Source: an uncultured Bacteroidota bacterium
GTDB lineage: Bacteria > Bacteroidota > Bacteroidia > Flavobacteriales > Flavobacteriaceae
Assembly (NCBI GenBank): GCA_902608795.1
Contig: CACLPI010000004.1
Location: 1 to 64,000 of the forward strand
Direction of reading: 5' to 3'
DNA length: 64,000 nt
Shown here: piece by piece, positions 1-64,000 of the stretch
How the letters are laid out: each line of letters starts with the position of its first letter
Position numbering within the stretch: the stretch's first letter is position 1
Translations under genes and position numbers: made by a program
The notes under the pieces: generated by a model
What the model was told of the DNA's origin: nothing
The model's input: the letters and a program-made list of their open reading frames with translations, nothing else
Databases searched by the model: none

Positions 1-42
1 AAAAATAATAATATAGTTTTTTTCATAATTTTTAATTTTAGT

Positions 43-738
43 TTATTCTTTGATTATTTTAAAGTTCGTCGTATTACCCGATTCAAGATTTTGAACAAGT
101 AATATATATGTTCCTTTCTGAAATCCAGAAAGATCGATTTGTTTTTCATTTGTTTCCAAAATTTCTTGACCAAGCATGTTGTAAACCGAAATATTAAGGT
201 CTCCATCATGACTCACATTCAGTATTGATGATGTGGGGTTAGGAAAAATTGATATTGACATTTCACCGTCAAGAGTTTCAACGCTAAGAGTTGCATCTCC
301 AGCCGAGATAACTGCAAAACTCCCCGGGTCTTGAAATTCAGAAGTAACCTGATAGTCTAGCGCATCAGCATCTTCATATTCCATTGAATTTCCTGAACCA
401 TCAACTACAACCATTTTTGCATTGTGGGTAATGCCATTCATATCAGCTTCTTCGTAATTATATACTAAGACTGTGCTAAGGTTTTCCATTGAAGGTTCTA
501 AATAATATGATCTATTCATACTATCACCATTAGGTAAAACGATTGATGTGTTAGATTTATTAACAGTTGTACCACCAGAAATATTATAATTACTGAGCGG
601 TGTAATTTCTAAACCTGCTACATCCAATGTTGCTCCTGCTTTAACTTCAATATTTCCCGTTTCCCCAACAGATAGCTGTCCATAAGAAGAAAAAGAAAAG
701 AAAAAAATAAAGAGAAGAATTAATGTAATTTTGTTCAT
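43..738 (-). CDS. T9SS type A sorting domain-containing secreted protein
   Basis: N-terminal signal peptide; C-terminal 'SIFPNPTSSILNVS...VYNMLGQEI...GTYILLVQ...FKIIKE' is a typical T9SS type A domain. Confidence 0.85.
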   Translation of the reverse strand: MNKITLILLFIFFFSFSSYGQLSVGETGNIEVKAGATLDVAGLEITPLSNYNISGGTTVNKSNTSIVLPNGDSMNRSYYLEPSMENLSTVLVYNYEEADMNGITHNAKMVVVDGSGNSMEYEDADALDYQVTSEFQDPGSFAVISAGDATLSVETLDGEMSISIFPNPTSSILNVSHDGDLNISVYNMLGQEILETNEKQIDLSGFQKGTYILLVQNLESGNTTNFKIIKE

Positions 739-933
739 AAGTTTAAGTTTTTTTCGTTTGTTCTTATTAAATTAAATAAATAAATTGAAAAACAAATTTT
801 TTTTGCTAAAAAATCGTAATGAATGAAAATTTGATAAAATTTATATAAATAAATTATTAAAAGTTAATAATTTAATTGATATATGATTACTTTGATAAAA
901 AAATTAACCTCTTTTTAATAAATTATTAGATTT

Positions 934-3900
934 ATGCTCAGAATATTCATCCAATTATCTTTATTAATATTTTTTGGATTTTCTAACAATTTATTTGGTC
1001 AAAGTGAAATTATCACCGGTACAATTACTGATAAAAGTGGGTCCCCCATCCCCGGTGTTAATATTATAGAAGATACGGATTCATATAACGGAGCGGTAAC
1101 GGATTTTGATGGTAATTTTATTATAAAGGCGAAATCAAATTCAACACTAATCATAACATACGTTGGATTTATAACACAAGAAATAAAGCTTAACGGAAAC
1201 ACAAATCTAAACATAACTTTAGAAGAAGATTTATTTGGCTTAGAGGAGGTTACTGTTGTTGCTTATGGAGAACAAAAAAAAGAAAGTGTTATTGCCGCTG
1301 TTACATCGGTTGATCCCACCGAACTTAGAATACCCTCTAGCAATCTTACAACATCTTTAGCTGGAAGGGTTGCTGGATTAATTTCGTATCAAAGAAGCGG
1401 TGAGCCAGGAAGAGATAATGCAGAATTTTTCATTAGAGGAGTAAGTACTTTTGGCTATGCGAGGTCTCCACTTATACTTATTGATGGTATTGAAACTACC
1501 TCAACTGACTTAGCTAGACTTCAGCCAGATGATATTGCAAGTTTTTCAATTATGAAAGATGCTACTGCTACTGCACTGTATGGTGCTAGAGGAGCTAATG
1601 GTGTAATCATGGTTACTACCAAAGAAGGAAAACAAGGAAAAGTCAAATTGAATGTGAGGTATGAAAAGGCCTATTCAACTGCAACAAAAAAAGTATCTAT
1701 TGCAGATCCTATTACTTATATGATGTTACACAACGAGGCACTTGCGACTAGAGATCCGCTTGGAGGAAGAATATATTCACTAGAGAAAATTTTAATTTCT
1801 CAAGACCCTAATAGAAATGAAATGGCATACCCAACTATAAACTGGTTTGACGAGTTATTGGAAGACTATACGTTAAATAGCAGGTTTAATTTTAACGTCA
1901 GCGGAGGTGGAAAAGTTGCACGTTATTATTTAGCTGCAACTGTTAACACAGATAATGGAAATTTAAAAATTGAACCACAAAATAACTTTAACAATAATAT
2001 AAACTTCAACAGGATATCTCTTCGATCAAATGTAAATATAAATTTAACACCCACAACTGAGGTAGCTGTAAGATTCAATGGAAATTTTGACGATTATAAT
2101 GGTCCTCTTAATGGAGGTGAAGAAATTTATAGGCAAGCCATGCAGACAAACCCTGTATTATATCCAAAGTATTATCAACCAGACGCAAATTTTTTAAACT
2201 CTACTCATATTCTTTTTGGAAATTATGGACAGTTTGGAGATTACTTAAACCCATATGCAAATATGGTAAGAGGATATAAAGATGAAAGTTATAATAATGT
2301 TTTGGCAACGGTTGAGATAAAAGAAAATTTGGATTATGTAACAAAAGGTTTAAAAGCAAGAGCATTAGTCAACACTTCTAGATATTCCTTTTATAACTTA
2401 GAAAGAAAATACAATCCTTTCTACTACACTCTAGCAAATTATGACTTTCAAAGCGATGTATATTCTTTAATTGCACTAAACCCTAATCAAGGAACAGAAT
2501 ACTTGGCATATAATGAAGGTGCAAAAATAATTTCAAACTCAGTTTACTTTGAAGGTTCCTTAAATTATAATAGAACATTTAAAGAAAAGCACAATGTCTC
2601 CGGAATGTTAGTTGGTATTATTAGAGAATTAAAATATGCAAATAACGGAAACTTGCAAACTTCCCTCCCTTACAGAAACCTTGGACTTTCAGGAAGATTT
2701 ACTTATGCTCACGATAGCAAATACTTTGCGGAATTTAATTTTGGTTTAAACGGATCCGAAAGATTTGCGAGAAATGAAAGATTTGGATTCTTTCCTTCTT
2801 TTGGTTTTGGATGGTATATTTCAAATGAAGAATTCATGAAGAAATATGAAAATGTAATATCAAAATTAAAACTAAAGGCAACTTATGGATTAGTGGGCAA
2901 TGATGAGATAGGAAGTGCTAGCGATAGATTCTTTTATATTTCTCAAGTAAATCTTAATGATGGTTCAATGGGCTCAATGTTTGGACAAGAATTTAGCAAC
3001 TGGATAAACGGAGTAAGTATAGATAGATATGCAAATGATCAAATCACTTGGGAAAAAGCTAAAATGATGAACATAGGTCTTGAATTTGGTTTATTTGATA
3101 AAATTGAATTACAAGCAGATTATTTTACCGAATACAGATCTAACATATTAATGGACAGAGCTCAGACCCCTTCAACTCTTGGATTACAGGCGCCGATAAG
3201 GGCAAATGTTGGTGAAGCTTCATCCAAAGGTTTTGAATTTACTATTGATTATAAAGAAGACTTTAAAAACGACTTTTTCATTTCAGCAAGAGCTAATTTC
3301 TCTTATGCAACTAGCAAATATGAAGTATATGATGAATTGGATTTTGTTTCTGCAGGTCTACCGTGGAGGTCTAGGATTGGGTTAAATTTATCTCAACCTT
3401 TTGGGTATATAGCTGAGAGATTATTTATTGATGAAGCAGATATTGCCAATTCCCCATTACAAACCTTTGGTGACTACATGCCTGGGGATATTAAGTATAA
3501 GGACATCAATGGAGATGGAATAATAGACATTAATGATGAAGTACCTATAGGATATCCAACTACACCAGAAATAATTTATGGGTTTGGAGTATCAAGTACC
3601 TACAAAAATTTTGATCTTTCATTTTTCTTTCAGGGTTCAGCAAGATCTTCTTTCTTCATTGACGCATACAGAACCTCACCTTTTATTGACACCAGTGGAA
3701 GTGCAATTGGAAATAATGCGTTATTAAATGCATGGGCGAATGATCACTGGTCAGAAAATGACAGAAACCTTTATGCGGCTTGGCCTAGATTATCAGATCA
3801 ACTAATAGATAATAATAATCGTAACAGCACATGGTGGCTGAGAGATGGTGGGTTTCTAAGACTAAAATCTTTAGAAATTGGCTACTCGATAAACACAGAA

Positions 3901-4062
3901 AATTTTGAAAAAGTTAAGTTAGAATCGTTTAGAGTTTATGTAAGTGGAACAAATTTATTTACATTCAGTAAATTTAAAATATGGGATGTGGAAATGGGTG
4001 GAAATGGATTAGGCTACCCTTTACAAAGGGGTATAAATTTTGGAATAAATATGAATTTTTAA
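934..4062 (+). CDS. SusC/RagA-family TonB-linked outer membrane protein
   Basis: Carboxypeptidase-like regulatory domain (GTITDKSGSPIPGVNI), plug domain (FIRGVSTFG..PLILIDGIE, SIMKDATATALYGARGANGVIMVTTK), long beta-barrel. Confidence 0.95.
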   Translation: MLRIFIQLSLLIFFGFSNNLFGQSEIITGTITDKSGSPIPGVNIIEDTDSYNGAVTDFDGNFIIKAKSNSTLIITYVGFITQEIKLNGNTNLNITLEEDLFGLEEVTVVAYGEQKKESVIAAVTSVDPTELRIPSSNLTTSLAGRVAGLISYQRSGEPGRDNAEFFIRGVSTFGYARSPLILIDGIETTSTDLARLQPDDIASFSIMKDATATALYGARGANGVIMVTTKEGKQGKVKLNVRYEKAYSTATKKVSIADPITYMMLHNEALATRDPLGGRIYSLEKILISQDPNRNEMAYPTINWFDELLEDYTLNSRFNFNVSGGGKVARYYLAATVNTDNGNLKIEPQNNFNNNINFNRISLRSNVNINLTPTTEVAVRFNGNFDDYNGPLNGGEEIYRQAMQTNPVLYPKYYQPDANFLNSTHILFGNYGQFGDYLNPYANMVRGYKDESYNNVLATVEIKENLDYVTKGLKARALVNTSRYSFYNLERKYNPFYYTLANYDFQSDVYSLIALNPNQGTEYLAYNEGAKIISNSVYFEGSLNYNRTFKEKHNVSGMLVGIIRELKYANNGNLQTSLPYRNLGLSGRFTYAHDSKYFAEFNFGLNGSERFARNERFGFFPSFGFGWYISNEEFMKKYENVISKLKLKATYGLVGNDEIGSASDRFFYISQVNLNDGSMGSMFGQEFSNWINGVSIDRYANDQITWEKAKMMNIGLEFGLFDKIELQADYFTEYRSNILMDRAQTPSTLGLQAPIRANVGEASSKGFEFTIDYKEDFKNDFFISARANFSYATSKYEVYDELDFVSAGLPWRSRIGLNLSQPFGYIAERLFIDEADIANSPLQTFGDYMPGDIKYKDINGDGIIDINDEVPIGYPTTPEIIYGFGVSSTYKNFDLSFFFQGSARSSFFIDAYRTSPFIDTSGSAIGNNALLNAWANDHWSENDRNLYAAWPRLSDQLIDNNNRNSTWWLRDGGFLRLKSLEIGYSINTENFEKVKLESFRVYVSGTNLFTFSKFKIWDVEMGGNGLGYPLQRGINFGINMNF

Positions 4063-4064
4063 AA

Positions 4065-6005
4065 ATGAGAAACAGAAAATACTTTTTAACTATTTTACTT
4101 TTTTGTATTCTTTCATGCGAGAAAGATTTTTTAAATGTTGTACCCGATAATATAGCAACAATCGATTTAGCTTTCAATAACAGAGCTACTGCTGAAAGAT
4201 TCCTGTCAACTTGTTATACATATATTCCTGAGCATGCTCACGTTGAACAGAATTTCTCTTTGTTAGCTGGTGATGAAATCTGGTATTATGCAGAAAATGA
4301 TTTTTATATGAATAATGAAACGAGTTTTAGAATAGCCAAAGGACTTCAAAATTCCTCATCACCTTATTTAAATTATTGGGAAGGTGGTAGAGGTGCTCCG
4401 CATAGCCTATTTGTCGGATTAAGAGATTGTAATATATTTTTAGAAAACCTTGTTTCTGTACCTGGGTTAGAAGAAGAAGAAAGGCAGCGTTGGCTGGCAG
4501 AGGTAAAAGTCTTGAAGGCTTTTTATCATTTTTGGCTTTTAAGAATGTATGGTCCTATTCCGATAATAAGAGATAATTTATATGTTGGTGCATCATTAGA
4601 AGAATCTCAAGTTCCAAGGAACTCAGTAGATGATATCGTTGATTATATTGTAGAGCTTATAGATGAAGTTATAGCTAGTGAAGCCTTACCTGGAATAATC
4701 AATTATATATACACTGAACAAGGTAGAATTACATTACCTGCTGCAAAAGCAATTAAAGCAAAAGCATTAGTTCTAGCAGCTAGCCCATTATTTAATGGTA
4801 ATACAGATATGAGTGAGTTAGTTGATGTGGAGGGTAATTCTCTAGTAAATCAAGTTTATGATGAAAATAAATGGGTTCTAGCCAAAGACGCTTTGTTTGA
4901 TGCAATAACTGAAGCTCATAATAATGGCCATTCTTTATATCAATTTGAAGATCAAGTTCCTATTAATGGTGATATTAACAATATTGTTAGACAAGAATTA
5001 ACTCACAGAGCAGGTATAACAGATCCTTTTAACAGGGGAATTGTTTGGGCCTTTGAACCTGCATGGACTGGAGATTTACAGATGTGGAGTCAACCAAGAT
5101 GGACTGCTGATCACCAAGCTCTATTTGGCTATACAAAAAAATCTCATGCACCAACTTTAAATATGGTAGAAACGTTCTATTCCAAAAACGGAGTGCCTAT
5201 CAACGAAGATGTCTCATGGGATTATGATAATAGGTTTAATATTACATCCACAAACGAAAATGATGAATATCATAAGTATTATGTAGAGAATAACTATAGT
5301 ACTGCAAAACTTCACCTTGACAGAGAGCCAAGATTCTATGCAACTATTGGTTTTGACGGCGGGAAGTGGTTCTCTCTTGAAACACCTAACATTGAGCAAA
5401 TTCCATATTTAAATGCAAAAGCCGGGGCTCCATCAGGAAAAAATGGTTTTGAAATCTATTCGATTACAGGGTATTTTGCTAAAAAACTAGTTCACTTTGA
5501 AAATATTATCTCCCAGCAAGGGTCTACCATTAAAGGTTACTCCTTTCCCATAATTAGAATGGCAGACCTATATTTAAATTATGCTGAGGCATTAAATGAA
5601 ATTAAAGATTCTCCTGACGCTGAGGTATATGAATATATTCAAGCTGTAAGACATAATGCAGGACTAGACCTGGATGGAGATATTTTAAATACTTGGGCTC
5701 AACATTCAAATAATCCAGGAAAACCAAATACTAAAGAAGGTATGAGAGAAATTATACAAAGTGAAAGGATGATAGAATTAGCTTTGGAAGGATATAGATA
5801 TTGGGATATTAGAAGATGGAAATTGGCAGAAGAGTATTTTAGTAGACCCATTAGAGGCTGGAATATTGTTAGATCAGATGTTGAAGGGTTTTATGAGGTC
5901 GAAAACATATATTATAGAAATTTCTTAAAAAAGGACTATTTATGGCCTATTAGTCAAAATGAATTATTAAGAAACCCAAATTTAATCCAAAATCCTGGAT
6001 GGTAA
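4065..6005 (+). CDS. SusD/RagB-family nutrient-binding outer membrane lipoprotein
   Basis: Follows susC; start ATG at 4065 (28 codons inside the listed ORF) gives lipoprotein signal 'LLFCILSCEKDFL'; C-term 'ERMIELALEGYRYWDIRRWK' typical of SusD. Confidence 0.93.
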   Translation: MRNRKYFLTILLFCILSCEKDFLNVVPDNIATIDLAFNNRATAERFLSTCYTYIPEHAHVEQNFSLLAGDEIWYYAENDFYMNNETSFRIAKGLQNSSSPYLNYWEGGRGAPHSLFVGLRDCNIFLENLVSVPGLEEEERQRWLAEVKVLKAFYHFWLLRMYGPIPIIRDNLYVGASLEESQVPRNSVDDIVDYIVELIDEVIASEALPGIINYIYTEQGRITLPAAKAIKAKALVLAASPLFNGNTDMSELVDVEGNSLVNQVYDENKWVLAKDALFDAITEAHNNGHSLYQFEDQVPINGDINNIVRQELTHRAGITDPFNRGIVWAFEPAWTGDLQMWSQPRWTADHQALFGYTKKSHAPTLNMVETFYSKNGVPINEDVSWDYDNRFNITSTNENDEYHKYYVENNYSTAKLHLDREPRFYATIGFDGGKWFSLETPNIEQIPYLNAKAGAPSGKNGFEIYSITGYFAKKLVHFENIISQQGSTIKGYSFPIIRMADLYLNYAEALNEIKDSPDAEVYEYIQAVRHNAGLDLDGDILNTWAQHSNNPGKPNTKEGMREIIQSERMIELALEGYRYWDIRRWKLAEEYFSRPIRGWNIVRSDVEGFYEVENIYYRNFLKKDYLWPISQNELLRNPNLIQNPGW

Positions 6006-6019
6006 AAAATATAAATATT

Positions 6020-7217
6020 ATGAATTATAAAGTTTATCTAATAATAATAACTATTCTGATTGCATCATGTATTGATGATTCTGATCATGGTCCGTATGGA
6101 GCTGATAATATTCCTCCAGGTCAAGTTACAATAAATGAGGTTGTTAATACTGCTGGTGGAGCTATAATATTTTTTACTCCCCCCCGCTGATGAGGATTTA
6201 TTATATGTAAAAGCAGCCTTTGAAGATGAAAATGAAATTGAAAGAGAAGTGATTGTCTCTGCTGTAATCGACTCACTTAGTATAGTCGGATTTGCTGAGG
6301 AGGGTACATACACAGTTGAAGTTTTTGCTGTGGACAGAGGAGAAAATCAATCTACACCAACTACAGTAAATATTTCACCCCTAGAAGCACCAATTCATGG
6401 AATATTAAATTCAATGGAAGGAACTCAAGATTTTGGAGGAATCAATATTTCTTATCTTAATCCAACACGAGCAGATGTTTCTCTAAATATGTCTGTTTTA
6501 GATGATGACGGAAATTTAGTTTTTAGGGAATCCTTTTACACAAGTCAGGCAAGTAGTACATACAGCTTTAGAGGGTACGATCCTGTACCGACAACATTTG
6601 TAATTTATGTTGAGGATAGGTGGGGGAATCAGACCACCACCAGAAGTTTTGAGGTGACACCATTAGAAGATGTTTTTCTTGACAAAGCTTATTGGGCAAT
6701 TGAGTCAACACCAGGCGATGAGAGTTTTAGTGAATATGGTTTTTCTGCAAATCAGATTTGGGATGGATATTGGAGTAATCAATGGAATTGTGGTCATACT
6801 AATTTTCTACCTCTACCTCACCAATTGACATTAGATTTAGGTCAAACTACCAAATTAAATAGATTTAAATTATATCAAAGAGGTGGTTCAGAATTATATA
6901 AACATGGTAACCCAAAAAGATTTAAGCTATATGGCAGGGCTGATTTAAATGGACTCCCAATATATGACCCTGATAATCCGGGCGATGGCTGGATACATCT
7001 TGGTGACTTTGAATCTTTTAAGCCATCAGGATTACCTCCTGGTTCTAATACAGCTGAGGATTACGAGTATCAAGATAACGGTGAGGATTTTGTCTTTGGA
7101 TACGACGCAAGACAACATGATATTAGATATATAAGACTTGTTAATGTAGAATCATGGAATAATCAAATGGTAACAGTGATTGGAGAGTTATCATTCTGGG
7201 GAAGCGTAATAAATTAA
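6020..7217 (+). pseudogene. SusD-associated DUF4959/DUF5000-type lipoprotein with discoidin-like C-terminus, split by a +1 frameshift in a C7 tract
   Basis: ORFs 5999-6190 and 6249-7217 are in different frames; removing one C from 6179-6185 gives a continuous 'GGAIIFFTPPADEDLLYVKAAFEDE...', the expected family sequence. Confidence 0.75.
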
Positions 7218-7220
7218 CTT

Positions 7221-8978
7221 ATGAAAAAAAAGAAAAATAATTTATTTCTATTCATTACTACCTTATTAGCATTAGCTACATCTTGTGGAGACATGGACTC
7301 AATCCACCAGGATTATTTAGATGGAGAAGAAGTTTATGCTGGTAAATTAGACACCCTGAAAGTAAGGCCTGGTTATTACAGAGCACAACTTGAGGGTCAA
7401 ACACAATTTTTAGGAAATTCTACAAAAATTATCATAGAATACGATAATGAGTTAGAAATTTATGATATCATAAACGAAAACATTAGTGATGGGATATATA
7501 GTATGATTTTACCGGAACTTGAAGAAAGATCTTATGAATTTAATGTTACAACACAAGATGAAAACGGAAACCTTTCTATTTCTCAAGTTGTAGCTGGTAG
7601 TGCTGTTGGGGATATTTTTATTTCAGATCAAGACCCAAGAGAGATAAACGATTTTTCATTTGAAGATGATGGCACATATGCAAATTTTCTAAGTAATGCA
7701 CAATCTGAAAATGTAATTTTTACAATTCTTGAATATGAAAACGAATTTGATGAGTTAGTTAGAGATACTTTATTTTTTGAGGAAAACAGAAAAAGATTAT
7801 TCCAACATAAGCCGAACGGAAATATTATAACCACATCTATAATTCAATCAGGGCTAGATGGCATTGATTCTATTTCACTTAATCCACTTAATTATACAAT
7901 GCCTGAATTACCATATTCCAGATTAAATAAAAATTATTTTAGGCTTGTTGGAATGCCAAGTGACAATCCAGGAACCTACAACAATGCAAACCCAAGTGAA
8001 TATCTATTTGATAACAATAGTAATTGGAATGGAGATGATACTTACACATACAACTCCGGGCCAAGTAGCTTGCCTAGTCATTTTACCGTTGATTTAGGAG
8101 TAATGACAGATCTAAGAAGAATTGATATTAATTCAATAGACACTGATATTGATTCATCTCATAATCCAACATTAATTCAGCTATGGGGAAGGGATAATTT
8201 AAACTTTGCTGAAACTGGATCAAGTGATGAAAATGATTTTATAAATGCTGGTTGGGTGTTACTAAAGGAGGAGGAAATTAATGGAGATGAGACTAGTCTC
8301 TCGAGTATTATTATACCAACTAGTTCATCTCAAAAAAGGTTTATAAGACTAAGAACAATATCAAGTCTAGGAAATGAAGGTGTAAAATATACTGAACTAA
8401 CTTTTTATGGGCAAAATACACAGCCTGTTGATTTAGATAAATCTGAATTTGATTTGGTTAATTTACCTAGTGATAATCCAGGTACGTTCTATGGTGCGGA
8501 ACCTGAAAATTATCTTTTCGACAATAACTCATTTTATTCTGGTGATGTGTATGGTTATCACTCTGGTGAAAATGCAATCCCAGGATTCTTTACGGTTGAT
8601 TTAGGGATATTAACACATTTAGCTAAGGTTAAGATAGACTTTAGACCCAATATGAGTTTTTCTGGAAATACCCCTAATGAAGTTGAAATTTGGGTGAGAC
8701 AAGACCTTGAAAATTCTGAAACTTTGCCGGTTTTTGAAAGCTCAGGTAATTCGGTTACCTCATCACCGGTTACTACTGACTCATTAATAAATGCCGGATG
8801 GGTATTGATTCACACTCAATCAATTGACGGAGAAAATAGTAATAGTGTTGAATTTGATGTAAGTAGTGAAACCTTATCAAGATTTTTAAGAATTAGATAT
8901 ACAAATACTGTTGGTGGCAGTGGATGTCAATTTATTGAAATGGGATTTTCAGGATATGGAATTTTTCCGATTGATTAG
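7221..8978 (+). CDS. DUF4998-type lipoprotein with two discoidin-like (F5/8 type C) regions
   Basis: Lipobox 'ALATSCGDMDS', 'DYLDGEEVYAGKLDTLKVRPGYYRAQLEG' DUF4998-like; two 'FTVDLG' discoidin-like repeats. Confidence 0.75.
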   Translation: MKKKKNNLFLFITTLLALATSCGDMDSIHQDYLDGEEVYAGKLDTLKVRPGYYRAQLEGQTQFLGNSTKIIIEYDNELEIYDIINENISDGIYSMILPELEERSYEFNVTTQDENGNLSISQVVAGSAVGDIFISDQDPREINDFSFEDDGTYANFLSNAQSENVIFTILEYENEFDELVRDTLFFEENRKRLFQHKPNGNIITTSIIQSGLDGIDSISLNPLNYTMPELPYSRLNKNYFRLVGMPSDNPGTYNNANPSEYLFDNNSNWNGDDTYTYNSGPSSLPSHFTVDLGVMTDLRRIDINSIDTDIDSSHNPTLIQLWGRDNLNFAETGSSDENDFINAGWVLLKEEEINGDETSLSSIIIPTSSSQKRFIRLRTISSLGNEGVKYTELTFYGQNTQPVDLDKSEFDLVNLPSDNPGTFYGAEPENYLFDNNSFYSGDVYGYHSGENAIPGFFTVDLGILTHLAKVKIDFRPNMSFSGNTPNEVEIWVRQDLENSETLPVFESSGNSVTSSPVTTDSLINAGWVLIHTQSIDGENSNSVEFDVSSETLSRFLRIRYTNTVGGSGCQFIEMGFSGYGIFPID

Positions 8979-8981
8979 AAA

Positions 8982-11132
8982 ATGATTAATCTTAAAAAAA
9001 ATATACTAGCTTTTATATTTATATTATTCATCAGCCTGATTAATGCTCAAGAATATTCTTCATTTGTAGATACTAAAATTGGTTCAAAAGGGGATGGTTT
9101 AGCATGTGGCTATAATTTTATTGGAGCTACTTATCCTTTTGGAATGGTTCAATTTACCCCAACATTTTTCTCAGCACACAAGGGCTTTGTAATTACTCAA
9201 CTCAATGGTGCGGGATGTTCGAACCTTGGAAACTTTCCGATATTACCCCTTAGCGGAATCATTGAAAAATCTCCAAATGATATGAATTCTTTTGAAAAAT
9301 ATGAAAAGGTTGAAATAGCAAAAGCAGGACACCTATCCTTAAAAATGAATGAGAATATTGATGTAGATTTAACGGTAACTAAAAGATCAGGAATCGGTAA
9401 ATTTAGTTTTGATAATTCAAATTATGGGACCCTTATTATTGGAACAGGCATAAACTCTTCACCTGCTGAAAGCATAAAAGATGCGTTTGTAAAGATCACC
9501 TCAAATTCAAGCTGTGAAGGCTATACAAGAGGAGGAGATTTTTGTGGTACTGAATCTGATTATAAGATTTATTTTGCAGCTGAATTTGATCGACCTTCAA
9601 TATATAATGGTACTTGGAAAGAAAAAAAACTATCAACTAAAAAAAGTAATTCTGGAAAAAACAGTGGAGCTTACTTCACATTTGATACTAATGAAATTGA
9701 TAAAATAAATTATAGAATAGCAATATCATTTGTTTCAATTGAAAATGCGAAAGAAAATTTAAAAGATGAAGAAAAGCATTTGACATTTGAAGAATATCAA
9801 AGAGAAACTTCTAAAGAGTGGGACAAATATCTTTCGACAATAAAAATTAAATCAAAAAATGAAGATAGAATAAAACAATTTTATACCCATTTTTATCATT
9901 CATTAATTCATCCAAATATTGTAAGTGATGTTAACGGTGAGTATATGGGTGCTGATTTTAAAGTTCATAAAACAAAAGAAAATCGTGAGCAATATAGCTC
10001 TTTCAGTGTATGGGACACTTACAGAACTCAAGGTCAATTAATTGCTATGTTATTTCCTAAAAAAAGCAGTGATATGATGCAATCACTTGTAGATTTTGCT
10101 GAGCAAGCCGGAGGCTATGGAAGGTGGATATTGGCAAATATTGAAACTGGAATTATGCAAGGTGATCCTACTCCAATTTTAATATCCAATTCATATGCAT
10201 TTGGTGGGAATGATTTTGATTTGGAAACCGCTTATAGGTATATGAAAAAGGGTGCACTGACACCAAGGCTATATTCTCAAAAACAAGAGGTTCGTCCTTA
10301 TTTAGAGGAGTATATTAACAATGGTCATACATTTGCATCCATGTCTCTTGAGTATGCATCATCTGATTTTGCAATTGCTCAATTCGCATTAAATGCAGTA
10401 GGAAATGAAGAGGATTACAAGTATTTTAAAAATAGATCTCAAAATTGGAAAAACAACTATAATATAAAAACGAAGTGGTTGAATTCTAAATTTCCAAACG
10501 GCGTCTGGAAAGATAAAACACATGACTGGCGAGAAGGTACTTACAAAAATTATTTTTGGATGGTTCCCCATAATTTAAATAAACTAATTGATACCATTGG
10601 AGGAGCAAGGTTTGCAGAGAAAAGGCTTGATTCTTTATTTATTAAACTTGATGCTGAATATGAAGAAGATTGGTTTGCAGCTGGAAATGAACCAAATTTT
10701 CAGGTGCCGTGGATTTATAACTGGGTGGACAAACCTGAAAAGACCTCAAAAACAATTGAAAGAATATTAAATGAAATGTACAGTAGTGAAGAAGATGGAC
10801 TTCCAGGAAATGACGATTTAGGTACAATGGGAGCATGGTATGTTTTTGCATCAGTAGGACTTTATCCTATGATTCCGGGAGTTGGCGGGTTTTCGATAAA
10901 TATCCCTCAATTTAATTCTATTGATATTAGTCTTCCAAATAATAAAATTTTAAAAATCAGAAAAAATAAATCAAAAAATTATTTCATAAATTCATTGAAA
11001 TATGTTGGAATTGAACAAAATTCAACTTGGATTTCGTGGGATAAAATTAAAAATGGTGGGTTTTTAGATTTTAGTATTTCTGAAAATAATTCGTCTAACT
11101 TAAATTTGATCAAACCACCTAGTTACAACTAA
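8982..11132 (+). CDS. GH92-family alpha-mannosidase (paralogue 1)
   Basis: 'VDTKIGSKGDG..CGYNFIGATYPFGMVQFTP', 'SVWDTYRTQ', 'GNEP', 'GNDDLGTMGAWYVFASVGLYP'. Confidence 0.88.
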   Translation: MINLKKNILAFIFILFISLINAQEYSSFVDTKIGSKGDGLACGYNFIGATYPFGMVQFTPTFFSAHKGFVITQLNGAGCSNLGNFPILPLSGIIEKSPNDMNSFEKYEKVEIAKAGHLSLKMNENIDVDLTVTKRSGIGKFSFDNSNYGTLIIGTGINSSPAESIKDAFVKITSNSSCEGYTRGGDFCGTESDYKIYFAAEFDRPSIYNGTWKEKKLSTKKSNSGKNSGAYFTFDTNEIDKINYRIAISFVSIENAKENLKDEEKHLTFEEYQRETSKEWDKYLSTIKIKSKNEDRIKQFYTHFYHSLIHPNIVSDVNGEYMGADFKVHKTKENREQYSSFSVWDTYRTQGQLIAMLFPKKSSDMMQSLVDFAEQAGGYGRWILANIETGIMQGDPTPILISNSYAFGGNDFDLETAYRYMKKGALTPRLYSQKQEVRPYLEEYINNGHTFASMSLEYASSDFAIAQFALNAVGNEEDYKYFKNRSQNWKNNYNIKTKWLNSKFPNGVWKDKTHDWREGTYKNYFWMVPHNLNKLIDTIGGARFAEKRLDSLFIKLDAEYEEDWFAAGNEPNFQVPWIYNWVDKPEKTSKTIERILNEMYSSEEDGLPGNDDLGTMGAWYVFASVGLYPMIPGVGGFSINIPQFNSIDISLPNNKILKIRKNKSKNYFINSLKYVGIEQNSTWISWDKIKNGGFLDFSISENNSSNLNLIKPPSYN

Positions 11133-11134
11133 AA

Positions 11135-13396
11135 ATGAAGAAAATGAAAAAAATTATCTACATAATATTTGCAATTACTTTTATCTCATGTGCAGCATTT
11201 TTCAAAAGTGATGAGAAACTAATCAATTATATTGATCCATTTATTGGATCCGGAGGACATGGGCATGTATTTGTTGGGGCAAATGTTCCATTCGGTGGTG
11301 TACAAGTTGGGCCAACAAATTTTAATAAAGGTTGGGATTGGTCATCATCTTATCACCACACCGACAGTATTGTTAAAGGTTTTTGTCATATAAATGTTAG
11401 TGGAACTGGTATGTCAGATCTTGGAGAATTAACGATAATGCCAGCAACAGGAGAATTAAAAACTGGTGCGGGAACACAGGAAAATCATATGGCCGGTTAT
11501 TCATCACTGTACAGAAAAAATAAAGAATTTGCCACTGCAGGGTACTATAAAGTACATCTAGAAAGATATGATATTGATGTTGAATTAACAGCAACTGAAA
11601 GAGTTGGTCTTCATAATTATATTTTTCCTAACGCTGAAAAATCTAGGATAATTATAGACCTAGGAGAAGGTAGTGCAGATAGGCCAACTGAAACCTATAT
11701 TAAAAAAGTTAATGATACTCTTTTTGAAGGTCATAGATTTTCAACAGGGTGGGCAAGAGATCAAAGAGAATATTTTAGTCTTATAATTTCTAAACCTGTT
11801 TCCGATTTTATTATTTATGACAGACATAAAAAATTTAAAGGCATTGAAAGAAAAGGAGATTATGTAAAAGGATTTTTAGAATTTTCTACAGAAAAAGATG
11901 AGAAGATTATGGTTAAAATGGGTGTTTCTACTGTAAGCTCAAAAAATGCTTTGGAAAATATGATGATTGAATTACCGCATTGGGATTTTAACAAAGTTAA
12001 GAAAAATGCTGAACAGAAATGGGAAAATGAATTGTCTAAAATTAAAATTAAAACCAAGGATAAAAAGAAGAAAAGGGTATTCTATACAGCAATGTATCAC
12101 ACTATGATTGCACCAAATCTTTATCACGATTTAAACGGTGAATACAGAGGAACGGACAAGGTTGTATATAGGGATTCATCATTTACAAATTACACATTAT
12201 TTTCACTTTGGGATACATACAGAGCTGCTCATCCGCTTTATACTATCACACATCCTGAAAGGGTCAGTGATTTTGTTAATTCAATGATTAAAATTTATGA
12301 ACACCAAGGTAAACTTCCAGTATGGCACCTTCGTGGCAATGAGACAAATACGATGCCTGGCTATAGTGGTATTCCTGTTGTAATTGATGCAGCATTAAAA
12401 GGATTTGATAATATAGATTTAGAAAAAGTTTTTGAAGCAGCAAAAGTTAGTGCTACCGGAGATTTTGAGCCTGGAGTTAAAGATTTGATGGAAAGAGGGT
12501 ATATTCCTGCTGACTTTATGGTTGAGTCAGTAGCAAGTAGTATGGAATATGCTATTGGTGACTGGGGAATTGCACAATTAGCTAAAAAGCTGGGAAAGGT
12601 GGAAGATTATGAATATTTTATAAATCGATCCAAAGCCTACAAACAATATTTTGATCCAGAAACTAGATTCATGAGAGGTAAGCTTTCTGACGGTTCTTGG
12701 AGAACCCCATTTAACCCTATTTCAGCTGAGCATCGAGTAAATGATTATTGTGAGGGTAATGCCTGGCAATATCTTTGGCTCGTACCTCAAGATCCAGAAG
12801 GCTTAATTAAATTATTAGGTGGAGATAAAGAGTTCAATAAAAAATTAGATGAGTTATTTAGTATGTCTTCAGAATTAGGAGAGGAAGCTTCAATGGATAT
12901 AACGGGATTAATTGGTCAGTACGCTCATGGGAATGAACCAAGTCACCACACTACCTATATGTATGCGTACTCTGGTGAACATTATAAAATTGCTGATAAA
13001 GTTAGGTATATAAATAATGAATTATATACTGATCAACCCAACGGACTTTCTGGTAATGAAGATTGTGGGCAAATGTCTGCTTGGTATATATTATCTTCAA
13101 TGGGATTCTATCCAGTAAATCCATCTAACGGAGCATATATTTTCGGTTCACCCCTTTTTGATGAAGTAGTTTTAGATATTCCTGGAAAAAAGCAATTTAA
13201 AATTTCTGCTAAAAACAATAGTGATAAGAATATTTACATTCAATCTGTTTCACTAAATGGAGAGGAACATAAATATTCCTATATTACTCATAAAGAAATT
13301 TTAAAGGGTGGTGAACTTGAATTTACAATGGGACCAAAACCAAATAAAGATTTTGGTAAAGAAAAAAAATATAGGCCTGAATCTATAGTCTATTAA
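11135..13396 (+). CDS. GH92-family alpha-mannosidase (paralogue 2, canonical motifs)
   Basis: Lipoprotein signal; 'IDPFIGSGGHGHVFVGANVPFGGVQVGPTN', 'HGNEPSHHTTYMY', 'GNEDCGQMSAWYILSSMGFYPVNP'. Confidence 0.93.
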   Translation: MKKMKKIIYIIFAITFISCAAFFKSDEKLINYIDPFIGSGGHGHVFVGANVPFGGVQVGPTNFNKGWDWSSSYHHTDSIVKGFCHINVSGTGMSDLGELTIMPATGELKTGAGTQENHMAGYSSLYRKNKEFATAGYYKVHLERYDIDVELTATERVGLHNYIFPNAEKSRIIIDLGEGSADRPTETYIKKVNDTLFEGHRFSTGWARDQREYFSLIISKPVSDFIIYDRHKKFKGIERKGDYVKGFLEFSTEKDEKIMVKMGVSTVSSKNALENMMIELPHWDFNKVKKNAEQKWENELSKIKIKTKDKKKKRVFYTAMYHTMIAPNLYHDLNGEYRGTDKVVYRDSSFTNYTLFSLWDTYRAAHPLYTITHPERVSDFVNSMIKIYEHQGKLPVWHLRGNETNTMPGYSGIPVVIDAALKGFDNIDLEKVFEAAKVSATGDFEPGVKDLMERGYIPADFMVESVASSMEYAIGDWGIAQLAKKLGKVEDYEYFINRSKAYKQYFDPETRFMRGKLSDGSWRTPFNPISAEHRVNDYCEGNAWQYLWLVPQDPEGLIKLLGGDKEFNKKLDELFSMSSELGEEASMDITGLIGQYAHGNEPSHHTTYMYAYSGEHYKIADKVRYINNELYTDQPNGLSGNEDCGQMSAWYILSSMGFYPVNPSNGAYIFGSPLFDEVVLDIPGKKQFKISAKNNSDKNIYIQSVSLNGEEHKYSYITHKEILKGGELEFTMGPKPNKDFGKEKKYRPESIVY

Positions 13397-13397
13397 A

Positions 13398-15695
13398 ATG
13401 ATAAAAAATCTGATATTATATTGTCTAACTTTTCTTTTTTGTGGTTTTATTTATCCGCAAACAAATGAAGACTATGTAAAATATGTGAATCCTCTTATTG
13501 GAACTGACACCTCTTTTGAGCTTTCAAATGGAAATACCTATCCGGCTATCGCTAGACCATGGGGTATGAATTTTTGGACACCACAAACTGGTAAAATGGG
13601 AGATGGATGGGCATATACCTATAAGTCTGATAAACTTGTTGGTTTCAAACAAACCCATCAACCAAGTCCATGGATTAATGATTATGGCGCTTTTTCATTA
13701 ATGCCATCAGTTGGAAAATTAGCAGTATTGGAAAATGAGAGAAAATTAAAATTCAGTCATGACAATGAGATAGTTGAGCCTCACTACTACTCCGTTATCC
13801 TTGACGAGATAAATACCAAAGTTGAGTTTACAGTAACTGACAGGTCATCATTTTTTAAATTCAATTTTCCAAAATCAGAAAATTCAAATATCATAATTGA
13901 TGCATTTTTTAAAAATTCTGAAATAAAAGTGATACCAGATGAAAATAAAATTATTGGAATTACAAAAAATAATTCTGGTGGAGTGCCAGAAAATTTTGCT
14001 AACTATTTTGTAATTGAATTCAATCGTCCTTTTAAAAAATCAGGAGTTTGGGATGGAAGAGGAAATATTATTCCAAAAAATAAGTTAATTGGAAAACACG
14101 TCGGTGCATATGTATCTTTTGATACTACCGATAATGGATTGGTTGAAGTGAAAGTTTCATCTTCATTTATAAGCCATGAACAAGCCTGGATTAACCTCTA
14201 TAGAGAACTTCCAAAATCAAAAAAATTCCATGAGATTTTAGCTGAAGGACGTAAATCATGGAATAATGAATTGTCAAAAATAAAAGTTAAAGCTGAAAAC
14301 ACGGATTATGGTTTATTAAATAAAATTAAATTTTACTCCTGCTTTTACAGAACAATATTATTTCCTAGACAGTTTCATGAGTACAATATTGATGGGGAAC
14401 AAATTCACTATAGCCCATATAATGGAGAAATTTTAGAAGGTCCACTTTATACTGATAATGGCTTTTGGGATACCTTCAGGGCAGTTTTTCCGTTTTATAC
14501 AATTTTATACCCTGAAAAGCTTGGCGAAATTATGCAAGGCATAATGGTAAATCCATATAAAGAAAGTGGATGGCTTCCTGAATGGTCTAGTCCAGGGCAC
14601 AGGGATTGTATGATTGGATCAAATTCAGCGTCTATCATTGCTGAAGCTTTTCTAAAAGGAATAAAAAATTTTGATATCGATGTTGCATATGATGGGATAA
14701 TAAATAGCTCAGAGAATGAAGGACCCTTAAGTTCTGTCGGAAGAAAAGGCGCTTTTGAATATAATAATTTAGGCTATATTCCATTTGATTCTTCAATCAA
14801 TGAGAATGTAGCTAGAACATTAGAATATGCGTATAATGATTTTTCAATATGGAAATTGGCAATTGAATTAGGTCGTCCAAAAAGTGAAATTGAATTATTT
14901 GAAAATAGAGCAAATAATTATAAAAATGTTTTTGATTCATCAACAAATTTTATGAGAGGCAAATTGAAAAACGGTAATTTTCAATCTCCATTCATTGCTG
15001 ACGCATGGGGTGGAGCATTTACTGAGGGAAGCTCATGGCATTACACATGGTCAGTTCTGCATGACCCTCAGGGTCTAATAAATTTAATGGGGGGTAGAAA
15101 GGATTTTGTTAAAAAACTCGATGAAGTATTTACATCCGAACCTACCTCTGATTTTTCTTATTATGGATTTAAAATTCACGAAATTTTAGAAATGGAATTG
15201 CTAAATATGGGGCAGTATGCGCACGGTAACCAGCCGATTCAACATGCAATTTATTTTTACAATTATGCTCAGGAACCGTGGAAAACGCAAGAAAAAATAA
15301 GATATGTTTTAGATAATTTGTATGGTGCCGAAGCAGATGGATATTGTGGAGATGAAGATAACGGTCAGACCTCAGCATGGTTTTTATTTTCATCACTAGG
15401 ATTTTATCCAGTTGCGCCAGTAACAATGGAATATGTAATTGGTAGTCCATTATTTAATTATGTGGAAATTTCATTACCTAACGGTAAAAAGTTTATTATT
15501 GATTCAGCTGAAAATACTAATGAAAATATTTATGTTGATAATGTAAAACTTAATGAAAAGTATTATAATAAAAACTGGTTACATCACGATGATCTAACCA
15601 TGGGTGGTAAACTAATTTTTAATATGAAAGATACACCAAACTTTGAGTGGGGTTCTTCTAAAAGTAGTATCCCTTATTCAATGTCAAATGAATAA
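13398..15695 (+). CDS. GH92-family alpha-mannosidase-like protein (paralogue 3, GNQP variant motif)
   Basis: 'VNPLIGTDTSFELSNGNTYPAIARPWGMNFWTPQTG', 'FWDTFRAVFP', 'AHGNQPIQHAIYFYNYA', 'GDEDNGQTSAWFLFSSLGFYPVAP'. Confidence 0.9.
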   Translation: MIKNLILYCLTFLFCGFIYPQTNEDYVKYVNPLIGTDTSFELSNGNTYPAIARPWGMNFWTPQTGKMGDGWAYTYKSDKLVGFKQTHQPSPWINDYGAFSLMPSVGKLAVLENERKLKFSHDNEIVEPHYYSVILDEINTKVEFTVTDRSSFFKFNFPKSENSNIIIDAFFKNSEIKVIPDENKIIGITKNNSGGVPENFANYFVIEFNRPFKKSGVWDGRGNIIPKNKLIGKHVGAYVSFDTTDNGLVEVKVSSSFISHEQAWINLYRELPKSKKFHEILAEGRKSWNNELSKIKVKAENTDYGLLNKIKFYSCFYRTILFPRQFHEYNIDGEQIHYSPYNGEILEGPLYTDNGFWDTFRAVFPFYTILYPEKLGEIMQGIMVNPYKESGWLPEWSSPGHRDCMIGSNSASIIAEAFLKGIKNFDIDVAYDGIINSSENEGPLSSVGRKGAFEYNNLGYIPFDSSINENVARTLEYAYNDFSIWKLAIELGRPKSEIELFENRANNYKNVFDSSTNFMRGKLKNGNFQSPFIADAWGGAFTEGSSWHYTWSVLHDPQGLINLMGGRKDFVKKLDEVFTSEPTSDFSYYGFKIHEILEMELLNMGQYAHGNQPIQHAIYFYNYAQEPWKTQEKIRYVLDNLYGAEADGYCGDEDNGQTSAWFLFSSLGFYPVAPVTMEYVIGSPLFNYVEISLPNGKKFIIDSAENTNENIYVDNVKLNEKYYNKNWLHHDDLTMGGKLIFNMKDTPNFEWGSSKSSIPYSMSNE

Positions 15696-15701
15696 ATTTG
15701 T

Positions 15702-15775
15702 CGGGATGACAGGATTTGAACCTGCGACCCCACGGCCCCCAGCCGTGTGCGCTAACCGGACTACGCCACATCCCG
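15702..15775 (-). tRNA. tRNA-Pro (anticodon GGG)
   Basis: Reverse complement CGGGATGTGGCGTAGTCCGGTTAGCGCACACGGCTGGGGGCCGTGGGGTCGCAGGTTCAAATCCTGTCATCCCG; 7-bp acceptor stem, anticodon loop CTGGGGG. Confidence 0.95.
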
Positions 15776-15800
15776 ATTTGGCAAATATAAATTATATGTT

Positions 15801-16124
15801 ATGAATAAAAAGTTAAATGTAGAAAATTTAAAACAGCGTGAAATAGTGCCTGGGTTTCATGGTAGATTTATAAATGGTGAGAATATAACATGGGCATTTT
15901 GGGAAATAGAAAAGGATTCCTCAATACCTGACCATTTTCACATTCACGAACAAATAATGCACGTACTAAGTGGAGACTTTGAATTCACTGTTAATGGAAT
16001 AACCAGTGTTTTTTCAAACGGGGATACAATTGTAATACCATCGAATACTCCTCACAGAGGAAAAGCTCTAACAAATTGTAAAATAATGGATGTGTTTAGT
16101 CCTAAAAGAGAAGAATATAAATGA
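15801..16124 (+). CDS. Cupin domain-containing protein
   Basis: 'DHFHIHEQIMHVLSGDFEFTVNG...GDTIVIPSNTPHRGKALT'. Confidence 0.85.
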   Translation: MNKKLNVENLKQREIVPGFHGRFINGENITWAFWEIEKDSSIPDHFHIHEQIMHVLSGDFEFTVNGITSVFSNGDTIVIPSNTPHRGKALTNCKIMDVFSPKREEYK

Positions 16125-16906
16125 AAATAAATTTAAATAATAAAAAAGCACTTATTGGTGGAAGCAGCAAAGGATTGGGTTATGCGGTTGCAAAACAATT
16201 GGCCAGTTGTGGAGCTATAGTAACAATGGTTTCAAGAAATGAGTCTTTATTAAAAAAAAATATTATTGAGTTAAAAAAACTAACAGGAAATGATCACAAT
16301 TATATTCTAGTTGATTACAATAACGCAAAAAAATATAAGAAAATAATTGATGATTTTTTTAAAGCTAATTCTGTTGATATTTTAATAAATAATACACAGG
16401 GTCCACCTGCAGGAGATGTACTAAGTGTTTCTGAATTAGATTATGAAAATACATTTAATTTACTGTTTCAAAACACTATAAGTACCTCAATGGCAGCATT
16501 GAAAGGAATGCAAAAAAATGGTTGGGGTAGAATTATTAATATGACATCTGTTTCTGTAAAAGAGCCGTTATCATATCTTGCTCTTTCAAATACAATTAGA
16601 TCAGCTGTTACTAGTTGGGGTAAAACCTTGTCAATTGATTCAGGTAAACACAATATCACTGTAAATAATATCCTGACAGGTTTTTTTAACACAGAAAGAC
16701 TAAAAGAATTAAACTCAGAAAAAGCGAAAAAATTTAATATTGAAATGGATGAGGTTTTTCAAAAAATGTCAGAAATGGTTCCAATGAAAAGAATCGGTGA
16801 GCCTGAGGAATTTGGATATTTAGTTGCTTTTTTGTCTTCAGAATATGCAAATTATATCAACGGGGTAAATATTCCAATAGATGGGGGTCTACTTAAATCA
16901 ATGTGA
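16121..16906 (+). CDS. SDR-family oxidoreductase
   Basis: 'ALIGGSSKGLGYAVAKQLA' nucleotide-binding motif, 'NNTQGPP', C-term 'NGVNIPIDGGLLKSM'. Confidence 0.88.
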   Translation: MKINLNNKKALIGGSSKGLGYAVAKQLASCGAIVTMVSRNESLLKKNIIELKKLTGNDHNYILVDYNNAKKYKKIIDDFFKANSVDILINNTQGPPAGDVLSVSELDYENTFNLLFQNTISTSMAALKGMQKNGWGRIINMTSVSVKEPLSYLALSNTIRSAVTSWGKTLSIDSGKHNITVNNILTGFFNTERLKELNSEKAKKFNIEMDEVFQKMSEMVPMKRIGEPEEFGYLVAFLSSEYANYINGVNIPIDGGLLKSM

Positions 16907-16910
16907 AAAA

Positions 16911-17618
16911 TTACTTCAAAACAACTATCCTTTCAGAAGGATTGAAGGGTGTGTCAATTAAACTCCCAGAGGCATCAATTAATTCAAGTTTAATTTTTAT
17001 TTCCCCTTTTGGTAAGCCTTTGATATAATAAGGTGCCCACTCATCAATTATAAATTCTGCATCCATAATCGTTGCTTTAACCTTATTTCCATTTGAGGAA
17101 ATTTCAGTATTTACCAAATAAAAATCAAGTAATAAATATTCAGTATCTAAGCCTTCATAAGTTCCTTTTGGTCTACTGTAAAATAGAAATTCTTTATTTA
17201 AATCAATTTTATCTTCGCCGACTTGAGTAAAGACAAAAGAATTTGGGTTTTTTACAGACTCGTGATAAGATCTGGAAAGGAATGCTAAAATAACATTACT
17301 GCTTTCTTTAAATTGTTTTGTAAATGTATCCTCGTAGTGAGCTGAGTAAGGACCATTATTCACAATAAAATGAATATGCTGACCTTTTGTAGAGTTAGCT
17401 AGTTGATAGTCAAAATTTTTGAGAGTCTGCATACCAAGTTCATAACTAATTACATCAAATGAAAATTCATATCCATCTTCAATAGCTAGTGGTTTATTCA
17501 AATTAATTTTTGCATTTGAATATTCAGGTGAGCCTTGGACTTTATGGATTGTGATTTCGGTCTCAATGTTACATGAAGTAAAAAATAACACAAGAATTAA
17601 AACAATATATTTTTTCAT
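16911..17618 (-). CDS. Hypothetical lipoprotein
   Basis: Full ORF with lipobox 'VLFFTSCNIE'. Confidence 0.7.
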   Translation of the reverse strand: MKKYIVLILVLFFTSCNIETEITIHKVQGSPEYSNAKINLNKPLAIEDGYEFSFDVISYELGMQTLKNFDYQLANSTKGQHIHFIVNNGPYSAHYEDTFTKQFKESSNVILAFLSRSYHESVKNPNSFVFTQVGEDKIDLNKEFLFYSRPKGTYEGLDTEYLLLDFYLVNTEISSNGNKVKATIMDAEFIIDEWAPYYIKGLPKGEIKIKLELIDASGSLIDTPFNPSERIVVLK

Positions 17619-17630
17619 TTGATAAAATTA

Positions 17631-17662
17631 AAAAAAGCACCCAAACTGGGTGCTTTTTTTTT
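17631..17662 (-). terminator. Rho-independent terminator of 17679-18179
   Basis: AAAAAAGCACCCA-aac-TGGGTGCTTTTTTTT hairpin with A/T tracts on both sides. Confidence 0.85.
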
Positions 17663-17678
17663 AAAAAATTTTACAAAA

Positions 17679-18179
17679 TTATTCTGTATCCTCTGCAGGT
17701 GGTACATCCATTTGATAAACATAAAATAACTGGACTTTTCCATCTTGTATTTTAGCATCAATCATTTGATTCTTTTTTACCTCAGCTTCACCATCTTTAA
17801 GCGTAACAGAATGACCTGCAATCACCCATTCTGCGCCACCAGTAACACCTTTGTATGGCATTGACCAGTAAATATCCCATTTGGGGTCTGCCATAGAAAA
17901 CCAAGTGTCTAAAAAATTAATATGGTCATCAGTACCATTAATCCTTGCACCGTCAGGGCCGACAACTAAAATTGAATCTGAGTTAAGACCTCTAATAGCA
18001 TCCATATCTCTATTGTTATGCGCTTCAATATACTTTACCCAGACATCATTGACCTCATCAGTGGCTACAACAAATTTTTCACCGGGCTGCGGCACAAAGA
18101 AACCAGCTCCTACTTGTTCAGCAGGTGCATTACACGCTGTAAATGTTACAGCAAAAATTAAAATAAATAGTTTTCTCAT
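17679..18179 (-). CDS. NTF2/SnoaL-like secreted lipoprotein
   Basis: 'VKYIEAHNNRDMDAIRGLNSDSILVVGPDG' NTF2-like fold signature; lipobox 'FTACNAP'. Confidence 0.7.
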   Translation of the reverse strand: MRKLFILIFAVTFTACNAPAEQVGAGFFVPQPGEKFVVATDEVNDVWVKYIEAHNNRDMDAIRGLNSDSILVVGPDGARINGTDDHINFLDTWFSMADPKWDIYWSMPYKGVTGGAEWVIAGHSVTLKDGEAEVKKNQMIDAKIQDGKVQLFYVYQMDVPPAEDTE

Positions 18180-18209
18180 AGTTTTTGTATTTAGTTAGTT
18201 ATTTAATTA

Positions 18210-18611
18210 TTATTTATTATCTCTTCCAATTATTTTATTGAAAGTTTCAACATCAAATTCATTTCCATACAGTAATGTAGAAAATCTTTGAATCTCAGCA
18301 GCAATTTGAATTGCAGCTTTTATCTCATCATCAGTAGCTCCCACTTTTTTAGCAAATTCAATTTGAGCAGCTATACAATATTCGCATCTAATTGCTGCTG
18401 AAACAGCTATTGCAACTAAACGTCCTTCCTTCGCTTCAATTGGACTCTCATCAGACCATAGCATATTAAACTCGTCAAAGTATTCAGCAGCTTCTTGGGC
18501 CATAAATTCTGGATACATTACATTCCAAGGTGCTTCTTTTTTTTCTTGCTCTTGACTAAAACTCAAGCTGGTTATTAAAAAGCATATTAAAGTTAATCTT
18601 TTCATATTCAT
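18210..18611 (-). CDS. Carboxymuconolactone decarboxylase (AhpD-like) family protein, exported
   Basis: 'IRCEYCIAAQIEFAKKVGATDDEIKAAIQIA' CxxC AhpD-like motif. Confidence 0.8.
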   Translation of the reverse strand: MNMKRLTLICFLITSLSFSQEQEKKEAPWNVMYPEFMAQEAAEYFDEFNMLWSDESPIEAKEGRLVAIAVSAAIRCEYCIAAQIEFAKKVGATDDEIKAAIQIAAEIQRFSTLLYGNEFDVETFNKIIGRDNK

Positions 18612-18671
18612 AGTTTTAATTTAAGCGCACAATATAATAAATTCATTTAGAATTTAATATTAAAATGATTT

Positions 18672-18701
18672 CAAAAAAAAACACCCCACAATGGGGTGTT
18701 T
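18672..18701 (-). terminator. Rho-independent terminator of the fasciclin gene
   Basis: AAAAAAAAACACCCCA-caa-TGGGGTGTTT hairpin; T-tract on minus strand. Confidence 0.8.
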
Positions 18702-18726
18702 CATAAAGTGGAAATATTAAATAGTT

Positions 18727-19698
18727 TTACGGTAATACAACTGTATCAATTGCATGTATAATTCCATTATTAGCCTGAACATCTACTGCAACAATGTTAC
18801 TAGTACGTCCATTGTTATCAGTTAAAATTCCTTCACCATTATCTCCAAAGTTAAAGAGTAATGCTCCACCCCCGGCTGTGGTAAACTGCATACCATCGGA
18901 TAAATTTATAGATAATTGATTTGCACCCACTATAACATGATAGGATAATACAGCAGATAATGTTGGTTCATCAATATCATTTAGACTGTTCACGCCAAGT
19001 TCAGTTAATAAACTTTCAAATGCTGAATTAATTGGTGCAAATACAGTAAAAGGGGAAGGAGCAGATCCTGCTGGTATACTTAACAAGCCAACAAAAGATT
19101 GTGTTAAATCTGGTCTAGTTAATGCTTGCACTAAAATTCCAAAGTTTGGATCAGCAAGGGCAAATGTTACAACGGATGGTAATCCTATTACACCATCTAC
19201 AATGTGTACTATTCCATTACTTGCTACTACATCAGCGCTAGTAACAGATGACACTCCATTGAATGTTACGCCATTATCAGTATTTATATAAATGGACATA
19301 TTGGTTCCAGAAGCACCACTGACAGCTTGTGTTGACGCATATCCATTAGTTAATGAGCTTGATTGAACTTCTCCAATAATAACGTGATTTAATAAAACAT
19401 TAGTTAAAACATCAACTGGAATATCATCTAAACTAGCCGCGTTTATACTCGTTAAGAATGCATCAAAAGCATCATTTGTTGGTGCTAAAACAGTAAAAGC
19501 GCCTGGTGTACTAAGAGTTGCATCCAGACCGGTTACTTGTAATGCAGAAACTAAAGTGCTTAAACTTTCAGTTTGAGACGCTAAGTCAACGATTGAAGAT
19601 CCCGCACAGCAAACACCATCATCATCATTATCATCATCACATGAAATAATAAATAATGATAAGAATAGTATTGGTAAAATTTTAAAATAATTTTTCAT
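18727..19698 (-). CDS. Fasciclin (FAS1) domain-containing lipoprotein, two FAS1 repeats
   Basis: 'FTVLAPTNDAFDAFL', 'NGIVHIVDGVIGLP', 'FTVFAPINSAFESLL', 'NGIIHAIDTVVLP'. Confidence 0.93.
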   Translation of the reverse strand: MKNYFKILPILFLSLFIISCDDDNDDDGVCCAGSSIVDLASQTESLSTLVSALQVTGLDATLSTPGAFTVLAPTNDAFDAFLTSINAASLDDIPVDVLTNVLLNHVIIGEVQSSSLTNGYASTQAVSGASGTNMSIYINTDNGVTFNGVSSVTSADVVASNGIVHIVDGVIGLPSVVTFALADPNFGILVQALTRPDLTQSFVGLLSIPAGSAPSPFTVFAPINSAFESLLTELGVNSLNDIDEPTLSAVLSYHVIVGANQLSINLSDGMQFTTAGGGALLFNFGDNGEGILTDNNGRTSNIVAVDVQANNGIIHAIDTVVLP

Positions 19699-19746
19699 GT
19701 TTTCTCTTTTTTAAAGAAAACCTAATGACAAAACCTATGCCAAAAA

Positions 19747-21102
19747 CTAAATAAAAAATATTATCGTATAAAACAGCCCAAAAAACGTTTGTAAATAAAT
19801 TGTCTTAAGGTTTGAAAATATTAAATTCCTGTTGTTATAATTCTTGTACAAATTGTAAAATGCCAACAAACCATATATATACAATAGAATATTACATATA
19901 AAAAATACAATCATATTAAAGTCAGTAATATTGTTTTGAAAGATTTCTAGCATTAAATAAGAACTTATAAAAGCTGCAGATAATAGAATCAAATATGCCC
20001 ATCTTGAATTTTTTTTACCAAATGTAACAACCAGGTGATTTTTCCCAGTCTTAGCATCACTGGTGGTGTCTGGAAATTGATTAATAAATAAAATATTAGT
20101 AGTTAAAAATCCAAAAGGAATACCAATATATATAGCATTATAAAAATCCTGAGAAAATAATTCAATAGTTGACGATGATATCGCATAATAACCACCCAAT
20201 GTTAAAAGGGGACCAAATGTTAAAAAAATTGCTAATTCACCTAGACCCCTACGAGCAGATAATCTGATGGGTTTTGCAGTATAAAAATATCCTAAAAACC
20301 AACCAATAAAACCTATTAGCAAGGCCATACTTAAATTTTCGAAAGACTGAGTAACAATATAGCTATTGATTAGTAACATTAAAGTGCAAAAAACTGTAAG
20401 AAACAGCATTGTATATGCTAGCCTTTTTGTGCCTTTTAAAGTAATTAGTCCGAGTTCTATAGCTCGACTTCCTCCTGAAAGTTGAGCTCCTTCAAGCATA
20501 GTGGAATTTAAGCCAGCATTAAAATATTCATAATTTATTCCGTCCGTTCCATGTTTAACATCAAAATAATCATTAAATAAATTTGAAGATAAATGAAGAA
20601 AAACAACACCAGCAAGACATAAAATAAAAGATAATGGGCTAAATAAGTTATCACCAAACGCTGCTAACATTGATGCTAGAGCAAATATTGGAAATAATGA
20701 AGCACTGGTAAATCCACCTCTTGTAATAGCAAAAACCCATTTGATAAATTTGGTCGTAAATTTAATCGGAATTTTAACTTCTTCATCAATTGGAATTGTT
20801 ATACCACAATAGCCAGTTTGGGGGTTGCTTTTTCCGTTAGCAAATGTTGGTGTAATTTTTATTTTTGCATTAAACCTAGAACCATCTTTTCTTATAAAAA
20901 AGGTTTTAGTTGTATGTTCTCCGTCTTTAGTAGCACCTTTAAGCCAGGTTCCTACATTTTGGATTACAATTTCTCCAGCAGAAAATAATGACACTCTTTT
21001 TTTACCAATTAGCTCTTTCTTTGGGTAACCAAATAGTTTTTCTCCATCAGGATTAATGGTTTCGATAACCCCTTCTAAATCACATGTAATAACACTTTTC
21101 AT
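19747..21102 (-). CDS. PAS domain - UbiA-family prenyltransferase fusion
   Basis: N-term PAS ('VITCDLEGVIETINPDGEKLFGYPKKELIGKKRVSLF', 'FIRKDGSRFNAKI'); C-term UbiA motifs 'NLFNDYFDVKHGTD' and 'FPDTTSDAKTGKNHLVV'. Confidence 0.85.
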   Translation of the reverse strand: MKSVITCDLEGVIETINPDGEKLFGYPKKELIGKKRVSLFSAGEIVIQNVGTWLKGATKDGEHTTKTFFIRKDGSRFNAKIKITPTFANGKSNPQTGYCGITIPIDEEVKIPIKFTTKFIKWVFAITRGGFTSASLFPIFALASMLAAFGDNLFSPLSFILCLAGVVFLHLSSNLFNDYFDVKHGTDGINYEYFNAGLNSTMLEGAQLSGGSRAIELGLITLKGTKRLAYTMLFLTVFCTLMLLINSYIVTQSFENLSMALLIGFIGWFLGYFYTAKPIRLSARRGLGELAIFLTFGPLLTLGGYYAISSSTIELFSQDFYNAIYIGIPFGFLTTNILFINQFPDTTSDAKTGKNHLVVTFGKKNSRWAYLILLSAAFISSYLMLEIFQNNITDFNMIVFFICNILLYIYGLLAFYNLYKNYNNRNLIFSNLKTIYLQTFFGLFYTIIFFI

Positions 21103-21155
21103 TATTTAATTTTTTTTGCAAATCTATTAAATGTAATTACATTAAAAAAAGTAAA

Positions 21156-21878
21156 TTATTTTTTTTTGCAAACATATATTGTTGATGACCCAAATAATTT
21201 TGGTTTAATTAAAATATTAGCGTATCCAACAGATTTTAAAATATCACTAAACCTGCTTCCTGATGGAAAAAACTCAGCCGAGTTTAACAGATAATTGTAA
21301 GCAGATTTATCTTTTGAAAAAATACTTGCCACCACAGGAATATATGTTCTTGTAAATATTGAGTAAAACAATTTCATAATTATATTTTCTGGTATAGATG
21401 TCTCAAGAATGATAAGGGTGCCTTCTTTATTTAAAACCCTAAAGCTTTCTCTTAGTCCCTGTTCTAAATCTTGAAAATTCCTTACACCAAATCCAATAGT
21501 AACAAGGTCAAAATAATTGTCTTTAAAATTTAAGTTTTCAGCATCTCCGGATTCTAACCTAACTGATTTGCCTAATTTCATTTTTGTTATTTTTTCACGA
21601 CCAACATTTAACATTTGCTCAGAAATATCCACACCAATAACTTTACAATTTGAAATAGCCCCAAGATTAATTGCAATGTCTGCGGTTCCAGTTGCAATGT
21701 CAAGAGCATTTTTTGGTTTGAGTTTTTTAGCAATATTTAAAATATTTTTCTTCCATCTTTTGTGACTGTTAAAAGTCATAATTCCATTAAGTAAATCATA
21801 TTCAAAAGATATTGAGTCAAACATTTTTTCAACTTGACTTTTTTTTGAGCTTTTAGATTTTTGATTTGGTTTCAACAT
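21156..21878 (-). CDS. ubiE: UbiE/MenG-family quinone methyltransferase
   Basis: 'VEKMFDSISFEYDLLNGIMTFNSHKRWKK', 'ALDIATGTADIAI', 'IGFGVRNFQDLEQGLRESFRVLN'. Confidence 0.92.
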   Translation of the reverse strand: MLKPNQKSKSSKKSQVEKMFDSISFEYDLLNGIMTFNSHKRWKKNILNIAKKLKPKNALDIATGTADIAINLGAISNCKVIGVDISEQMLNVGREKITKMKLGKSVRLESGDAENLNFKDNYFDLVTIGFGVRNFQDLEQGLRESFRVLNKEGTLIILETSIPENIIMKLFYSIFTRTYIPVVASIFSKDKSAYNYLLNSAEFFPSGSRFSDILKSVGYANILIKPKLFGSSTIYVCKKK

Positions 21879-21992
21879 GAATATTTGAACTGTGCAAATT
21901 TAAGGATTAATGTAGATTAACTTTAATATTTAATTAACAATAATCATGCTTAAAATCAATGATTGGATTATAGATTTGTAAAAAAAATAATA

Positions 21993-22637
21993 ATGAGATA
22001 TTCTTTAGTTTTATTATATGTCCTTTTTTTTAACCAGGTTTTCAGTCAAGATATTCAACAGGTTGAAGTCATAAAAAATGACAAACAAGTCGAAGAGCTT
22101 TTTGATGAACTAGGTGGTTCTGAAATGAAATTAGACATCATAGATTTATTAAGTCAGCCTGCTTTAAATATTGGATATGAAAAATTAAATGATTCATATT
22201 CATCTTATGGGGCTGATATATTTCTGAATTTTAATAATAATGCTACAAGATCGTGGTCTGAAAAATTTTCATTGAACCCTTTTTACAGATTTTATTTTTT
22301 GAATAAAACAGATTTTGGTGGGGAGGGATATTTTGCTGAAGTATTTATAAAATTTGCAAATATTGAATATGACAGAAATACCTACTTTAATGACCCAATG
22401 CCGAATGAGCCATATTCAACTACTGAAGAAATAAAAGCTTGGGATATTGCTCCTGGAGTTGGAGTTGGAAAAAAATGGGTTAACAAAAAGGGTTGGACTT
22501 TTGAATATATGTTAGGATTTGGAAGATATCTTTTTACTAATAGCGAAAATGATGACGTTCCTGGGGGAGGTAGTGTAAGTGACTACAGACCAGAAGCAAC
22601 CTTCAAGGGTGGAATTTCTATTGGGAAGAGATTTTAA
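21993..22637 (+). CDS. DUF3575-like outer membrane protein, putative
   Basis: Signal peptide from ATG 21993; beta-rich, C-term '...GISIGKRF'. Confidence 0.55.
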   Translation: MRYSLVLLYVLFFNQVFSQDIQQVEVIKNDKQVEELFDELGGSEMKLDIIDLLSQPALNIGYEKLNDSYSSYGADIFLNFNNNATRSWSEKFSLNPFYRFYFLNKTDFGGEGYFAEVFIKFANIEYDRNTYFNDPMPNEPYSTTEEIKAWDIAPGVGVGKKWVNKKGWTFEYMLGFGRYLFTNSENDDVPGGGSVSDYRPEATFKGGISIGKRF

Positions 22638-22746
22638 GATGTACAAAAAATACTCACCTAACATGCTGATTAAACAAAATAGTGAATAAACCACTTTTTT
22701 TGTTTTAATTTGGAAATATTAATTGAATTATGTCTTGTAGGGAAAC

Positions 22747-22938
22747 CTATGCAAGCTCTACTTTTGTAGCAGCCTTTCCTTTTCTACCTTCACCTTCTTC
22801 ATACTCTACCTTGTCACCTTCTTTAATTGTAAGGTTTCCAAGTGCTGAATAATGAACGAAAAGATCTTCACCTGTTTCGTCGTTTGTAATGAATCCATAA
22901 CCTTTAGATTCATTGAAAAATTTTACTGTTCCTTTCAT
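22747..22938 (-). CDS. Cold-shock domain protein (CspA family)
   Basis: '[33 protein letters not shown]'. Confidence 0.97.
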
Positions 22939-23007
22939 TATAAATTATAAATTTCAGCAAATGTAATCTATATTATTATATCATTTGATATTTTCATCTA
23001 TTATTTT

Positions 23008-23316
23008 TCAGTTTTTATAATTATCATATAGATATAAAGGCATTGATAATGAAAACCCGACTAAAAACAATGAAAGCATATATTTAATGAAACATTTGAG
23101 ATGAATTTTCTTGTTTGAAAACTGATAAATGATAAAAACCATATAAGAAGTTGCTGCAACAGTGATATCCATAGTAATCATAGATATTGCATGATTCGAA
23201 TATATATCATTCCAAAACCCACTCATAGACCAATTATTTTCAAGCAAAAAGTGGTATAGCTGATAATATGGTAAAACTACACCAAGAACACATAGAACTA
23301 AAAATAATTTTTTCAT
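23008..23316 (-). CDS. DUF2834-like small membrane protein
   Basis: Three hydrophobic segments; 'VLPYYQLYHFLLENNWSMSGFWNDIYSNHAISMITMDITVAA'. Confidence 0.7.
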   Translation of the reverse strand: MKKLFLVLCVLGVVLPYYQLYHFLLENNWSMSGFWNDIYSNHAISMITMDITVAATSYMVFIIYQFSNKKIHLKCFIKYMLSLFLVGFSLSMPLYLYDNYKN

Positions 23317-23364
23317 AGTATTTAATTAATAATTATTTGTGAATTTAATGAATCATCCCATTCT

Positions 23365-23580
23365 TTGTCATATTATTGCAATATAAAATTAGATTTTGTG
23401 CTTGAAGAATATTTCGATTGTCCATACTGCTGGGAAAATCAATTAAAAATGGTAGATCCATCAATAAAAAATCAAAATTTTATCGAGGACTGTGAAGTGT
23501 GCTGTAACCCTATTGATTTTCAAATTTCTATCTTAAACAATGAGGTCGTTTTCTTTCAACCTGAAAAAATAGATCAATAA
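23365..23580 (+). CDS. CPXCG-motif cysteine-rich protein
   Basis: 'FDCPYCWEN...FIEDCEVCCNPI' paired CxxC motifs; start codon uncertain. Confidence 0.75.
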   Translation: MSYYCNIKLDFVLEEYFDCPYCWENQLKMVDPSIKNQNFIEDCEVCCNPIDFQISILNNEVVFFQPEKIDQ

Positions 23581-23589
23581 ATTTTATAT

Positions 23590-24801
23590 ATGTCAAAAAT
23601 AAAAAAGCTAGACTTAATTATTTGGGGGGCAACAGGCTTTACTGGTCAGCTAGTTAGTCAATATTTAAATAAGACCTACTCAAATACCAATCTCAAATGG
23701 GGAATTGCAGGAAGAAATAAAGAAAAAATATTTTTCATTGCTAATAAATTAAAAATAAATGATGATAGAGTATTTATTGCTGACAGCAATAATATTGAAA
23801 GCCTTATTAAACTTACTTCACAAACAAAAGTAATTTGTACAACGGTTGGGCCCTATGCAAAATTGGGGACTAATCTTATTGAGGCTTGTATTAGCTCGGG
23901 AACAGATTATTGTGATATTACAGGTGAAACCCAATGGATAAGAAGAATTATTGATAAATATCATAAATTGGCAGAGCAAAAGGGAATTAAAATAATTAAT
24001 TCTTGTGGCTTCGACTCTATTCCATCTGACATGGGTGTTTATTATTCTCAAAAAAGAATTTTTGAAAAAACGGGTGAGTATGCTAGCAAGATAAATATGA
24101 GAGTGGCAGGGGCTAAAGGGGGAATAAGTGGCGGGACTTATAATAGCCTATCTAATGTTTTGGAAGAAGCACGCGCTGATAGGAATGTGAGAAAAACTTT
24201 GATGAACCCTTATGGTCTCAACCCAGTTGGGAAACAGACTGGTCCAGACAAGCAAGATTTACAAAGAGTAATTTTTGATAAAATATCTAATTCGTGGATT
24301 GCACCATTTGTAATGGCTGGAATCAATACTAAAATTGTAAGGAGAAGTCATGCATTAATGGACTTTAAATATGGCTCAGACTTTTCTTATGATGAAGCAA
24401 CACTTACTGGGAGAGGAGTTTCGGGTCAAATAAAGGGATACTTAAGTTTAATACCTATTTTTTTAGCAACAAGAAAAAAGGGAAGTGCGATAAAAAATTT
24501 AGTTGACTATATTTTACCCAAATCAGGTGAAGGACCGTCTGAAACAAAAAGAATAAATGGATATTATAACCTTCGATTTTATCTGACTGTTGGAAATAAA
24601 ACCTATTTAAGCAAGGTTATTGGAGATATGGATCCAGGTTATGGTTCTACTTCAAAAATGTTAGCTGAAAGTGCAGTTTGTTTAGCTTTAGATAAAACCC
24701 CAGAAACATTCGGCATACTGACTCCTTCTTCAGGGTTAGGAGATTCTCTTTTAAAAAGACTTCAAGAAAATGCAGGATTAATTTTTGAGTCTAATATTTA
24801 A
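23590..24801 (+). CDS. Saccharopine dehydrogenase-like / trans-acting enoyl reductase family protein
   Basis: 'DLIIWGATGFTGQLVSQYL', 'YCDITGETQWIR', 'GFDSIPSDMGVY'. Confidence 0.85.
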   Translation: MSKIKKLDLIIWGATGFTGQLVSQYLNKTYSNTNLKWGIAGRNKEKIFFIANKLKINDDRVFIADSNNIESLIKLTSQTKVICTTVGPYAKLGTNLIEACISSGTDYCDITGETQWIRRIIDKYHKLAEQKGIKIINSCGFDSIPSDMGVYYSQKRIFEKTGEYASKINMRVAGAKGGISGGTYNSLSNVLEEARADRNVRKTLMNPYGLNPVGKQTGPDKQDLQRVIFDKISNSWIAPFVMAGINTKIVRRSHALMDFKYGSDFSYDEATLTGRGVSGQIKGYLSLIPIFLATRKKGSAIKNLVDYILPKSGEGPSETKRINGYYNLRFYLTVGNKTYLSKVIGDMDPGYGSTSKMLAESAVCLALDKTPETFGILTPSSGLGDSLLKRLQENAGLIFESNI

Positions 24802-25247
24802 GGTATTTTTCTTAGAAAAACAGCTTTGTTTAGTGCTGGATTTTTTTCCTTAAGAGATATCATATCATCTTTCAATACCCACACGTTATTTTCTGAGCCA
24901 AGATTTATTTTTTTATTTAAAGAATCATCAATTAAAATTTCATCATTAATTAGTTTCCATTTAATTTCCTCCTCTTCCTGAAAATCTAAAAAATCAAATG
25001 TTAATATGGCAATATCATCTCTTTTAAATTCTATATACATATCTGCTGAATTAAGAATATCCTCTGCAAAACCTGATGCTAACTCTGCGGCCATTTTCTC
25101 AAACATACCTAACTCTTTGATTTCTTCCTTTAATAGTTGCTTAACTTTAATTTTAATTTCCCATTGACCAAGAATGTCAGACTGTTTAATAGAGTTCTGT
25201 GAGAAAGTGATTGAAACTGTAAATATTAAAAAATAAAAAATTTTCAT
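24798..25247 (-). CDS. Hypothetical secreted protein
   Basis: Complete ORF with signal peptide; convergent with previous gene. Confidence 0.6.
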   Translation of the reverse strand: MKIFYFLIFTVSITFSQNSIKQSDILGQWEIKIKVKQLLKEEIKELGMFEKMAAELASGFAEDILNSADMYIEFKRDDIAILTFDFLDFQEEEEIKWKLINDEILIDDSLNKKINLGSENNVWVLKDDMISLKEKNPALNKAVFLRKIP

Positions 25248-25265
25248 ACTGTAAAGTTAGTAAAT

Positions 25266-25294
25266 AAAAAAAACCCCGTTCTTCGGGGTTTTTT
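25266..25294 (-). terminator. Rho-independent terminator of 25314-25811
   Basis: AAAAAAACCCCG-ttctt-CGGGGTTTTTTC hairpin. Confidence 0.85.
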
Positions 25295-25313
25295 CAATCT
25301 ACAAAACAAAAAT

Positions 25314-25811
25314 CTAGTTTGCTTGTGGAATTCCTTGAGAATTTGTTCTTGGTGACCAATGAGAATGCATTACCTTCCACTCGCCATTTTCGTTTACCCA
25401 AGTTTGAGAAGCCCTAGTTGCATATGGAACATTTTGCTCTCCATCATCAAAATTAATAAGTCCATCTGCATCAAATGTTATAACGGCTGTATTCATGTCA
25501 GAAGACATAAAAACCTGATGATTAGACATTTCAAATGTGCCAAAATCCCAACCTCTAACAGTATTTGCCTCTTCTTGACTTTGAACAGTCAAAGCAGATC
25601 CATTTGAGTTATATATTGTTGTTCCAAGCTCAGCTGAAACCCACTTACTAGCCGTATCCCAATCACGTGTAATATATGCTGATTGAAAATCATTTGACAT
25701 TGCCGTTATATCTGCTACAAGTTGGTCAACGTCTACGGCTGGTGCTTTTTCTGTTGGAGTAGAGCAAGAAAAGCTTACCAAAATTGAAACTAAAAAAATA
25801 AGTTTTTTCAT
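25314..25811 (-). CDS. NTF2/SnoaL (DUF4440)-like lipoprotein
   Basis: 'FQSAYITRDWDTASKWVSAELGTTIYNSNG...NVPYATRASQTWVNENGEWKVMHSHWS'; lipobox 'VSFSCST'. Confidence 0.75.
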   Translation of the reverse strand: MKKLIFLVSILVSFSCSTPTEKAPAVDVDQLVADITAMSNDFQSAYITRDWDTASKWVSAELGTTIYNSNGSALTVQSQEEANTVRGWDFGTFEMSNHQVFMSSDMNTAVITFDADGLINFDDGEQNVPYATRASQTWVNENGEWKVMHSHWSPRTNSQGIPQAN

Positions 25812-25876
25812 ATTTATAATATTTGATTAAGTCATTATAACTAATAAAAATAATAATTATTGTATGATAAAGGAAT

Positions 25877-26326
25877 TTATTCTTGTGAAGGTTCTTTTGA
25901 AGATCTTCCTATTGTGTATTCAAGAAGAAAAAGAAGTAATATAATTGTGCCATTGGCAACTACCAACTCCATTATGGCAGCATTATCATTAGAAAGAGCA
26001 TTAATCGCAGACACTCCAATTATGACAAAGAAATATGTCATTTCTTTTACTTTAATTGTTTCGGTTCTAAATCTTATTATTGCAAACATTGCGAAAAGCC
26101 CTAATGCAAAACCTAAATCTAATTTTACATTACTCAATAAAAAACAAAGTAAAAATGTAATAAGTCCTGCTGAATTATAAGTAAAGAAAAAATCATTTAA
26201 TGCCTTTTTACTTTTGTTGAATTTTAAATAAATAAACTTGGAGATAAAAAAGACAACAAAAATATTTATCAAAAGGATTGTTATAAGTTCAGTTAAGTCT
26301 TGATTATTAGCAAAAATTAATTCCAC
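25877..26326 (-). CDS. DUF4956-like membrane protein
   Basis: 'LGLFAMFAIIRFRTETIKVKEMTYFFVIIGVSAINAL'. Confidence 0.82.
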   Translation of the reverse strand: MELIFANNQDLTELITILLINIFVVFFISKFIYLKFNKSKKALNDFFFTYNSAGLITFLLCFLLSNVKLDLGFALGLFAMFAIIRFRTETIKVKEMTYFFVIIGVSAINALSNDNAAIMELVVANGTIILLLFLLEYTIGRSSKEPSQE

Positions 26327-26437
26327 TTTTTATATCATATTATAATTTACGGGTGCAATTAAGAAAAAAATCGAAAGAAATCCTAATCATAATTTAGTTT
26401 TTCAACCAGTTTTGTAACTTGTTGAAAATTTAGAAAT

Positions 26438-28744
26438 ATGAGAAAAATATTAATTTTTATGCTGTTCATAGGCTTAAATCATAGCCTTTATGCAGTAAAG
26501 AAAAATCAAAATAAGACGATTGACTCATTAACAATTGATATGAAAGTTAGTAAAGGTTTAATTAACACCTACACTAATGATGAAAACAAATTATATTTTG
26601 AAATTTCTGAAAATTTATTTGGAAAGGAACTATTAGTTGTCACCAGGCTGGCTCAACTACCAGGTAATTATGCTGGATATCTAAATGCCGGATCTAAAAC
26701 AGCTGAGCATGTTGTTCAATTTGAAAAGCATGCAAAAAAAATCCTGCTTAAAGAGGTTAGTTTTACTAATATATCTGACGAAGAAGATCCGATATCGTTA
26801 AGCATTGCAGTTAATAATTTTAAACCAATACTTGCGGCTTTTGATATTAAAAACTCTGAAGATGACAGATATCTGATTGATGTCTCCGGTTATTTTATGT
26901 CTGATTCACCAGGGTTTAATATTATAAGATCTTATGAAAAGGACAATTATAAAATGGGTGGAGTTGACAAAAAAAGAAGTTTTATCGACTCAGCAAGAAG
27001 CTTCCCAAGAAATACAGAAATACTTCACACATTAACCTTTAGTGTGAATAAAGCACCAAGGTCAAATAGAACAAAAACCTTTAGTTTTCAGATAAATCAT
27101 TCAATTATTGCTTTGCCTGATAATCCCATGCCTGTGAGATATGAGGATGAAAGGGTTGGATGGTTCACCTTAAATAAAATAAATTACAGTTCTGAAAAAT
27201 TAAAATCTGACAGTTATAATATCGTCAGAAGGTGGAGACTTGAACCATCCGACCCAGATGCTTATAATCGGGGTGAATTGGTTGAACCCATAAAACCAAT
27301 AATTTACTATTTAGACCCAGGGACACCGATGAAGTGGAGAAAATATTTTAAAATGGGAATCGAAGACTGGAATAGTGCTTTTGAAAAAGCAGGATTTAAA
27401 AAAGCTATAATAGCTAAAGACCCTCCTGGCGAAGAAGAAGACCCAGATTTTAGCCCTGAAGATGTAAGATACTCAACTGTAAGATATGTAGCATCTACCA
27501 CCAGAAATGCTATGGGGCCAAGTGTTTCAGATCCTAGAACAGGTGAGATTATTGAAAGTGATATTGTATGGTACCATAACCATTTGAGATCTTATAGAAA
27601 CCGATACCTTTTGGAAACAGGAGCTGCAAATCCTAGTGCAAGAACATTATTCACTCCCGAAAAAGAAATTGGTGAAATGATGAGGCAAGTCATTGCACAT
27701 GAAATAGGACATGCTTTAGGATTACCACATAATATGAAAGCTAGTAGTGCTTACCCTGTTGATTCATTAAGATCAGGAAATTTTACTCAAAAATTTGGTA
27801 TTGCAACTACTATTATGGATTATGCAAGATACAATTATGTCGCTCAGCCAGGTGATGAAAATATTAGGTTTGTTAGACAGCTTGGGCCCTATGACGATTA
27901 CTCAATAGAATGGGGTTACAGATATTTTGGTAAGAGTCCGGAGGAGGAAAAAGAAATTCTTAAAAAATTTGTTGATGAAAAATCATTAAATCCAATATAC
28001 ATGTTTGGTGGATATGGAAACGATCCAAATTCTCAAACAGAAAATATTGGTGATGATCCTGTTAAGGCTAGTATGTATGGCATCAGTAATTTAAAAATAG
28101 TTGCAAAAAACTTAAAAGAATGGACAGTAGAACCTAAAGAAAATTATAATGAACTTGACGAGCTTTACGGGGAATTAATTGGGGTATATAGAAGGTATAT
28201 CTATCATGTCCTTAAGCTAGTTGGCGGTATTTATGATACCCCTCATAATGAAAATCAAAAAGGAGTTATAAGGTATCTGAATGTTGATATTGATAAACAA
28301 ATTGAGGCACTAAAATTTATGGAAAAAAACCTTTGGAATACTCAAAATTGGTTGATGGATAAAACAATAGTATCTCAAATAAAAAGTGAAGGTATTCTAA
28401 GTTCCCTACAGGCACTTCAGTTAAGTGCATTTAACGGTATATTAAGTGTTAGTAAACTAAATAGAATGTTGTCGGCAGGAGAGTCTTTAGAAGGAAACCC
28501 TCTTTCGGTTGAAGGATTAATCGATAATTTATTTGAAACAATTTTAAAAAATCCCGAAAATCCCGATCTATCTGAACAAAGATTACAAATACATTTTGTT
28601 CAAAGAATTGACGAGCTTATGGGTGAAGAAAAATTAAATCCAAGTATTAAAGGTCTTTTATTAGATACAAAAAATAAGATATATAAACTTGCTAAAAGAG
28701 GGGGTGGTTCTCATTTTAAATACTTGAAATCTATTAGTGAATAA
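26438..28744 (+). CDS. Zinc-dependent metalloprotease (DUF5117/DUF5118 type)
   Basis: 'VIAHEIGHALGLPHNMKASSAYP' HExxHxxGxxH motif; characteristic flanking sequence. Confidence 0.92.
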   Translation: MRKILIFMLFIGLNHSLYAVKKNQNKTIDSLTIDMKVSKGLINTYTNDENKLYFEISENLFGKELLVVTRLAQLPGNYAGYLNAGSKTAEHVVQFEKHAKKILLKEVSFTNISDEEDPISLSIAVNNFKPILAAFDIKNSEDDRYLIDVSGYFMSDSPGFNIIRSYEKDNYKMGGVDKKRSFIDSARSFPRNTEILHTLTFSVNKAPRSNRTKTFSFQINHSIIALPDNPMPVRYEDERVGWFTLNKINYSSEKLKSDSYNIVRRWRLEPSDPDAYNRGELVEPIKPIIYYLDPGTPMKWRKYFKMGIEDWNSAFEKAGFKKAIIAKDPPGEEEDPDFSPEDVRYSTVRYVASTTRNAMGPSVSDPRTGEIIESDIVWYHNHLRSYRNRYLLETGAANPSARTLFTPEKEIGEMMRQVIAHEIGHALGLPHNMKASSAYPVDSLRSGNFTQKFGIATTIMDYARYNYVAQPGDENIRFVRQLGPYDDYSIEWGYRYFGKSPEEEKEILKKFVDEKSLNPIYMFGGYGNDPNSQTENIGDDPVKASMYGISNLKIVAKNLKEWTVEPKENYNELDELYGELIGVYRRYIYHVLKLVGGIYDTPHNENQKGVIRYLNVDIDKQIEALKFMEKNLWNTQNWLMDKTIVSQIKSEGILSSLQALQLSAFNGILSVSKLNRMLSAGESLEGNPLSVEGLIDNLFETILKNPENPDLSEQRLQIHFVQRIDELMGEEKLNPSIKGLLLDTKNKIYKLAKRGGGSHFKYLKSISE

Positions 28745-28746
28745 AT

Positions 28747-28836
28747 ATGGAATGGTATAAAAAAAACAGAAAATACCTTTACGCAGCGGTAATATGCTGG
28801 TTTCTTTACAGAATTATTACATCGATGATGTACTAA
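28747..28836 (+). CDS. Putative 29-aa peptide
   Basis: MEWYKKNRKYLYAAVICWFLYRIITSMMY; starts 2 bp after the protease stop. Confidence 0.35.
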   Translation: MEWYKKNRKYLYAAVICWFLYRIITSMMY

Positions 28837-28837
28837 T

Positions 28838-29155
28838 TTAATCGAGCATATATTTGATTGCTAATGAACTTTTAGAAAATGAAATTTTAAGTTCATTCAC
28901 TCTTTCTTTGGAGCTTTTAATTTTAACTGAAAGATAATTGGTTTTTGCAAATTTATTTATTAAATCACTCAATGGTCCACTAGGTAATAAACTTCTTTTT
29001 TGAGGTTTAATAAAAACACTACTGAGTTGTAATTGAAAGTTGTGTTCGTATTTAAATTCTTCAAATGATATCTTCTGTAATTGAACCGACTCAATATTAT
29101 TATTTGAAAATGAAGTTAAACTAAATAATAATAAAAAGGTTACAAAAAAACGCAT
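28838..29155 (-). CDS. Hypothetical secreted protein
   Basis: Complete ORF with signal peptide. Confidence 0.5.
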   Translation of the reverse strand: MRFFVTFLLLFSLTSFSNNNIESVQLQKISFEEFKYEHNFQLQLSSVFIKPQKRSLLPSGPLSDLINKFAKTNYLSVKIKSSKERVNELKISFSKSSLAIKYMLD

Positions 29156-29175
29156 ATTGAAAGATAAAAAATAAT

Positions 29176-29712
29176 TTATAATTCAGGGTTTTCTTTTTTT
29201 GAATAGTCTACTTTCCATAAACCTACTCTATACCAAAATGGGCTTCTATAAACTAATTTTTCTGGATATTCAACCTCCCTTTGTTTTACGACTGAAAGGA
29301 TTTTACGCATATTTTCCCCCTCACTTAAAGGGTTTTGTTTTGATATTCTAAAACAAACTTTATCATTAAAATCTACAAACCATATAGTCTCATGTCTTTT
29401 CTCTTTCCCTTTATCATCTTTACTTATTTCAGTAACATTTATAAAATGCTTTATTCCACTCCATGTTCCACTTCTATATCTAATCTTTGGAAAAAGAAAG
29501 GATTTAAAAATCCCGGTAGAATTAACTGTAACCCTATACACTATTGAATTAATTACTACAAAAAGTAATGGAATTGTGAACTCATAATAACCTTTGATTA
29601 TTTCAAGTATTTCGATTTCACCGTCCCATTGAAGTCTTAACATCATAAATAAAATAATTCCATTAGCACCTAATCCTATAATATTTAATTTTAATGTTGA
29701 TATATCTCGCAT
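29176..29712 (-). CDS. Hypothetical membrane protein
   Basis: Complete ORF with two N-terminal hydrophobic segments. Confidence 0.6.
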   Translation of the reverse strand: MRDISTLKLNIIGLGANGIILFMMLRLQWDGEIEILEIIKGYYEFTIPLLFVVINSIVYRVTVNSTGIFKSFLFPKIRYRSGTWSGIKHFINVTEISKDDKGKEKRHETIWFVDFNDKVCFRISKQNPLSEGENMRKILSVVKQREVEYPEKLVYRSPFWYRVGLWKVDYSKKENPEL

Positions 29713-29781
29713 ATTAATATCACATATTATAAATATTGCACACAGTGCAATTTTTGTATATTGCGCAAAATAATCAATTTT

Positions 29782-31014
29782 ATGAAAAAGTATATCTATT
29801 TATTCCTATTTAGCGCACTAATTTTTTCATGCTCTGATTCAGAAACAGATAATTCTACAGAGAATCTGACAACGGAAGAGCATATTCAATTAATCAAAAA
29901 CTACGAAGGTAAAATTGAAATTAGTTTTGACGAATTACCCGAAGTTTCTCAAAATCACATAAATAATCTCGAAAATAATATTACTGCTGAATTGATATTA
30001 TACGCTGAAAATTTAGGCTATGAAGTAAAACTTAGAAGACAGTCTAGAAGTTTAGTTTCTATTTTAAATATACTTTATATATACTTTGATGAAAATGGTG
30101 AACTACTTTTTGAGGAAAATTATGATGAAGACGATGATGGTGATTATGATGTTTTTGAAGAATGGGGAAACTACATGTGTTTTGATATACAATTTCCTAT
30201 TATAATAACTATGCCTGACGACTCTCAGGTGTCTGTCGGAGATGAAGATGAATTGTACGAAGCTGTAGATATATATTATGAGATGAGTGATGAGTATGAA
30301 GTATTGCCTGATATTAATTTTCCTATAAATATTGTTTTCTATTTTGAGAATGAAAACGGAAATGAACAAGAAGAAGTTATTGAAATTGGAAGTTATGAAG
30401 AACTTGAAATGTATTTTGATTTGTGTTCCGACGAGGACAATAATGGTTGGGATGATGAAAGCTGGTTTGAAATTGATTGTGTTGACCTTATTTACCCAAT
30501 TTCAATAGAGAATCCTCAAGGTGATATTATATATGTAGAAAGTGAATACTATTTACATGAATATATCAATCAATACTATCAAAATTGTAATAGTAATGAC
30601 TGTGGAGATTTTTCCTTAGTATACCCCTTAACAGTAGAATATTATTCTGAAACGAACGATCAAACTCAGGATTTAACGATAAATTCAGAAGAAGAGTTAC
30701 AAGAACTTTTAGATGAGCATTGTTATAATGATGATGGCGAAGATGGTCTTGATACATGTGGTGAAATAGTTTACCCAATAACAGTCGAAGCTCCAAATGG
30801 TAACCAATTTACTGGAAATAGTGAGGAGGAAATTATGTCATTTATTGAAGAATGGTCTTCAAATAATTGTAATACGATGGAGTGTGATACAGATTTTGAA
30901 TTGGTTTTTCCAATAACTATGGAGTTTGAAGATGACCAAGGTGATATAATTGTAATGACAATTCAATCTGAACTTATGCTTGAGGAAATATCCGAGCAAT
31001 TCTGTGAAGATTAA
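29782..31014 (+). CDS. Acidic lipoprotein with about three tandem two-part internal repeats
   Basis: Lipobox 'ALIFSCSD'; recurrent 'xxYPIxVExPxG...' and 'FxLVFPITxEF...' blocks; very D/E-rich. Confidence 0.75.
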   Translation: MKKYIYLFLFSALIFSCSDSETDNSTENLTTEEHIQLIKNYEGKIEISFDELPEVSQNHINNLENNITAELILYAENLGYEVKLRRQSRSLVSILNILYIYFDENGELLFEENYDEDDDGDYDVFEEWGNYMCFDIQFPIIITMPDDSQVSVGDEDELYEAVDIYYEMSDEYEVLPDINFPINIVFYFENENGNEQEEVIEIGSYEELEMYFDLCSDEDNNGWDDESWFEIDCVDLIYPISIENPQGDIIYVESEYYLHEYINQYYQNCNSNDCGDFSLVYPLTVEYYSETNDQTQDLTINSEEELQELLDEHCYNDDGEDGLDTCGEIVYPITVEAPNGNQFTGNSEEEIMSFIEEWSSNNCNTMECDTDFELVFPITMEFEDDQGDIIVMTIQSELMLEEISEQFCED

Positions 31015-31111
31015 AATAAGTAATAATCCATACTGTTCTTTTATCTAAAAACTTAATTGTTTATTTTTTATTAAATTGTTATAACTAACTATTGTAATAA
31101 ACAAAACAATA

Positions 31112-31207
31112 ATGGGCTATAAAAATGATGTTTTTTTATATCTATGGATTGTGCTTATTATATATGCAATTCTTTATTCATTTTATAAAAACTATATAAA
31201 AAAATAA
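31112..31207 (+). CDS. Putative 31-aa membrane peptide
   Basis: MGYKNDVFLYLWIVLIIYAILYSFYKNYIKK; single TM. Confidence 0.35.
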   Translation: MGYKNDVFLYLWIVLIIYAILYSFYKNYIKK

Positions 31208-31244
31208 TTTCGAGTTTTTTTTAGATGTTTTAATACCAAGTAAA

Positions 31245-31937
31245 ATGAATAGAAAAATTTCACATAAAATTAGAAGAGCTCATAGATATTTAGGGCTTTT
31301 TTTAGGACTACAGTTTTTAATGTGGACAATTAGTGGATTATATTTTAGCTGGACTAATCTCGATGAAATTCATGGAAATCAATTTAAAAATCTTGATTAT
31401 GAACCAATGGCTTTTGAAGATTTAATTAGTCCTTCTGAGATTAATCACTCTGTTGCGATTAAAACCATTGAAATCCGTGACATAAAAAAAGAGCCTTTTT
31501 ATTTAATAAATGGGTCTTATTTGTATAATGCAAGAACCGGAGATAAAAAGACGATTTCAAAGGAAGATGCTATATATATCGCAAATAATCATATGAAAGA
31601 GGGCTTAGAAATATCAAGTATTGAAAGAATATATGAAGTTGGAAAACACCACGAATACAGAGAAAAGCTTCTTCCTGCTTATGTAATAAATTATATATCA
31701 GATGAAAATTTAAAAGCATATATCTCGATAGAGAATGCCAAATTCCAAACAGTAAGACATAGAGATTGGAGGTGGTTTGATTTCTTATGGATGACTCATA
31801 CTATGGATTATGAAGGAAGAGATGATTTTAATAATATAGTACTGAGAATATTTTCACTATTGGGTCTTATAACTGTATTTAGTGGATTTTCTTTATGGTT
31901 TGTATCTTCGCCAACTGTAAGAAAATTTTTAAAGTGA
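31245..31937 (+). CDS. PepSY-like membrane protein
   Basis: 'IRRAHRYLGLFLGLQFLMWTISGLYFSW'; C-terminal TM. Confidence 0.7.
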   Translation: MNRKISHKIRRAHRYLGLFLGLQFLMWTISGLYFSWTNLDEIHGNQFKNLDYEPMAFEDLISPSEINHSVAIKTIEIRDIKKEPFYLINGSYLYNARTGDKKTISKEDAIYIANNHMKEGLEISSIERIYEVGKHHEYREKLLPAYVINYISDENLKAYISIENAKFQTVRHRDWRWFDFLWMTHTMDYEGRDDFNNIVLRIFSLLGLITVFSGFSLWFVSSPTVRKFLK

Positions 31938-33376
31938 AAAATTATACAGATATTATTATTGTTGGAGCAGGTCTTTCGGGTGTAGGTGCAGCATGTCATT
32001 TGCAGAGAAAAAATCCTGAAAAATCATATGTGATTTTCGAAGCAAGAGAAGAATTAGGTGGTACTTGGAGTCTATTTAAATATCCTGGCATAAGATCAGA
32101 CTCTGACATGTATACATTTGGTTTTTCATTTAAAACTTGGGACAACCCAAAGTCTTTTGCAGATGCTCCAAATATTTTAAAATATTTAAATGAGGCAGCA
32201 AATGAATACAAAATAAAAGATAAAATTAAATACCAGACCAAAGTATTAAAAGCAAACTTTGACACTCAAAATAAAATATGGTCAATAACCACAATTAACA
32301 AAGTTGGAAACGAGGAAACATACCACTCTCGATTTCTCTTTTCATGCACAGGCTATTATAATTATGATGAAGGTTATACGCCTGACTATAATGGGATTGA
32401 GAACTTTGAAGGAAAAATCATACATCCACAACATTGGCCTGAAAATTTAGATTATAAAAATAAGCGGGTTGTGGTAATTGGTAGTGGAGCTACAGCAGTA
32501 ACAATTGTTCCTGAAATGGCTAATGAAACATCAGAAATTACAATGCTTCAAAGGTCTCCAACTTATGTGGGTGCTTTTCCTAATAAGGATAAATATGCTG
32601 AATTATTTAAAAAATATTTTCCAAAAAAAGTTGCTCATAAGCTCATAAGATTTAAAAATATATTTGTTCAAATTTTATTTTTTCAGGCATGTAAAATCTG
32701 GCCTAACTATATGAAAAAATTACTAGTCAAAGCTGCTCAAAGAAAATTAGGTGATTTTCCAGCTAAGCCTCATTTTGAGCCAAATTATAACCCTTGGGAT
32801 CAAAGGTTTTGTGTTGCGCCTGATGGAGATTTATTTAGAGCCATTCGAAAAGGTAAAGCAAATGTAATCACTGATAAAATTGAGTCATTTAGTAAAAAGG
32901 AAATAAAACTAGCTTCTGGCAAAAATTTAGAAGCCGATATAATTATTAGTGCAACTGGGTTAAAGCTTCTAGCTTTTGGAGGGTCAAAAATTAGCATTGA
33001 TAACAGAACTTATAATCCATCTGATGCAATAACTTATAAAGGACTGATGCTTAGTGGGCTACCAAATTGTATCTTTTTCGCTGGATACACCAATGCATCG
33101 TGGACATTAAAAAGTGATCTAACAAGTGAATATACTAGTAGGCTATTTAATTTAATGGATAAGAAAGATTATTCTTTCTTTATGCCTAAAGTTGATAATC
33201 AAAAAATGAATATTTCTCCTCTTCTTAATTTAAATTCTGGATATATTAATAGGTCTTCCCACCTTTTCCCGAAGCAAGGTGCCAAGCTGCCATGGAAACT
33301 TTATCAAAATTATTTTTTTGATTATAAAATGCTGAGAATTAATAAAATCAAAGACAAAAATTTAATACTTTACTAA
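31934..33376 (+). CDS. Flavin-containing monooxygenase / Baeyer-Villiger-type NAD(P)/FAD-dependent oxidoreductase
   Basis: GTG start overlapping previous stop; 'DIIIVGAGLSGVGAACHLQ', 'GGTWSLFKYPGIRSDSDMYTFGFSF', 'VVVIGSGATAVTIVPEMA'. Confidence 0.92.
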   Translation: MKNYTDIIIVGAGLSGVGAACHLQRKNPEKSYVIFEAREELGGTWSLFKYPGIRSDSDMYTFGFSFKTWDNPKSFADAPNILKYLNEAANEYKIKDKIKYQTKVLKANFDTQNKIWSITTINKVGNEETYHSRFLFSCTGYYNYDEGYTPDYNGIENFEGKIIHPQHWPENLDYKNKRVVVIGSGATAVTIVPEMANETSEITMLQRSPTYVGAFPNKDKYAELFKKYFPKKVAHKLIRFKNIFVQILFFQACKIWPNYMKKLLVKAAQRKLGDFPAKPHFEPNYNPWDQRFCVAPDGDLFRAIRKGKANVITDKIESFSKKEIKLASGKNLEADIIISATGLKLLAFGGSKISIDNRTYNPSDAITYKGLMLSGLPNCIFFAGYTNASWTLKSDLTSEYTSRLFNLMDKKDYSFFMPKVDNQKMNISPLLNLNSGYINRSSHLFPKQGAKLPWKLYQNYFFDYKMLRINKIKDKNLILY

Positions 33377-33398
33377 TTAATCAAAATTTCAATCGACT

Positions 33399-34748
33399 AT
33401 GAAAAATTTATATAGACTTATCCTTTGCTTAACATTAATGACATGTGGATCAGACGAAAGTTCTGGGAATGATGACGTAATTAATTTACCTGCTATTATT
33501 TCAGCAAATGTTAGTTCTTTATCATTTGAAAGTACAATGGTAACACAGATTTCCAATTCTCAGGTAATTATTATAAGCGCTGAAAATACTACATCTGAAA
33601 TATTTGTTGTTTCACCAAACGGATATGAAGTTTCATTAGATAATAACTCTTTTTCTCAGGAAATTTCCTTTGTTCCTGAAATTTCAAATGAAATATATGT
33701 TCGTTTTATGCCGACGGAAATTACAAATTATTACTCTAGTTTATCAATATCATCACAAGAAGTAAACAATATTAACATTAATCTATTTGGTATTGGGACA
33801 ATGTTACTATATAATTACCAAACTTTTCAAAATCAAGCATTAGGCTTTGGTGGTGGTTTTAGTCAATCTTCATCTCAATTATTTAATCTTCATGATGATC
33901 TTTCAAACATAGAACAAATAAAGATGTTTTTACAAATTGATTGCCCTAGTACTGGATGTGACGATTGGGATAGATTTGCAAATGTAAAAGTCAAAGATCA
34001 AACCACTGGAAAATGGTATGAAATTGCAAGATATATAACTCCGTATTGGGTTGGAACTCAAGAGCTTGAAAGAGGATTAGAATTCGACGTTACAGATTTT
34101 AAATCATTACTTACTGGGTCAACTGAGCTGCGTATTTATATTGAAAATTGGACGCAAAAAGCAGATTTAGTTTCCATCGAATTTGATTATATTGACGGGA
34201 CTCCTGATTACCCGTACTATGCAGTTTCTGAAATTTTAAATTTTCATGCAAATTCCATCGATGGGGTTCCTTATGGGGTTTCTCACAACCTTGATTTAAA
34301 TAAAAATATTCAAATTCCCTCTAATGCAGAAAGTACATATCTAAGAACAATTATATCTGGATGGGGTCATGCTACACCTATTGATTCTGATGGTAGGCCA
34401 TGTGCTGAGTGGTGTTACAGAACGCATGATGTTAAAATTAACGGGGCAATAACATATCAACATTACATGGGACCAATCGGGTGTCCTACTAATCCAATTA
34501 ATAACCAGGCACCTGGAAATTGGATGCCAAATAGAGCAGGATGGTGCCCAGGAATGGCTGTACCTGTTCGAATTGATGATATTGGGTTATCTTTTAATGG
34601 TAACGGTTTCGATTTTGAGTATGATTTCCAAAATTGGTACTCAGACGGTGGAAGCACAAGTGGTCAAACTGGAGCATATTATGCCATATCATCATATGTT
34701 GTTGTAAAGAGCAGTACTGAAATTTCAAGCCCAGCTATTATAGACTAA
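33399..34748 (+). CDS. Peptide-N-glycosidase F (PNGase F)-family protein, N-terminal lipoprotein extension
   Basis: 'DWDRFANVKVKDQTTGKWYEIARYITPYWVGTQELERGLEFDVTDFKSLLTGSTELRIYIENW', 'GTPDYPY', 'YLRTIISGWGHATP', 'CAEWCYRTHDVKIN', 'NPINNQAPGNWMPNRAGWCPGMAVPVRID' match remembered PNGase F closely. Confidence 0.93.
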   Translation: MKNLYRLILCLTLMTCGSDESSGNDDVINLPAIISANVSSLSFESTMVTQISNSQVIIISAENTTSEIFVVSPNGYEVSLDNNSFSQEISFVPEISNEIYVRFMPTEITNYYSSLSISSQEVNNININLFGIGTMLLYNYQTFQNQALGFGGGFSQSSSQLFNLHDDLSNIEQIKMFLQIDCPSTGCDDWDRFANVKVKDQTTGKWYEIARYITPYWVGTQELERGLEFDVTDFKSLLTGSTELRIYIENWTQKADLVSIEFDYIDGTPDYPYYAVSEILNFHANSIDGVPYGVSHNLDLNKNIQIPSNAESTYLRTIISGWGHATPIDSDGRPCAEWCYRTHDVKINGAITYQHYMGPIGCPTNPINNQAPGNWMPNRAGWCPGMAVPVRIDDIGLSFNGNGFDFEYDFQNWYSDGGSTSGQTGAYYAISSYVVVKSSTEISSPAIID

Positions 34749-34750
34749 TT

Positions 34751-35215
34751 TTACTGATCGAGAATGACTTCTTCTGGAAGTGAGAATGATCCTCTTTTAA
34801 TTTCCCAAAAGTTTGAGATTTTATCAATATTGAGTTTTGAGTAATAATGAGGAAACTTGCCCTTACGGACTGTTTCATGAATTGGATTCTCATAAACTAG
34901 ATTGTCCGCAATATCATTGCTTTTGAACTGCAGTAATATCAAGGAATCAAATTCGTTAAAATAATAATGCAGTGTGCCTGATAATTGGCTAGCTGTTGAT
35001 AGATGAATAAAACCGTCTTTTAAATCTAACTCTGTAATAATATATCCGTTTTTTTTTGAATCATTCCATTGATTATGGGTTAAAATCTTATATACATTAT
35101 TATTCATTTTAACTTGTGGGTTTTGATTATTTTCAAAAAGTAACATTACAATAGCAATTGTAATCATTACCATTGACAAAGTTTTAAAATTTAAATTTAT
35201 TTTATCGAATGTCAT
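34751..35215 (-). CDS. DUF952-like protein with N-terminal TM
   Basis: 'VYKILTHNQWNDSKKNGYIITELDLKDGFIHLSTASQLSGTL'. Confidence 0.82.
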   Translation of the reverse strand: MTFDKINLNFKTLSMVMITIAIVMLLFENNQNPQVKMNNNVYKILTHNQWNDSKKNGYIITELDLKDGFIHLSTASQLSGTLHYYFNEFDSLILLQFKSNDIADNLVYENPIHETVRKGKFPHYYSKLNIDKISNFWEIKRGSFSLPEEVILDQ

Positions 35216-35652
35216 GATTCTTTAAAATGACAATAACAACTTACTATGAAAAGGCAAATTGCCCCCCACATTAGGTAAATGAAATGAGAAGAAGGAATCC
35301 AGTAATATGCTAGAATCAGATTCGATATAAGCAAAAACCCTAATATATATAGAAGTCTTGTTCTAAATTTATGAATTTGAAAAAACTCATTAGTAGTAAA
35401 TAGCATAAATGTTAAGCCAGTCCCAAAAACATAAAATCCCAAAAACCTATAAATTTGTTTTAGATATTCACCTAAAGTCAAATTTCCCTCGATTAAGAAT
35501 AACTCGACAAAACTCATCTCTAATCTCTCCTCATTTGCAACTTGATCTAAAATCCATGGTTCAGAACTTATCATCCACCTGATTCCAGCAATGCAAAGTG
35601 TTGCGGAAATTAATATTATCGGAACCTTAATGTAATTGTGTGACTTATTCAT
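35212..35652 (-). CDS. Hypothetical multi-pass membrane protein
   Basis: Complete hydrophobic ORF; overlaps neighbours by a few bases. Confidence 0.55.
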   Translation of the reverse strand: MNKSHNYIKVPIILISATLCIAGIRWMISSEPWILDQVANEERLEMSFVELFLIEGNLTLGEYLKQIYRFLGFYVFGTGLTFMLFTTNEFFQIHKFRTRLLYILGFLLISNLILAYYWIPSSHFIYLMWGAICLFIVSCYCHFKES

Positions 35653-35834
35653 TAAAATGTACCCCACTTATTTTTTATCATTAATCCGAGACCAGCATTT
35701 ATTAAAACTAAGGATAAAGTCCCTATTAAAAACCAACTTCTGTCTTCATATTTGGAGATTAATGCCTCTCCAAAAACACAAACTCCCGATGAAAATAAAA
35801 TTAATCCAACTAAAGCAAGGGCATATCTTTTCAT
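35652..35834 (-). CDS. Small two-TM membrane protein
   Basis: 60-aa ORF in a tight operon with the next two minus-strand genes. Confidence 0.5.
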   Translation of the reverse strand: MKRYALALVGLILFSSGVCVFGEALISKYEDRSWFLIGTLSLVLINAGLGLMIKNKWGTF

Positions 35835-35913
35835 AATTACAATTTACAATAATTAAAAAAGAATAATAAATGTGGTTATGATTTCTTAAATTTGGTGTAA
35901 TTACATATTCTTC

Positions 35914-36987
35914 TTGGAACTATTAATATTATATATTTTTTTAACAATTAGTCTTTCTTTCCTTTGCTCTATTTTAGAGGCTGTACTACTAAGTATTAAT
36001 ACCACCTTTATAAAAATTGAAATTAAAGACGGTAAAAAATACGCAAAGACATTATCCGATTTAAAAGATTCAATTGACGAGCCATTAATAATTATTTTGA
36101 CATTGAATACAATAGCACACACAGTCGGTGCTATCTTGGTTGGGGTTCAAGCCAAAGTAGCTTACTCAGAATTAAGTCTAGAAAACACTTTTTTTGCTAG
36201 TGGAATCTCGGATGAGGTTTTAGTTGGATTTGTTTCAACTGTTATGACAATAATGATATTACTTTTTTCTGAAATAATACCTAAAACTATTGGAGCAAAA
36301 TATTGGAATAGTTTAGCAAAATTTACAACAGTTTTTCTTTCATCAATAATTCCAATTTTCAAGTACACCGGAATTCTTTGGGTTTTACAAGCATTCACTA
36401 AATCGATCGGAGGATCAAAAAAAGAACTATTCCTTAAAAGAGAAGACATTACAACTATCGCGGAAATAGCAGAGGAACAGGGAATAATTGAAGAAAAAGA
36501 TTCAAAATTTATTAAAAATATTGTTAAACTTAGGAATGTCTCTGTAAAAGAAATAATGACTCCTTATTCAGTCATGGTAACCGCTGATGAGAATTTAACT
36601 GTTAATGATTTTTATAAAAAAAATACGGAGTTAGTATTTTCTAGAATTCCAATATTAAATAGCGGGGAAATCAAAGCTTACGTTTTAAAAGATACAATTC
36701 TGGAAAATATAATTAGTAATAAAGGTGATTTTAAATTAAAAGAAATTAAACGCCCTATAATTACCTCAAATGAAACAACAAAAATTCCTGTACTCTTTGA
36801 TATTCTTCTCAAAAAGAGAGAACATATTTCACTAATAATCGATAAATCTAAAAATGCCATTGGAATAGTCACTTTGGAAGATATAATAGAAACTATATTA
36901 GGTTATGAAATTGTAGATGAAACAGACAAGGTTGACGATATGCAATTGCTAGCAAAAGAAATTAGTTCAAATAATAATACTGATTAG
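35914..36987 (+). CDS. DUF21/CBS-domain CNNM/HlyC-CorC family transporter
   Basis: 'EIIPKTIGAKYW', 'REDITTIAEIAEEQGIIEEKDSKFIKNIVKLRNVSVKEIMTPYSVMV', 'GIVTLEDIIETILGYEIVDETD'; TTG start. Confidence 0.92.
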   Translation: MELLILYIFLTISLSFLCSILEAVLLSINTTFIKIEIKDGKKYAKTLSDLKDSIDEPLIIILTLNTIAHTVGAILVGVQAKVAYSELSLENTFFASGISDEVLVGFVSTVMTIMILLFSEIIPKTIGAKYWNSLAKFTTVFLSSIIPIFKYTGILWVLQAFTKSIGGSKKELFLKREDITTIAEIAEEQGIIEEKDSKFIKNIVKLRNVSVKEIMTPYSVMVTADENLTVNDFYKKNTELVFSRIPILNSGEIKAYVLKDTILENIISNKGDFKLKEIKRPIITSNETTKIPVLFDILLKKREHISLIIDKSKNAIGIVTLEDIIETILGYEIVDETDKVDDMQLLAKEISSNNNTD

Positions 36988-37028
36988 ATTATTTATTTTA
37001 CTAAATTGGTATTCTAACTTAAAAAAAA

Positions 37029-37523
37029 ATGAAAAAAATTATATATACACTACTTGTTTGTGCTATCATTATTTCATGTAATTCAGTTAATAATTCTGAT
37101 AATTTAGCAGCAACAAAATCTTTTGAAGAAAATTCAAAAACAATGCAACTTCTTTTAGAAAGCTATGCCAATGAATCGGTTGATTATTCTAAGTTTTCAG
37201 ATGATGTTGTTTTTAGAGGTACTTTACTGGGTGCTCCCGATACGTTGAGATTAGATCAAATAAAATCTATTCACAAAGATTTTTTTGCCAAGTATGATGT
37301 AAAGCATATGGCTCCATTTAATTTCCTACAAGGGGTTAACCCTGAAACCGGTGAATCAGATGGCTCTGTTAGATTTTATTATGATATGCAGGTAACCAAT
37401 TCCTCCAACGGAAAGTCTGTTGTAATTCCTATTTATGAATCCTTTGATTTTGACGAAGATGGAAAGGCATTATACGTACAATGGTATTGTGATTGGACCG
37501 CATCAATTGAATCATTGGAATAA
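37029..37523 (+). CDS. NTF2/SnoaL-like lipoprotein
   Basis: Lipobox 'IIISCNSV'; size and pattern similar to other NTF2-like ORFs in the window. Confidence 0.55.
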   Translation: MKKIIYTLLVCAIIISCNSVNNSDNLAATKSFEENSKTMQLLLESYANESVDYSKFSDDVVFRGTLLGAPDTLRLDQIKSIHKDFFAKYDVKHMAPFNFLQGVNPETGESDGSVRFYYDMQVTNSSNGKSVVIPIYESFDFDEDGKALYVQWYCDWTASIESLE

Positions 37524-37551
37524 AAGTAATTGAAATTTAAAAAAAGTTAGA

Positions 37552-37677
37552 TTACTTCTCTTCAAAGCTGTCACATGTATACTTTTCACTAACCTCAACG
37601 TTATGAAAACTACACAAAGAGTTCATTAAAAGATTTTGACAGTTTACACAACTATTGCTTAATTGTAAATTTTTCAT
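37552..37677 (-). CDS. Putative 41-aa cysteine-rich peptide
   Basis: Reverse-strand ORF MKNLQLSNSCVNCQNLLMNSLCSFHNVEVSEKYTCDSFEEK with CxxC. Confidence 0.45.
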   Translation of the reverse strand: MKNLQLSNSCVNCQNLLMNSLCSFHNVEVSEKYTCDSFEEK

Positions 37678-37911
37678 AATTATACTTTTATTATGGTCAA
37701 ATATATTATAGATTTTCTTTAGAATAGTTCTAAATGTATGATTTTCATATATTTATATTTAGACTTATTAAAAATAAAAGTTTTTAACAGAACTAAATTT
37801 GTGATTTTACTTACTGTGATTAATATGAAAAAAATCAGCAATTTGTAAAACCCTAAACAACTTACTATATTGTTGGAAAAATTAAAAATTAAAAAATTTT
37901 AAAAACCTAAT

Positions 37912-38391
37912 ATGAAAAGAATAATATATTTTACACTGGTATCAACCCTATTATATAGTTGTAATGTAGAGAATAGTAACCAAGATTTTGAAGAGGTAAG
38001 TAATTTCATCGCAAGCCAATTCGATTTTTTCACTAATAGCAGTCTGGAACAAGCGAAAAATACATTTTCAGCAGATGCTGTTTTAATTGGAACTGATGAA
38101 GCTGAGTACTTAAGTGGTTGGACTGAAATTGAACCATCAATTATTGGGCAGCTTGCAATCGAAGACCCTAAATTCTTAACAAGAGATTTAAATATTGTGA
38201 TGAGTGATGCTGGAGATATGGCATCATATACCCAGCTTTTGGATTTCACTTTTTCTGTTGAAGGAGATTCTGGAGAAATAAATAACGTTAGAAATAGTGG
38301 TGTAGTAAAAAAAATTAATGGAGAGTGGAAAATTGTCCAAATTCACTGGTCCATTGGAGTTCAAGGACAAGCAGTAGAATATGAATATTAG
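37912..38391 (+). CDS. NTF2/SnoaL-like lipoprotein
   Basis: Lipobox 'LLYSCNVE'; C-term 'VVKKINGEWKIVQIHWS'. Confidence 0.75.
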   Translation: MKRIIYFTLVSTLLYSCNVENSNQDFEEVSNFIASQFDFFTNSSLEQAKNTFSADAVLIGTDEAEYLSGWTEIEPSIIGQLAIEDPKFLTRDLNIVMSDAGDMASYTQLLDFTFSVEGDSGEINNVRNSGVVKKINGEWKIVQIHWSIGVQGQAVEYEY

Positions 38392-38423
38392 TTCTTTACA
38401 ATAAAATACAATCCATTAATAAA

Positions 38424-38630
38424 ATGGAAAAACTTGAAAAATTAATTTATTCAGTTAAATACCTTCCTCCATTTTTATATTTTGGATCCGCTGGATTAAT
38501 CGCCTATGACATTTATTGTTATTTTATTAAAGAGACTGAATTTCTTAACGAATATTTAGAGTTACTTTTGTTTATTTTATTTTTTTATATGACACACTTA
38601 GGGTTGAAAAATATAAAAAAGAAAAAATAA
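38424..38630 (+). CDS. Small membrane protein
   Basis: 68-aa, two hydrophobic segments. Confidence 0.5.
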   Translation: MEKLEKLIYSVKYLPPFLYFGSAGLIAYDIYCYFIKETEFLNEYLELLLFILFFYMTHLGLKNIKKKK

Positions 38631-38654
38631 TATACATTTATAAAAAGGTGATGA

Positions 38655-38709
38655 AAAATCATAAATATATTTTTCACTAACTTGTTTACACATAAAAAAA
38701 TAAAATATT
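38655..38709 (+). promoter_or_regulatory. Repeated promoter/5'UTR module, gamma-like degenerate copy
   Basis: AAATCATAAATATATTTTTCACTAACTTGTTTACACATAAAA resembles the 49056 and 47565 copies. Confidence 0.45.
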
Positions 38710-39234
38710 ATGAAAAACTATTTAAGATTTTACTTTATGTTGATTATTTCATTGTTATTCCTTGGATGTAATAATGCAGTACAATCAAATGTATTCGGAT
38801 ATGAATACGAGGATGGAAACAAAGTAGATATAACTACTGGAGATCAAGCCTCGCTTCAAGTGATTACAGACTATTTTGAGGCCTATAACAATAAAGATCT
38901 TGAAACTGTTAAAAACTTAGAACACGAGGATTTTTTAGGTTTTTCACATACAGGTCAGGTTGTGGAAGGAAGTGAGAAACATATTGAAATGTCTAAACAA
39001 TTTTTAGATCAGTTTCCCAATGCAAAATGGGAAATATTATGGTCTATTTCTTCAAATATAAATTTTAAAGATAAGCCTTCTGAAAACTGGGTAACTACTT
39101 GCTTAAACATTAGCTTTGGTGAAGGAGAAAATACAAATAATTACCAAAGAATTTTTGATGCACAGATAATAAATGGGAGGATTAAAAATGCTTACTTATT
39201 CCAAAGAGACATGTCAGATAGAGAATTAAAATAA
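38710..39234 (+). CDS. NTF2/SnoaL-like lipoprotein
   Basis: 'TDYFEAYNNKDLETVKNLEHEDFLGFSHTGQVVEGSEKHI' parallels the 17679 ORF. Confidence 0.7.
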   Translation: MKNYLRFYFMLIISLLFLGCNNAVQSNVFGYEYEDGNKVDITTGDQASLQVITDYFEAYNNKDLETVKNLEHEDFLGFSHTGQVVEGSEKHIEMSKQFLDQFPNAKWEILWSISSNINFKDKPSENWVTTCLNISFGEGENTNNYQRIFDAQIINGRIKNAYLFQRDMSDRELK

Positions 39235-39361
39235 TATAAATAAGCTGATATTATTAAATAAAGATACATGAAAAAAATCTATATTAAATGATAGCTTTTT
39301 CTTACTTACCTAGGGTTAACTTTTGTCAGTTTAATTTTCTTTCTTTATAAATATCTAAAAA

Positions 39362-39574
39362 ATGAAAAAACTAAAATCTCCAAACTTTAATCCTTATATC
39401 ATTTTTACGCTTGTTATCCTTGATGTGTTTTTCTTATATAATTTAATTCAATATATCCGTTTCGGACTCGATACACATTTATATGGGTTTATTATTTCTT
39501 TAGGTGCTGGTATTATTATTCTTATCTATCTTTGGAAAAATGACTACTTTCCAAAACACGACAAAACTGAATAA
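39362..39574 (+). CDS. Small two-TM membrane protein
   Basis: 70-aa hydrophobic ORF just before a leader-bearing gene. Confidence 0.5.
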   Translation: MKKLKSPNFNPYIIFTLVILDVFFLYNLIQYIRFGLDTHLYGFIISLGAGIIILIYLWKNDYFPKHDKTE

Positions 39575-39605
39575 ATCAGATTCAAAAAATAAACCCACAA
39601 ACAAA

Positions 39606-39833
39606 ATGAAAAAGCTAATACTATTGCTATTTATTCCAATTGTATTTGCTTGTAATAATGATGATGAGGATATACCTAATATGTGTGTTGATGAATCATT
39701 AATCAATTTAGAGTATGCTTGTACTCAAGAATATCAGCCTGTATGTGGGTGTGACGGGAACACATATGGAAATAGCTGTGAGGCTTTTAATTTTTACGGG
39801 GTTATTGCATATTTGGATGGACCCTGCAACTGA
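39606..39833 (+). CDS. Kazal-type protease-inhibitor-like lipoprotein with repeated leader
   Basis: Leader MKKLILLLFIPIVFAC; 'CTQEYQPVCGCDGNTYGNSCEAFNFYGVIAYLDGPC' Kazal cysteine spacing. Confidence 0.82.
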   Translation: MKKLILLLFIPIVFACNNDDEDIPNMCVDESLINLEYACTQEYQPVCGCDGNTYGNSCEAFNFYGVIAYLDGPCN

Positions 39834-39866
39834 ACTGTAGAAGATATGAAAAATCTAAGACTCTAA

Positions 39867-40310
39867 CTAAATCCATCTTCTGGTTTTAGTCATATATAGT
39901 ATGTAATCTTTACCAAATTTTTCTGTAAGAAAAATCTCTTCTCTTTTAATTTGAAATCTATTTATCCAACAATAAAAAATTACAGGTGTAATAATTGAGA
40001 AAATATTCAAATAAAATATTGATGTTGATGTGACGATCATCAACAAACCTAAATACATAGGGTTTCTTGAATATTTATATATTCCCGAAGTTATAAGTTT
40101 ATTAACTTTTTTAAACTTTATTGGATCAATTGTAGTTTTTGATTTTATAAACTTGAAAATTGGAGTGATTAAAATAAGTACACCTATTAATAGTATAATA
40201 AGTGAGATTAAGTTTTGATTAGGTAAGAAAATTAGATCAATTTTTTTGGATGAAAAATAATTAGAAATAACTAAAATTAGAACCAATAGTGGTGGTGGTA
40301 TTTTTAACAT
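39867..40310 (-). CDS. Isoprenylcysteine carboxyl methyltransferase (ICMT/PEMT)-like membrane protein
   Basis: 'SGIYKYSRNPMYLGLLMI', 'REEIFLTEKFGKDYILYMTKTRRWI'. Confidence 0.85.
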   Translation of the reverse strand: MLKIPPPLLVLILVISNYFSSKKIDLIFLPNQNLISLIILLIGVLILITPIFKFIKSKTTIDPIKFKKVNKLITSGIYKYSRNPMYLGLLMIVTSTSIFYLNIFSIITPVIFYCWINRFQIKREEIFLTEKFGKDYILYMTKTRRWI

Positions 40311-40365
40311 TTTTAAATATTAATTTAATAGTTGTTTGTCAAAATAGTAAATTTTAATAAATACC

Positions 40366-40453
40366 GACATATCAATATCCTCGTTTTTTACTTGACAAAA
40401 CCAAAAAAAACTTTTTCGTTATCTTGCAGATACATTAAACACCTAAATAAGGT
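40366..40453 (+). promoter_or_regulatory. Repeated promoter/5'UTR module, beta type
   Basis: GACATATCAATATCCTCGTTTTTTACTTGACAAAACC...TTTTTCGTTATCTTGCAGATACATTAAACACCTAA; near-copy of 51015-51099. Confidence 0.75.
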
Positions 40454-40537
40454 ATGAAAAAAAATCAAAAATTAATTCTCGCTATTATCGCAGGTTTTCT
40501 TGCTGTAATGATACCATATTTTTTATTCTTCAACTAA
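40454..40537 (+). CDS. Putative 27-aa membrane peptide
   Basis: MKKNQKLILAIIAGFLAVMIPYFLFFN directly downstream of a promoter module. Confidence 0.45.
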   Translation: MKKNQKLILAIIAGFLAVMIPYFLFFN

Positions 40538-40550
40538 ACAAAAATACTAT

Positions 40551-40718
40551 ATGAAAAAAAAAATTATCATAAACCTAATTACTATAGTGATTGGAGTTGG
40601 CATTTTTTTTTATGCACAAGAATTTGGTTTTAACTTTGATAGAGTCGAAGGAATAGGGCTTATTTTACTAATGTTTTTGTTTACAGTTGGTTGTTTTTGG
40701 ACTATAAAAAACCAATAA
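40551..40718 (+). CDS. Putative 55-aa membrane protein
   Basis: MKKKIIINLITIVIGVGIFFYAQEFGFNFDRVEGIGLILLMFLFTVGCFWTIKNQ. Confidence 0.5.
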   Translation: MKKKIIINLITIVIGVGIFFYAQEFGFNFDRVEGIGLILLMFLFTVGCFWTIKNQ

Positions 40719-40741
40719 GAAAGATTAAACTAAAATTCGAC

Positions 40742-40948
40742 ATGAAAAAAACTCATAAAGATTTTTTGATATATACGTTTATTGTTTACCTGGCTGTTGC
40801 AATTGATTTTTTTCCTTTTGAAATTAGATTAAATCCGTTAGATTGGGACAATAAAACACTAGCAAGATTTATGGTAATTTTTTTTGTAATTCTATATTGT
40901 AGTGGATTTTGGAATAAATTGTTTATTAATGAAAAAATCAAAAAATGA
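40742..40948 (+). CDS. Small membrane protein, paralogue of 47093-47284
   Basis: Shared '..FEIRLNPLDWDNKTLARFMVIFFVIL' with 'FEMHLNPLDWNQRKLILFIVFFIL'. Confidence 0.6.
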   Translation: MKKTHKDFLIYTFIVYLAVAIDFFPFEIRLNPLDWDNKTLARFMVIFFVILYCSGFWNKLFINEKIKK

Positions 40949-41877
40949 ATAGGCTAATACTATTACTATTTATTCCACTTGTCTTTGCTTGTGATGAAAA
41001 TATAAACAAATATGAATTTCTCATTAAAGATGAATCTTTTAAAAACAATTTTATTATCAGCGCTAATGAAGACATTATTCAGCTCTCTGAGGGCTTTACT
41101 TATTATAAATGGGAAAATAAAAGTTCGAATATATCTCCAATAGTTTTAGTTCACGGTTTTTCCGTTCCATCATATATATGGGAACCCACTTTCAAAATGC
41201 TAGCTGAAAAAGGCTATTATGTAATTATACTTGATCTTTACGGTCGAGGATACTCTGAAAATTTAGATAAAGCTTACACTGATGAGCTTTTGGCAAATCA
41301 AGTTTTAGATTTGTTGAATGAATTAAATGTTATATCTGCACAATTTATTGGGCTTTCAAATGGTGGCAGAGTTATTTCAAAAGTTGCTGATTTACAACCT
41401 AAAGTTGTAGAAAAACTAATATATGTAGCATCATCAGGGTTTAGAGAGGTAATTGAAGAGACTAATAAATCAGTTTCTGAAAAAGAGGTAATGGATTTTA
41501 TAAGTAAAAACTATCCAACAATTTCAAAAGGACAACTATTAGACTTTAAATACCCTGAGAAACATATTGGGTGGGATGTTAAATATGAAGAGTTGCTCAA
41601 GTATAAAGGATTTGCTAACGCGCTTATATCTACAAGAAAAAATCACTATACAATGGATGAAATACACACCAAGATTCAGCTAAGTACTATCCCTACATAT
41701 ACCATATGGGGAGAAAGCGATAAGGTTGTAGTTTTTGAAAATTTTAAAAAAAGGATTGACTCAATACTCCCAAGAAGAAAGGATTTCTTTATTACTGAGT
41801 CGGGCCATCTACCACATATGGAAAATCAAATTGATTTTAATAAAATATTATTATCAATAATAAAAGATAATATATGA
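40945..41877 (+). CDS. Alpha/beta-hydrolase lipoprotein with repeated leader
   Basis: Leader MNRLILLLFIPLVFAC; 'PIVLVHGFSVPSYIWEPTFKMLAEKGYYVIILDLYGRGYS', 'IGLSNGGRV'. Confidence 0.9.
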   Translation: MNRLILLLFIPLVFACDENINKYEFLIKDESFKNNFIISANEDIIQLSEGFTYYKWENKSSNISPIVLVHGFSVPSYIWEPTFKMLAEKGYYVIILDLYGRGYSENLDKAYTDELLANQVLDLLNELNVISAQFIGLSNGGRVISKVADLQPKVVEKLIYVASSGFREVIEETNKSVSEKEVMDFISKNYPTISKGQLLDFKYPEKHIGWDVKYEELLKYKGFANALISTRKNHYTMDEIHTKIQLSTIPTYTIWGESDKVVVFENFKKRIDSILPRRKDFFITESGHLPHMENQIDFNKILLSIIKDNI

Positions 41878-41878
41878 A

Positions 41879-42865
41879 ATGAAAAAGCTAATACCATTAC
41901 TATTTATTCCACTTGTATTTTGCTGCAATGAGTCAGCTAAATATAGTAATGAATATGAGTTGACTGAAAATTGGATGAAAATACCTGACGATTATGTGTT
42001 AGGAAATCCTACAGGTCTTGCATTGAATTCGAGTCAGAATTTAGTAGTTTATCATAGGGGTTCAAGATCTTGGCAAGTACCAATGCCTGAAGAAAAAATA
42101 ATTGAAGACACCTTTATCGAAATAGATAATATTTCCGGTGAGATAATTAAATCTTGGGGTTCTGAGCTCTTTATAATGCCTCACGGATTAGAAATTGATA
42201 ATGAGGATAATATTTGGATAACAGATGTTGGTCTTCATCAGGTAATTAAATATGATTATAACGGAAATGAATTGTTGGTTCTTGGAGAAGAAAAAACTCC
42301 GGGTAATGATTCATTACACTTTAACCTACCTACAGACATAGCTGTCTCTCAAAATGGGTCTTTTTATGTTAGTGATGGGTATGGAAATAGTAGAATAGTT
42401 AAGTTTTCATCTGCGGGTGAGTATCTATTTGAGTGGGGGGTATTTGGAGAAAATAAAAACGAATTTAATATTCCGCACGGATTAGACTTGGATAAAGAAG
42501 GGAATGTTTATGTCGCCGACAGAGAAAATAATAAGATTCAAAAATTTGACTCATTAGGAAACTTTATAGCTGAATGGGAAAATGAGATAATTGGACAATT
42601 ATATTCTGTTAATGTAAATAATTATGATAACTATCTTTTTGGAATTGATTATATAGGAATCGAAAATTTAGTTCCTATAGGTTCTGATATTATAAAGTTT
42701 GATCTTGATTTAAATTTAAAGTCAAAGTTTGGTAGAAGCGGAAATTATAATGGACCTAAAGCAAGATACCACGATATTGAAGTTGATAATAAAGGAAATA
42801 TTTATGTTGGAGATATTCTAAATAATACTATTCAAAAATTTAAACCAATTAAAACGTTAGATTAA
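41879..42865 (+). CDS. NHL-repeat lipoprotein resembling peptidyl-alpha-hydroxyglycine alpha-amidating lyase, with repeated leader
   Basis: Leader MKKLIPLLFIPLVFCC; 'FNLPTDIAVSQNGSFYVSDGYGNSRIVKFSSAGEYLFEWG', 'IPHGLDLDKEGNVYVADRENNKIQKF'. Confidence 0.8.
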   Translation: MKKLIPLLFIPLVFCCNESAKYSNEYELTENWMKIPDDYVLGNPTGLALNSSQNLVVYHRGSRSWQVPMPEEKIIEDTFIEIDNISGEIIKSWGSELFIMPHGLEIDNEDNIWITDVGLHQVIKYDYNGNELLVLGEEKTPGNDSLHFNLPTDIAVSQNGSFYVSDGYGNSRIVKFSSAGEYLFEWGVFGENKNEFNIPHGLDLDKEGNVYVADRENNKIQKFDSLGNFIAEWENEIIGQLYSVNVNNYDNYLFGIDYIGIENLVPIGSDIIKFDLDLNLKSKFGRSGNYNGPKARYHDIEVDNKGNIYVGDILNNTIQKFKPIKTLD

Positions 42866-42878
42866 ACCAAAATAGGAT

Positions 42879-43511
42879 TTAAATTAAATTAAGGAAACTA
42901 AAAAACAAGAAAAAAGCAGCATATAAATTTATTGAAACAATTACCTCTTTTTCTCGGAATAGCAAGTTATATATCGTTTGGGTAAGTAGCCCAATAATTA
43001 ACCATCCTATATAATTAGATGGTGGAACAATTAGATTTTTAAATCTCCACATATCTAATTTTGGTGCTATTGGCTCCATTACAAAATCCATAGCTAACAT
43101 TAATAATGCACCAATGATAATTGTGGATAAAATATTCTTATTTTTTGTTAAAAAAAAAGCAATATTTGCGGAAATAGCCGTCAGTATGACCCAGTTTATT
43201 CCAATTAGAAAAGGCACACCAAATAATTTTAAACCAAGGTTATTTCCATATTCGTAATCACCAAAAATTAAACCATAATTTACACCCAGAGACTCCGTAA
43301 TCATTCCAATTAAAAAGATTAATAAAATAGACAATATCTGGCGCCTTGAGTTTAATTTAAAATTAAAAAATAAAATGATTGACATTAAAATAAGATTTAC
43401 AGAAGTAAAACCTGCAAAAAAATCTAAGTCATAAAATAACATACCTAGAAAGCCAGAAATGTGTACCAGCCAAATAATAAATATTGATATGTTTTTTTTA
43501 TTTGCTTTCAA
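42879..43511 (-). CDS. Carotenoid biosynthesis (CruF-like, DUF422) membrane protein
   Basis: 'ESLGVNYGLIFGDYEYGNNLGLKLFGVPFLIGINW'; adjacent to crtI-like gene. Confidence 0.8.
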   Translation of the reverse strand: MKANKKNISIFIIWLVHISGFLGMLFYDLDFFAGFTSVNLILMSIILFFNFKLNSRRQILSILLIFLIGMITESLGVNYGLIFGDYEYGNNLGLKLFGVPFLIGINWVILTAISANIAFFLTKNKNILSTIIIGALLMLAMDFVMEPIAPKLDMWRFKNLIVPPSNYIGWLIIGLLTQTIYNLLFREKEVIVSINLYAAFFLFFSFLNLI

Positions 43512-44958
43512 TTAAATCGGAAACTATTTTTGATGATAAAATTGCCAAAGGTATTCCACCACCTGGATGCACACTACCTCCGCAAAAGAAAAGATTTTTT
43601 ATTTTTTTTGTGAAATTTGGGTGTCTCATAAAAGAAGACATAATATTGTTACTAGAACTTCCATATAAAGAGCCGTTAAACGAATTTGTATTTAATTCTA
43701 AATCAATTGGACTATAAACTTTTTCCTTTACTATATTTTTTTCAACTTCTACTCCAAGTATTTTTTCAAGCTTATTAATTATTTTTTTTCTGGTTATTTG
43801 AATTTGTTTATCCCAATTTTGATTTAAATTATATGGCGAATTAATCATTACAAACCAATTTTCTGAATCTTTAGGAGCATCTGTTGAAACATCCTTACAC
43901 GAAATATTAACGTAGACAGTAGGATCATCAAAAATTTCTTTTTTTTCAAAAATTGCATTAAACTCCTCCTTGTAATTTGAAGAAAAGAATATATTATGAA
44001 GATCTAATTCATCATAAGTTCCATTAATTCCCCAATAAAAAATTAAAGCAGAGCTAGAGCTTTCGTTTTTCAAAGACCTATGCTTAAATTTTTGTTTTAA
44101 TAATTCTTTATAGGTAAAATTGACATCAACATTTGAAACAATAATATCAGACTCGATCAACTTATCATTAACTTTTACCTTTTTGGCAATATTTTTTTCT
44201 AAAATAATTTCTTCAACATTACATTCAAAATGAAATTTTACTCCAACATCCTTAGCTAAGTTGAATATAGCATTTGTTATTTCATACATTCCTCCCTCCG
44301 GAATAAATGTTCCAAAATGATTTTCCAAATGTTGAATTAATGTCATCATCCCAGGGGTTTTATATGGTGATGAACCATTATATGTTGCATACCTATCAAA
44401 TATTTGTATAAGGTATTTGTTTTTTAATTCATCAGAATTGACCTCGTTTAATGTTCTATTAATTTGGAAAATATTTAAATTAAAAAGAGCTTTAATTGTT
44501 TCAATATTTAAAAAACTAGAAAATTTATGAAGTGATTTTTTCAAAAAAATACTTTCTGTCAGATCATATTTTATTTTAGCTTTTTTTAAATATTTATTTA
44601 CTACTATCTCATTTACCTCAAATTTATTTTTAACCTCTTTTAAAAATTTTCTATTATCCGAGTATGCCGTAAACTTTGTTTTATCATCCCAAAAATATTT
44701 ACAATGAATTTCTTTTTTTTTGTAGTTATAATAATCTCTGGGGTTTAAATCAAAGAGTTCAAATAATTCATCGACTAAAAAAGGCATAGTAAATAATGAA
44801 GGGCCAGCATCAAATCTAAACCTATCTAGGCTGAAAGTGTTTAGTTTTCCTCCTGGCATTTTATTTTTTTCAAAAACCTCAACATCAAATCCCTTTGATT
44901 TTAATCTAATTGCAGCACATATTCCACCAATACCAGAACCAATAATTGATACTTTCAT
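43498..44958 (-). CDS. Phytoene desaturase/CrtI-family FAD oxidoreductase
   Basis: 'VSIIGSGIGGICAAIRLKSKGFDVEVFEKNKMPGGKL', 'FDAGPSLFTMP', C-term 'LFFCGGSVHPGGGIPLAILSSKIVSDLI'. Confidence 0.92.
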   Translation of the reverse strand: MKVSIIGSGIGGICAAIRLKSKGFDVEVFEKNKMPGGKLNTFSLDRFRFDAGPSLFTMPFLVDELFELFDLNPRDYYNYKKKEIHCKYFWDDKTKFTAYSDNRKFLKEVKNKFEVNEIVVNKYLKKAKIKYDLTESIFLKKSLHKFSSFLNIETIKALFNLNIFQINRTLNEVNSDELKNKYLIQIFDRYATYNGSSPYKTPGMMTLIQHLENHFGTFIPEGGMYEITNAIFNLAKDVGVKFHFECNVEEIILEKNIAKKVKVNDKLIESDIIVSNVDVNFTYKELLKQKFKHRSLKNESSSSALIFYWGINGTYDELDLHNIFFSSNYKEEFNAIFEKKEIFDDPTVYVNISCKDVSTDAPKDSENWFVMINSPYNLNQNWDKQIQITRKKIINKLEKILGVEVEKNIVKEKVYSPIDLELNTNSFNGSLYGSSSNNIMSSFMRHPNFTKKIKNLFFCGGSVHPGGGIPLAILSSKIVSDLIESK

Positions 44959-45129
44959 TTTTCAAAAAAAAATTATTCGCAATTTAAATGCCATTTCTAA
45001 TAACTCAAAGGAAAACACATTGCGATATTCATAATTTTTTAGATATTTTTTTATTATTTGTTTATTTGGTTGTATGTGTGATTAGTATGCTACTTAGTTG
45101 TTTAAGGGATATATATCATGTATATAGTA

Positions 45130-45203
45130 CCAACATACGACTTGTAAAACCCTAAACAACTTACTAACTTGTAGATACATTAAATAACTTAAAACTAAAT
45201 ATT
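45130..45203 (+). promoter_or_regulatory. Repeated promoter/5'UTR module, alpha type
   Basis: CCAACATACGACTTGTAAAACCCTAAACAACTTACTAACTTGTAGATACATTAAATAACTTAAAACT; TTG (45142-45144), 20-bp spacer, TAACTTG (45165-45171) fits a Bacteroidota -33/-7 promoter. Confidence 0.7.
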
Positions 45204-45437
45204 ATGAAAACTAAATTCAAAGACTTCTTACTTTACTCTTTAGCTTGTGTTGGTGCTGTATCATTATTTTTATCTGTTTCTAACCCTGATGATGATTATT
45301 CTAATGAAAACAATCAGGTTGGAACCTATGCAATTGCTGCTGCCGAAGGTGTTCTCTTTAGAGTAAATACATCAACAGGAGATATTAAAAGAATTAAAAA
45401 AAGTAATATAGGAAAACTTGACCTTAGAAAAGATTAG
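45204..45437 (+). CDS. Hypothetical small secreted protein
   Basis: 77-aa ORF with hydrophobic N-terminus after an alpha module. Confidence 0.55.
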   Translation: MKTKFKDFLLYSLACVGAVSLFLSVSNPDDDYSNENNQVGTYAIAAAEGVLFRVNTSTGDIKRIKKSNIGKLDLRKD

Positions 45438-45447
45438 AGAAAAATAA

Positions 45448-46899
45448 ATGAAAAAACTAATACTATTACTACTAATACCTATAGTCCATAGTGCTCAAAT
45501 AATTCCTGATAATTCAGATTATAATCAGAATATAATTTGGGAAAGTGTTTTCACAGAGGGCAACCCAGGAAAAGTAAATAAAGGTTTAGTAGATTCTGAC
45601 GGAAATGTAGCTGTTGTATTTATGCCAGATAATCAATCAAGAATTCATAAAATTGATGGTCAAAACGGAGAACTAATATGGTCTGTGACAATAAATAATA
45701 CTGTAGGTTTTGGCATTACAGAAATTAATGACAATAACAGAGTTGATTATATAGTTAGTGGCGGATCAGGGAATACACAAGAGAGGTGGATGGCAAGGCT
45801 AAATGGTGATGATGGGTCGATAATTTGGAATCAGAATTATAATTCAAGCGGAAGCTCGTCAATGTTTGATGGTATAAGATCAACTATTATAGGAAATGAC
45901 GGATATATTTATGGCGCAGGATTCATAGGTGGGGACGAGTCTGATACAATTTTTATAGTTTATGGTGGAAGTGCGATGACGATAAAAGTGAACCCATCAA
46001 ATGGACAAGAAATTTGGACAGCAATCAATAATCAAACAGAATATGCAGTCTCTATTGTTGAATCCTCTAATGCAAATCTATATTATGGCTCAACTAATTA
46101 TGAAGGTGATCTAACTTTAACAAAGTTAAATAATAATGGTAATGAATTATGGACGCGTAATCTCATGGGTACTGAAGCAATAATTCCTGCAGACTTGGAT
46201 ATTCACAATGACATAATTTATTATGGTGGACATCGCGAAAGAGAGGGTAATGGAGAGCCGTTTGACTATTCGTCTATCAAAATTGATTTAGAGGCAAATA
46301 TATTCTGGGCTAAACATTATGCAAACCCAAGGGGTTACGATTTAGAATATATTAGAAATGAACTATATGGAATAAAAGTATCAGATGAAGGAATTTATTT
46401 GTTTGGGGGATCGGGGGATGAAAATGAGTCATATTCTGCTGTTAACCCTCCTTTTGAGTCTTCAGATATTTGGAACGGATGGGTTTTGTTCACTGATTTT
46501 AACGGCAACATAATCAGAAGTGATATTTTTTGTCACGAGCAAGTAAATACTGCTACGGAATATGGTGATTTAACCGAAAATGGGTATGTAATATTTAATG
46601 ATACTGATGCATTTGGTGATACCGAAGTTGGCGTAATGAAGATTTTTAATCCAAGTTTAACACACAATAGTTATGATGTTTTAAACTCAATAAAAATTTT
46701 TCCTAATCCATCCTCTGACTATATTAGTATAAACAATGATAAAGAAATAGAAGCAGTTGTGTTTGACCTACTGGGTAAAGAACTAATAAGAGAAAATACT
46801 AACGGAAAGCTTGATATTAGCTGTTTAGAAAAAGGCACTTATATAGTAAATCTAACAGACGGTATAAATACCTCGACTCATAAAATAATCAAAGAGTAA
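45448..46899 (+). CDS. Secreted PQQ-like-repeat protein with T9SS type A domain and leader variant
   Basis: Leader MKKLILLLLIPIVHSAQ; 'KIFPNPSSDYISIN...VVFDLLGKELI...KGTYIVNLTDG...HKIIKE'. Confidence 0.85.
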   Translation: MKKLILLLLIPIVHSAQIIPDNSDYNQNIIWESVFTEGNPGKVNKGLVDSDGNVAVVFMPDNQSRIHKIDGQNGELIWSVTINNTVGFGITEINDNNRVDYIVSGGSGNTQERWMARLNGDDGSIIWNQNYNSSGSSSMFDGIRSTIIGNDGYIYGAGFIGGDESDTIFIVYGGSAMTIKVNPSNGQEIWTAINNQTEYAVSIVESSNANLYYGSTNYEGDLTLTKLNNNGNELWTRNLMGTEAIIPADLDIHNDIIYYGGHREREGNGEPFDYSSIKIDLEANIFWAKHYANPRGYDLEYIRNELYGIKVSDEGIYLFGGSGDENESYSAVNPPFESSDIWNGWVLFTDFNGNIIRSDIFCHEQVNTATEYGDLTENGYVIFNDTDAFGDTEVGVMKIFNPSLTHNSYDVLNSIKIFPNPSSDYISINNDKEIEAVVFDLLGKELIRENTNGKLDISCLEKGTYIVNLTDGINTSTHKIIKE

Positions 46900-46907
46900 G
46901 AAACAAT

Positions 46908-47093
46908 ATGAAAAAGTTTATCAAAGAATATTGGATTCCAATTTTAATAGGTGGAACTTGTACTCCAATGATAAACTATGCAGAAAAGAGTTATGGAGAG
47001 GAAAATAAATGGTACTTATGGTTAGGGTTTTGTTTGTTAATCTTAATGTATATAATTTTTAGCGAAAGAGCTAAAGCAAAAAAAAACAAGTAA
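46908..47093 (+). CDS. Small two-TM membrane protein
   Basis: 61-aa ORF in a tight cluster. Confidence 0.5.
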   Translation: MKKFIKEYWIPILIGGTCTPMINYAEKSYGEENKWYLWLGFCLLILMYIIFSERAKAKKNK

Positions 47094-47284
47094 TGAAAAA
47101 GCTTTTAGAATTAAGTTTAAAATCTGCATTTGTTGCTTATATAGTAAGTGCTTTTGATTTTATTGGAGGTTTTGAAATGCATTTAAATCCATTAGATTGG
47201 AACCAAAGAAAATTAATATTATTTATAGTATTTTTTATATTAACCGCAGTTATAGAAAGTTTCTTTATCAAAAAGAAAAAATGA
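47093..47284 (+). CDS. Small membrane protein, paralogue of 40742-40948
   Basis: Shared 'LNPLDW' core; stop overlaps next ATG. Confidence 0.6.
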   Translation: MKKLLELSLKSAFVAYIVSAFDFIGGFEMHLNPLDWNQRKLILFIVFFILTAVIESFFIKKKK

Positions 47285-47562
47285 AAAAGCTAATACTATT
47301 ACTATTTATTCTATTTATTTTTAATTGTAGTGATAACTCAATTAATGAAAATAATAACTTTAATTACTCTACTGAGCTTGAATCAGATTGTGGTAATTAT
47401 ACCACAAGAGTAAGTCATTGTATAGATGAAGAGCAATATAATTGGATTGATGAAAATTTTATATTAGGTGAGCCCTGCTGGTATATAACAATTATAGATC
47501 TGGAAGGAAACAGTCAAAGTGGGTATGTGAGATCCTGGGGGCTATCTAGTTGTGGGACATAG
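47281..47562 (+). CDS. Small cysteine-containing lipoprotein with repeated leader
   Basis: ATG 47281 gives leader MKKLILLLFILFIFNC. Confidence 0.7.
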   Translation: MKKLILLLFILFIFNCSDNSINENNNFNYSTELESDCGNYTTRVSHCIDEEQYNWIDENFILGEPCWYITIIDLEGNSQSGYVRSWGLSSCGT

Positions 47563-47564
47563 TT

Positions 47565-47628
47565 AACATACAATAAACCATCAATAACTTTTTCACTAAC
47601 TTGTAGATAAATAAAAAAATATAATTAT
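47565..47628 (+). promoter_or_regulatory. Repeated promoter/5'UTR module, gamma type
   Basis: AACATACAATAAACCATCAATAACTTTTTCACTAACTTGTAGATAAATAAA. Confidence 0.65.
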
Positions 47629-47895
47629 ATGAACTTAATGCTGACAGCAAGTTGTAATGATGCTGATGATTTTAAAATAAATGGCTATGAAAAAATAAAA
47701 TCTGAATTTACCGAATGGTGTGATTCTTCAAAATGTGTTTTTTGTAAAATTGATGATAAAAATATTTTAGAACTTTTTTTTGATGTAAACCCACCAAAAC
47801 TTAAAGAATGGTTGGCTAAACCATCCACTCAACAGATTTTTAAGGAGCATAATTTTGTTCCAACAAGATATTCTTTTGAGCCTCTACTGATGTAA
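47629..47895 (+). CDS. Hypothetical small protein
   Basis: 88-aa ORF directly after a gamma module. Confidence 0.6.
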   Translation: MNLMLTASCNDADDFKINGYEKIKSEFTEWCDSSKCVFCKIDDKNILELFFDVNPPKLKEWLAKPSTQQIFKEHNFVPTRYSFEPLLM

Positions 47896-47909
47896 TTTTC
47901 ATAAATAAA

Positions 47910-47955
47910 CCAACATACGATATGAAAAAACTGATAATATTACTTTTTATTCCTC
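47910..47955 (+). repeat. Boundary word CCAACATACGA fused directly to an MKKLI-type leader
   Basis: CCAACATACGATATGAAAAAACTGATAATATTACTTTTTATTCCTCTTG. Confidence 0.75.
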
Positions 47956-48509
47956 TTGCCTCCTATGGACAAATAAACAAGCAAGACTTGAATTTACCTT
48001 TTAGTGATATATCAGAATATCCAACGGAGTTTTCTCAAGCTAACATTGTTACAAGAATGATTGAGGGTCTTGGGTTCAGATATTATTGGGCTTCTAAATC
48101 ACTAAGTCAAAAAGACCTAGAATATAAGTCAAGTGAGGGTGCAAGATCAACATTAGATATAATCAAACATATATATAGCTTGACTAATATGATTTCTTCA
48201 TCATTCAAAAATCAAGCATATAATTTTTCAGATGTTAATTATAATTATAAGGAATTAAGAGAAAAAACACTGCTAAATTTGAAGTATATCCACGAACAAT
48301 TAAAATCAAATCCTGACTTCTCAAAGCTAAAGATAAGGTTTGAAAGAGGTGGTAATATGATGGAGTTTCCGTTTTGGAATCAAATTAATGGGCCCATTGC
48401 AGATGCTTTGTGGCATTGTGGTCAGGTGGTTATGAACAGAAGAGCAAGTGGAAACCCTCTACAATCAGGTGTAAATGTATTTATTGGAAAAACTTCAGGC
48501 TTAGAATAA
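47922..48509 (+). CDS. DinB-like secreted protein with leader variant
   Basis: Leader MKKLIILLFIPLASYGQ; 'LDIIKHIYSLTNMIS...IADALWHCGQVVMNRRASGNPL'. Confidence 0.7.
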   Translation: MKKLIILLFIPLASYGQINKQDLNLPFSDISEYPTEFSQANIVTRMIEGLGFRYYWASKSLSQKDLEYKSSEGARSTLDIIKHIYSLTNMISSSFKNQAYNFSDVNYNYKELREKTLLNLKYIHEQLKSNPDFSKLKIRFERGGNMMEFPFWNQINGPIADALWHCGQVVMNRRASGNPLQSGVNVFIGKTSGLE

Positions 48510-48522
48510 ACTGACATTTTAT

Positions 48523-48561
48523 ATGAAAAAGCTAATACTATTACTATTTATTCCACTTTAA
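48523..48561 (+). pseudogene. Orphan leader remnant (MKKLILLLFIPL*)
   Basis: ATGAAAAAGCTAATACTATTACTATTTATTCCACTTTAA matches the leader consensus, then stops. Confidence 0.75.
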
Positions 48562-48645
48562 TTTATATATTCGCATCACACAAAAAGAATCGGTTTGATT
48601 GATTGCTATGGTTGGCTCTCTTTCGAACCTTTTCACTTTTATAGA

Positions 48646-48710
48646 GCAACATATGATAAACCATAAACAACTTTTCCACTATCTTGTAAGAATCATCCGA
48701 AAATAACATT
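48646..48710 (+). promoter_or_regulatory. Repeated promoter/5'UTR module, gamma type
   Basis: CAACATATGATAAACCATAAACAACTTTTCCACTATCTTGTAAGAATCAT. Confidence 0.65.
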
Positions 48711-49055
48711 ATGAAAAACCTTTTTATTTTATTGTCTTTTCTAATTTTATTTCAAAGTTGTTTTAGTTACAAATCCGTGAGTTATGATACTATTTCAATT
48801 GATAATAAAAAACAAAAGATTCAGGTTGAAATGCTTGATAGAACAAAATTTAACGGTCAATTAGTTTCTAAAGATGATAAAACAATGACTTTAGAAAATA
48901 ATGGAAGTACACAAACAATACTTAAGAAGGATATTTACGAAGTCAAAGTTGTAAAGTTTTCAATACTAAAAACTTTAGGCAGTGTTGCCAAAGGAGGTGC
49001 TTGGGTGGCAGCGGCAGCAGGTATGGTTGTTGTTATTGCTGTATTTGGTTTATAA
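48711..49055 (+). CDS. Hypothetical lipoprotein
   Basis: Lipobox 'ILFQSCFSY'; C-terminal hydrophobic segment. Confidence 0.65.
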   Translation: MKNLFILLSFLILFQSCFSYKSVSYDTISIDNKKQKIQVEMLDRTKFNGQLVSKDDKTMTLENNGSTQTILKKDIYEVKVVKFSILKTLGSVAKGGAWVAAAAGMVVVIAVFGL

Positions 49056-49119
49056 AAACATACGATAAATCATAAATAACATTTTCACTAACTTGCAGAT
49101 ACATTAAACAACTAAAACT
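49056..49119 (+). promoter_or_regulatory. Repeated promoter/5'UTR module, gamma type
   Basis: AAACATACGATAAATCATAAATAACATTTTCACTAACTTGCAGATACATTAAACAACTAAAACT. Confidence 0.7.
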
Positions 49120-49605
49120 GTGAGAGATATATATAACTTTCTTAAAGTCAAACTGTGTTACAGAACCTATTGGAAACAGTGGCTAGCATTCTTGGCTATA
49201 TGCTTTTTAGTCTTAGCTTGTAGTGATGATGATTCAAATGAAGAGTCGGGATCTATTGAAGGAAGATGGTATTTGACAGAATACTATGAAGATGGAGAAG
49301 AGTTGATTCTAGAAGAATGTGATTTAGAATCCTATATGGATTTATCGGATGGAGGAACAGGTGAATATTATCTATACTATACCGACGGTCCTCCTGATCC
49401 TTGTGGATTAGATATAATATATAGTTTAGACTATTATTCTGTCCCAAACACAGTAAATATATTCTCAATAACAATTGATTTTGGAAATGGATCTTATTCT
49501 ATAGCAGAAGGGGTTTTAGAAGGAAATACTCTTAGATTTACAGGAGTTGATGTGGGGGGTGAAAACGACGGAGTAGATTTTATTACAATTTATACCAGAG
49601 ATTAA
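49120..49605 (+). CDS. Lipoprotein with second shared leader type (lipocalin-like/DUF candidate)
   Basis: GTG start; 'MRDIYNFLKVKLCYRTYWKQWLAFLAICFLVLACSDDDS' nearly matches the 51100 leader. Confidence 0.75.
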   Translation: MRDIYNFLKVKLCYRTYWKQWLAFLAICFLVLACSDDDSNEESGSIEGRWYLTEYYEDGEELILEECDLESYMDLSDGGTGEYYLYYTDGPPDPCGLDIIYSLDYYSVPNTVNIFSITIDFGNGSYSIAEGVLEGNTLRFTGVDVGGENDGVDFITIYTRD

Positions 49606-49613
49606 GGATCGAT

Positions 49614-50039
49614 ATGAAAAAGCTAATACTAATACTATTTATTCCACTTGTTTCTTTTGGACAATCTGAAACTGAAAATAATGGTAGACTAAACTATGAA
49701 ATGATTGAAAGTGTACCCATTTTCCCGGGCTGTAAGAGGGGAAATAATGAGAAAAAAAGAAAATGTATGTCTGATAAGATTGCAAAATTTATTGCAAAGG
49801 AGTTTGACGTAGGTTGTGCGGATGGCTTAGGGTTTTCTGGAAGACAAAGAATCTCTGTTATTTTTAAATTTGATACCTTAGGAAGAGCTGTTGAAGTAAA
49901 GGCTCGAGCACGTCATCCTAAATTAGAAAGAGAAGCGGTAAGAGTGGTTAAAATGTTACCTATAGTGAAGCCTGGGACTCAAGATGGAAAAAAAGTAATA
50001 GTCCCATACAGTTTGCCGATATTTTTCATGGCTAATTAA
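49614..50039 (+). CDS. Secreted TonB C-terminal-domain-like protein with repeated leader
   Basis: Leader MKKLILILFIPLVSFGQ; 'IFPGCKRG..EKKRKCMSDKIAKFIAKEF...VIFKFDTLGRAVEVKARARHPKLEREAVRVVKMLPIVKPG'. Confidence 0.8.
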   Translation: MKKLILILFIPLVSFGQSETENNGRLNYEMIESVPIFPGCKRGNNEKKRKCMSDKIAKFIAKEFDVGCADGLGFSGRQRISVIFKFDTLGRAVEVKARARHPKLEREAVRVVKMLPIVKPGTQDGKKVIVPYSLPIFFMAN

Positions 50040-50045
50040 CAACAA

Positions 50046-50063
50046 CCAACATACGATATGAAA
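50046..50063 (+). repeat. Boundary word CCAACATACGA before an ATGAAAAA start
   Basis: CCAACATACGATATGAAAAA. Confidence 0.7.
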
Positions 50064-50213
50064 AAGGATGAAAAAAAAGCTGTTATAATAATATTTATGT
50101 TTGTCTTAATCTTAATTTTAGCTTTAGAGTGTTCTAATCACACTACAGAAAAGAGGCATCAATATGAAATAGAAAAAATTGAGGCAAGATTAGAGGCGGT
50201 AAAAGAAAAATGA
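50058..50213 (+). CDS. Putative 51-aa membrane protein
   Basis: MKKDEKKAVIIIFMFVLILILALECSNHTTEKRHQYEIEKIEARLEAVKEK. Confidence 0.5.
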   Translation: MKKDEKKAVIIIFMFVLILILALECSNHTTEKRHQYEIEKIEARLEAVKEK

Positions 50214-50239
50214 TTCAATAGAAATTAAAAAAGACTAAA

Positions 50240-50305
50240 CCAACATACGACTTGTAGAACCCTAAACAACTTACTAACTTGTAGATAAATTAAACAACTA
50301 AAACT
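50240..50305 (+). promoter_or_regulatory. Repeated promoter/5'UTR module, alpha type
   Basis: CCAACATACGACTTGTAGAACCCTAAACAACTTACTAACTTGTAGATAAATTAAACAACTAAAACT; near-identical to 45130-45203. Confidence 0.75.
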
Positions 50306-50734
50306 ATGAAAAGAAAAGTAAATGCAATTTGGCAAGGAGGTGGAGCAGATGGACAGGGTATATTAACGGCTCAAAGCGGTGCTTTTAATGAAATGCCATA
50401 CAGTTTCAAAACGAGATTTAAAAATGATAACGGTGATCTTGGGACAAATCCTGAGGAATTGATCGCTGCAGCTCTAGCAGGTTGTTTTAATATGAAATTA
50501 AGTTTTGTTCTAAATGAAAACAACTACCATCCTATTGAATTGAATACAGATGCTATACTATTATTTGAAGATGGTAAAATAGTTGAAGTATTACTGAAAC
50601 TTATTGCGAAAGTACCTGAAATTAGTAAAATTTTATTTGATGAATTTGTGCTTGAAGCAAAAAATAATTGCCCTATCTCAGGAGCTTTAAATTGCGATAT
50701 TTCTGTAGATGCTGCATTAGCATCAGGAGACTAG
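50306..50734 (+). CDS. OsmC-family peroxiredoxin
   Basis: 'NPEELIAAALAGCFNMKLSFVL', '...NCPISGAL'. Confidence 0.9.
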   Translation: MKRKVNAIWQGGGADGQGILTAQSGAFNEMPYSFKTRFKNDNGDLGTNPEELIAAALAGCFNMKLSFVLNENNYHPIELNTDAILLFEDGKIVEVLLKLIAKVPEISKILFDEFVLEAKNNCPISGALNCDISVDAALASGD

Positions 50735-50746
50735 CTAACATAAGAT

Positions 50747-50986
50747 ATGAAAAAAGAATACATCGGAGAATCAGGATATATTTTATTTGCTTTAACAACT
50801 ATTGTTGACTTATTAAAAACAGCTAATGATTGGGATTCAATTTCAAATACGATTTTTGAATCCTTATATGTTATTGCATTAGTATTAGTTGCTTTTGATA
50901 TTTACTTGGGATGGAAAAAGAAAAAAAATGTAATAGATCGAATAATTTTACTAATTGTTTTTATTGCTCTTTTCATCTTTTTTTAA
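50747..50986 (+). CDS. Small membrane protein
   Basis: 79-aa hydrophobic ORF after CTAACATAAGATATG boundary variant. Confidence 0.5.
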   Translation: MKKEYIGESGYILFALTTIVDLLKTANDWDSISNTIFESLYVIALVLVAFDIYLGWKKKKNVIDRIILLIVFIALFIFF

Positions 50987-51005
50987 GCACTAATATCAAT
51001 CTTAA

Positions 51006-51099
51006 CCAACATACGACATATCAATATCCTCGTTTCTTACTTGACAAACCATAAACAACTTTTTCACTATCTTGTAGATACATTAAACAACTAAACACT
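51006..51099 (+). promoter_or_regulatory. Repeated promoter/5'UTR module, beta type with boundary word
   Basis: CCAACATACGACATATCAATATCCTCGTTTCTTACTTGACAAACCATAAACAACTTTTTCACTATCTTGTAGATACATTAAACAACTAA. Confidence 0.78.
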
Positions 51100-51609
51100 A
51101 TGCTATCTATATACAACTTTCTTAAAATCAAGCTATGCTACAGAACCTATGGGAGGCAATGGTTAGTTTTCTTTGCTATATGCTTTTTAGTTCTTGCTTG
51201 TAGCGGTGATGATTCTTCATCTTCTAATTCAAGTCAAAACTTTTTAGAAAAATATGACGGAGTTATATGGAAGAATATTGCTGAAGATATTAATGATTCT
51301 AATGGCCTTTGGGACATTTTTACACCTGATGGCTGGGAAGAAACTAGTTATGGTTATGTTGATTCAGGAATATGTGAAATATGGTATACACCTTGGAATA
51401 TAGTTGGTAATTATGGAGATTGGATAAAAGCTGAAGTAATCGATAACTCTATTGATGAATTAATTATTGAAGTTACTGAAACTGACTCTGAAACTTATTT
51501 GATATATATTTCGGCTATAAATAACGGAAATAGCTTACATTTTACTAGTTCATTGTCAAATGAAGAAGAATATTATACGAGGGACACAAGCTCTAATATT
51601 TGCAACTAG
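51100..51609 (+). CDS. Lipoprotein with second shared leader type
   Basis: 'MLSIYNFLKIKLCYRTYGRQWLVFFAICFLVLACSGDDSS' like 49120; body unrelated by eye. Confidence 0.75.
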   Translation: MLSIYNFLKIKLCYRTYGRQWLVFFAICFLVLACSGDDSSSSNSSQNFLEKYDGVIWKNIAEDINDSNGLWDIFTPDGWEETSYGYVDSGICEIWYTPWNIVGNYGDWIKAEVIDNSIDELIIEVTETDSETYLIYISAINNGNSLHFTSSLSNEEEYYTRDTSSNICN

Positions 51610-51622
51610 TCCAACATACGAT

Positions 51623-51754
51623 ATGAAAAAGCTAATACTATTACACACGGATGTAATAAAAGATTCTTTATTAAGTGATAACTCATTTATTATTCTTTTG
51701 ATAGGTCTTGGGGTTTCTATAGCTTTCTTATTACATAAGTTTTTGAAAAAATGA
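51623..51754 (+). CDS. 43-aa chimera of truncated leader and TM segment
   Basis: CCAACATACGATATGAAAAAGCTAATACTATTA then unrelated 'HTDVIKDSLLSDNSFIILLIGLGVSIAFLLHKFLKK'. Confidence 0.5.
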   Translation: MKKLILLHTDVIKDSLLSDNSFIILLIGLGVSIAFLLHKFLKK

Positions 51755-51897
51755 AAAAGCTAAAGAGTGCCAAATGAGTTGCCATATAGTTACCACTTTT
51801 TTACTAACTTTAAGCAAGTTCATTAATAATTGATGTAAAAAAAGAAGCCCCCGATTTCTCGAAGGCTTTTATCTGTGTAGTGTAGCGGTTTCGCTTG

Positions 51898-51971
51898 CTC
51901 CCCCTCTAAGACTCGAACTTAGGACCCTCTGATTAACAGTCAGATGCTCTAACCAACTGAGCTAAGGAGGA
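51898..51971 (-). tRNA. tRNA-Asn (anticodon GTT)
   Basis: Reverse complement TCCTCCTTAGCTCAGTTGGTTAGAGCATCTGACTGTTAATCAGAGGGTCCTAAGTTCGAGTCTTAGAGGGGGAG; loop CTGTTAA. Confidence 0.95.
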
Positions 51972-52053
51972 ATTTACTTTTCAGTGTGGGCAAATATATG
52001 TATTATTTTTAAAATTTAATTTTTTTTTACTTAAATCTTTGTATCTGAAAAAT

Positions 52054-52797
52054 CTAAATAATATAGGGTATTACTGCTTTTCTATTAGTAGGATATTCAA
52101 CAAAATATTTTTTATACCAATTATGATGATTTAAGGCTCGAGGGATTAAATTAAATGCTGTCCAAAGAGCAAAACTTAATGAACCAAGATTATACACAAT
52201 GACAGAATAGCCAAACCACTCGACAATTTCTCCAAAATGGTTAGGACAAGAAATATAATTGAACATCCCGCCCTTCGGAATTTTATAATCTTGACTTTCT
52301 TTTCTTAATGAGATTAATTTATTATCGGATACCCTATTAATATACATTCCTATAAAAAATATTATAACCCCAATTATTGTATTTATTCCAAAGCTGTATT
52401 CCTCAGATAAATAGCCAATTTCATAACCGATAAAGAAGCCATTAAAAAGATTAAAAATAAAAGCGCTGATTACTATTGCAATTGGTATCTTTTTTCCTTT
52501 AGTTTTTAATTTTATAGGAAATAAAATAGTACGATAAAAGTAATGTAATACCCAAAGTGAAAGCATTAATGTAATTATTAAATTTTTTTCTGTTGGAGAA
52601 ATTAAAACTATTACAGGCATTAATAATAGAGCGGGTAACTCCATCCAGAACCAACCCCATCTATTATCTATCATTATCCCCCATTTTGAGTTTGAGTGTC
52701 TTCCGTAGGGAGCTATTGTTTTTGAAAATATGAGATACAAGAAAGTGCAGAGTCCAATAAAAATCCAAAGTAATATAAAGTTATAGAACCAGCCCAT
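52054..52797 (-). CDS. 3-oxo-5-alpha-steroid 4-dehydrogenase-like (DUF1295) membrane protein
   Basis: 'YKIPKGGMFNYISCPNHFGEIVEWFGYSV', C-term 'HNWYKKYFVEYPTNRKAVIPYII'. Confidence 0.88.
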   Translation of the reverse strand: MGWFYNFILLWIFIGLCTFLYLIFSKTIAPYGRHSNSKWGIMIDNRWGWFWMELPALLLMPVIVLISPTEKNLIITLMLSLWVLHYFYRTILFPIKLKTKGKKIPIAIVISAFIFNLFNGFFIGYEIGYLSEEYSFGINTIIGVIIFFIGMYINRVSDNKLISLRKESQDYKIPKGGMFNYISCPNHFGEIVEWFGYSVIVYNLGSLSFALWTAFNLIPRALNHHNWYKKYFVEYPTNRKAVIPYII

Positions 52798-52798
52798 A

Positions 52799-54145
52799 TC
52801 AAACTATAAAATTGAATAATTTATATATGTCATTTCCATTAGCAAATATCACTAATGCCAATAAAATTAAAAAACCTATTACCTGTACTGTTTCCAAAAA
52901 TTTGTCAGAAGGTTTTCTTCCCGAAACCATCTCGTAAACTAAAAACATAGCATGGCCACCATCTAATGCGGGAATAGGTAATAAGTTCAAAACCCCTAAC
53001 ATAACTGAAAGAAGAGCAGTTGTGTTCCAAAAAGACTGCCAATCCCAAGTTGAAGGAAAAATATTTCCAATAGCGATAAAACCCCCAAGACCTTTATATG
53101 CACCTGTGCTTGGATTAAAAATGGCAACTAACTGATCAAAATAAAAACCCATAAAAGAAACAAAATTGTTTATTCCTATGGGTACACTTTGTAAAAAGGA
53201 ATAAGAGTTGTAAGAAACATCCATTAATCCTAAATCAACCATATTTTGAACAGTTGCTCCATGCATGATTCCTAGCATGCCATCTTCATTTACATTAAGT
53301 GTTTTTTTGATTCTAAATGAATCTCTTAATAGCTCAACTAGTATTGTACGATTACTGTTATTTTCTAATAGATTAGCCACTTGGTCTACATACTTCGTTT
53401 CCTGACCGTTAACTGAGACTATCCTATCACCTTGTCTAATATCATAGCCTTTATTTAGCGATTGCTCAGAAACACTTTGGATAATAAATGGCATTCTAAA
53501 TTCAAATGAAGACATATCATCACTTGATGATAATTTTCCTAGTAAATCTACAGGTAATTCAATTTCAATTATATCACCATCTCTATCAACCTGATAATAA
53601 GTTGAGCCTATAATAGATTTTCTTAAATCGGAATACGTTTCTAATTTTTTACCATCGACGGTTATTATTTTATCACCTGTTCGAAAACCAGCATTAGTCA
53701 AAATAGGGTTAGTTATTGCAAAACCATCGTCAATTGAATCTAATAAAATTGATGATGAGCCATAGCTGTATGCTAATCCTATGTAAATAAAAATTGCTAA
53801 AATAAAATTTATGGTAACACCACCTAGCATTACTATTAGTCTTTGCCATGAAGGTTTAGATCTAAACTCCCATGACTTAGGAGGTTTTGCCATTTGCTCC
53901 TTATCCATACTTTCATCAATCATTCCGGCAATCTTGACATATCCGCCAAGAGGTAACCAACCAATACCCCACTCAGTTTCTCCAATTTTTTTCTTAAACA
54001 ATGAAAAATTAACATCAAAGAATAAGTAAAACTTTTCAACTTTTATTTTAAAATATTTTGCGGGCCAATAATGACCAAACTCATGCAAAACAATAATTAA
54101 AGAAAGACTTAAAATAAATTGTGAAACTTTAATTAAGATTTCCAT
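52799..54145 (-). CDS. rseP: RseP-family site-2 intramembrane zinc protease
   Basis: 'LIIVLHEFGHYWPAKYF' HExxH, PDZ regions, 'LNLLPIPALDGGHAMFLVYE'. Confidence 0.95.
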   Translation of the reverse strand: MEILIKVSQFILSLSLIIVLHEFGHYWPAKYFKIKVEKFYLFFDVNFSLFKKKIGETEWGIGWLPLGGYVKIAGMIDESMDKEQMAKPPKSWEFRSKPSWQRLIVMLGGVTINFILAIFIYIGLAYSYGSSSILLDSIDDGFAITNPILTNAGFRTGDKIITVDGKKLETYSDLRKSIIGSTYYQVDRDGDIIEIELPVDLLGKLSSSDDMSSFEFRMPFIIQSVSEQSLNKGYDIRQGDRIVSVNGQETKYVDQVANLLENNSNRTILVELLRDSFRIKKTLNVNEDGMLGIMHGATVQNMVDLGLMDVSYNSYSFLQSVPIGINNFVSFMGFYFDQLVAIFNPSTGAYKGLGGFIAIGNIFPSTWDWQSFWNTTALLSVMLGVLNLLPIPALDGGHAMFLVYEMVSGRKPSDKFLETVQVIGFLILLALVIFANGNDIYKLFNFIV

Positions 54146-54260
54146 AGACTTGTTTAATTAGCTGACAAAAGTAATTGATTAATAGTAAATTAAAAATATC
54201 TATTTTGATTATTTAACGTAAAACTGTTGTATTTTTGCATACCACAAAATTTGGTTCAAT

Positions 54261-54932
54261 TTGAAGCTATTTAGAAAAAGAGATTTTATAACTCTAGGGT
54301 TCATTTTAATTTTTTCTGCAGCAGCTGTTTATATGTTTTACGTAATTCTAAAACCTATTGAAGTATTACCTGTATATCAACCAGCTGAAGTAAACGAGAA
54401 ACTTGTAGACTCTTCAATAATTCATATTGCCAAATACCACAAAATATCTGATTTTGAATTAACAAATCAAAATGGGCAAAAAATAACACAAGAATTTTAT
54501 AATAATAAAATTTATGTTGCTGATTTCTTTTTTACAACATGTCAAGACATATGTCCAATAATGACAAAAAACATGTACAGATTACAAGAAGAGTTGAAGA
54601 ATGATAATGATGTTTTATTTTTATCTCATACTGTAATTCCTGAGGTTGATACGGTTCAACAATTAAAAAAATATGCAATTGAAAATAATGTTGACGATTC
54701 TAAATGGAACCTTGTGACAGGAGAAAAAAAACAAATATATGATTTGGCAAGAAAGTCATACCTTGCTGTTGAAGATACTGAATATGGAAAATTTGATATG
54801 ATTCACACCGAGAATTTTATGCTAATTGACAAACAAAGACAAATAAGAGGGTTTTACGATGGCACTAACGATGAAGAAATTAAACAACTTCTTTATGATA
54901 TTCAAATATTAAAAAAACTTAATTATGATTAA
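54261..54932 (+). CDS. SCO1/SenC-family protein
   Basis: 'VADFFFTTCQDICPIMTKNMYRLQ', 'HTENFMLIDKQRQIRGFYDGT'. Confidence 0.93.
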   Translation: MKLFRKRDFITLGFILIFSAAAVYMFYVILKPIEVLPVYQPAEVNEKLVDSSIIHIAKYHKISDFELTNQNGQKITQEFYNNKIYVADFFFTTCQDICPIMTKNMYRLQEELKNDNDVLFLSHTVIPEVDTVQQLKKYAIENNVDDSKWNLVTGEKKQIYDLARKSYLAVEDTEYGKFDMIHTENFMLIDKQRQIRGFYDGTNDEEIKQLLYDIQILKKLNYD

Positions 54933-57063
54933 AAATATATTAAATACTGATTATAAATATTTGACTACTTGCCTGATATTTATTTTAATTTCTTGTAGCA
55001 AGAATAAAATAAATTATCATCATACAATTAAAAAACCCGTAACGGATATTTATTTTGGGCAAGAAGTTAAAGATAATTACAGGTGGCTAGAGGATGACCT
55101 TTCATCAGAAACTGAAGAATGGGTAAAAAACCAAAATCAAATCACGTTCAAATATTTAAATCAAATACCATTTAGAAGTGAATTGAAAGATAGGTTATTA
55201 GGATTGCTTGACTATGAAAAGATTTCTGCACCTTTAAAAAAAGGTGATTACACATATTTCTACAAAAACAGCGGTCTTCAAAACCAAAGTATTTTATACA
55301 GAACTAAAGATAATAAGGAGTCTGAGGTTTTTCTTGATCCAAATAAATTTTCTAATGATGGAACTACATCTTTATCAGGATTGAGTTTTTCCAAAGATGC
55401 TAGCTTGGTTGCGTACAGTATTTCAGAGGCTGGCGAAGACTGGAGAAAAGTTGTTGTTATGAATACAAAAACAAAAGAATTAGTTGGAGACACTATAAAT
55501 AATGTAAAGTTTTCGGCTATTAGCTGGAAATCAAATGAAGGATTTTACTACTCTTCCTATGAAGCCCCAGAGGGAAGCAAATTATCAAGTAAAACTGATC
55601 AACATATGCTATATTATCACATACTAGGTACTAAACAGAAATTTGATAAGGTAATATTTGGTGCAATTCCGTCAGAAAAAAACAGATATGTTAGAGGTTA
55701 TGTGACTGATGATAGTAGATTTCTTATTATTGATGCAGCTATAAAAACTACAGGTAATAAGCTTTTTATCAAAGACCTCTCATCAAGTGAATCAAATCTT
55801 AAAACCATAGTTGATAATTATAACTCAAACACTTATTTGTTGGACAATGATGGTTCTAAATTAATCCTAGTGACAGACCATAACGCACCCAATAAAAGAA
55901 TTGTAAAAACTAACTTTAGCAATCCAAATCAAAATAACTGGGTAGATCTAATTTCAGAAGAAGAATTTGTATTATCTCCATCAACTTGTGGAGGATATAT
56001 TTTTACTGAGTATATGATTGATGCGATTTCAAGAGTTTACCAATATAACTATGATGGTGAATTAATTAGAGAAATCAGTTTACCTGGTATTGGCAGTGCC
56101 AGTGGATTTAGCGGAGAGAAAGATCAAACTGAATTGTATTTTAGCTTTTCTAACTATTATACCCCAATGAGTAGGTTTAAATACAATGTAAACTCTGGTG
56201 ATTATTCAAAATTTTGGAATCCTGAAATAGATTTTGACTCTTCAACTTACGAGTCAAAACAAGTTTTTTATAAGTCAAAAGATGGAACTAAAATCCCTAT
56301 GATCATAACATATAAAAAAGGAACTGAGCTAGATGGGAAAAACCCAACAATACTTTATGGCTATGGAGGTTTCAATATTAGTCAAACCCCTGGATTCCGA
56401 GTTACAAATGCGGTTTGGCTTGAGCAAGGCGGAATTTATGCAGTTCCAAATATTAGAGGGGGTGGAGAATATGGTAGAAAATGGCATAATGCCGGGGTAC
56501 AAACAAAAAAACAAAATGTATTTGATGATTTCATATCAGCTGGTGAATATTTAATTGAAAATAATTACACTTCATCAGAGTTTTTAGCTATAAGTGGTCG
56601 CTCTAACGGAGGATTGTTAGTTGGAGCGGTAATGACTCAACGCCCAGATTTAATGAAAGTTGCACTTCCGGGTGTTGGTGTATTGGATATGCTTAGATAT
56701 CATAAATTTACCTCAGGTGCAGGATGGGCATATGATTACGGGACTTCTGAACAATCAGTTGAAATGTTTGAATATCTAAAGTCTTATTCTCCAGTTCACA
56801 ATGTTAAAAAAAATACTGTTTATCCAGCAACTCTTGTAACAACTGGTAATCATGATGATAGAGTTGTACCAGCACACTCATTTAAATTTGCAGCCGAGCT
56901 ACAGGAAAAAGGACTTAAAAATAATCCGCTTTTAATAAGAATTGAAACCAACGCTGGCCATGGAGCAGGAACTCCAGTGTCCAAAACTATTGAACAATAT
57001 GCTGATATTTTTGGGTTTACTTTATATAACATGGGTTTTGATAAACTTCCTTTAAACTATTAA
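54925..57063 (+). CDS. Prolyl oligopeptidase-family serine peptidase (S9)
   Basis: 'DNYRWLEDDLSSETEEWVKNQN', 'NIRGGGEYGRKWHNAG', 'ISGRSNGGLLVGAVMTQRPDL', 'GHGAG'. Confidence 0.95.
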   Translation: MIKNILNTDYKYLTTCLIFILISCSKNKINYHHTIKKPVTDIYFGQEVKDNYRWLEDDLSSETEEWVKNQNQITFKYLNQIPFRSELKDRLLGLLDYEKISAPLKKGDYTYFYKNSGLQNQSILYRTKDNKESEVFLDPNKFSNDGTTSLSGLSFSKDASLVAYSISEAGEDWRKVVVMNTKTKELVGDTINNVKFSAISWKSNEGFYYSSYEAPEGSKLSSKTDQHMLYYHILGTKQKFDKVIFGAIPSEKNRYVRGYVTDDSRFLIIDAAIKTTGNKLFIKDLSSSESNLKTIVDNYNSNTYLLDNDGSKLILVTDHNAPNKRIVKTNFSNPNQNNWVDLISEEEFVLSPSTCGGYIFTEYMIDAISRVYQYNYDGELIREISLPGIGSASGFSGEKDQTELYFSFSNYYTPMSRFKYNVNSGDYSKFWNPEIDFDSSTYESKQVFYKSKDGTKIPMIITYKKGTELDGKNPTILYGYGGFNISQTPGFRVTNAVWLEQGGIYAVPNIRGGGEYGRKWHNAGVQTKKQNVFDDFISAGEYLIENNYTSSEFLAISGRSNGGLLVGAVMTQRPDLMKVALPGVGVLDMLRYHKFTSGAGWAYDYGTSEQSVEMFEYLKSYSPVHNVKKNTVYPATLVTTGNHDDRVVPAHSFKFAAELQEKGLKNNPLLIRIETNAGHGAGTPVSKTIEQYADIFGFTLYNMGFDKLPLNY

Positions 57064-57066
57064 CAA

Positions 57067-57606
57067 ATGAAAAAACTTTTATACTTAATATTACTTTTGA
57101 ATTTGAATTTTTCAATTTCACAAGAATTAATAATTGGAAAAGAAACAGTTGACCCTGGAATCGTGTTTATTTTTGAGGGAGCCGTTAAAGATCATATTAT
57201 GCCTATTGGAATGCATCTTAAAGAAAATGAAACTAATATACATATTGAAGCTCGAGTAAATTGGGATATTAAAAATACTCCTAACGGTTCACCCAAAGGA
57301 GGCTTTGTTGCATATTTACATATCACATCGAAAATTACAAACAAAAAAACTGGCTTAAGTACATTTATTGATTTGACTCCTCACATTAACCTAATTGATA
57401 ACTATCATTATGCTAGAAATATTTCTTTGCCAGGTAAAAAAGATGAATTATATACTGTTGAATTTAATGTAATTCCACCAACAAATATTGAGCTTTCACT
57501 TCACAAAGACTGGTTGGATAAATATGGTAATCAGCTAATGAGTAACCAATATTTTTTATATGAAAATGTAAATTTTGAGGTAATAGCAAATGCGACTAGA
57601 AAGTAG
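57067..57606 (+). CDS. P19/Tpd-like periplasmic iron-transport family protein
   Basis: Signal peptide; 'MPIGMHLKENETNIHIEARV...NPNGSPKGGFVAYLHITSKITNKKTG'-type pattern (text here reads NTPNGSPKGGFVAYLHI). Confidence 0.6.
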   Translation: MKKLLYLILLLNLNFSISQELIIGKETVDPGIVFIFEGAVKDHIMPIGMHLKENETNIHIEARVNWDIKNTPNGSPKGGFVAYLHITSKITNKKTGLSTFIDLTPHINLIDNYHYARNISLPGKKDELYTVEFNVIPPTNIELSLHKDWLDKYGNQLMSNQYFLYENVNFEVIANATRK

Positions 57607-57607
57607 C

Positions 57608-58465
57608 CTAGCCAAGTGATACATCAAGACACATCATGACAATAAATCCAGCAATCAATCCCATAGTGGCAATATCAGTATTTCCACCGCTTTGGCTTTC
57701 GGGAATCACCTCTTCAACTACAATAAATATCATTGCTCCCGCTGCAAAAGCTAATGCGTAAGGAAGTATTGGGTACACGGCTATAACAATAGCGGCTCCA
57801 ATAACTGCAAAAATTGGTTCAACAATTGCAGAAAGTTGTCCCCATTGCCAAGACTTAAATCTGCTAAAACCAGCTCTTCTCATTGGCATAGAGACTGCGA
57901 ATCCTTCTGGGGCATTTTGTAATCCCATTCCTATAGCTAGTGCTATAGCTCCACCAAGAGTAAATCCAATATCCATCCCTGAAGCTATCGCACCAAAAGC
58001 CACGCCTACGGCTAAGCCCTCAGGAATATTATGAATTGCTATTGCAAGAACTAATAATTCAGTCTTTTTTAAATCAGTTTTAGGTCCCTCTGCCTCCTCA
58101 ATTTTTTTAAATAAATGGAGATGGGGGATTTTCTTATCCAAAAAATAAATAAAAAAAGCCCCAAAGAAAAATCCTACCGCTGGAGGCAAGAATGAGGGAA
58201 GAGATGTAAGCCCTAACTCATGTTGTTTTTCAACTGCGTCAATAGCGGGTGATAAAAGTGACCAAAAGCTCGCAGCAATCATGACTCCTCCCGTGAAACC
58301 AAGAGAAGCATCAAGTAATTTACGATTTGCAGACTTAAAGAAAAAAACTAGTCCAGCGCCAATTGCGGTTAAAATCCAAGTGAATAACCCAGCACAAAAA
58401 GCCTGTAAAATCGGATTACCTAAACCAATAAAAAAATCTTCTAAAGCAGTTGCAATACTTTCCAT
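57608..58465 (-). CDS. ZIP-family metal transporter
   Basis: 'AIHNIPEGLAVGVAFGA', 'LQNAPEGFAVSMPMRRAG' ZIP motifs. Confidence 0.95.
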   Translation of the reverse strand: MESIATALEDFFIGLGNPILQAFCAGLFTWILTAIGAGLVFFFKSANRKLLDASLGFTGGVMIAASFWSLLSPAIDAVEKQHELGLTSLPSFLPPAVGFFFGAFFIYFLDKKIPHLHLFKKIEEAEGPKTDLKKTELLVLAIAIHNIPEGLAVGVAFGAIASGMDIGFTLGGAIALAIGMGLQNAPEGFAVSMPMRRAGFSRFKSWQWGQLSAIVEPIFAVIGAAIVIAVYPILPYALAFAAGAMIFIVVEEVIPESQSGGNTDIATMGLIAGFIVMMCLDVSLG

Positions 58466-58551
58466 AATGGTCTTTTAGCGAAAATACTAAAACAAATAAT
58501 ATATTAAGAGAAAACGTTTTATATTTGCAGTAATTTATAATTATTCTAGAT

Positions 58552-58962
58552 ATGTACCCAGAAGAAATAGTTTTACCCATGAGAAAACAACTTACCGATC
58601 AAGGATTTAGTGAGCTAAAATCAGTTCATGATGTTGATGAAATGATCTCTAATGAAGGCACAACATTGGTGGTTGTAAATTCTGTTTGTGGATGTGCAGC
58701 AGCTAATGCAAGACCTGGCGCAATTACAAGCTTAATTAATGACAAAAAGCCTGATCATCTAACAACTGCTTTTGCGGGGGTAGATCGAGATGCGGTTGAA
58801 AAAGTCAGGTATTATTTAGCGCCATTTCCTCCTAGCTCACCTGCAATCGCATTATTTAAAAATGGTGAATTAGTACATATGCTTGAAAGACATCATATTG
58901 AGGGTAGATCTGCTGAAATGATTTCTCAAAACTTGAAGGGTGCTTATAACGAGCACTGCTAA
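58552..58962 (+). CDS. BrxA/BrxB-family bacilliredoxin
   Basis: 'NSVCGCAAANARPGA' CGC motif and family sequence. Confidence 0.95.
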   Translation: MYPEEIVLPMRKQLTDQGFSELKSVHDVDEMISNEGTTLVVVNSVCGCAAANARPGAITSLINDKKPDHLTTAFAGVDRDAVEKVRYYLAPFPPSSPAIALFKNGELVHMLERHHIEGRSAEMISQNLKGAYNEHC

Positions 58963-60980
58963 TTGTAATAACTTAGAATATCAAGGTTAACCTTTTGTTT
59001 TAGTTTATTTAAATTAATTACTTCCGTCTTCTTTATCTCGTTAGGCCTTCCGTAATTTTTAAATACTGTATATTTTATGTACGTTGGATTTGATTCGTCT
59101 TGAATTGAATAATTTTCAATGTTAATTATCCATTTTCCTCTGTCTGATTTCTCAATTATAAATTCCTCAGTATTATATCCATAATTAAGTTCATCTTCTA
59201 ATAGATCTTTGTCATCTAAAACTGTGTGTGACCAGTTATAGTATTTGTTTTTTGGATCAACAAATTGAACATTAAATTCAACTGCTGGATCATTCCAATC
59301 AAAAATAATTCTGTAATCAAAGCCGAAGTTCCTCCAATCATTTTTTGGAACATATGTTTTTAAGCTCTTTAAAGGAAAGGCAGTCTGGGTTAATTTATCA
59401 AACTTAGTCCAATATAGGTGGGCAGCCTCGTTAACAACAGTTTCTTGAAGACCAAGCATATTTATATTCTTTAGCTTATTGTTTAACATTAGATCGTATA
59501 AACTAGCCGCTAATTCATAATCATGATTTTCTTTATAAATCAACACTAGATCTCTGTAAGATTGTTCGTCAAGTGGTCGTATTGAAAGTATTCTCTGATA
59601 TATAATTTTTGCTGTTTGAAAATCTCCAATTTTTTCAAGATGATAAGCAATTGTTTTTAGAGCCTTAGGGTTATCCCTTGCCTTTTTTGCAATTGATTTT
59701 AGTATGCTAACTGCAAATTCTTTGTCTATTTTTTTAAAATAATTAAACGATTCAATGTGGAATAAAACAGATAATTCATAAACTCCAGTACTTAAACTTA
59801 TAAATTGGTTTTTAGCTTCATCAAAAGATTCTGTCGCCTTGTAGTCTTTAATATAATAAGGTATTATGGAATCTAATAATATACTCGGTGTTTGCTCATT
59901 GTAATCATTTCCTTTGACCTTTAAAGTATTTAATAATCTTTGAGCCTTTCTTGATAAAGATTTCATTTTAATTAAAAATACCCCTCCTCTACCTTGACTT
60001 CCATAACGATTTGTTGCTGCTAGTGATCTCAAAAGAGTTATACTCTCTATCTGTTGAGGATCTATAAAATCAGGAACTTCATTATAAATTAAGCCCTCAA
60101 TGTCAAAAATTGCAGCTGCAGAATTATTAATGGAAAGTGACCCGCCCCTTACATAAATTTGAGCCTGATTCCCAGTTGCTGCACCATCCTGATTATATGC
60201 AATTTGTACGTTTGTAAACTTACCACGAATTGCGTCTACTATTGAAACAGCCCCGGGCGAAATATCTTCTGATGTAATCGTGGAGGTTGAGAAACCAATG
60301 GATTTTTTCTTCTTTTTTCCATAACCTGTATCTACTTCGTCACTTAACTCAGTAGTTCCGGTAATAGTTACTTGATCTAGAATTTGGGTATCTGTCTTTA
60401 ATAAAATATACTTGTCATCAAGACTTTCAACAAGTAATTGCTTTTCAATCATTCCTAAATAATTAACAACAATAATATCGTCAAGATTTGCTTTAATTCT
60501 AAAAAAACCTTCAAAATCTGATTTAGCCTCAATTAAAGAATTCTTAATTTTTATTGATGCCCCTTGGATCGGCCCCTTTACACTAAAAACTTTTCCAAAA
60601 ATATAATTGTCTTTAGTGTCTTCTTCATTAAACCATAAACTTGAGTTATTAGCTTTCTTAAGAAAAAATTTATTTGTGTTATTTAAGAATTTGTAAAGAT
60701 TTTGAGCGGTGGTTTTTATTGTATCATATCCATGCGCTGAAATCATAAAAATATCATTGTTTTCAACACTCCTCTGTAAATAATTTACAGAGAATATTCC
60801 TTCTTCGTCAGTTAATGCGCCAATATTTTTATTTAAGAATTTGACTTCGGAGAATTGGATTCCAGTTTGACTTTCATAATCAAGTACTTGAGCATTTATA
60901 TTAATCTCTACAAAATCATCTTGTTGGGAATACAAAAATTGAACTGTAAAAAATATGAGGATTAGGAATGCCTTTTTCAA
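58959..60980 (-). CDS. TonB plug-like and regulatory-domain protein with TPR-like region, no obvious barrel
   Basis: 'IFGKVFSVKGPIQGASIKIKN..EAKSDFEGFFRIKA', 'IYVRGGSLSINNSAAAIFDIEGLIYNE', 'GSQGRGGVFLIKMK', then helical TPR-like segment. Confidence 0.75.
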   Translation of the reverse strand: MKKAFLILIFFTVQFLYSQQDDFVEININAQVLDYESQTGIQFSEVKFLNKNIGALTDEEGIFSVNYLQRSVENNDIFMISAHGYDTIKTTAQNLYKFLNNTNKFFLKKANNSSLWFNEEDTKDNYIFGKVFSVKGPIQGASIKIKNSLIEAKSDFEGFFRIKANLDDIIVVNYLGMIEKQLLVESLDDKYILLKTDTQILDQVTITGTTELSDEVDTGYGKKKKKSIGFSTSTITSEDISPGAVSIVDAIRGKFTNVQIAYNQDGAATGNQAQIYVRGGSLSINNSAAAIFDIEGLIYNEVPDFIDPQQIESITLLRSLAATNRYGSQGRGGVFLIKMKSLSRKAQRLLNTLKVKGNDYNEQTPSILLDSIIPYYIKDYKATESFDEAKNQFISLSTGVYELSVLFHIESFNYFKKIDKEFAVSILKSIAKKARDNPKALKTIAYHLEKIGDFQTAKIIYQRILSIRPLDEQSYRDLVLIYKENHDYELAASLYDLMLNNKLKNINMLGLQETVVNEAAHLYWTKFDKLTQTAFPLKSLKTYVPKNDWRNFGFDYRIIFDWNDPAVEFNVQFVDPKNKYYNWSHTVLDDKDLLEDELNYGYNTEEFIIEKSDRGKWIINIENYSIQDESNPTYIKYTVFKNYGRPNEIKKTEVINLNKLKQKVNLDILSYYN

Positions 60981-61045
60981 AAATCTAAATTTGATGCAAA
61001 TTTCTTATTTTTTTAAAATAGTAGGTGTTAAAAAACACATAATAT

Positions 61046-61822
61046 TTAGTTAAATTCGGGCTTTTTCTTGTTTAAAAAAGCTGATGTTCCCTCAATGAAT
61101 TCTTTTGTTTCAAAACACTTGCTGAATTCATTTATTTCAAATTCAAAACCATTTACATCTTGATGAAAATTAGCATTTATGCTTTTAATTGCATTTTTTA
61201 TAGCATTTGACGAATTTGACAATATTTTTTGGGCAAGTTCTTTAGCAAAAAACATTAGTTGATCTTGAGGGATTTTATAACTTATCAAGCCAAATGCTAA
61301 AGCATCATCAGTGTCTATCATTTTTCCAGTTAAAATCATGTCTAGAGCTCTTCCTTTTCCGATTAGCTGAGGCAATCTTTGAGTACCACCATAGCCAGGA
61401 ATAACTCCTAAAGAAACTTCAGGTAAACCCATTTTAGAATTTTCTGAGGCTATTCTAATATGACATGCCAATGCTATCTCCAATCCTCCACCAAGTGCAT
61501 AGCCATTTATTGCAGCAATTATTGGCTTTGGACAGCTTTCTATAGTTTCGGACAATATTTTATGCCCCGATTCTGAAAGCTCATATGCTTCTTCCATAGA
61601 AAAATTTGCAAACTCTTTTATATCTGCTCCTGCAACAAATGCTTTATCACCAGCTCCAGTTATTATTATTAGCCTTACATCTGGATTTGCAACTGATGAT
61701 TTAACTGCATGGTCTAGTTCTGAAAAAGTTTCAATATTTAAGGCATTTAAGTTTTTTGGTCGATTTATAGAAATTATATTAATTCTATTATCAATTTCAT
61801 ATATAAGATTATTGTATGACAT
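61046..61822 (-). CDS. Enoyl-CoA hydratase/isomerase family protein
   Basis: 'GAGDKAFVAGADIKEFA', 'AAINGYALGGGLEIALACHIRIASENSKMGLPEVSLGVIPGYGGTQRL'. Confidence 0.96.
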   Translation of the reverse strand: MSYNNLIYEIDNRINIISINRPKNLNALNIETFSELDHAVKSSVANPDVRLIIITGAGDKAFVAGADIKEFANFSMEEAYELSESGHKILSETIESCPKPIIAAINGYALGGGLEIALACHIRIASENSKMGLPEVSLGVIPGYGGTQRLPQLIGKGRALDMILTGKMIDTDDALAFGLISYKIPQDQLMFFAKELAQKILSNSSNAIKNAIKSINANFHQDVNGFEFEINEFSKCFETKEFIEGTSAFLNKKKPEFN

Positions 61823-61827
61823 ATTGG

Positions 61828-63261
61828 TTATTTTTTTGGGAAGGTAATATTAAATGTTGTTCCTACATTGCTCTTTGAATTAAATGTAATACTACCGCTA
61901 TATGCACTGATTATATTTTTTATCATAGATAATCCTAATCCCATCCCACTCGATTTTGTTGTAAAGCTTGGTTCAAATATTTTTTCTGTATCTGTTTTAG
62001 AAATTCCATAACCATTATCTGAAATTGAAATATTTACATCATCGTCTTTTTCAGAAATATTAACGGATATTTCAGGTTTTCTGTCTTCTGGAATTGCTTG
62101 GAATGCATTTTTTAGCAAATTAGTTATAACCCTAATTAGTTGTGTTCTGTCAAAATTAGCTTGTATTTTGTTGGATGAAGAGTTAAAGCTAATTTGGTCT
62201 CTGTTAAAAATATCAATTGCAAGTTCAACCACTTCAACTACATTTAACTCTTCTTTTTTGGGTTCAGGCATCTCTGCAAAATCTGAAAAAGCGGTAGCAA
62301 TTGAGCTCATAGTGTCTATCTGCTGAATCAATGAATCACTAAATTCTTTAATTCTTTTCTTGCTAAACTCTTGCCCTTTACTAAAGCCACGCTCAAAAGT
62401 TTGAATACTTAATCTCATTGGAGTTAACGGATTTTTAATTTCGTGTGCTACTTGCTTTGCCATTTCTCTCCACGCTGTTTCTCTTTCACTTTTTGCTAAT
62501 TTTACTGCACTACTTTTTAATTCATCTATCATGGTATTATAAGAATCAATGAGTGCAACCACTTCTTTGGGTGTGTTTTTGACATTAATTTTAATATTTT
62601 GATTTTGAAGGTTAGTTCTTTTTATAGTTTCGCCAATAGAATCCAATGATTTTGTAACAAAATTTGATATAAAATATGCAATAATAAACGCTATCAAAAT
62701 CATATTACCATGTACAAAGCCTAAGCTAATTAAAAATCCGCTAAGCTCTTCCTTACTGCTTGAATCATCAGCAAAATATGGAATATATATTATACCCAGG
62801 GGTTGATTTTCAAAGTTAGAAACTAAATTATAAGATGATTTAAAGTAGCTTGAGTTTTTATCATCTATTACATACCTTGAGGAATTGTTATTTTGAAAGT
62901 ATTCTAAAATTTCTTGATCCAAAATAGTAGTGCCCCTAACGCCGGTCAAAGCAGTTGAGCTTTTTAATAATACTCCGTCCAAGTTATATAATTCAAATTC
63001 CAAATTATGTACATCAGCCATTTCTAATAACATACTGTTATTTAATGAGTTAATTGAATTTATTCTATTTTTCTGTAACTCATACTTAATATCAACCAGT
63101 AAATTATTTTCTTTCCTTTCTAATCTTCCTTCATGATATTCAGAGTTTTTTTTATTGAATTGGAATAGAGTTACTCCTGCAATCATTATAGATTCAACAA
63201 CAATAAAGACCATCATGTAGTAGAAAATTCTTGAACTTAATGAAATATTATTGTTTGGCAT
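61828..63261 (-). CDS. HAMP-containing sensor histidine kinase (NtrY-like)
   Basis: 'EMAKQVAHEIKNPLTPMRLSIQTFER', 'NLLKNAFQAIP', 'ISDNGYGISKTDTEKIFEPSFTTKSSGMGLGLSM'. Confidence 0.95.
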   Translation of the reverse strand: MPNNNISLSSRIFYYMMVFIVVESIMIAGVTLFQFNKKNSEYHEGRLERKENNLLVDIKYELQKNRINSINSLNNSMLLEMADVHNLEFELYNLDGVLLKSSTALTGVRGTTILDQEILEYFQNNNSSRYVIDDKNSSYFKSSYNLVSNFENQPLGIIYIPYFADDSSSKEELSGFLISLGFVHGNMILIAFIIAYFISNFVTKSLDSIGETIKRTNLQNQNIKINVKNTPKEVVALIDSYNTMIDELKSSAVKLAKSERETAWREMAKQVAHEIKNPLTPMRLSIQTFERGFSKGQEFSKKRIKEFSDSLIQQIDTMSSIATAFSDFAEMPEPKKEELNVVEVVELAIDIFNRDQISFNSSSNKIQANFDRTQLIRVITNLLKNAFQAIPEDRKPEISVNISEKDDDVNISISDNGYGISKTDTEKIFEPSFTTKSSGMGLGLSMIKNIISAYSGSITFNSKSNVGTTFNITFPKK

Positions 63262-63392
63262 TTGTATAATTTGAATTGGTTGGCTGTTAGTTTAAATTAA
63301 ATTTAGTAATAATTTAAAAATCTCGAAATTTTCATAACATCTAAATAAAAATATTTAGAAGATTAAATTCATATCTTTATCAAAAATAATAG

Positions 63393-64000
63393 ATGATGAA
63401 AAAGATTTTAAAATGGACACTAGTTGTTTTGGGAGTTCTTATTTTATTGATTTATATTTTTAATGTCGATTATATTTTTAAGGGTGTTCGAACAATTTAT
63501 TTCACCGGAAATAATACTGCTTTTATATCTGATTATGAATATTTTGATAATAGGGAAGTTAAAAGTTCAAAACCACAGCCATGGGCTCTTCACAATGAAT
63601 ATAATAAAAAATATGAGTCAAATAAACTAAAAAAATTAAATGAGGATAGAAAAACAAAATCATTTTTAGTAATAAAGAACGATAGTATAATTTTTGAAAA
63701 GTATTATCTCGGACATAAGCAAACAGATATTTCAAATACTTTTTCCGTTTCTAAAAGTATTGTAACAAGTATGATGGGTAAAGCTATCATGGAGGGAAAA
63801 ATAAAAGGGTTAAATCAATATGTGAGTGATTTCTATAATGAGTATGAAAAAGGATTAGCCAGTGAGTTAACTATTGGAAATTTAGCTTCGATGTCATCTG
63901 GAATGCAGTGGAGTGAAAAATATTATAATCCGATTAATATAACTTCTGAAAGTTATTTTACAGATGATTTAAGATCAGTTATTTTAAGACAAAAAATTGA
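63393..64000 (+). CDS. Beta-lactamase-type serine hydrolase (truncated by window end)
   Basis: ORF from ATG 63393 open to 64000; 'FSVSKSIVTSMMGKAIMEGKIKGLNQYVSDF' SxxK motif. Confidence 0.85.
   Translation, partial: MMKKILKWTLVVLGVLILLIYIFNVDYIFKGVRTIYFTGNNTAFISDYEYFDNREVKSSKPQPWALHNEYNKKYESNKLKKLNEDRKTKSFLVIKNDSIIFEKYYLGHKQTDISNTFSVSKSIVTSMMGKAIMEGKIKGLNQYVSDFYNEYEKGLASELTIGNLASMSSGMQWSEKYYNPINITSESYFTDDLRSVILRQKI

Follow-up and report, generated by a model that had tools for sequence, protein, structure and literature searches.

Surface-protein families that diversify by gene conversion or cassette exchange join a constant 5' signal-sequence region to variable downstream sequence. Among streamlined marine bacteria, additive flexible islands have been described at the tRNA genes of Ca. 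Actinomarinales (PMC7771536) and Ca. Methylopumilus (PMC10872708), and tRNA-gene fragments mark the ends of their cassettes. The Tycheposons of Prochlorococcus, as summarized in PMC10872708, are cargo transposons of 4–200 kb. It is an open question how streamlined ocean bacteria keep their gene pool fluid although most of their mobile-element machinery has been lost; the question is addressed here with a window of 64,000 nucleotides from an uncultured Flavobacteriaceae bacterium and a survey of 21 genomes of its genus (completeness 56–86%). In this genus, single-gene cassettes occupy fixed locations in one orientation and in scrambled order, are transferred one at a time between species, and have breakpoints at short repeats, among them an 11-bp word. 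No description of the word, of the leader associated with it or of the array was found in the papers searched.

The word and the gene array in the window

The word, CCAACATACGA, is present in six exact copies, all on the + strand and all at the places given in the preliminary description (45130, 47910, 50046, 50240, 51006 and 51611). Compared with a shuffled expectation, this frequency is far above chance: 0.01 copies are expected in the window (dinucleotide-preserving shuffles: mean 0.01, maximum 1), and by a base-composition estimate the word is the top over-represented 11-mer. Within the 1.15-Mb assembly of the host the exact word is confined to the window, and the reversed word, used as control, gave 0 matches. 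The additional variants are real but approximate, with 3 mismatches at 47564 (TTAACATACAA) and 2 each at 48646, 49055 (AAAACATACGA) and 50735; at 2 mismatches the whole window contains 19 matches vs 10.5 by chance, only about twofold, and the variants therefore count only by virtue of their position at gene junctions.

CCAACATACGATATGAAAAAGCTAATACTATTACTATTTATTCC, a longer element that ends in a signal-peptide leader, has the word as its left-hand portion. Of the downstream contexts proposed initially, the alpha promoter, the beta promoter and the direct start were all found; a third promoter block, gamma (TAAACCATAAACAACTTTTTCACTAACTTG), located downstream of three of the variants (47564, 48646 and 49055), is added to them, and the direct-start sequence is exact (TATGAAAAAGCTAATA) at 51611 only, being TATGAAAAAACTGATA at 47910 and TATGAAAAAGGATGAA at 50046. 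The alpha block (CTTGTAAAACCCTAAACAACTTACTAACTTGTAGATACATTAAA) probably acts as a promoter, judging from its Bacteroidota-like -33/-7 spacing. Rfam searches revealed no structured-RNA family besides tRNA. The word context TAAACCAAC appears to resemble the complement of a tRNA D-arm (CTAACCAAC), and the word itself appears to resemble a XerD arm.

From left to right, and on the + strand unless indicated, the exact word at 45130..45140 precedes the alpha block (45141..45195; 94% identity over 65 nt with 50239-50303), an ORF of 77 aa for a small membrane-anchored protein (45204..45437) with a relative in the array of genome G017, and a leader gene encoding a beta-propeller (PQQ_2) with a type IX secretion sorting tail (45448..46899), a cassette shared with G012 and G017. 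A leader lipoprotein ORF of 93 aa (47281..47562) is followed by the variant at 47564..47574 with its gamma promoter and by an ORF of 88 aa (47629..47895); the counterpart of the latter in G017, a 98% identical protein, also precedes the word and a homologue of the next gene. This next gene, a leader gene of 195 aa without Pfam match (47922..48509), has its start codon directly after the exact word at 47910..47920, and the cassette recurs in G006, G012, G017 and G020 with differing neighbours. Downstream lies an orphan leader stub (48523..48561; the same stub is found in G008), in which 12 leader codons are followed by TAA with no gene attached. The variants at 48646..48656 and 49055..49065, each with a gamma promoter, introduce respectively an ORF cassette of 114 aa (o487, 48711..49055), which has 15 different neighbours across 9 genomes, and a lipocalin-like lipoprotein (Lipocalin_4, 49120..49605). 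A TonB C-terminal-like leader gene (49614..50039), a cassette present in many genomes, precedes the exact word at 50046..50056, which runs directly into the start codon of 50058-50213. The exact word at 50240..50250 is followed by the alpha promoter and an OsmC-like cassette (50306..50734) that lies behind other 5' modules in G009 and G017, and the variant at 50735..50745 directly by a start codon and a membrane cassette of 79 aa (50747..50986), 92% identical to one located after an exact word in G006. The exact word at 51006..51016 precedes the beta block (51017..51099), of which a second copy (40368-40450) lacks the exact word, and a lipoprotein cassette (51100..51609) paralogous to that at 49120; the last exact word (51611..51621) is followed directly by a start codon and a truncated leader. 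The array ends with a terminal repeat, T (AAAGAGTGCCAAATGAGTTGCC..., with TGCCA direct repeats; 51762..51845), and tRNA-Asn (51897..51971, - strand) has its 3' end towards the array.

The limits initially proposed for the array (45130-51640, 6.5 kb) proved too narrow: related leader and promoter blocks extend upstream to about 37838. In this upstream part (37838..42865, +) the alpha, gamma and beta blocks lack the exact word, and the cassettes are SnoaL-like, Kazal, alpha/beta hydrolase and NHL; its Kazal-type leader gene (39606..39833, +) belongs to a family that has 25 different neighbours across 11 genomes.

tRNA-anchored arrays and exchange of single genes in the genus

The word is present in 20 of the 21 species, and the genus arrays contain 55 exact copies in 18 genomes vs 0.07 expected, a single one being on the opposite strand. 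At least 42 of the 55 lie directly 5' of a start codon, and a promoter block follows in about ten cases; promoter-type junctions have just 11–16 nt in common with the exact words. The arrays are located at fixed sites, the 3' ends of tRNA-Asn, tRNA-Ala and tRNA-His: all placed arrays are bordered by a tRNA, the tRNA-Asn array sits between conserved flanks and the tRNA 3' end, and at each locus every leader copy is found on a single strand. T is common to array ends and, in relatives, is also present at tRNA-Ala and tRNA-His; compared with the upstream region of INT, it gave no clear match, and this origin was discarded. The PF00589 genes of the 21 genomes are of the XerC/XerD type, apart from a tyrosine recombinase, INT, which is intact in two genomes (G012 and G014) and degenerate in G008. 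INT-gene tails, remnants of a tRNA-targeting tyrosine recombinase, lie within arrays at about ten loci. In G012 the INT element is inserted inside tRNA-Asn, and in G013 an insert is flanked by copies of the tRNA 3' end (TTGCTCCCCCT); tRNA-gene direct repeats are found at these two insertions, whereas internal cassette junctions bear the word and leader instead.

The array units are single genes, encoding signal-peptide proteins, lipoproteins, small membrane proteins and small enzymes. When relatives were compared for gain, loss and reordering of units, all three were seen: 43 of 403 cassette neighbour pairs (11%) are conserved in the genus, vs 241 of 309 (78%) in the flank. Tandem duplication with order kept in relatives does not describe these arrays, as neighbours are mostly not homologous and the genes flanking a word belong mostly to unrelated families. 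One and the same gene can be found behind different 5' modules, and single genes have passed from one species to another, or been exchanged between tRNA-Asn and tRNA-Ala loci, leaving their neighbours behind. The trading species have core genes far diverged at synonymous sites: recently transferred cassettes reach a synonymous codon identity of 0.96–0.98 vs 0.52–0.56 for the core, as illustrated by the TonB-like cassette of G001 and G013 (0.96 vs 0.52) and by the f43 cassette of G006 and G013 (0.95 vs 0.58, over 278 codons).

The leader is portable as well. Its synonymous positions are conserved between genes that are unrelated and between species, with a same-amino-acid codon identity across species of 0.84 vs 0.56 in RseP. 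Leader identity is alike within a genome (0.881) and between genomes (0.892), which means that one pool is common to them and led us to reject local homogenisation. The portable leader suggests a way for newly arrived reading frames to be exported immediately, and the arrays might give the cell some advantage.

Among 251 genomes of the family, the sole convincing word match outside the genus is in G063, a member of another genus, where a lone transferred cassette (leader, gene, word) lies directly after tRNA-Leu, its flank being absent from the only congener compared; the word is thus not a wider family signal. G073 has leader-like copies without the word. A viral vehicle was also rejected: the 14 exact IMG/VR matches to the word plus ATGAAAAA are the place where an unrelated phage protein (MPTYDMKN...) begins, no IMG/VR match was found for the leader, and two T matches lie inside phage genes. 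None of the 21 genomes yielded ComEC (PF03772), and without it free DNA lacks its usual way in; serine recombinase (PF00239) and reverse transcriptase (PF00078) were likewise found in 0 of 21.

Junctions and their possible origins

Junction identity switches at the word from the upstream to the downstream gene, and each upstream gene family tends to have its own distance between stop codon and word (28 of 56 pairs equal; shuffles give a mean of 8.4, with 0 of 5000 reaching 28). The ends of recently transferred blocks fall at repeats in 161 of 386 cases (42%), vs 4% for random positions. Breakpoints are found, besides the word, at the start codon, the leader, the terminal repeat and the integrase-gene tail, and T can succeed a cassette tail at the same point where the word does. 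The junctions are ragged: 47 of 124 leaders match nothing 5' of the ATG, and right ends vary in position between the last base of the word and that of the leader. The suggestion that the word bounds cassette-like modular recombination is supported by the word's frequency, by the reordering in relatives, by the identity switch and by the block ends, but the word alone is not the boundary. The observations do not establish a dedicated site-specific mechanism: junctions vary by several bases, and homology- or microhomology-driven joining therefore fits at least as well.

We favour, with confidence evenly poised, the explanation that the word marks cassette junctions in a unidirectional array, anchored at tRNA genes throughout the genus, into which INT imports DNA and within which recombination at repeats reshuffles single genes. 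INT elements would bring DNA in at the 3' termini of the Asn, Ala and His tRNA genes, where T, integrase tails and tRNA fragments would be the scars of their passage; within the island and between species, single genes would be shuffled and exchanged by recombination at short repeats, i.e., the word, the start codon with the following 30–45 nt of leader, T and the INT-gene tail. The joining, RecA-type or by microhomology, would keep the word-and-leader scaffold and swap the sequence on either side. Several observations count against this explanation: recombination is known here by its results, no event having been observed; intact INT is rare (2 of 21 genomes) and targets tRNA; the word overlap at promoter-type junctions is short for RecA; the absence of ComEC from the genomes searched takes away the usual means of taking up free DNA; and only 42% of recent block ends fall at the named repeats. 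An ordinary additive island, in which each cassette would be a separate integrase insertion at the tRNA and the word and leader passive hitchhikers, accounts for the tRNA anchoring, T scars, INT remnants and insertions inside tRNA-Asn, and published islands of other streamlined marine bacteria behave in this way (PMC7771536, PMC10872708). However, most internal junctions bear the word or leader rather than tRNA fragments, and internal genes move singly between species and loci, making this account distinctly improbable. The word could also be an ordinary expression signal (a 5' UTR or promoter-upstream element) of co-regulated small genes that multiplied in tandem and then diverged; the repetition of the word would reflect function, and the shuffling would be ordinary island turnover. 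Its position just 5' of a start codon in most copies, the promoter blocks that follow it elsewhere and the paralogues at 49120 and 51100 agree with this account, but the exact word is found nowhere else in the host assembly, lies upstream of the entire promoter block wherever this is alpha, beta or gamma, and separates mostly unrelated genes whose neighbours are not conserved and whose leaders are conserved at synonymous sites; it is already disfavoured and looks improbable.

A dedicated site-specific cassette system is possible, though doubtful. A tyrosine recombinase, either XerC/XerD, the housekeeping enzymes, or the sporadically occurring INT working in trans, would recognise a core around AACATACGATATGAAAAAG and insert or excise single-gene cassettes, as IntI does at attC. 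Strict orientation, the constant stop-to-word distance per family with the identity switch, the succession of T at the word's own point, the XerC and XerD genes and INT remnants, and the lone G063 cassette, bounded by the leader on one side and the word on the opposite side, all argue for such a system; the inverted-repeat core no longer than CATA-CGA-TATG, junction strands that fold no better than shuffles (DNA folds, z -1.6 to +1.4), the ragged junctions and, here too, the rarity of intact INT argue against it. We consider it unlikely that the arrays represent a new gene-capture system, in which a dedicated recombination activity recognising the word and the start-codon/signal-peptide leader would mobilise single genes as cassettes; if so, it would put an incoming ORF behind a ready-made export signal and do an integron's work without IntI or attC. 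An integron or an integrase-less attC array (CALIN) would likewise combine a repeated junction with unrelated genes, most of them small and pointing the same way. That reading is very improbable and effectively refuted by the tests made: no integron integrase scored above cut-off (INT, 25.7 and 36.2 bits vs 265 for TIGR02249), the junction strands have no attC-like fold and, by eye, TAAACCAAC does not fit RYYYAAC and the element has no GTTRRRY partner.

Relation to described systems

The genus, apparently without ComEC, resolvases or integron integrases, yet trades single genes via defined junctions at defined loci, and the junction element is so short and exact that it can be counted in metagenomes and tested in the laboratory. 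The arrays share with integron arrays (IntI/attC) the unidirectional, small and mostly unrelated genes, the repeated junction, the shuffled order and the interspecies exchange; they differ in that no IntI, attC fold or R/L boxes were found, cassettes often carry promoters, and the junction runs into coding sequence as a leader with ragged breakpoints. As in surface-protein families with a constant 5' region, a constant signal sequence is joined to a variable downstream part, but in the arrays this part is in each case a complete gene, unrelated to the others, rather than one of several variants of a single gene. With Tycheposons, as far as their summary in PMC10872708 describes them, the arrays have in common tRNA-bordered islands, a possible link to a tyrosine recombinase and small-genome open-ocean hosts, whereas what moves within the island is in many cases one gene and the recombinase has largely decayed. 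Like additive islands, the arrays have a fixed tRNA site, small cassettes gained and lost, cross-species exchange and tRNA-fragment scars at some insertions; unlike them, nearly all internal junctions bear a non-tRNA word and a portable signal-peptide leader, and the units are single genes with interchangeable promoter blocks. We call the array a new variation on tRNA-linked additive genomic islands.

The word and the element to which it belongs

All six exact copies of the 11-bp word CCAACATACGA listed in the preliminary description (45130, 47910, 50046, 50240, 51006 and 51611) were recovered, each on the + strand, against a mean of 0.01 exact copies in shuffles of the window, and the word tops all 11-mers for over-representation in the window. 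No further exact copy occurs in the 1.15-Mb host assembly (given as 65% complete). The four variants proposed at 47565, 48646, 49056 and 50735 are indeed present at gene junctions, but they carry 2–3 mismatches and are meaningful by their junction position alone. The word is followed, as claimed, by a start codon or by one of the promoter-like blocks alpha and beta; a third such block, gamma, follows variants of the word, the promoter roles of all three being deduced from sequence. Blocks and leaders (signal-peptide starts behind an ATG) of similar kind extend upstream to about 37838.

The host genus comprises small-genome marine Flavobacteriaceae, sampled here at species rather than strain level by single-cell and metagenome-assembled genomes that are incomplete and in many contigs, one per species. 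At least one exact copy of the word was found in 20 of the 21 species sampled. Matches are clustered and mostly on a single strand per contig, with some lone ones scattered in ordinary coding sequence; the reversed word, used as a control, gave 5 matches in total. Across all arrays read, 55 copies were counted in 18 genomes (0.07 expected), against 1 on the opposite strand, and within each locus the leader copies all lie on the same strand.

Context alignment and a genus search with a 73-nt query established that the word is the left portion of a longer element, (TAAA)CCAACATACGATATGAAAAAGCTAATACTATTACTATTTATTCCACTT, which passes the start codon into the signal-peptide leader MKKLILLLFIPL. Contigs bearing this element include MED-G13, MED-G59 and those of many AG- single-cell genomes. 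Its copies may lack part of the left or right side, with many different truncation points, and behind such copies lie unrelated genes or no gene at all. An orphan leader at 48523-48561 consists of 12 signal-peptide codons and an immediate stop, and an identical stub is present in another species (G008, locus L045). Codon identity, computed on same-amino-acid codons and not with a full substitution model, is 84% for the leader over 4953 between-genome pairs of mostly unrelated genes, versus 56% for RseP and 45% for RseP Leu/Ile codons; the leader therefore spreads as DNA. As leaders resemble each other no more inside one genome (0.881) than across genomes (0.892), they form a single pool common to the genus.

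Reassortment and transfer of cassettes

Cassette-like shuffling had been put forward as an inference, and comparison of relatives upholds it: among genes common to two genomes, neighbour pairs were kept in 43 of 403 cases for the one-gene cassettes versus 241 of 309 in the flank. The Kazal family alone has 25 different neighbours across 11 genomes. The 5' module also varies by species, being alpha, absent or a truncated leader for the OsmC cassette, and gamma, beta or absent for the SnoaL-like gene. When two junctions have only the upstream gene in common, their similarity extends up to the word and falls to background past it; when they have only the downstream gene in common, the reverse is observed. 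The stop-to-word distance tracks the upstream gene family, being equal in 28 of 56 between-genome pairs (shuffled mean 8.4; 0 of 5000 shuffles reached 28).

A type IX secretion tail, ...NTSTHKIIKE, forms near-identical 3' ends in unrelated cassettes (46840-46899 in the window; loci L047, L050, L052, L055, L056 and L059). Its same-amino-acid codon identity across families is 0.69 (7 genes), so the tail, too, may be a module that is exchanged.

Between the same genome pairs, same-amino-acid codon identity averages 0.70 for cassettes (789 pairs) versus 0.58 for core genes. The extreme cases are a TonB-like cassette at a tRNA-Ala locus in one species and a tRNA-Asn locus in the other (G001-G013, 0.96 versus 0.52 for core genes), cassette f43 (G006-G013, 0.95 versus 0.58, 278 codons) and cassette f46 (G016-G020, 0.98 versus 0.56); such family names (f13, o487 and the like) come from our own clustering of script-called ORFs, not from databases. 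Blocks that are at least 91% identical between species whose core genes are more distant end within 6 nt of the word, leader, terminal repeat T or integrase tail in 161 of 386 cases (42%), versus 4% for random positions; these ends are not independent observations, some coming from overlapping comparisons of a single event. Of the left ends with a shared ATGAAA nearby, half lie within 2 nt of the ATG. Close pairs show breakpoints as well: in G013 and G014, for instance, ...ATATGAAAAAGCTAA is followed by different genes. Chimeras from amplified single cells were considered as a source of such junctions and rejected, the same junction recurring in many independent cells and metagenome-assembled genomes.

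Leader genes also occur outside the genus. In G063 (L137, array-sense 9581-10684) a lone cassette directly follows tRNA-Leu and comprises a leader, a 363-aa gene, a stop and an exact word at its 3' end. In G073, which also belongs to another genus, a tyrosine recombinase gene is immediately followed by leader genes that stand behind a repeated promoter-like block (L139, 1759-2892 and downstream), and a tRNA cluster has a further leader gene at a distance of about 5 kb (L138); these may represent a related array that uses a junction of its own.

tRNA ends and the integrase

In nearly every genome in which both sides could be placed, conserved flanks enclose the main array. One flank holds FMO and CNNM genes; the other holds tRNA-Asn (51897..51971, - strand in the window), a methyltransferase-like gene, RseP and SCO. 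Array genes that bear the leader are directed at the tRNA-Asn 3' end. Additional arrays terminate at tRNA-Ala, including the second locus of the host (L140), and at tRNA-His. Most array ends carry T, AAAGAGTGCCAAATGAGT(T)GCC..., in which TGCCA recurs as a direct repeat (51762..51845 in the window), and T may abut a cassette tail exactly where the word does elsewhere: the Kazal tail GATTAAATTAAA is followed by CCAACATACGA in L053 and by GAGTGCC in L052 and L143.

INT, a tRNA-targeting tyrosine recombinase of 347–353 aa, is intact in G014, where it adjoins tRNA-Asn, and in G012. The G012 element (L050:12570-13866), with restriction-modification-like cargo, sits inside tRNA-Asn and splits it; a T remnant and the tRNA-Asn 3' half lie left of the integrase gene. 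In G013, a 1.9-kb insert is flanked by copies of the tRNA 3' end TTGCTCCCCCT. Two tRNA-Asn T-arm alleles, TCTAAGACTCGAACTTAG and TCTTGGGCTCGAACCAAG, occur in the genus (3' half; L036, L038, L045, L046 and others), and in G013 the end of one adjoins the other, as if integrating elements swapped the tRNA-Asn 3' half.

The last 15–60 INT codons are dispersed through arrays in about ten genomes, where they frequently adjoin minus-strand genes. Minus-strand single-gene blocks lie between direct copies of the integrase-gene end GATATGCCTATGATTTAG at L140 7768-8488, L056 13281-13965 and L049 12343-13615 (array-sense orientation). This end is a second kind of cassette boundary.

A proposed two-layer model of import and recombination

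A two-layer model, combining import at tRNA genes with recombination at repeats, fits these data best. In the first layer, integrase elements would bring DNA in at tRNA 3' ends. In the second, single island genes would recombine at short repeats: the word, the start codon with its leader, T and the INT tail. The ragged junctions favour homology- or microhomology-driven joining for this step, and the exactness of the word, the strict orientation and the constant tails favour a site-specific act.

As to candidate enzymes, one or two XerC/D-type genes, assigned by size and number and not by tree, are present in every genome; serine recombinases and reverse transcriptases were found in none of the 21 genomes of the genus. 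INT does not score as an integron integrase, and its relatives in the rest of the family are sporadic (7 of 251 genomes). A search for a viral carrier of the element found none. The ComEC/Competence domain (PF03772) was detected in 0 of the 21 genomes versus 10 of 14 control genomes, and the genus seems to be without the usual DNA uptake channel. Although all 21 genomes are incomplete, it is unlikely that the absence of ComEC, serine recombinases and reverse transcriptases from every one of them is a mere gap.

The import proposed for the first layer of the two-layer model resembles published additive flexible genomic islands: in Ca. Actinomarinales, tRNAs are the targets of gene cassettes in such islands (PMC7771536), and the additive islands of Ca. 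Methylopumilus contain repeats of the tRNA-Lys end (PMC10872708).
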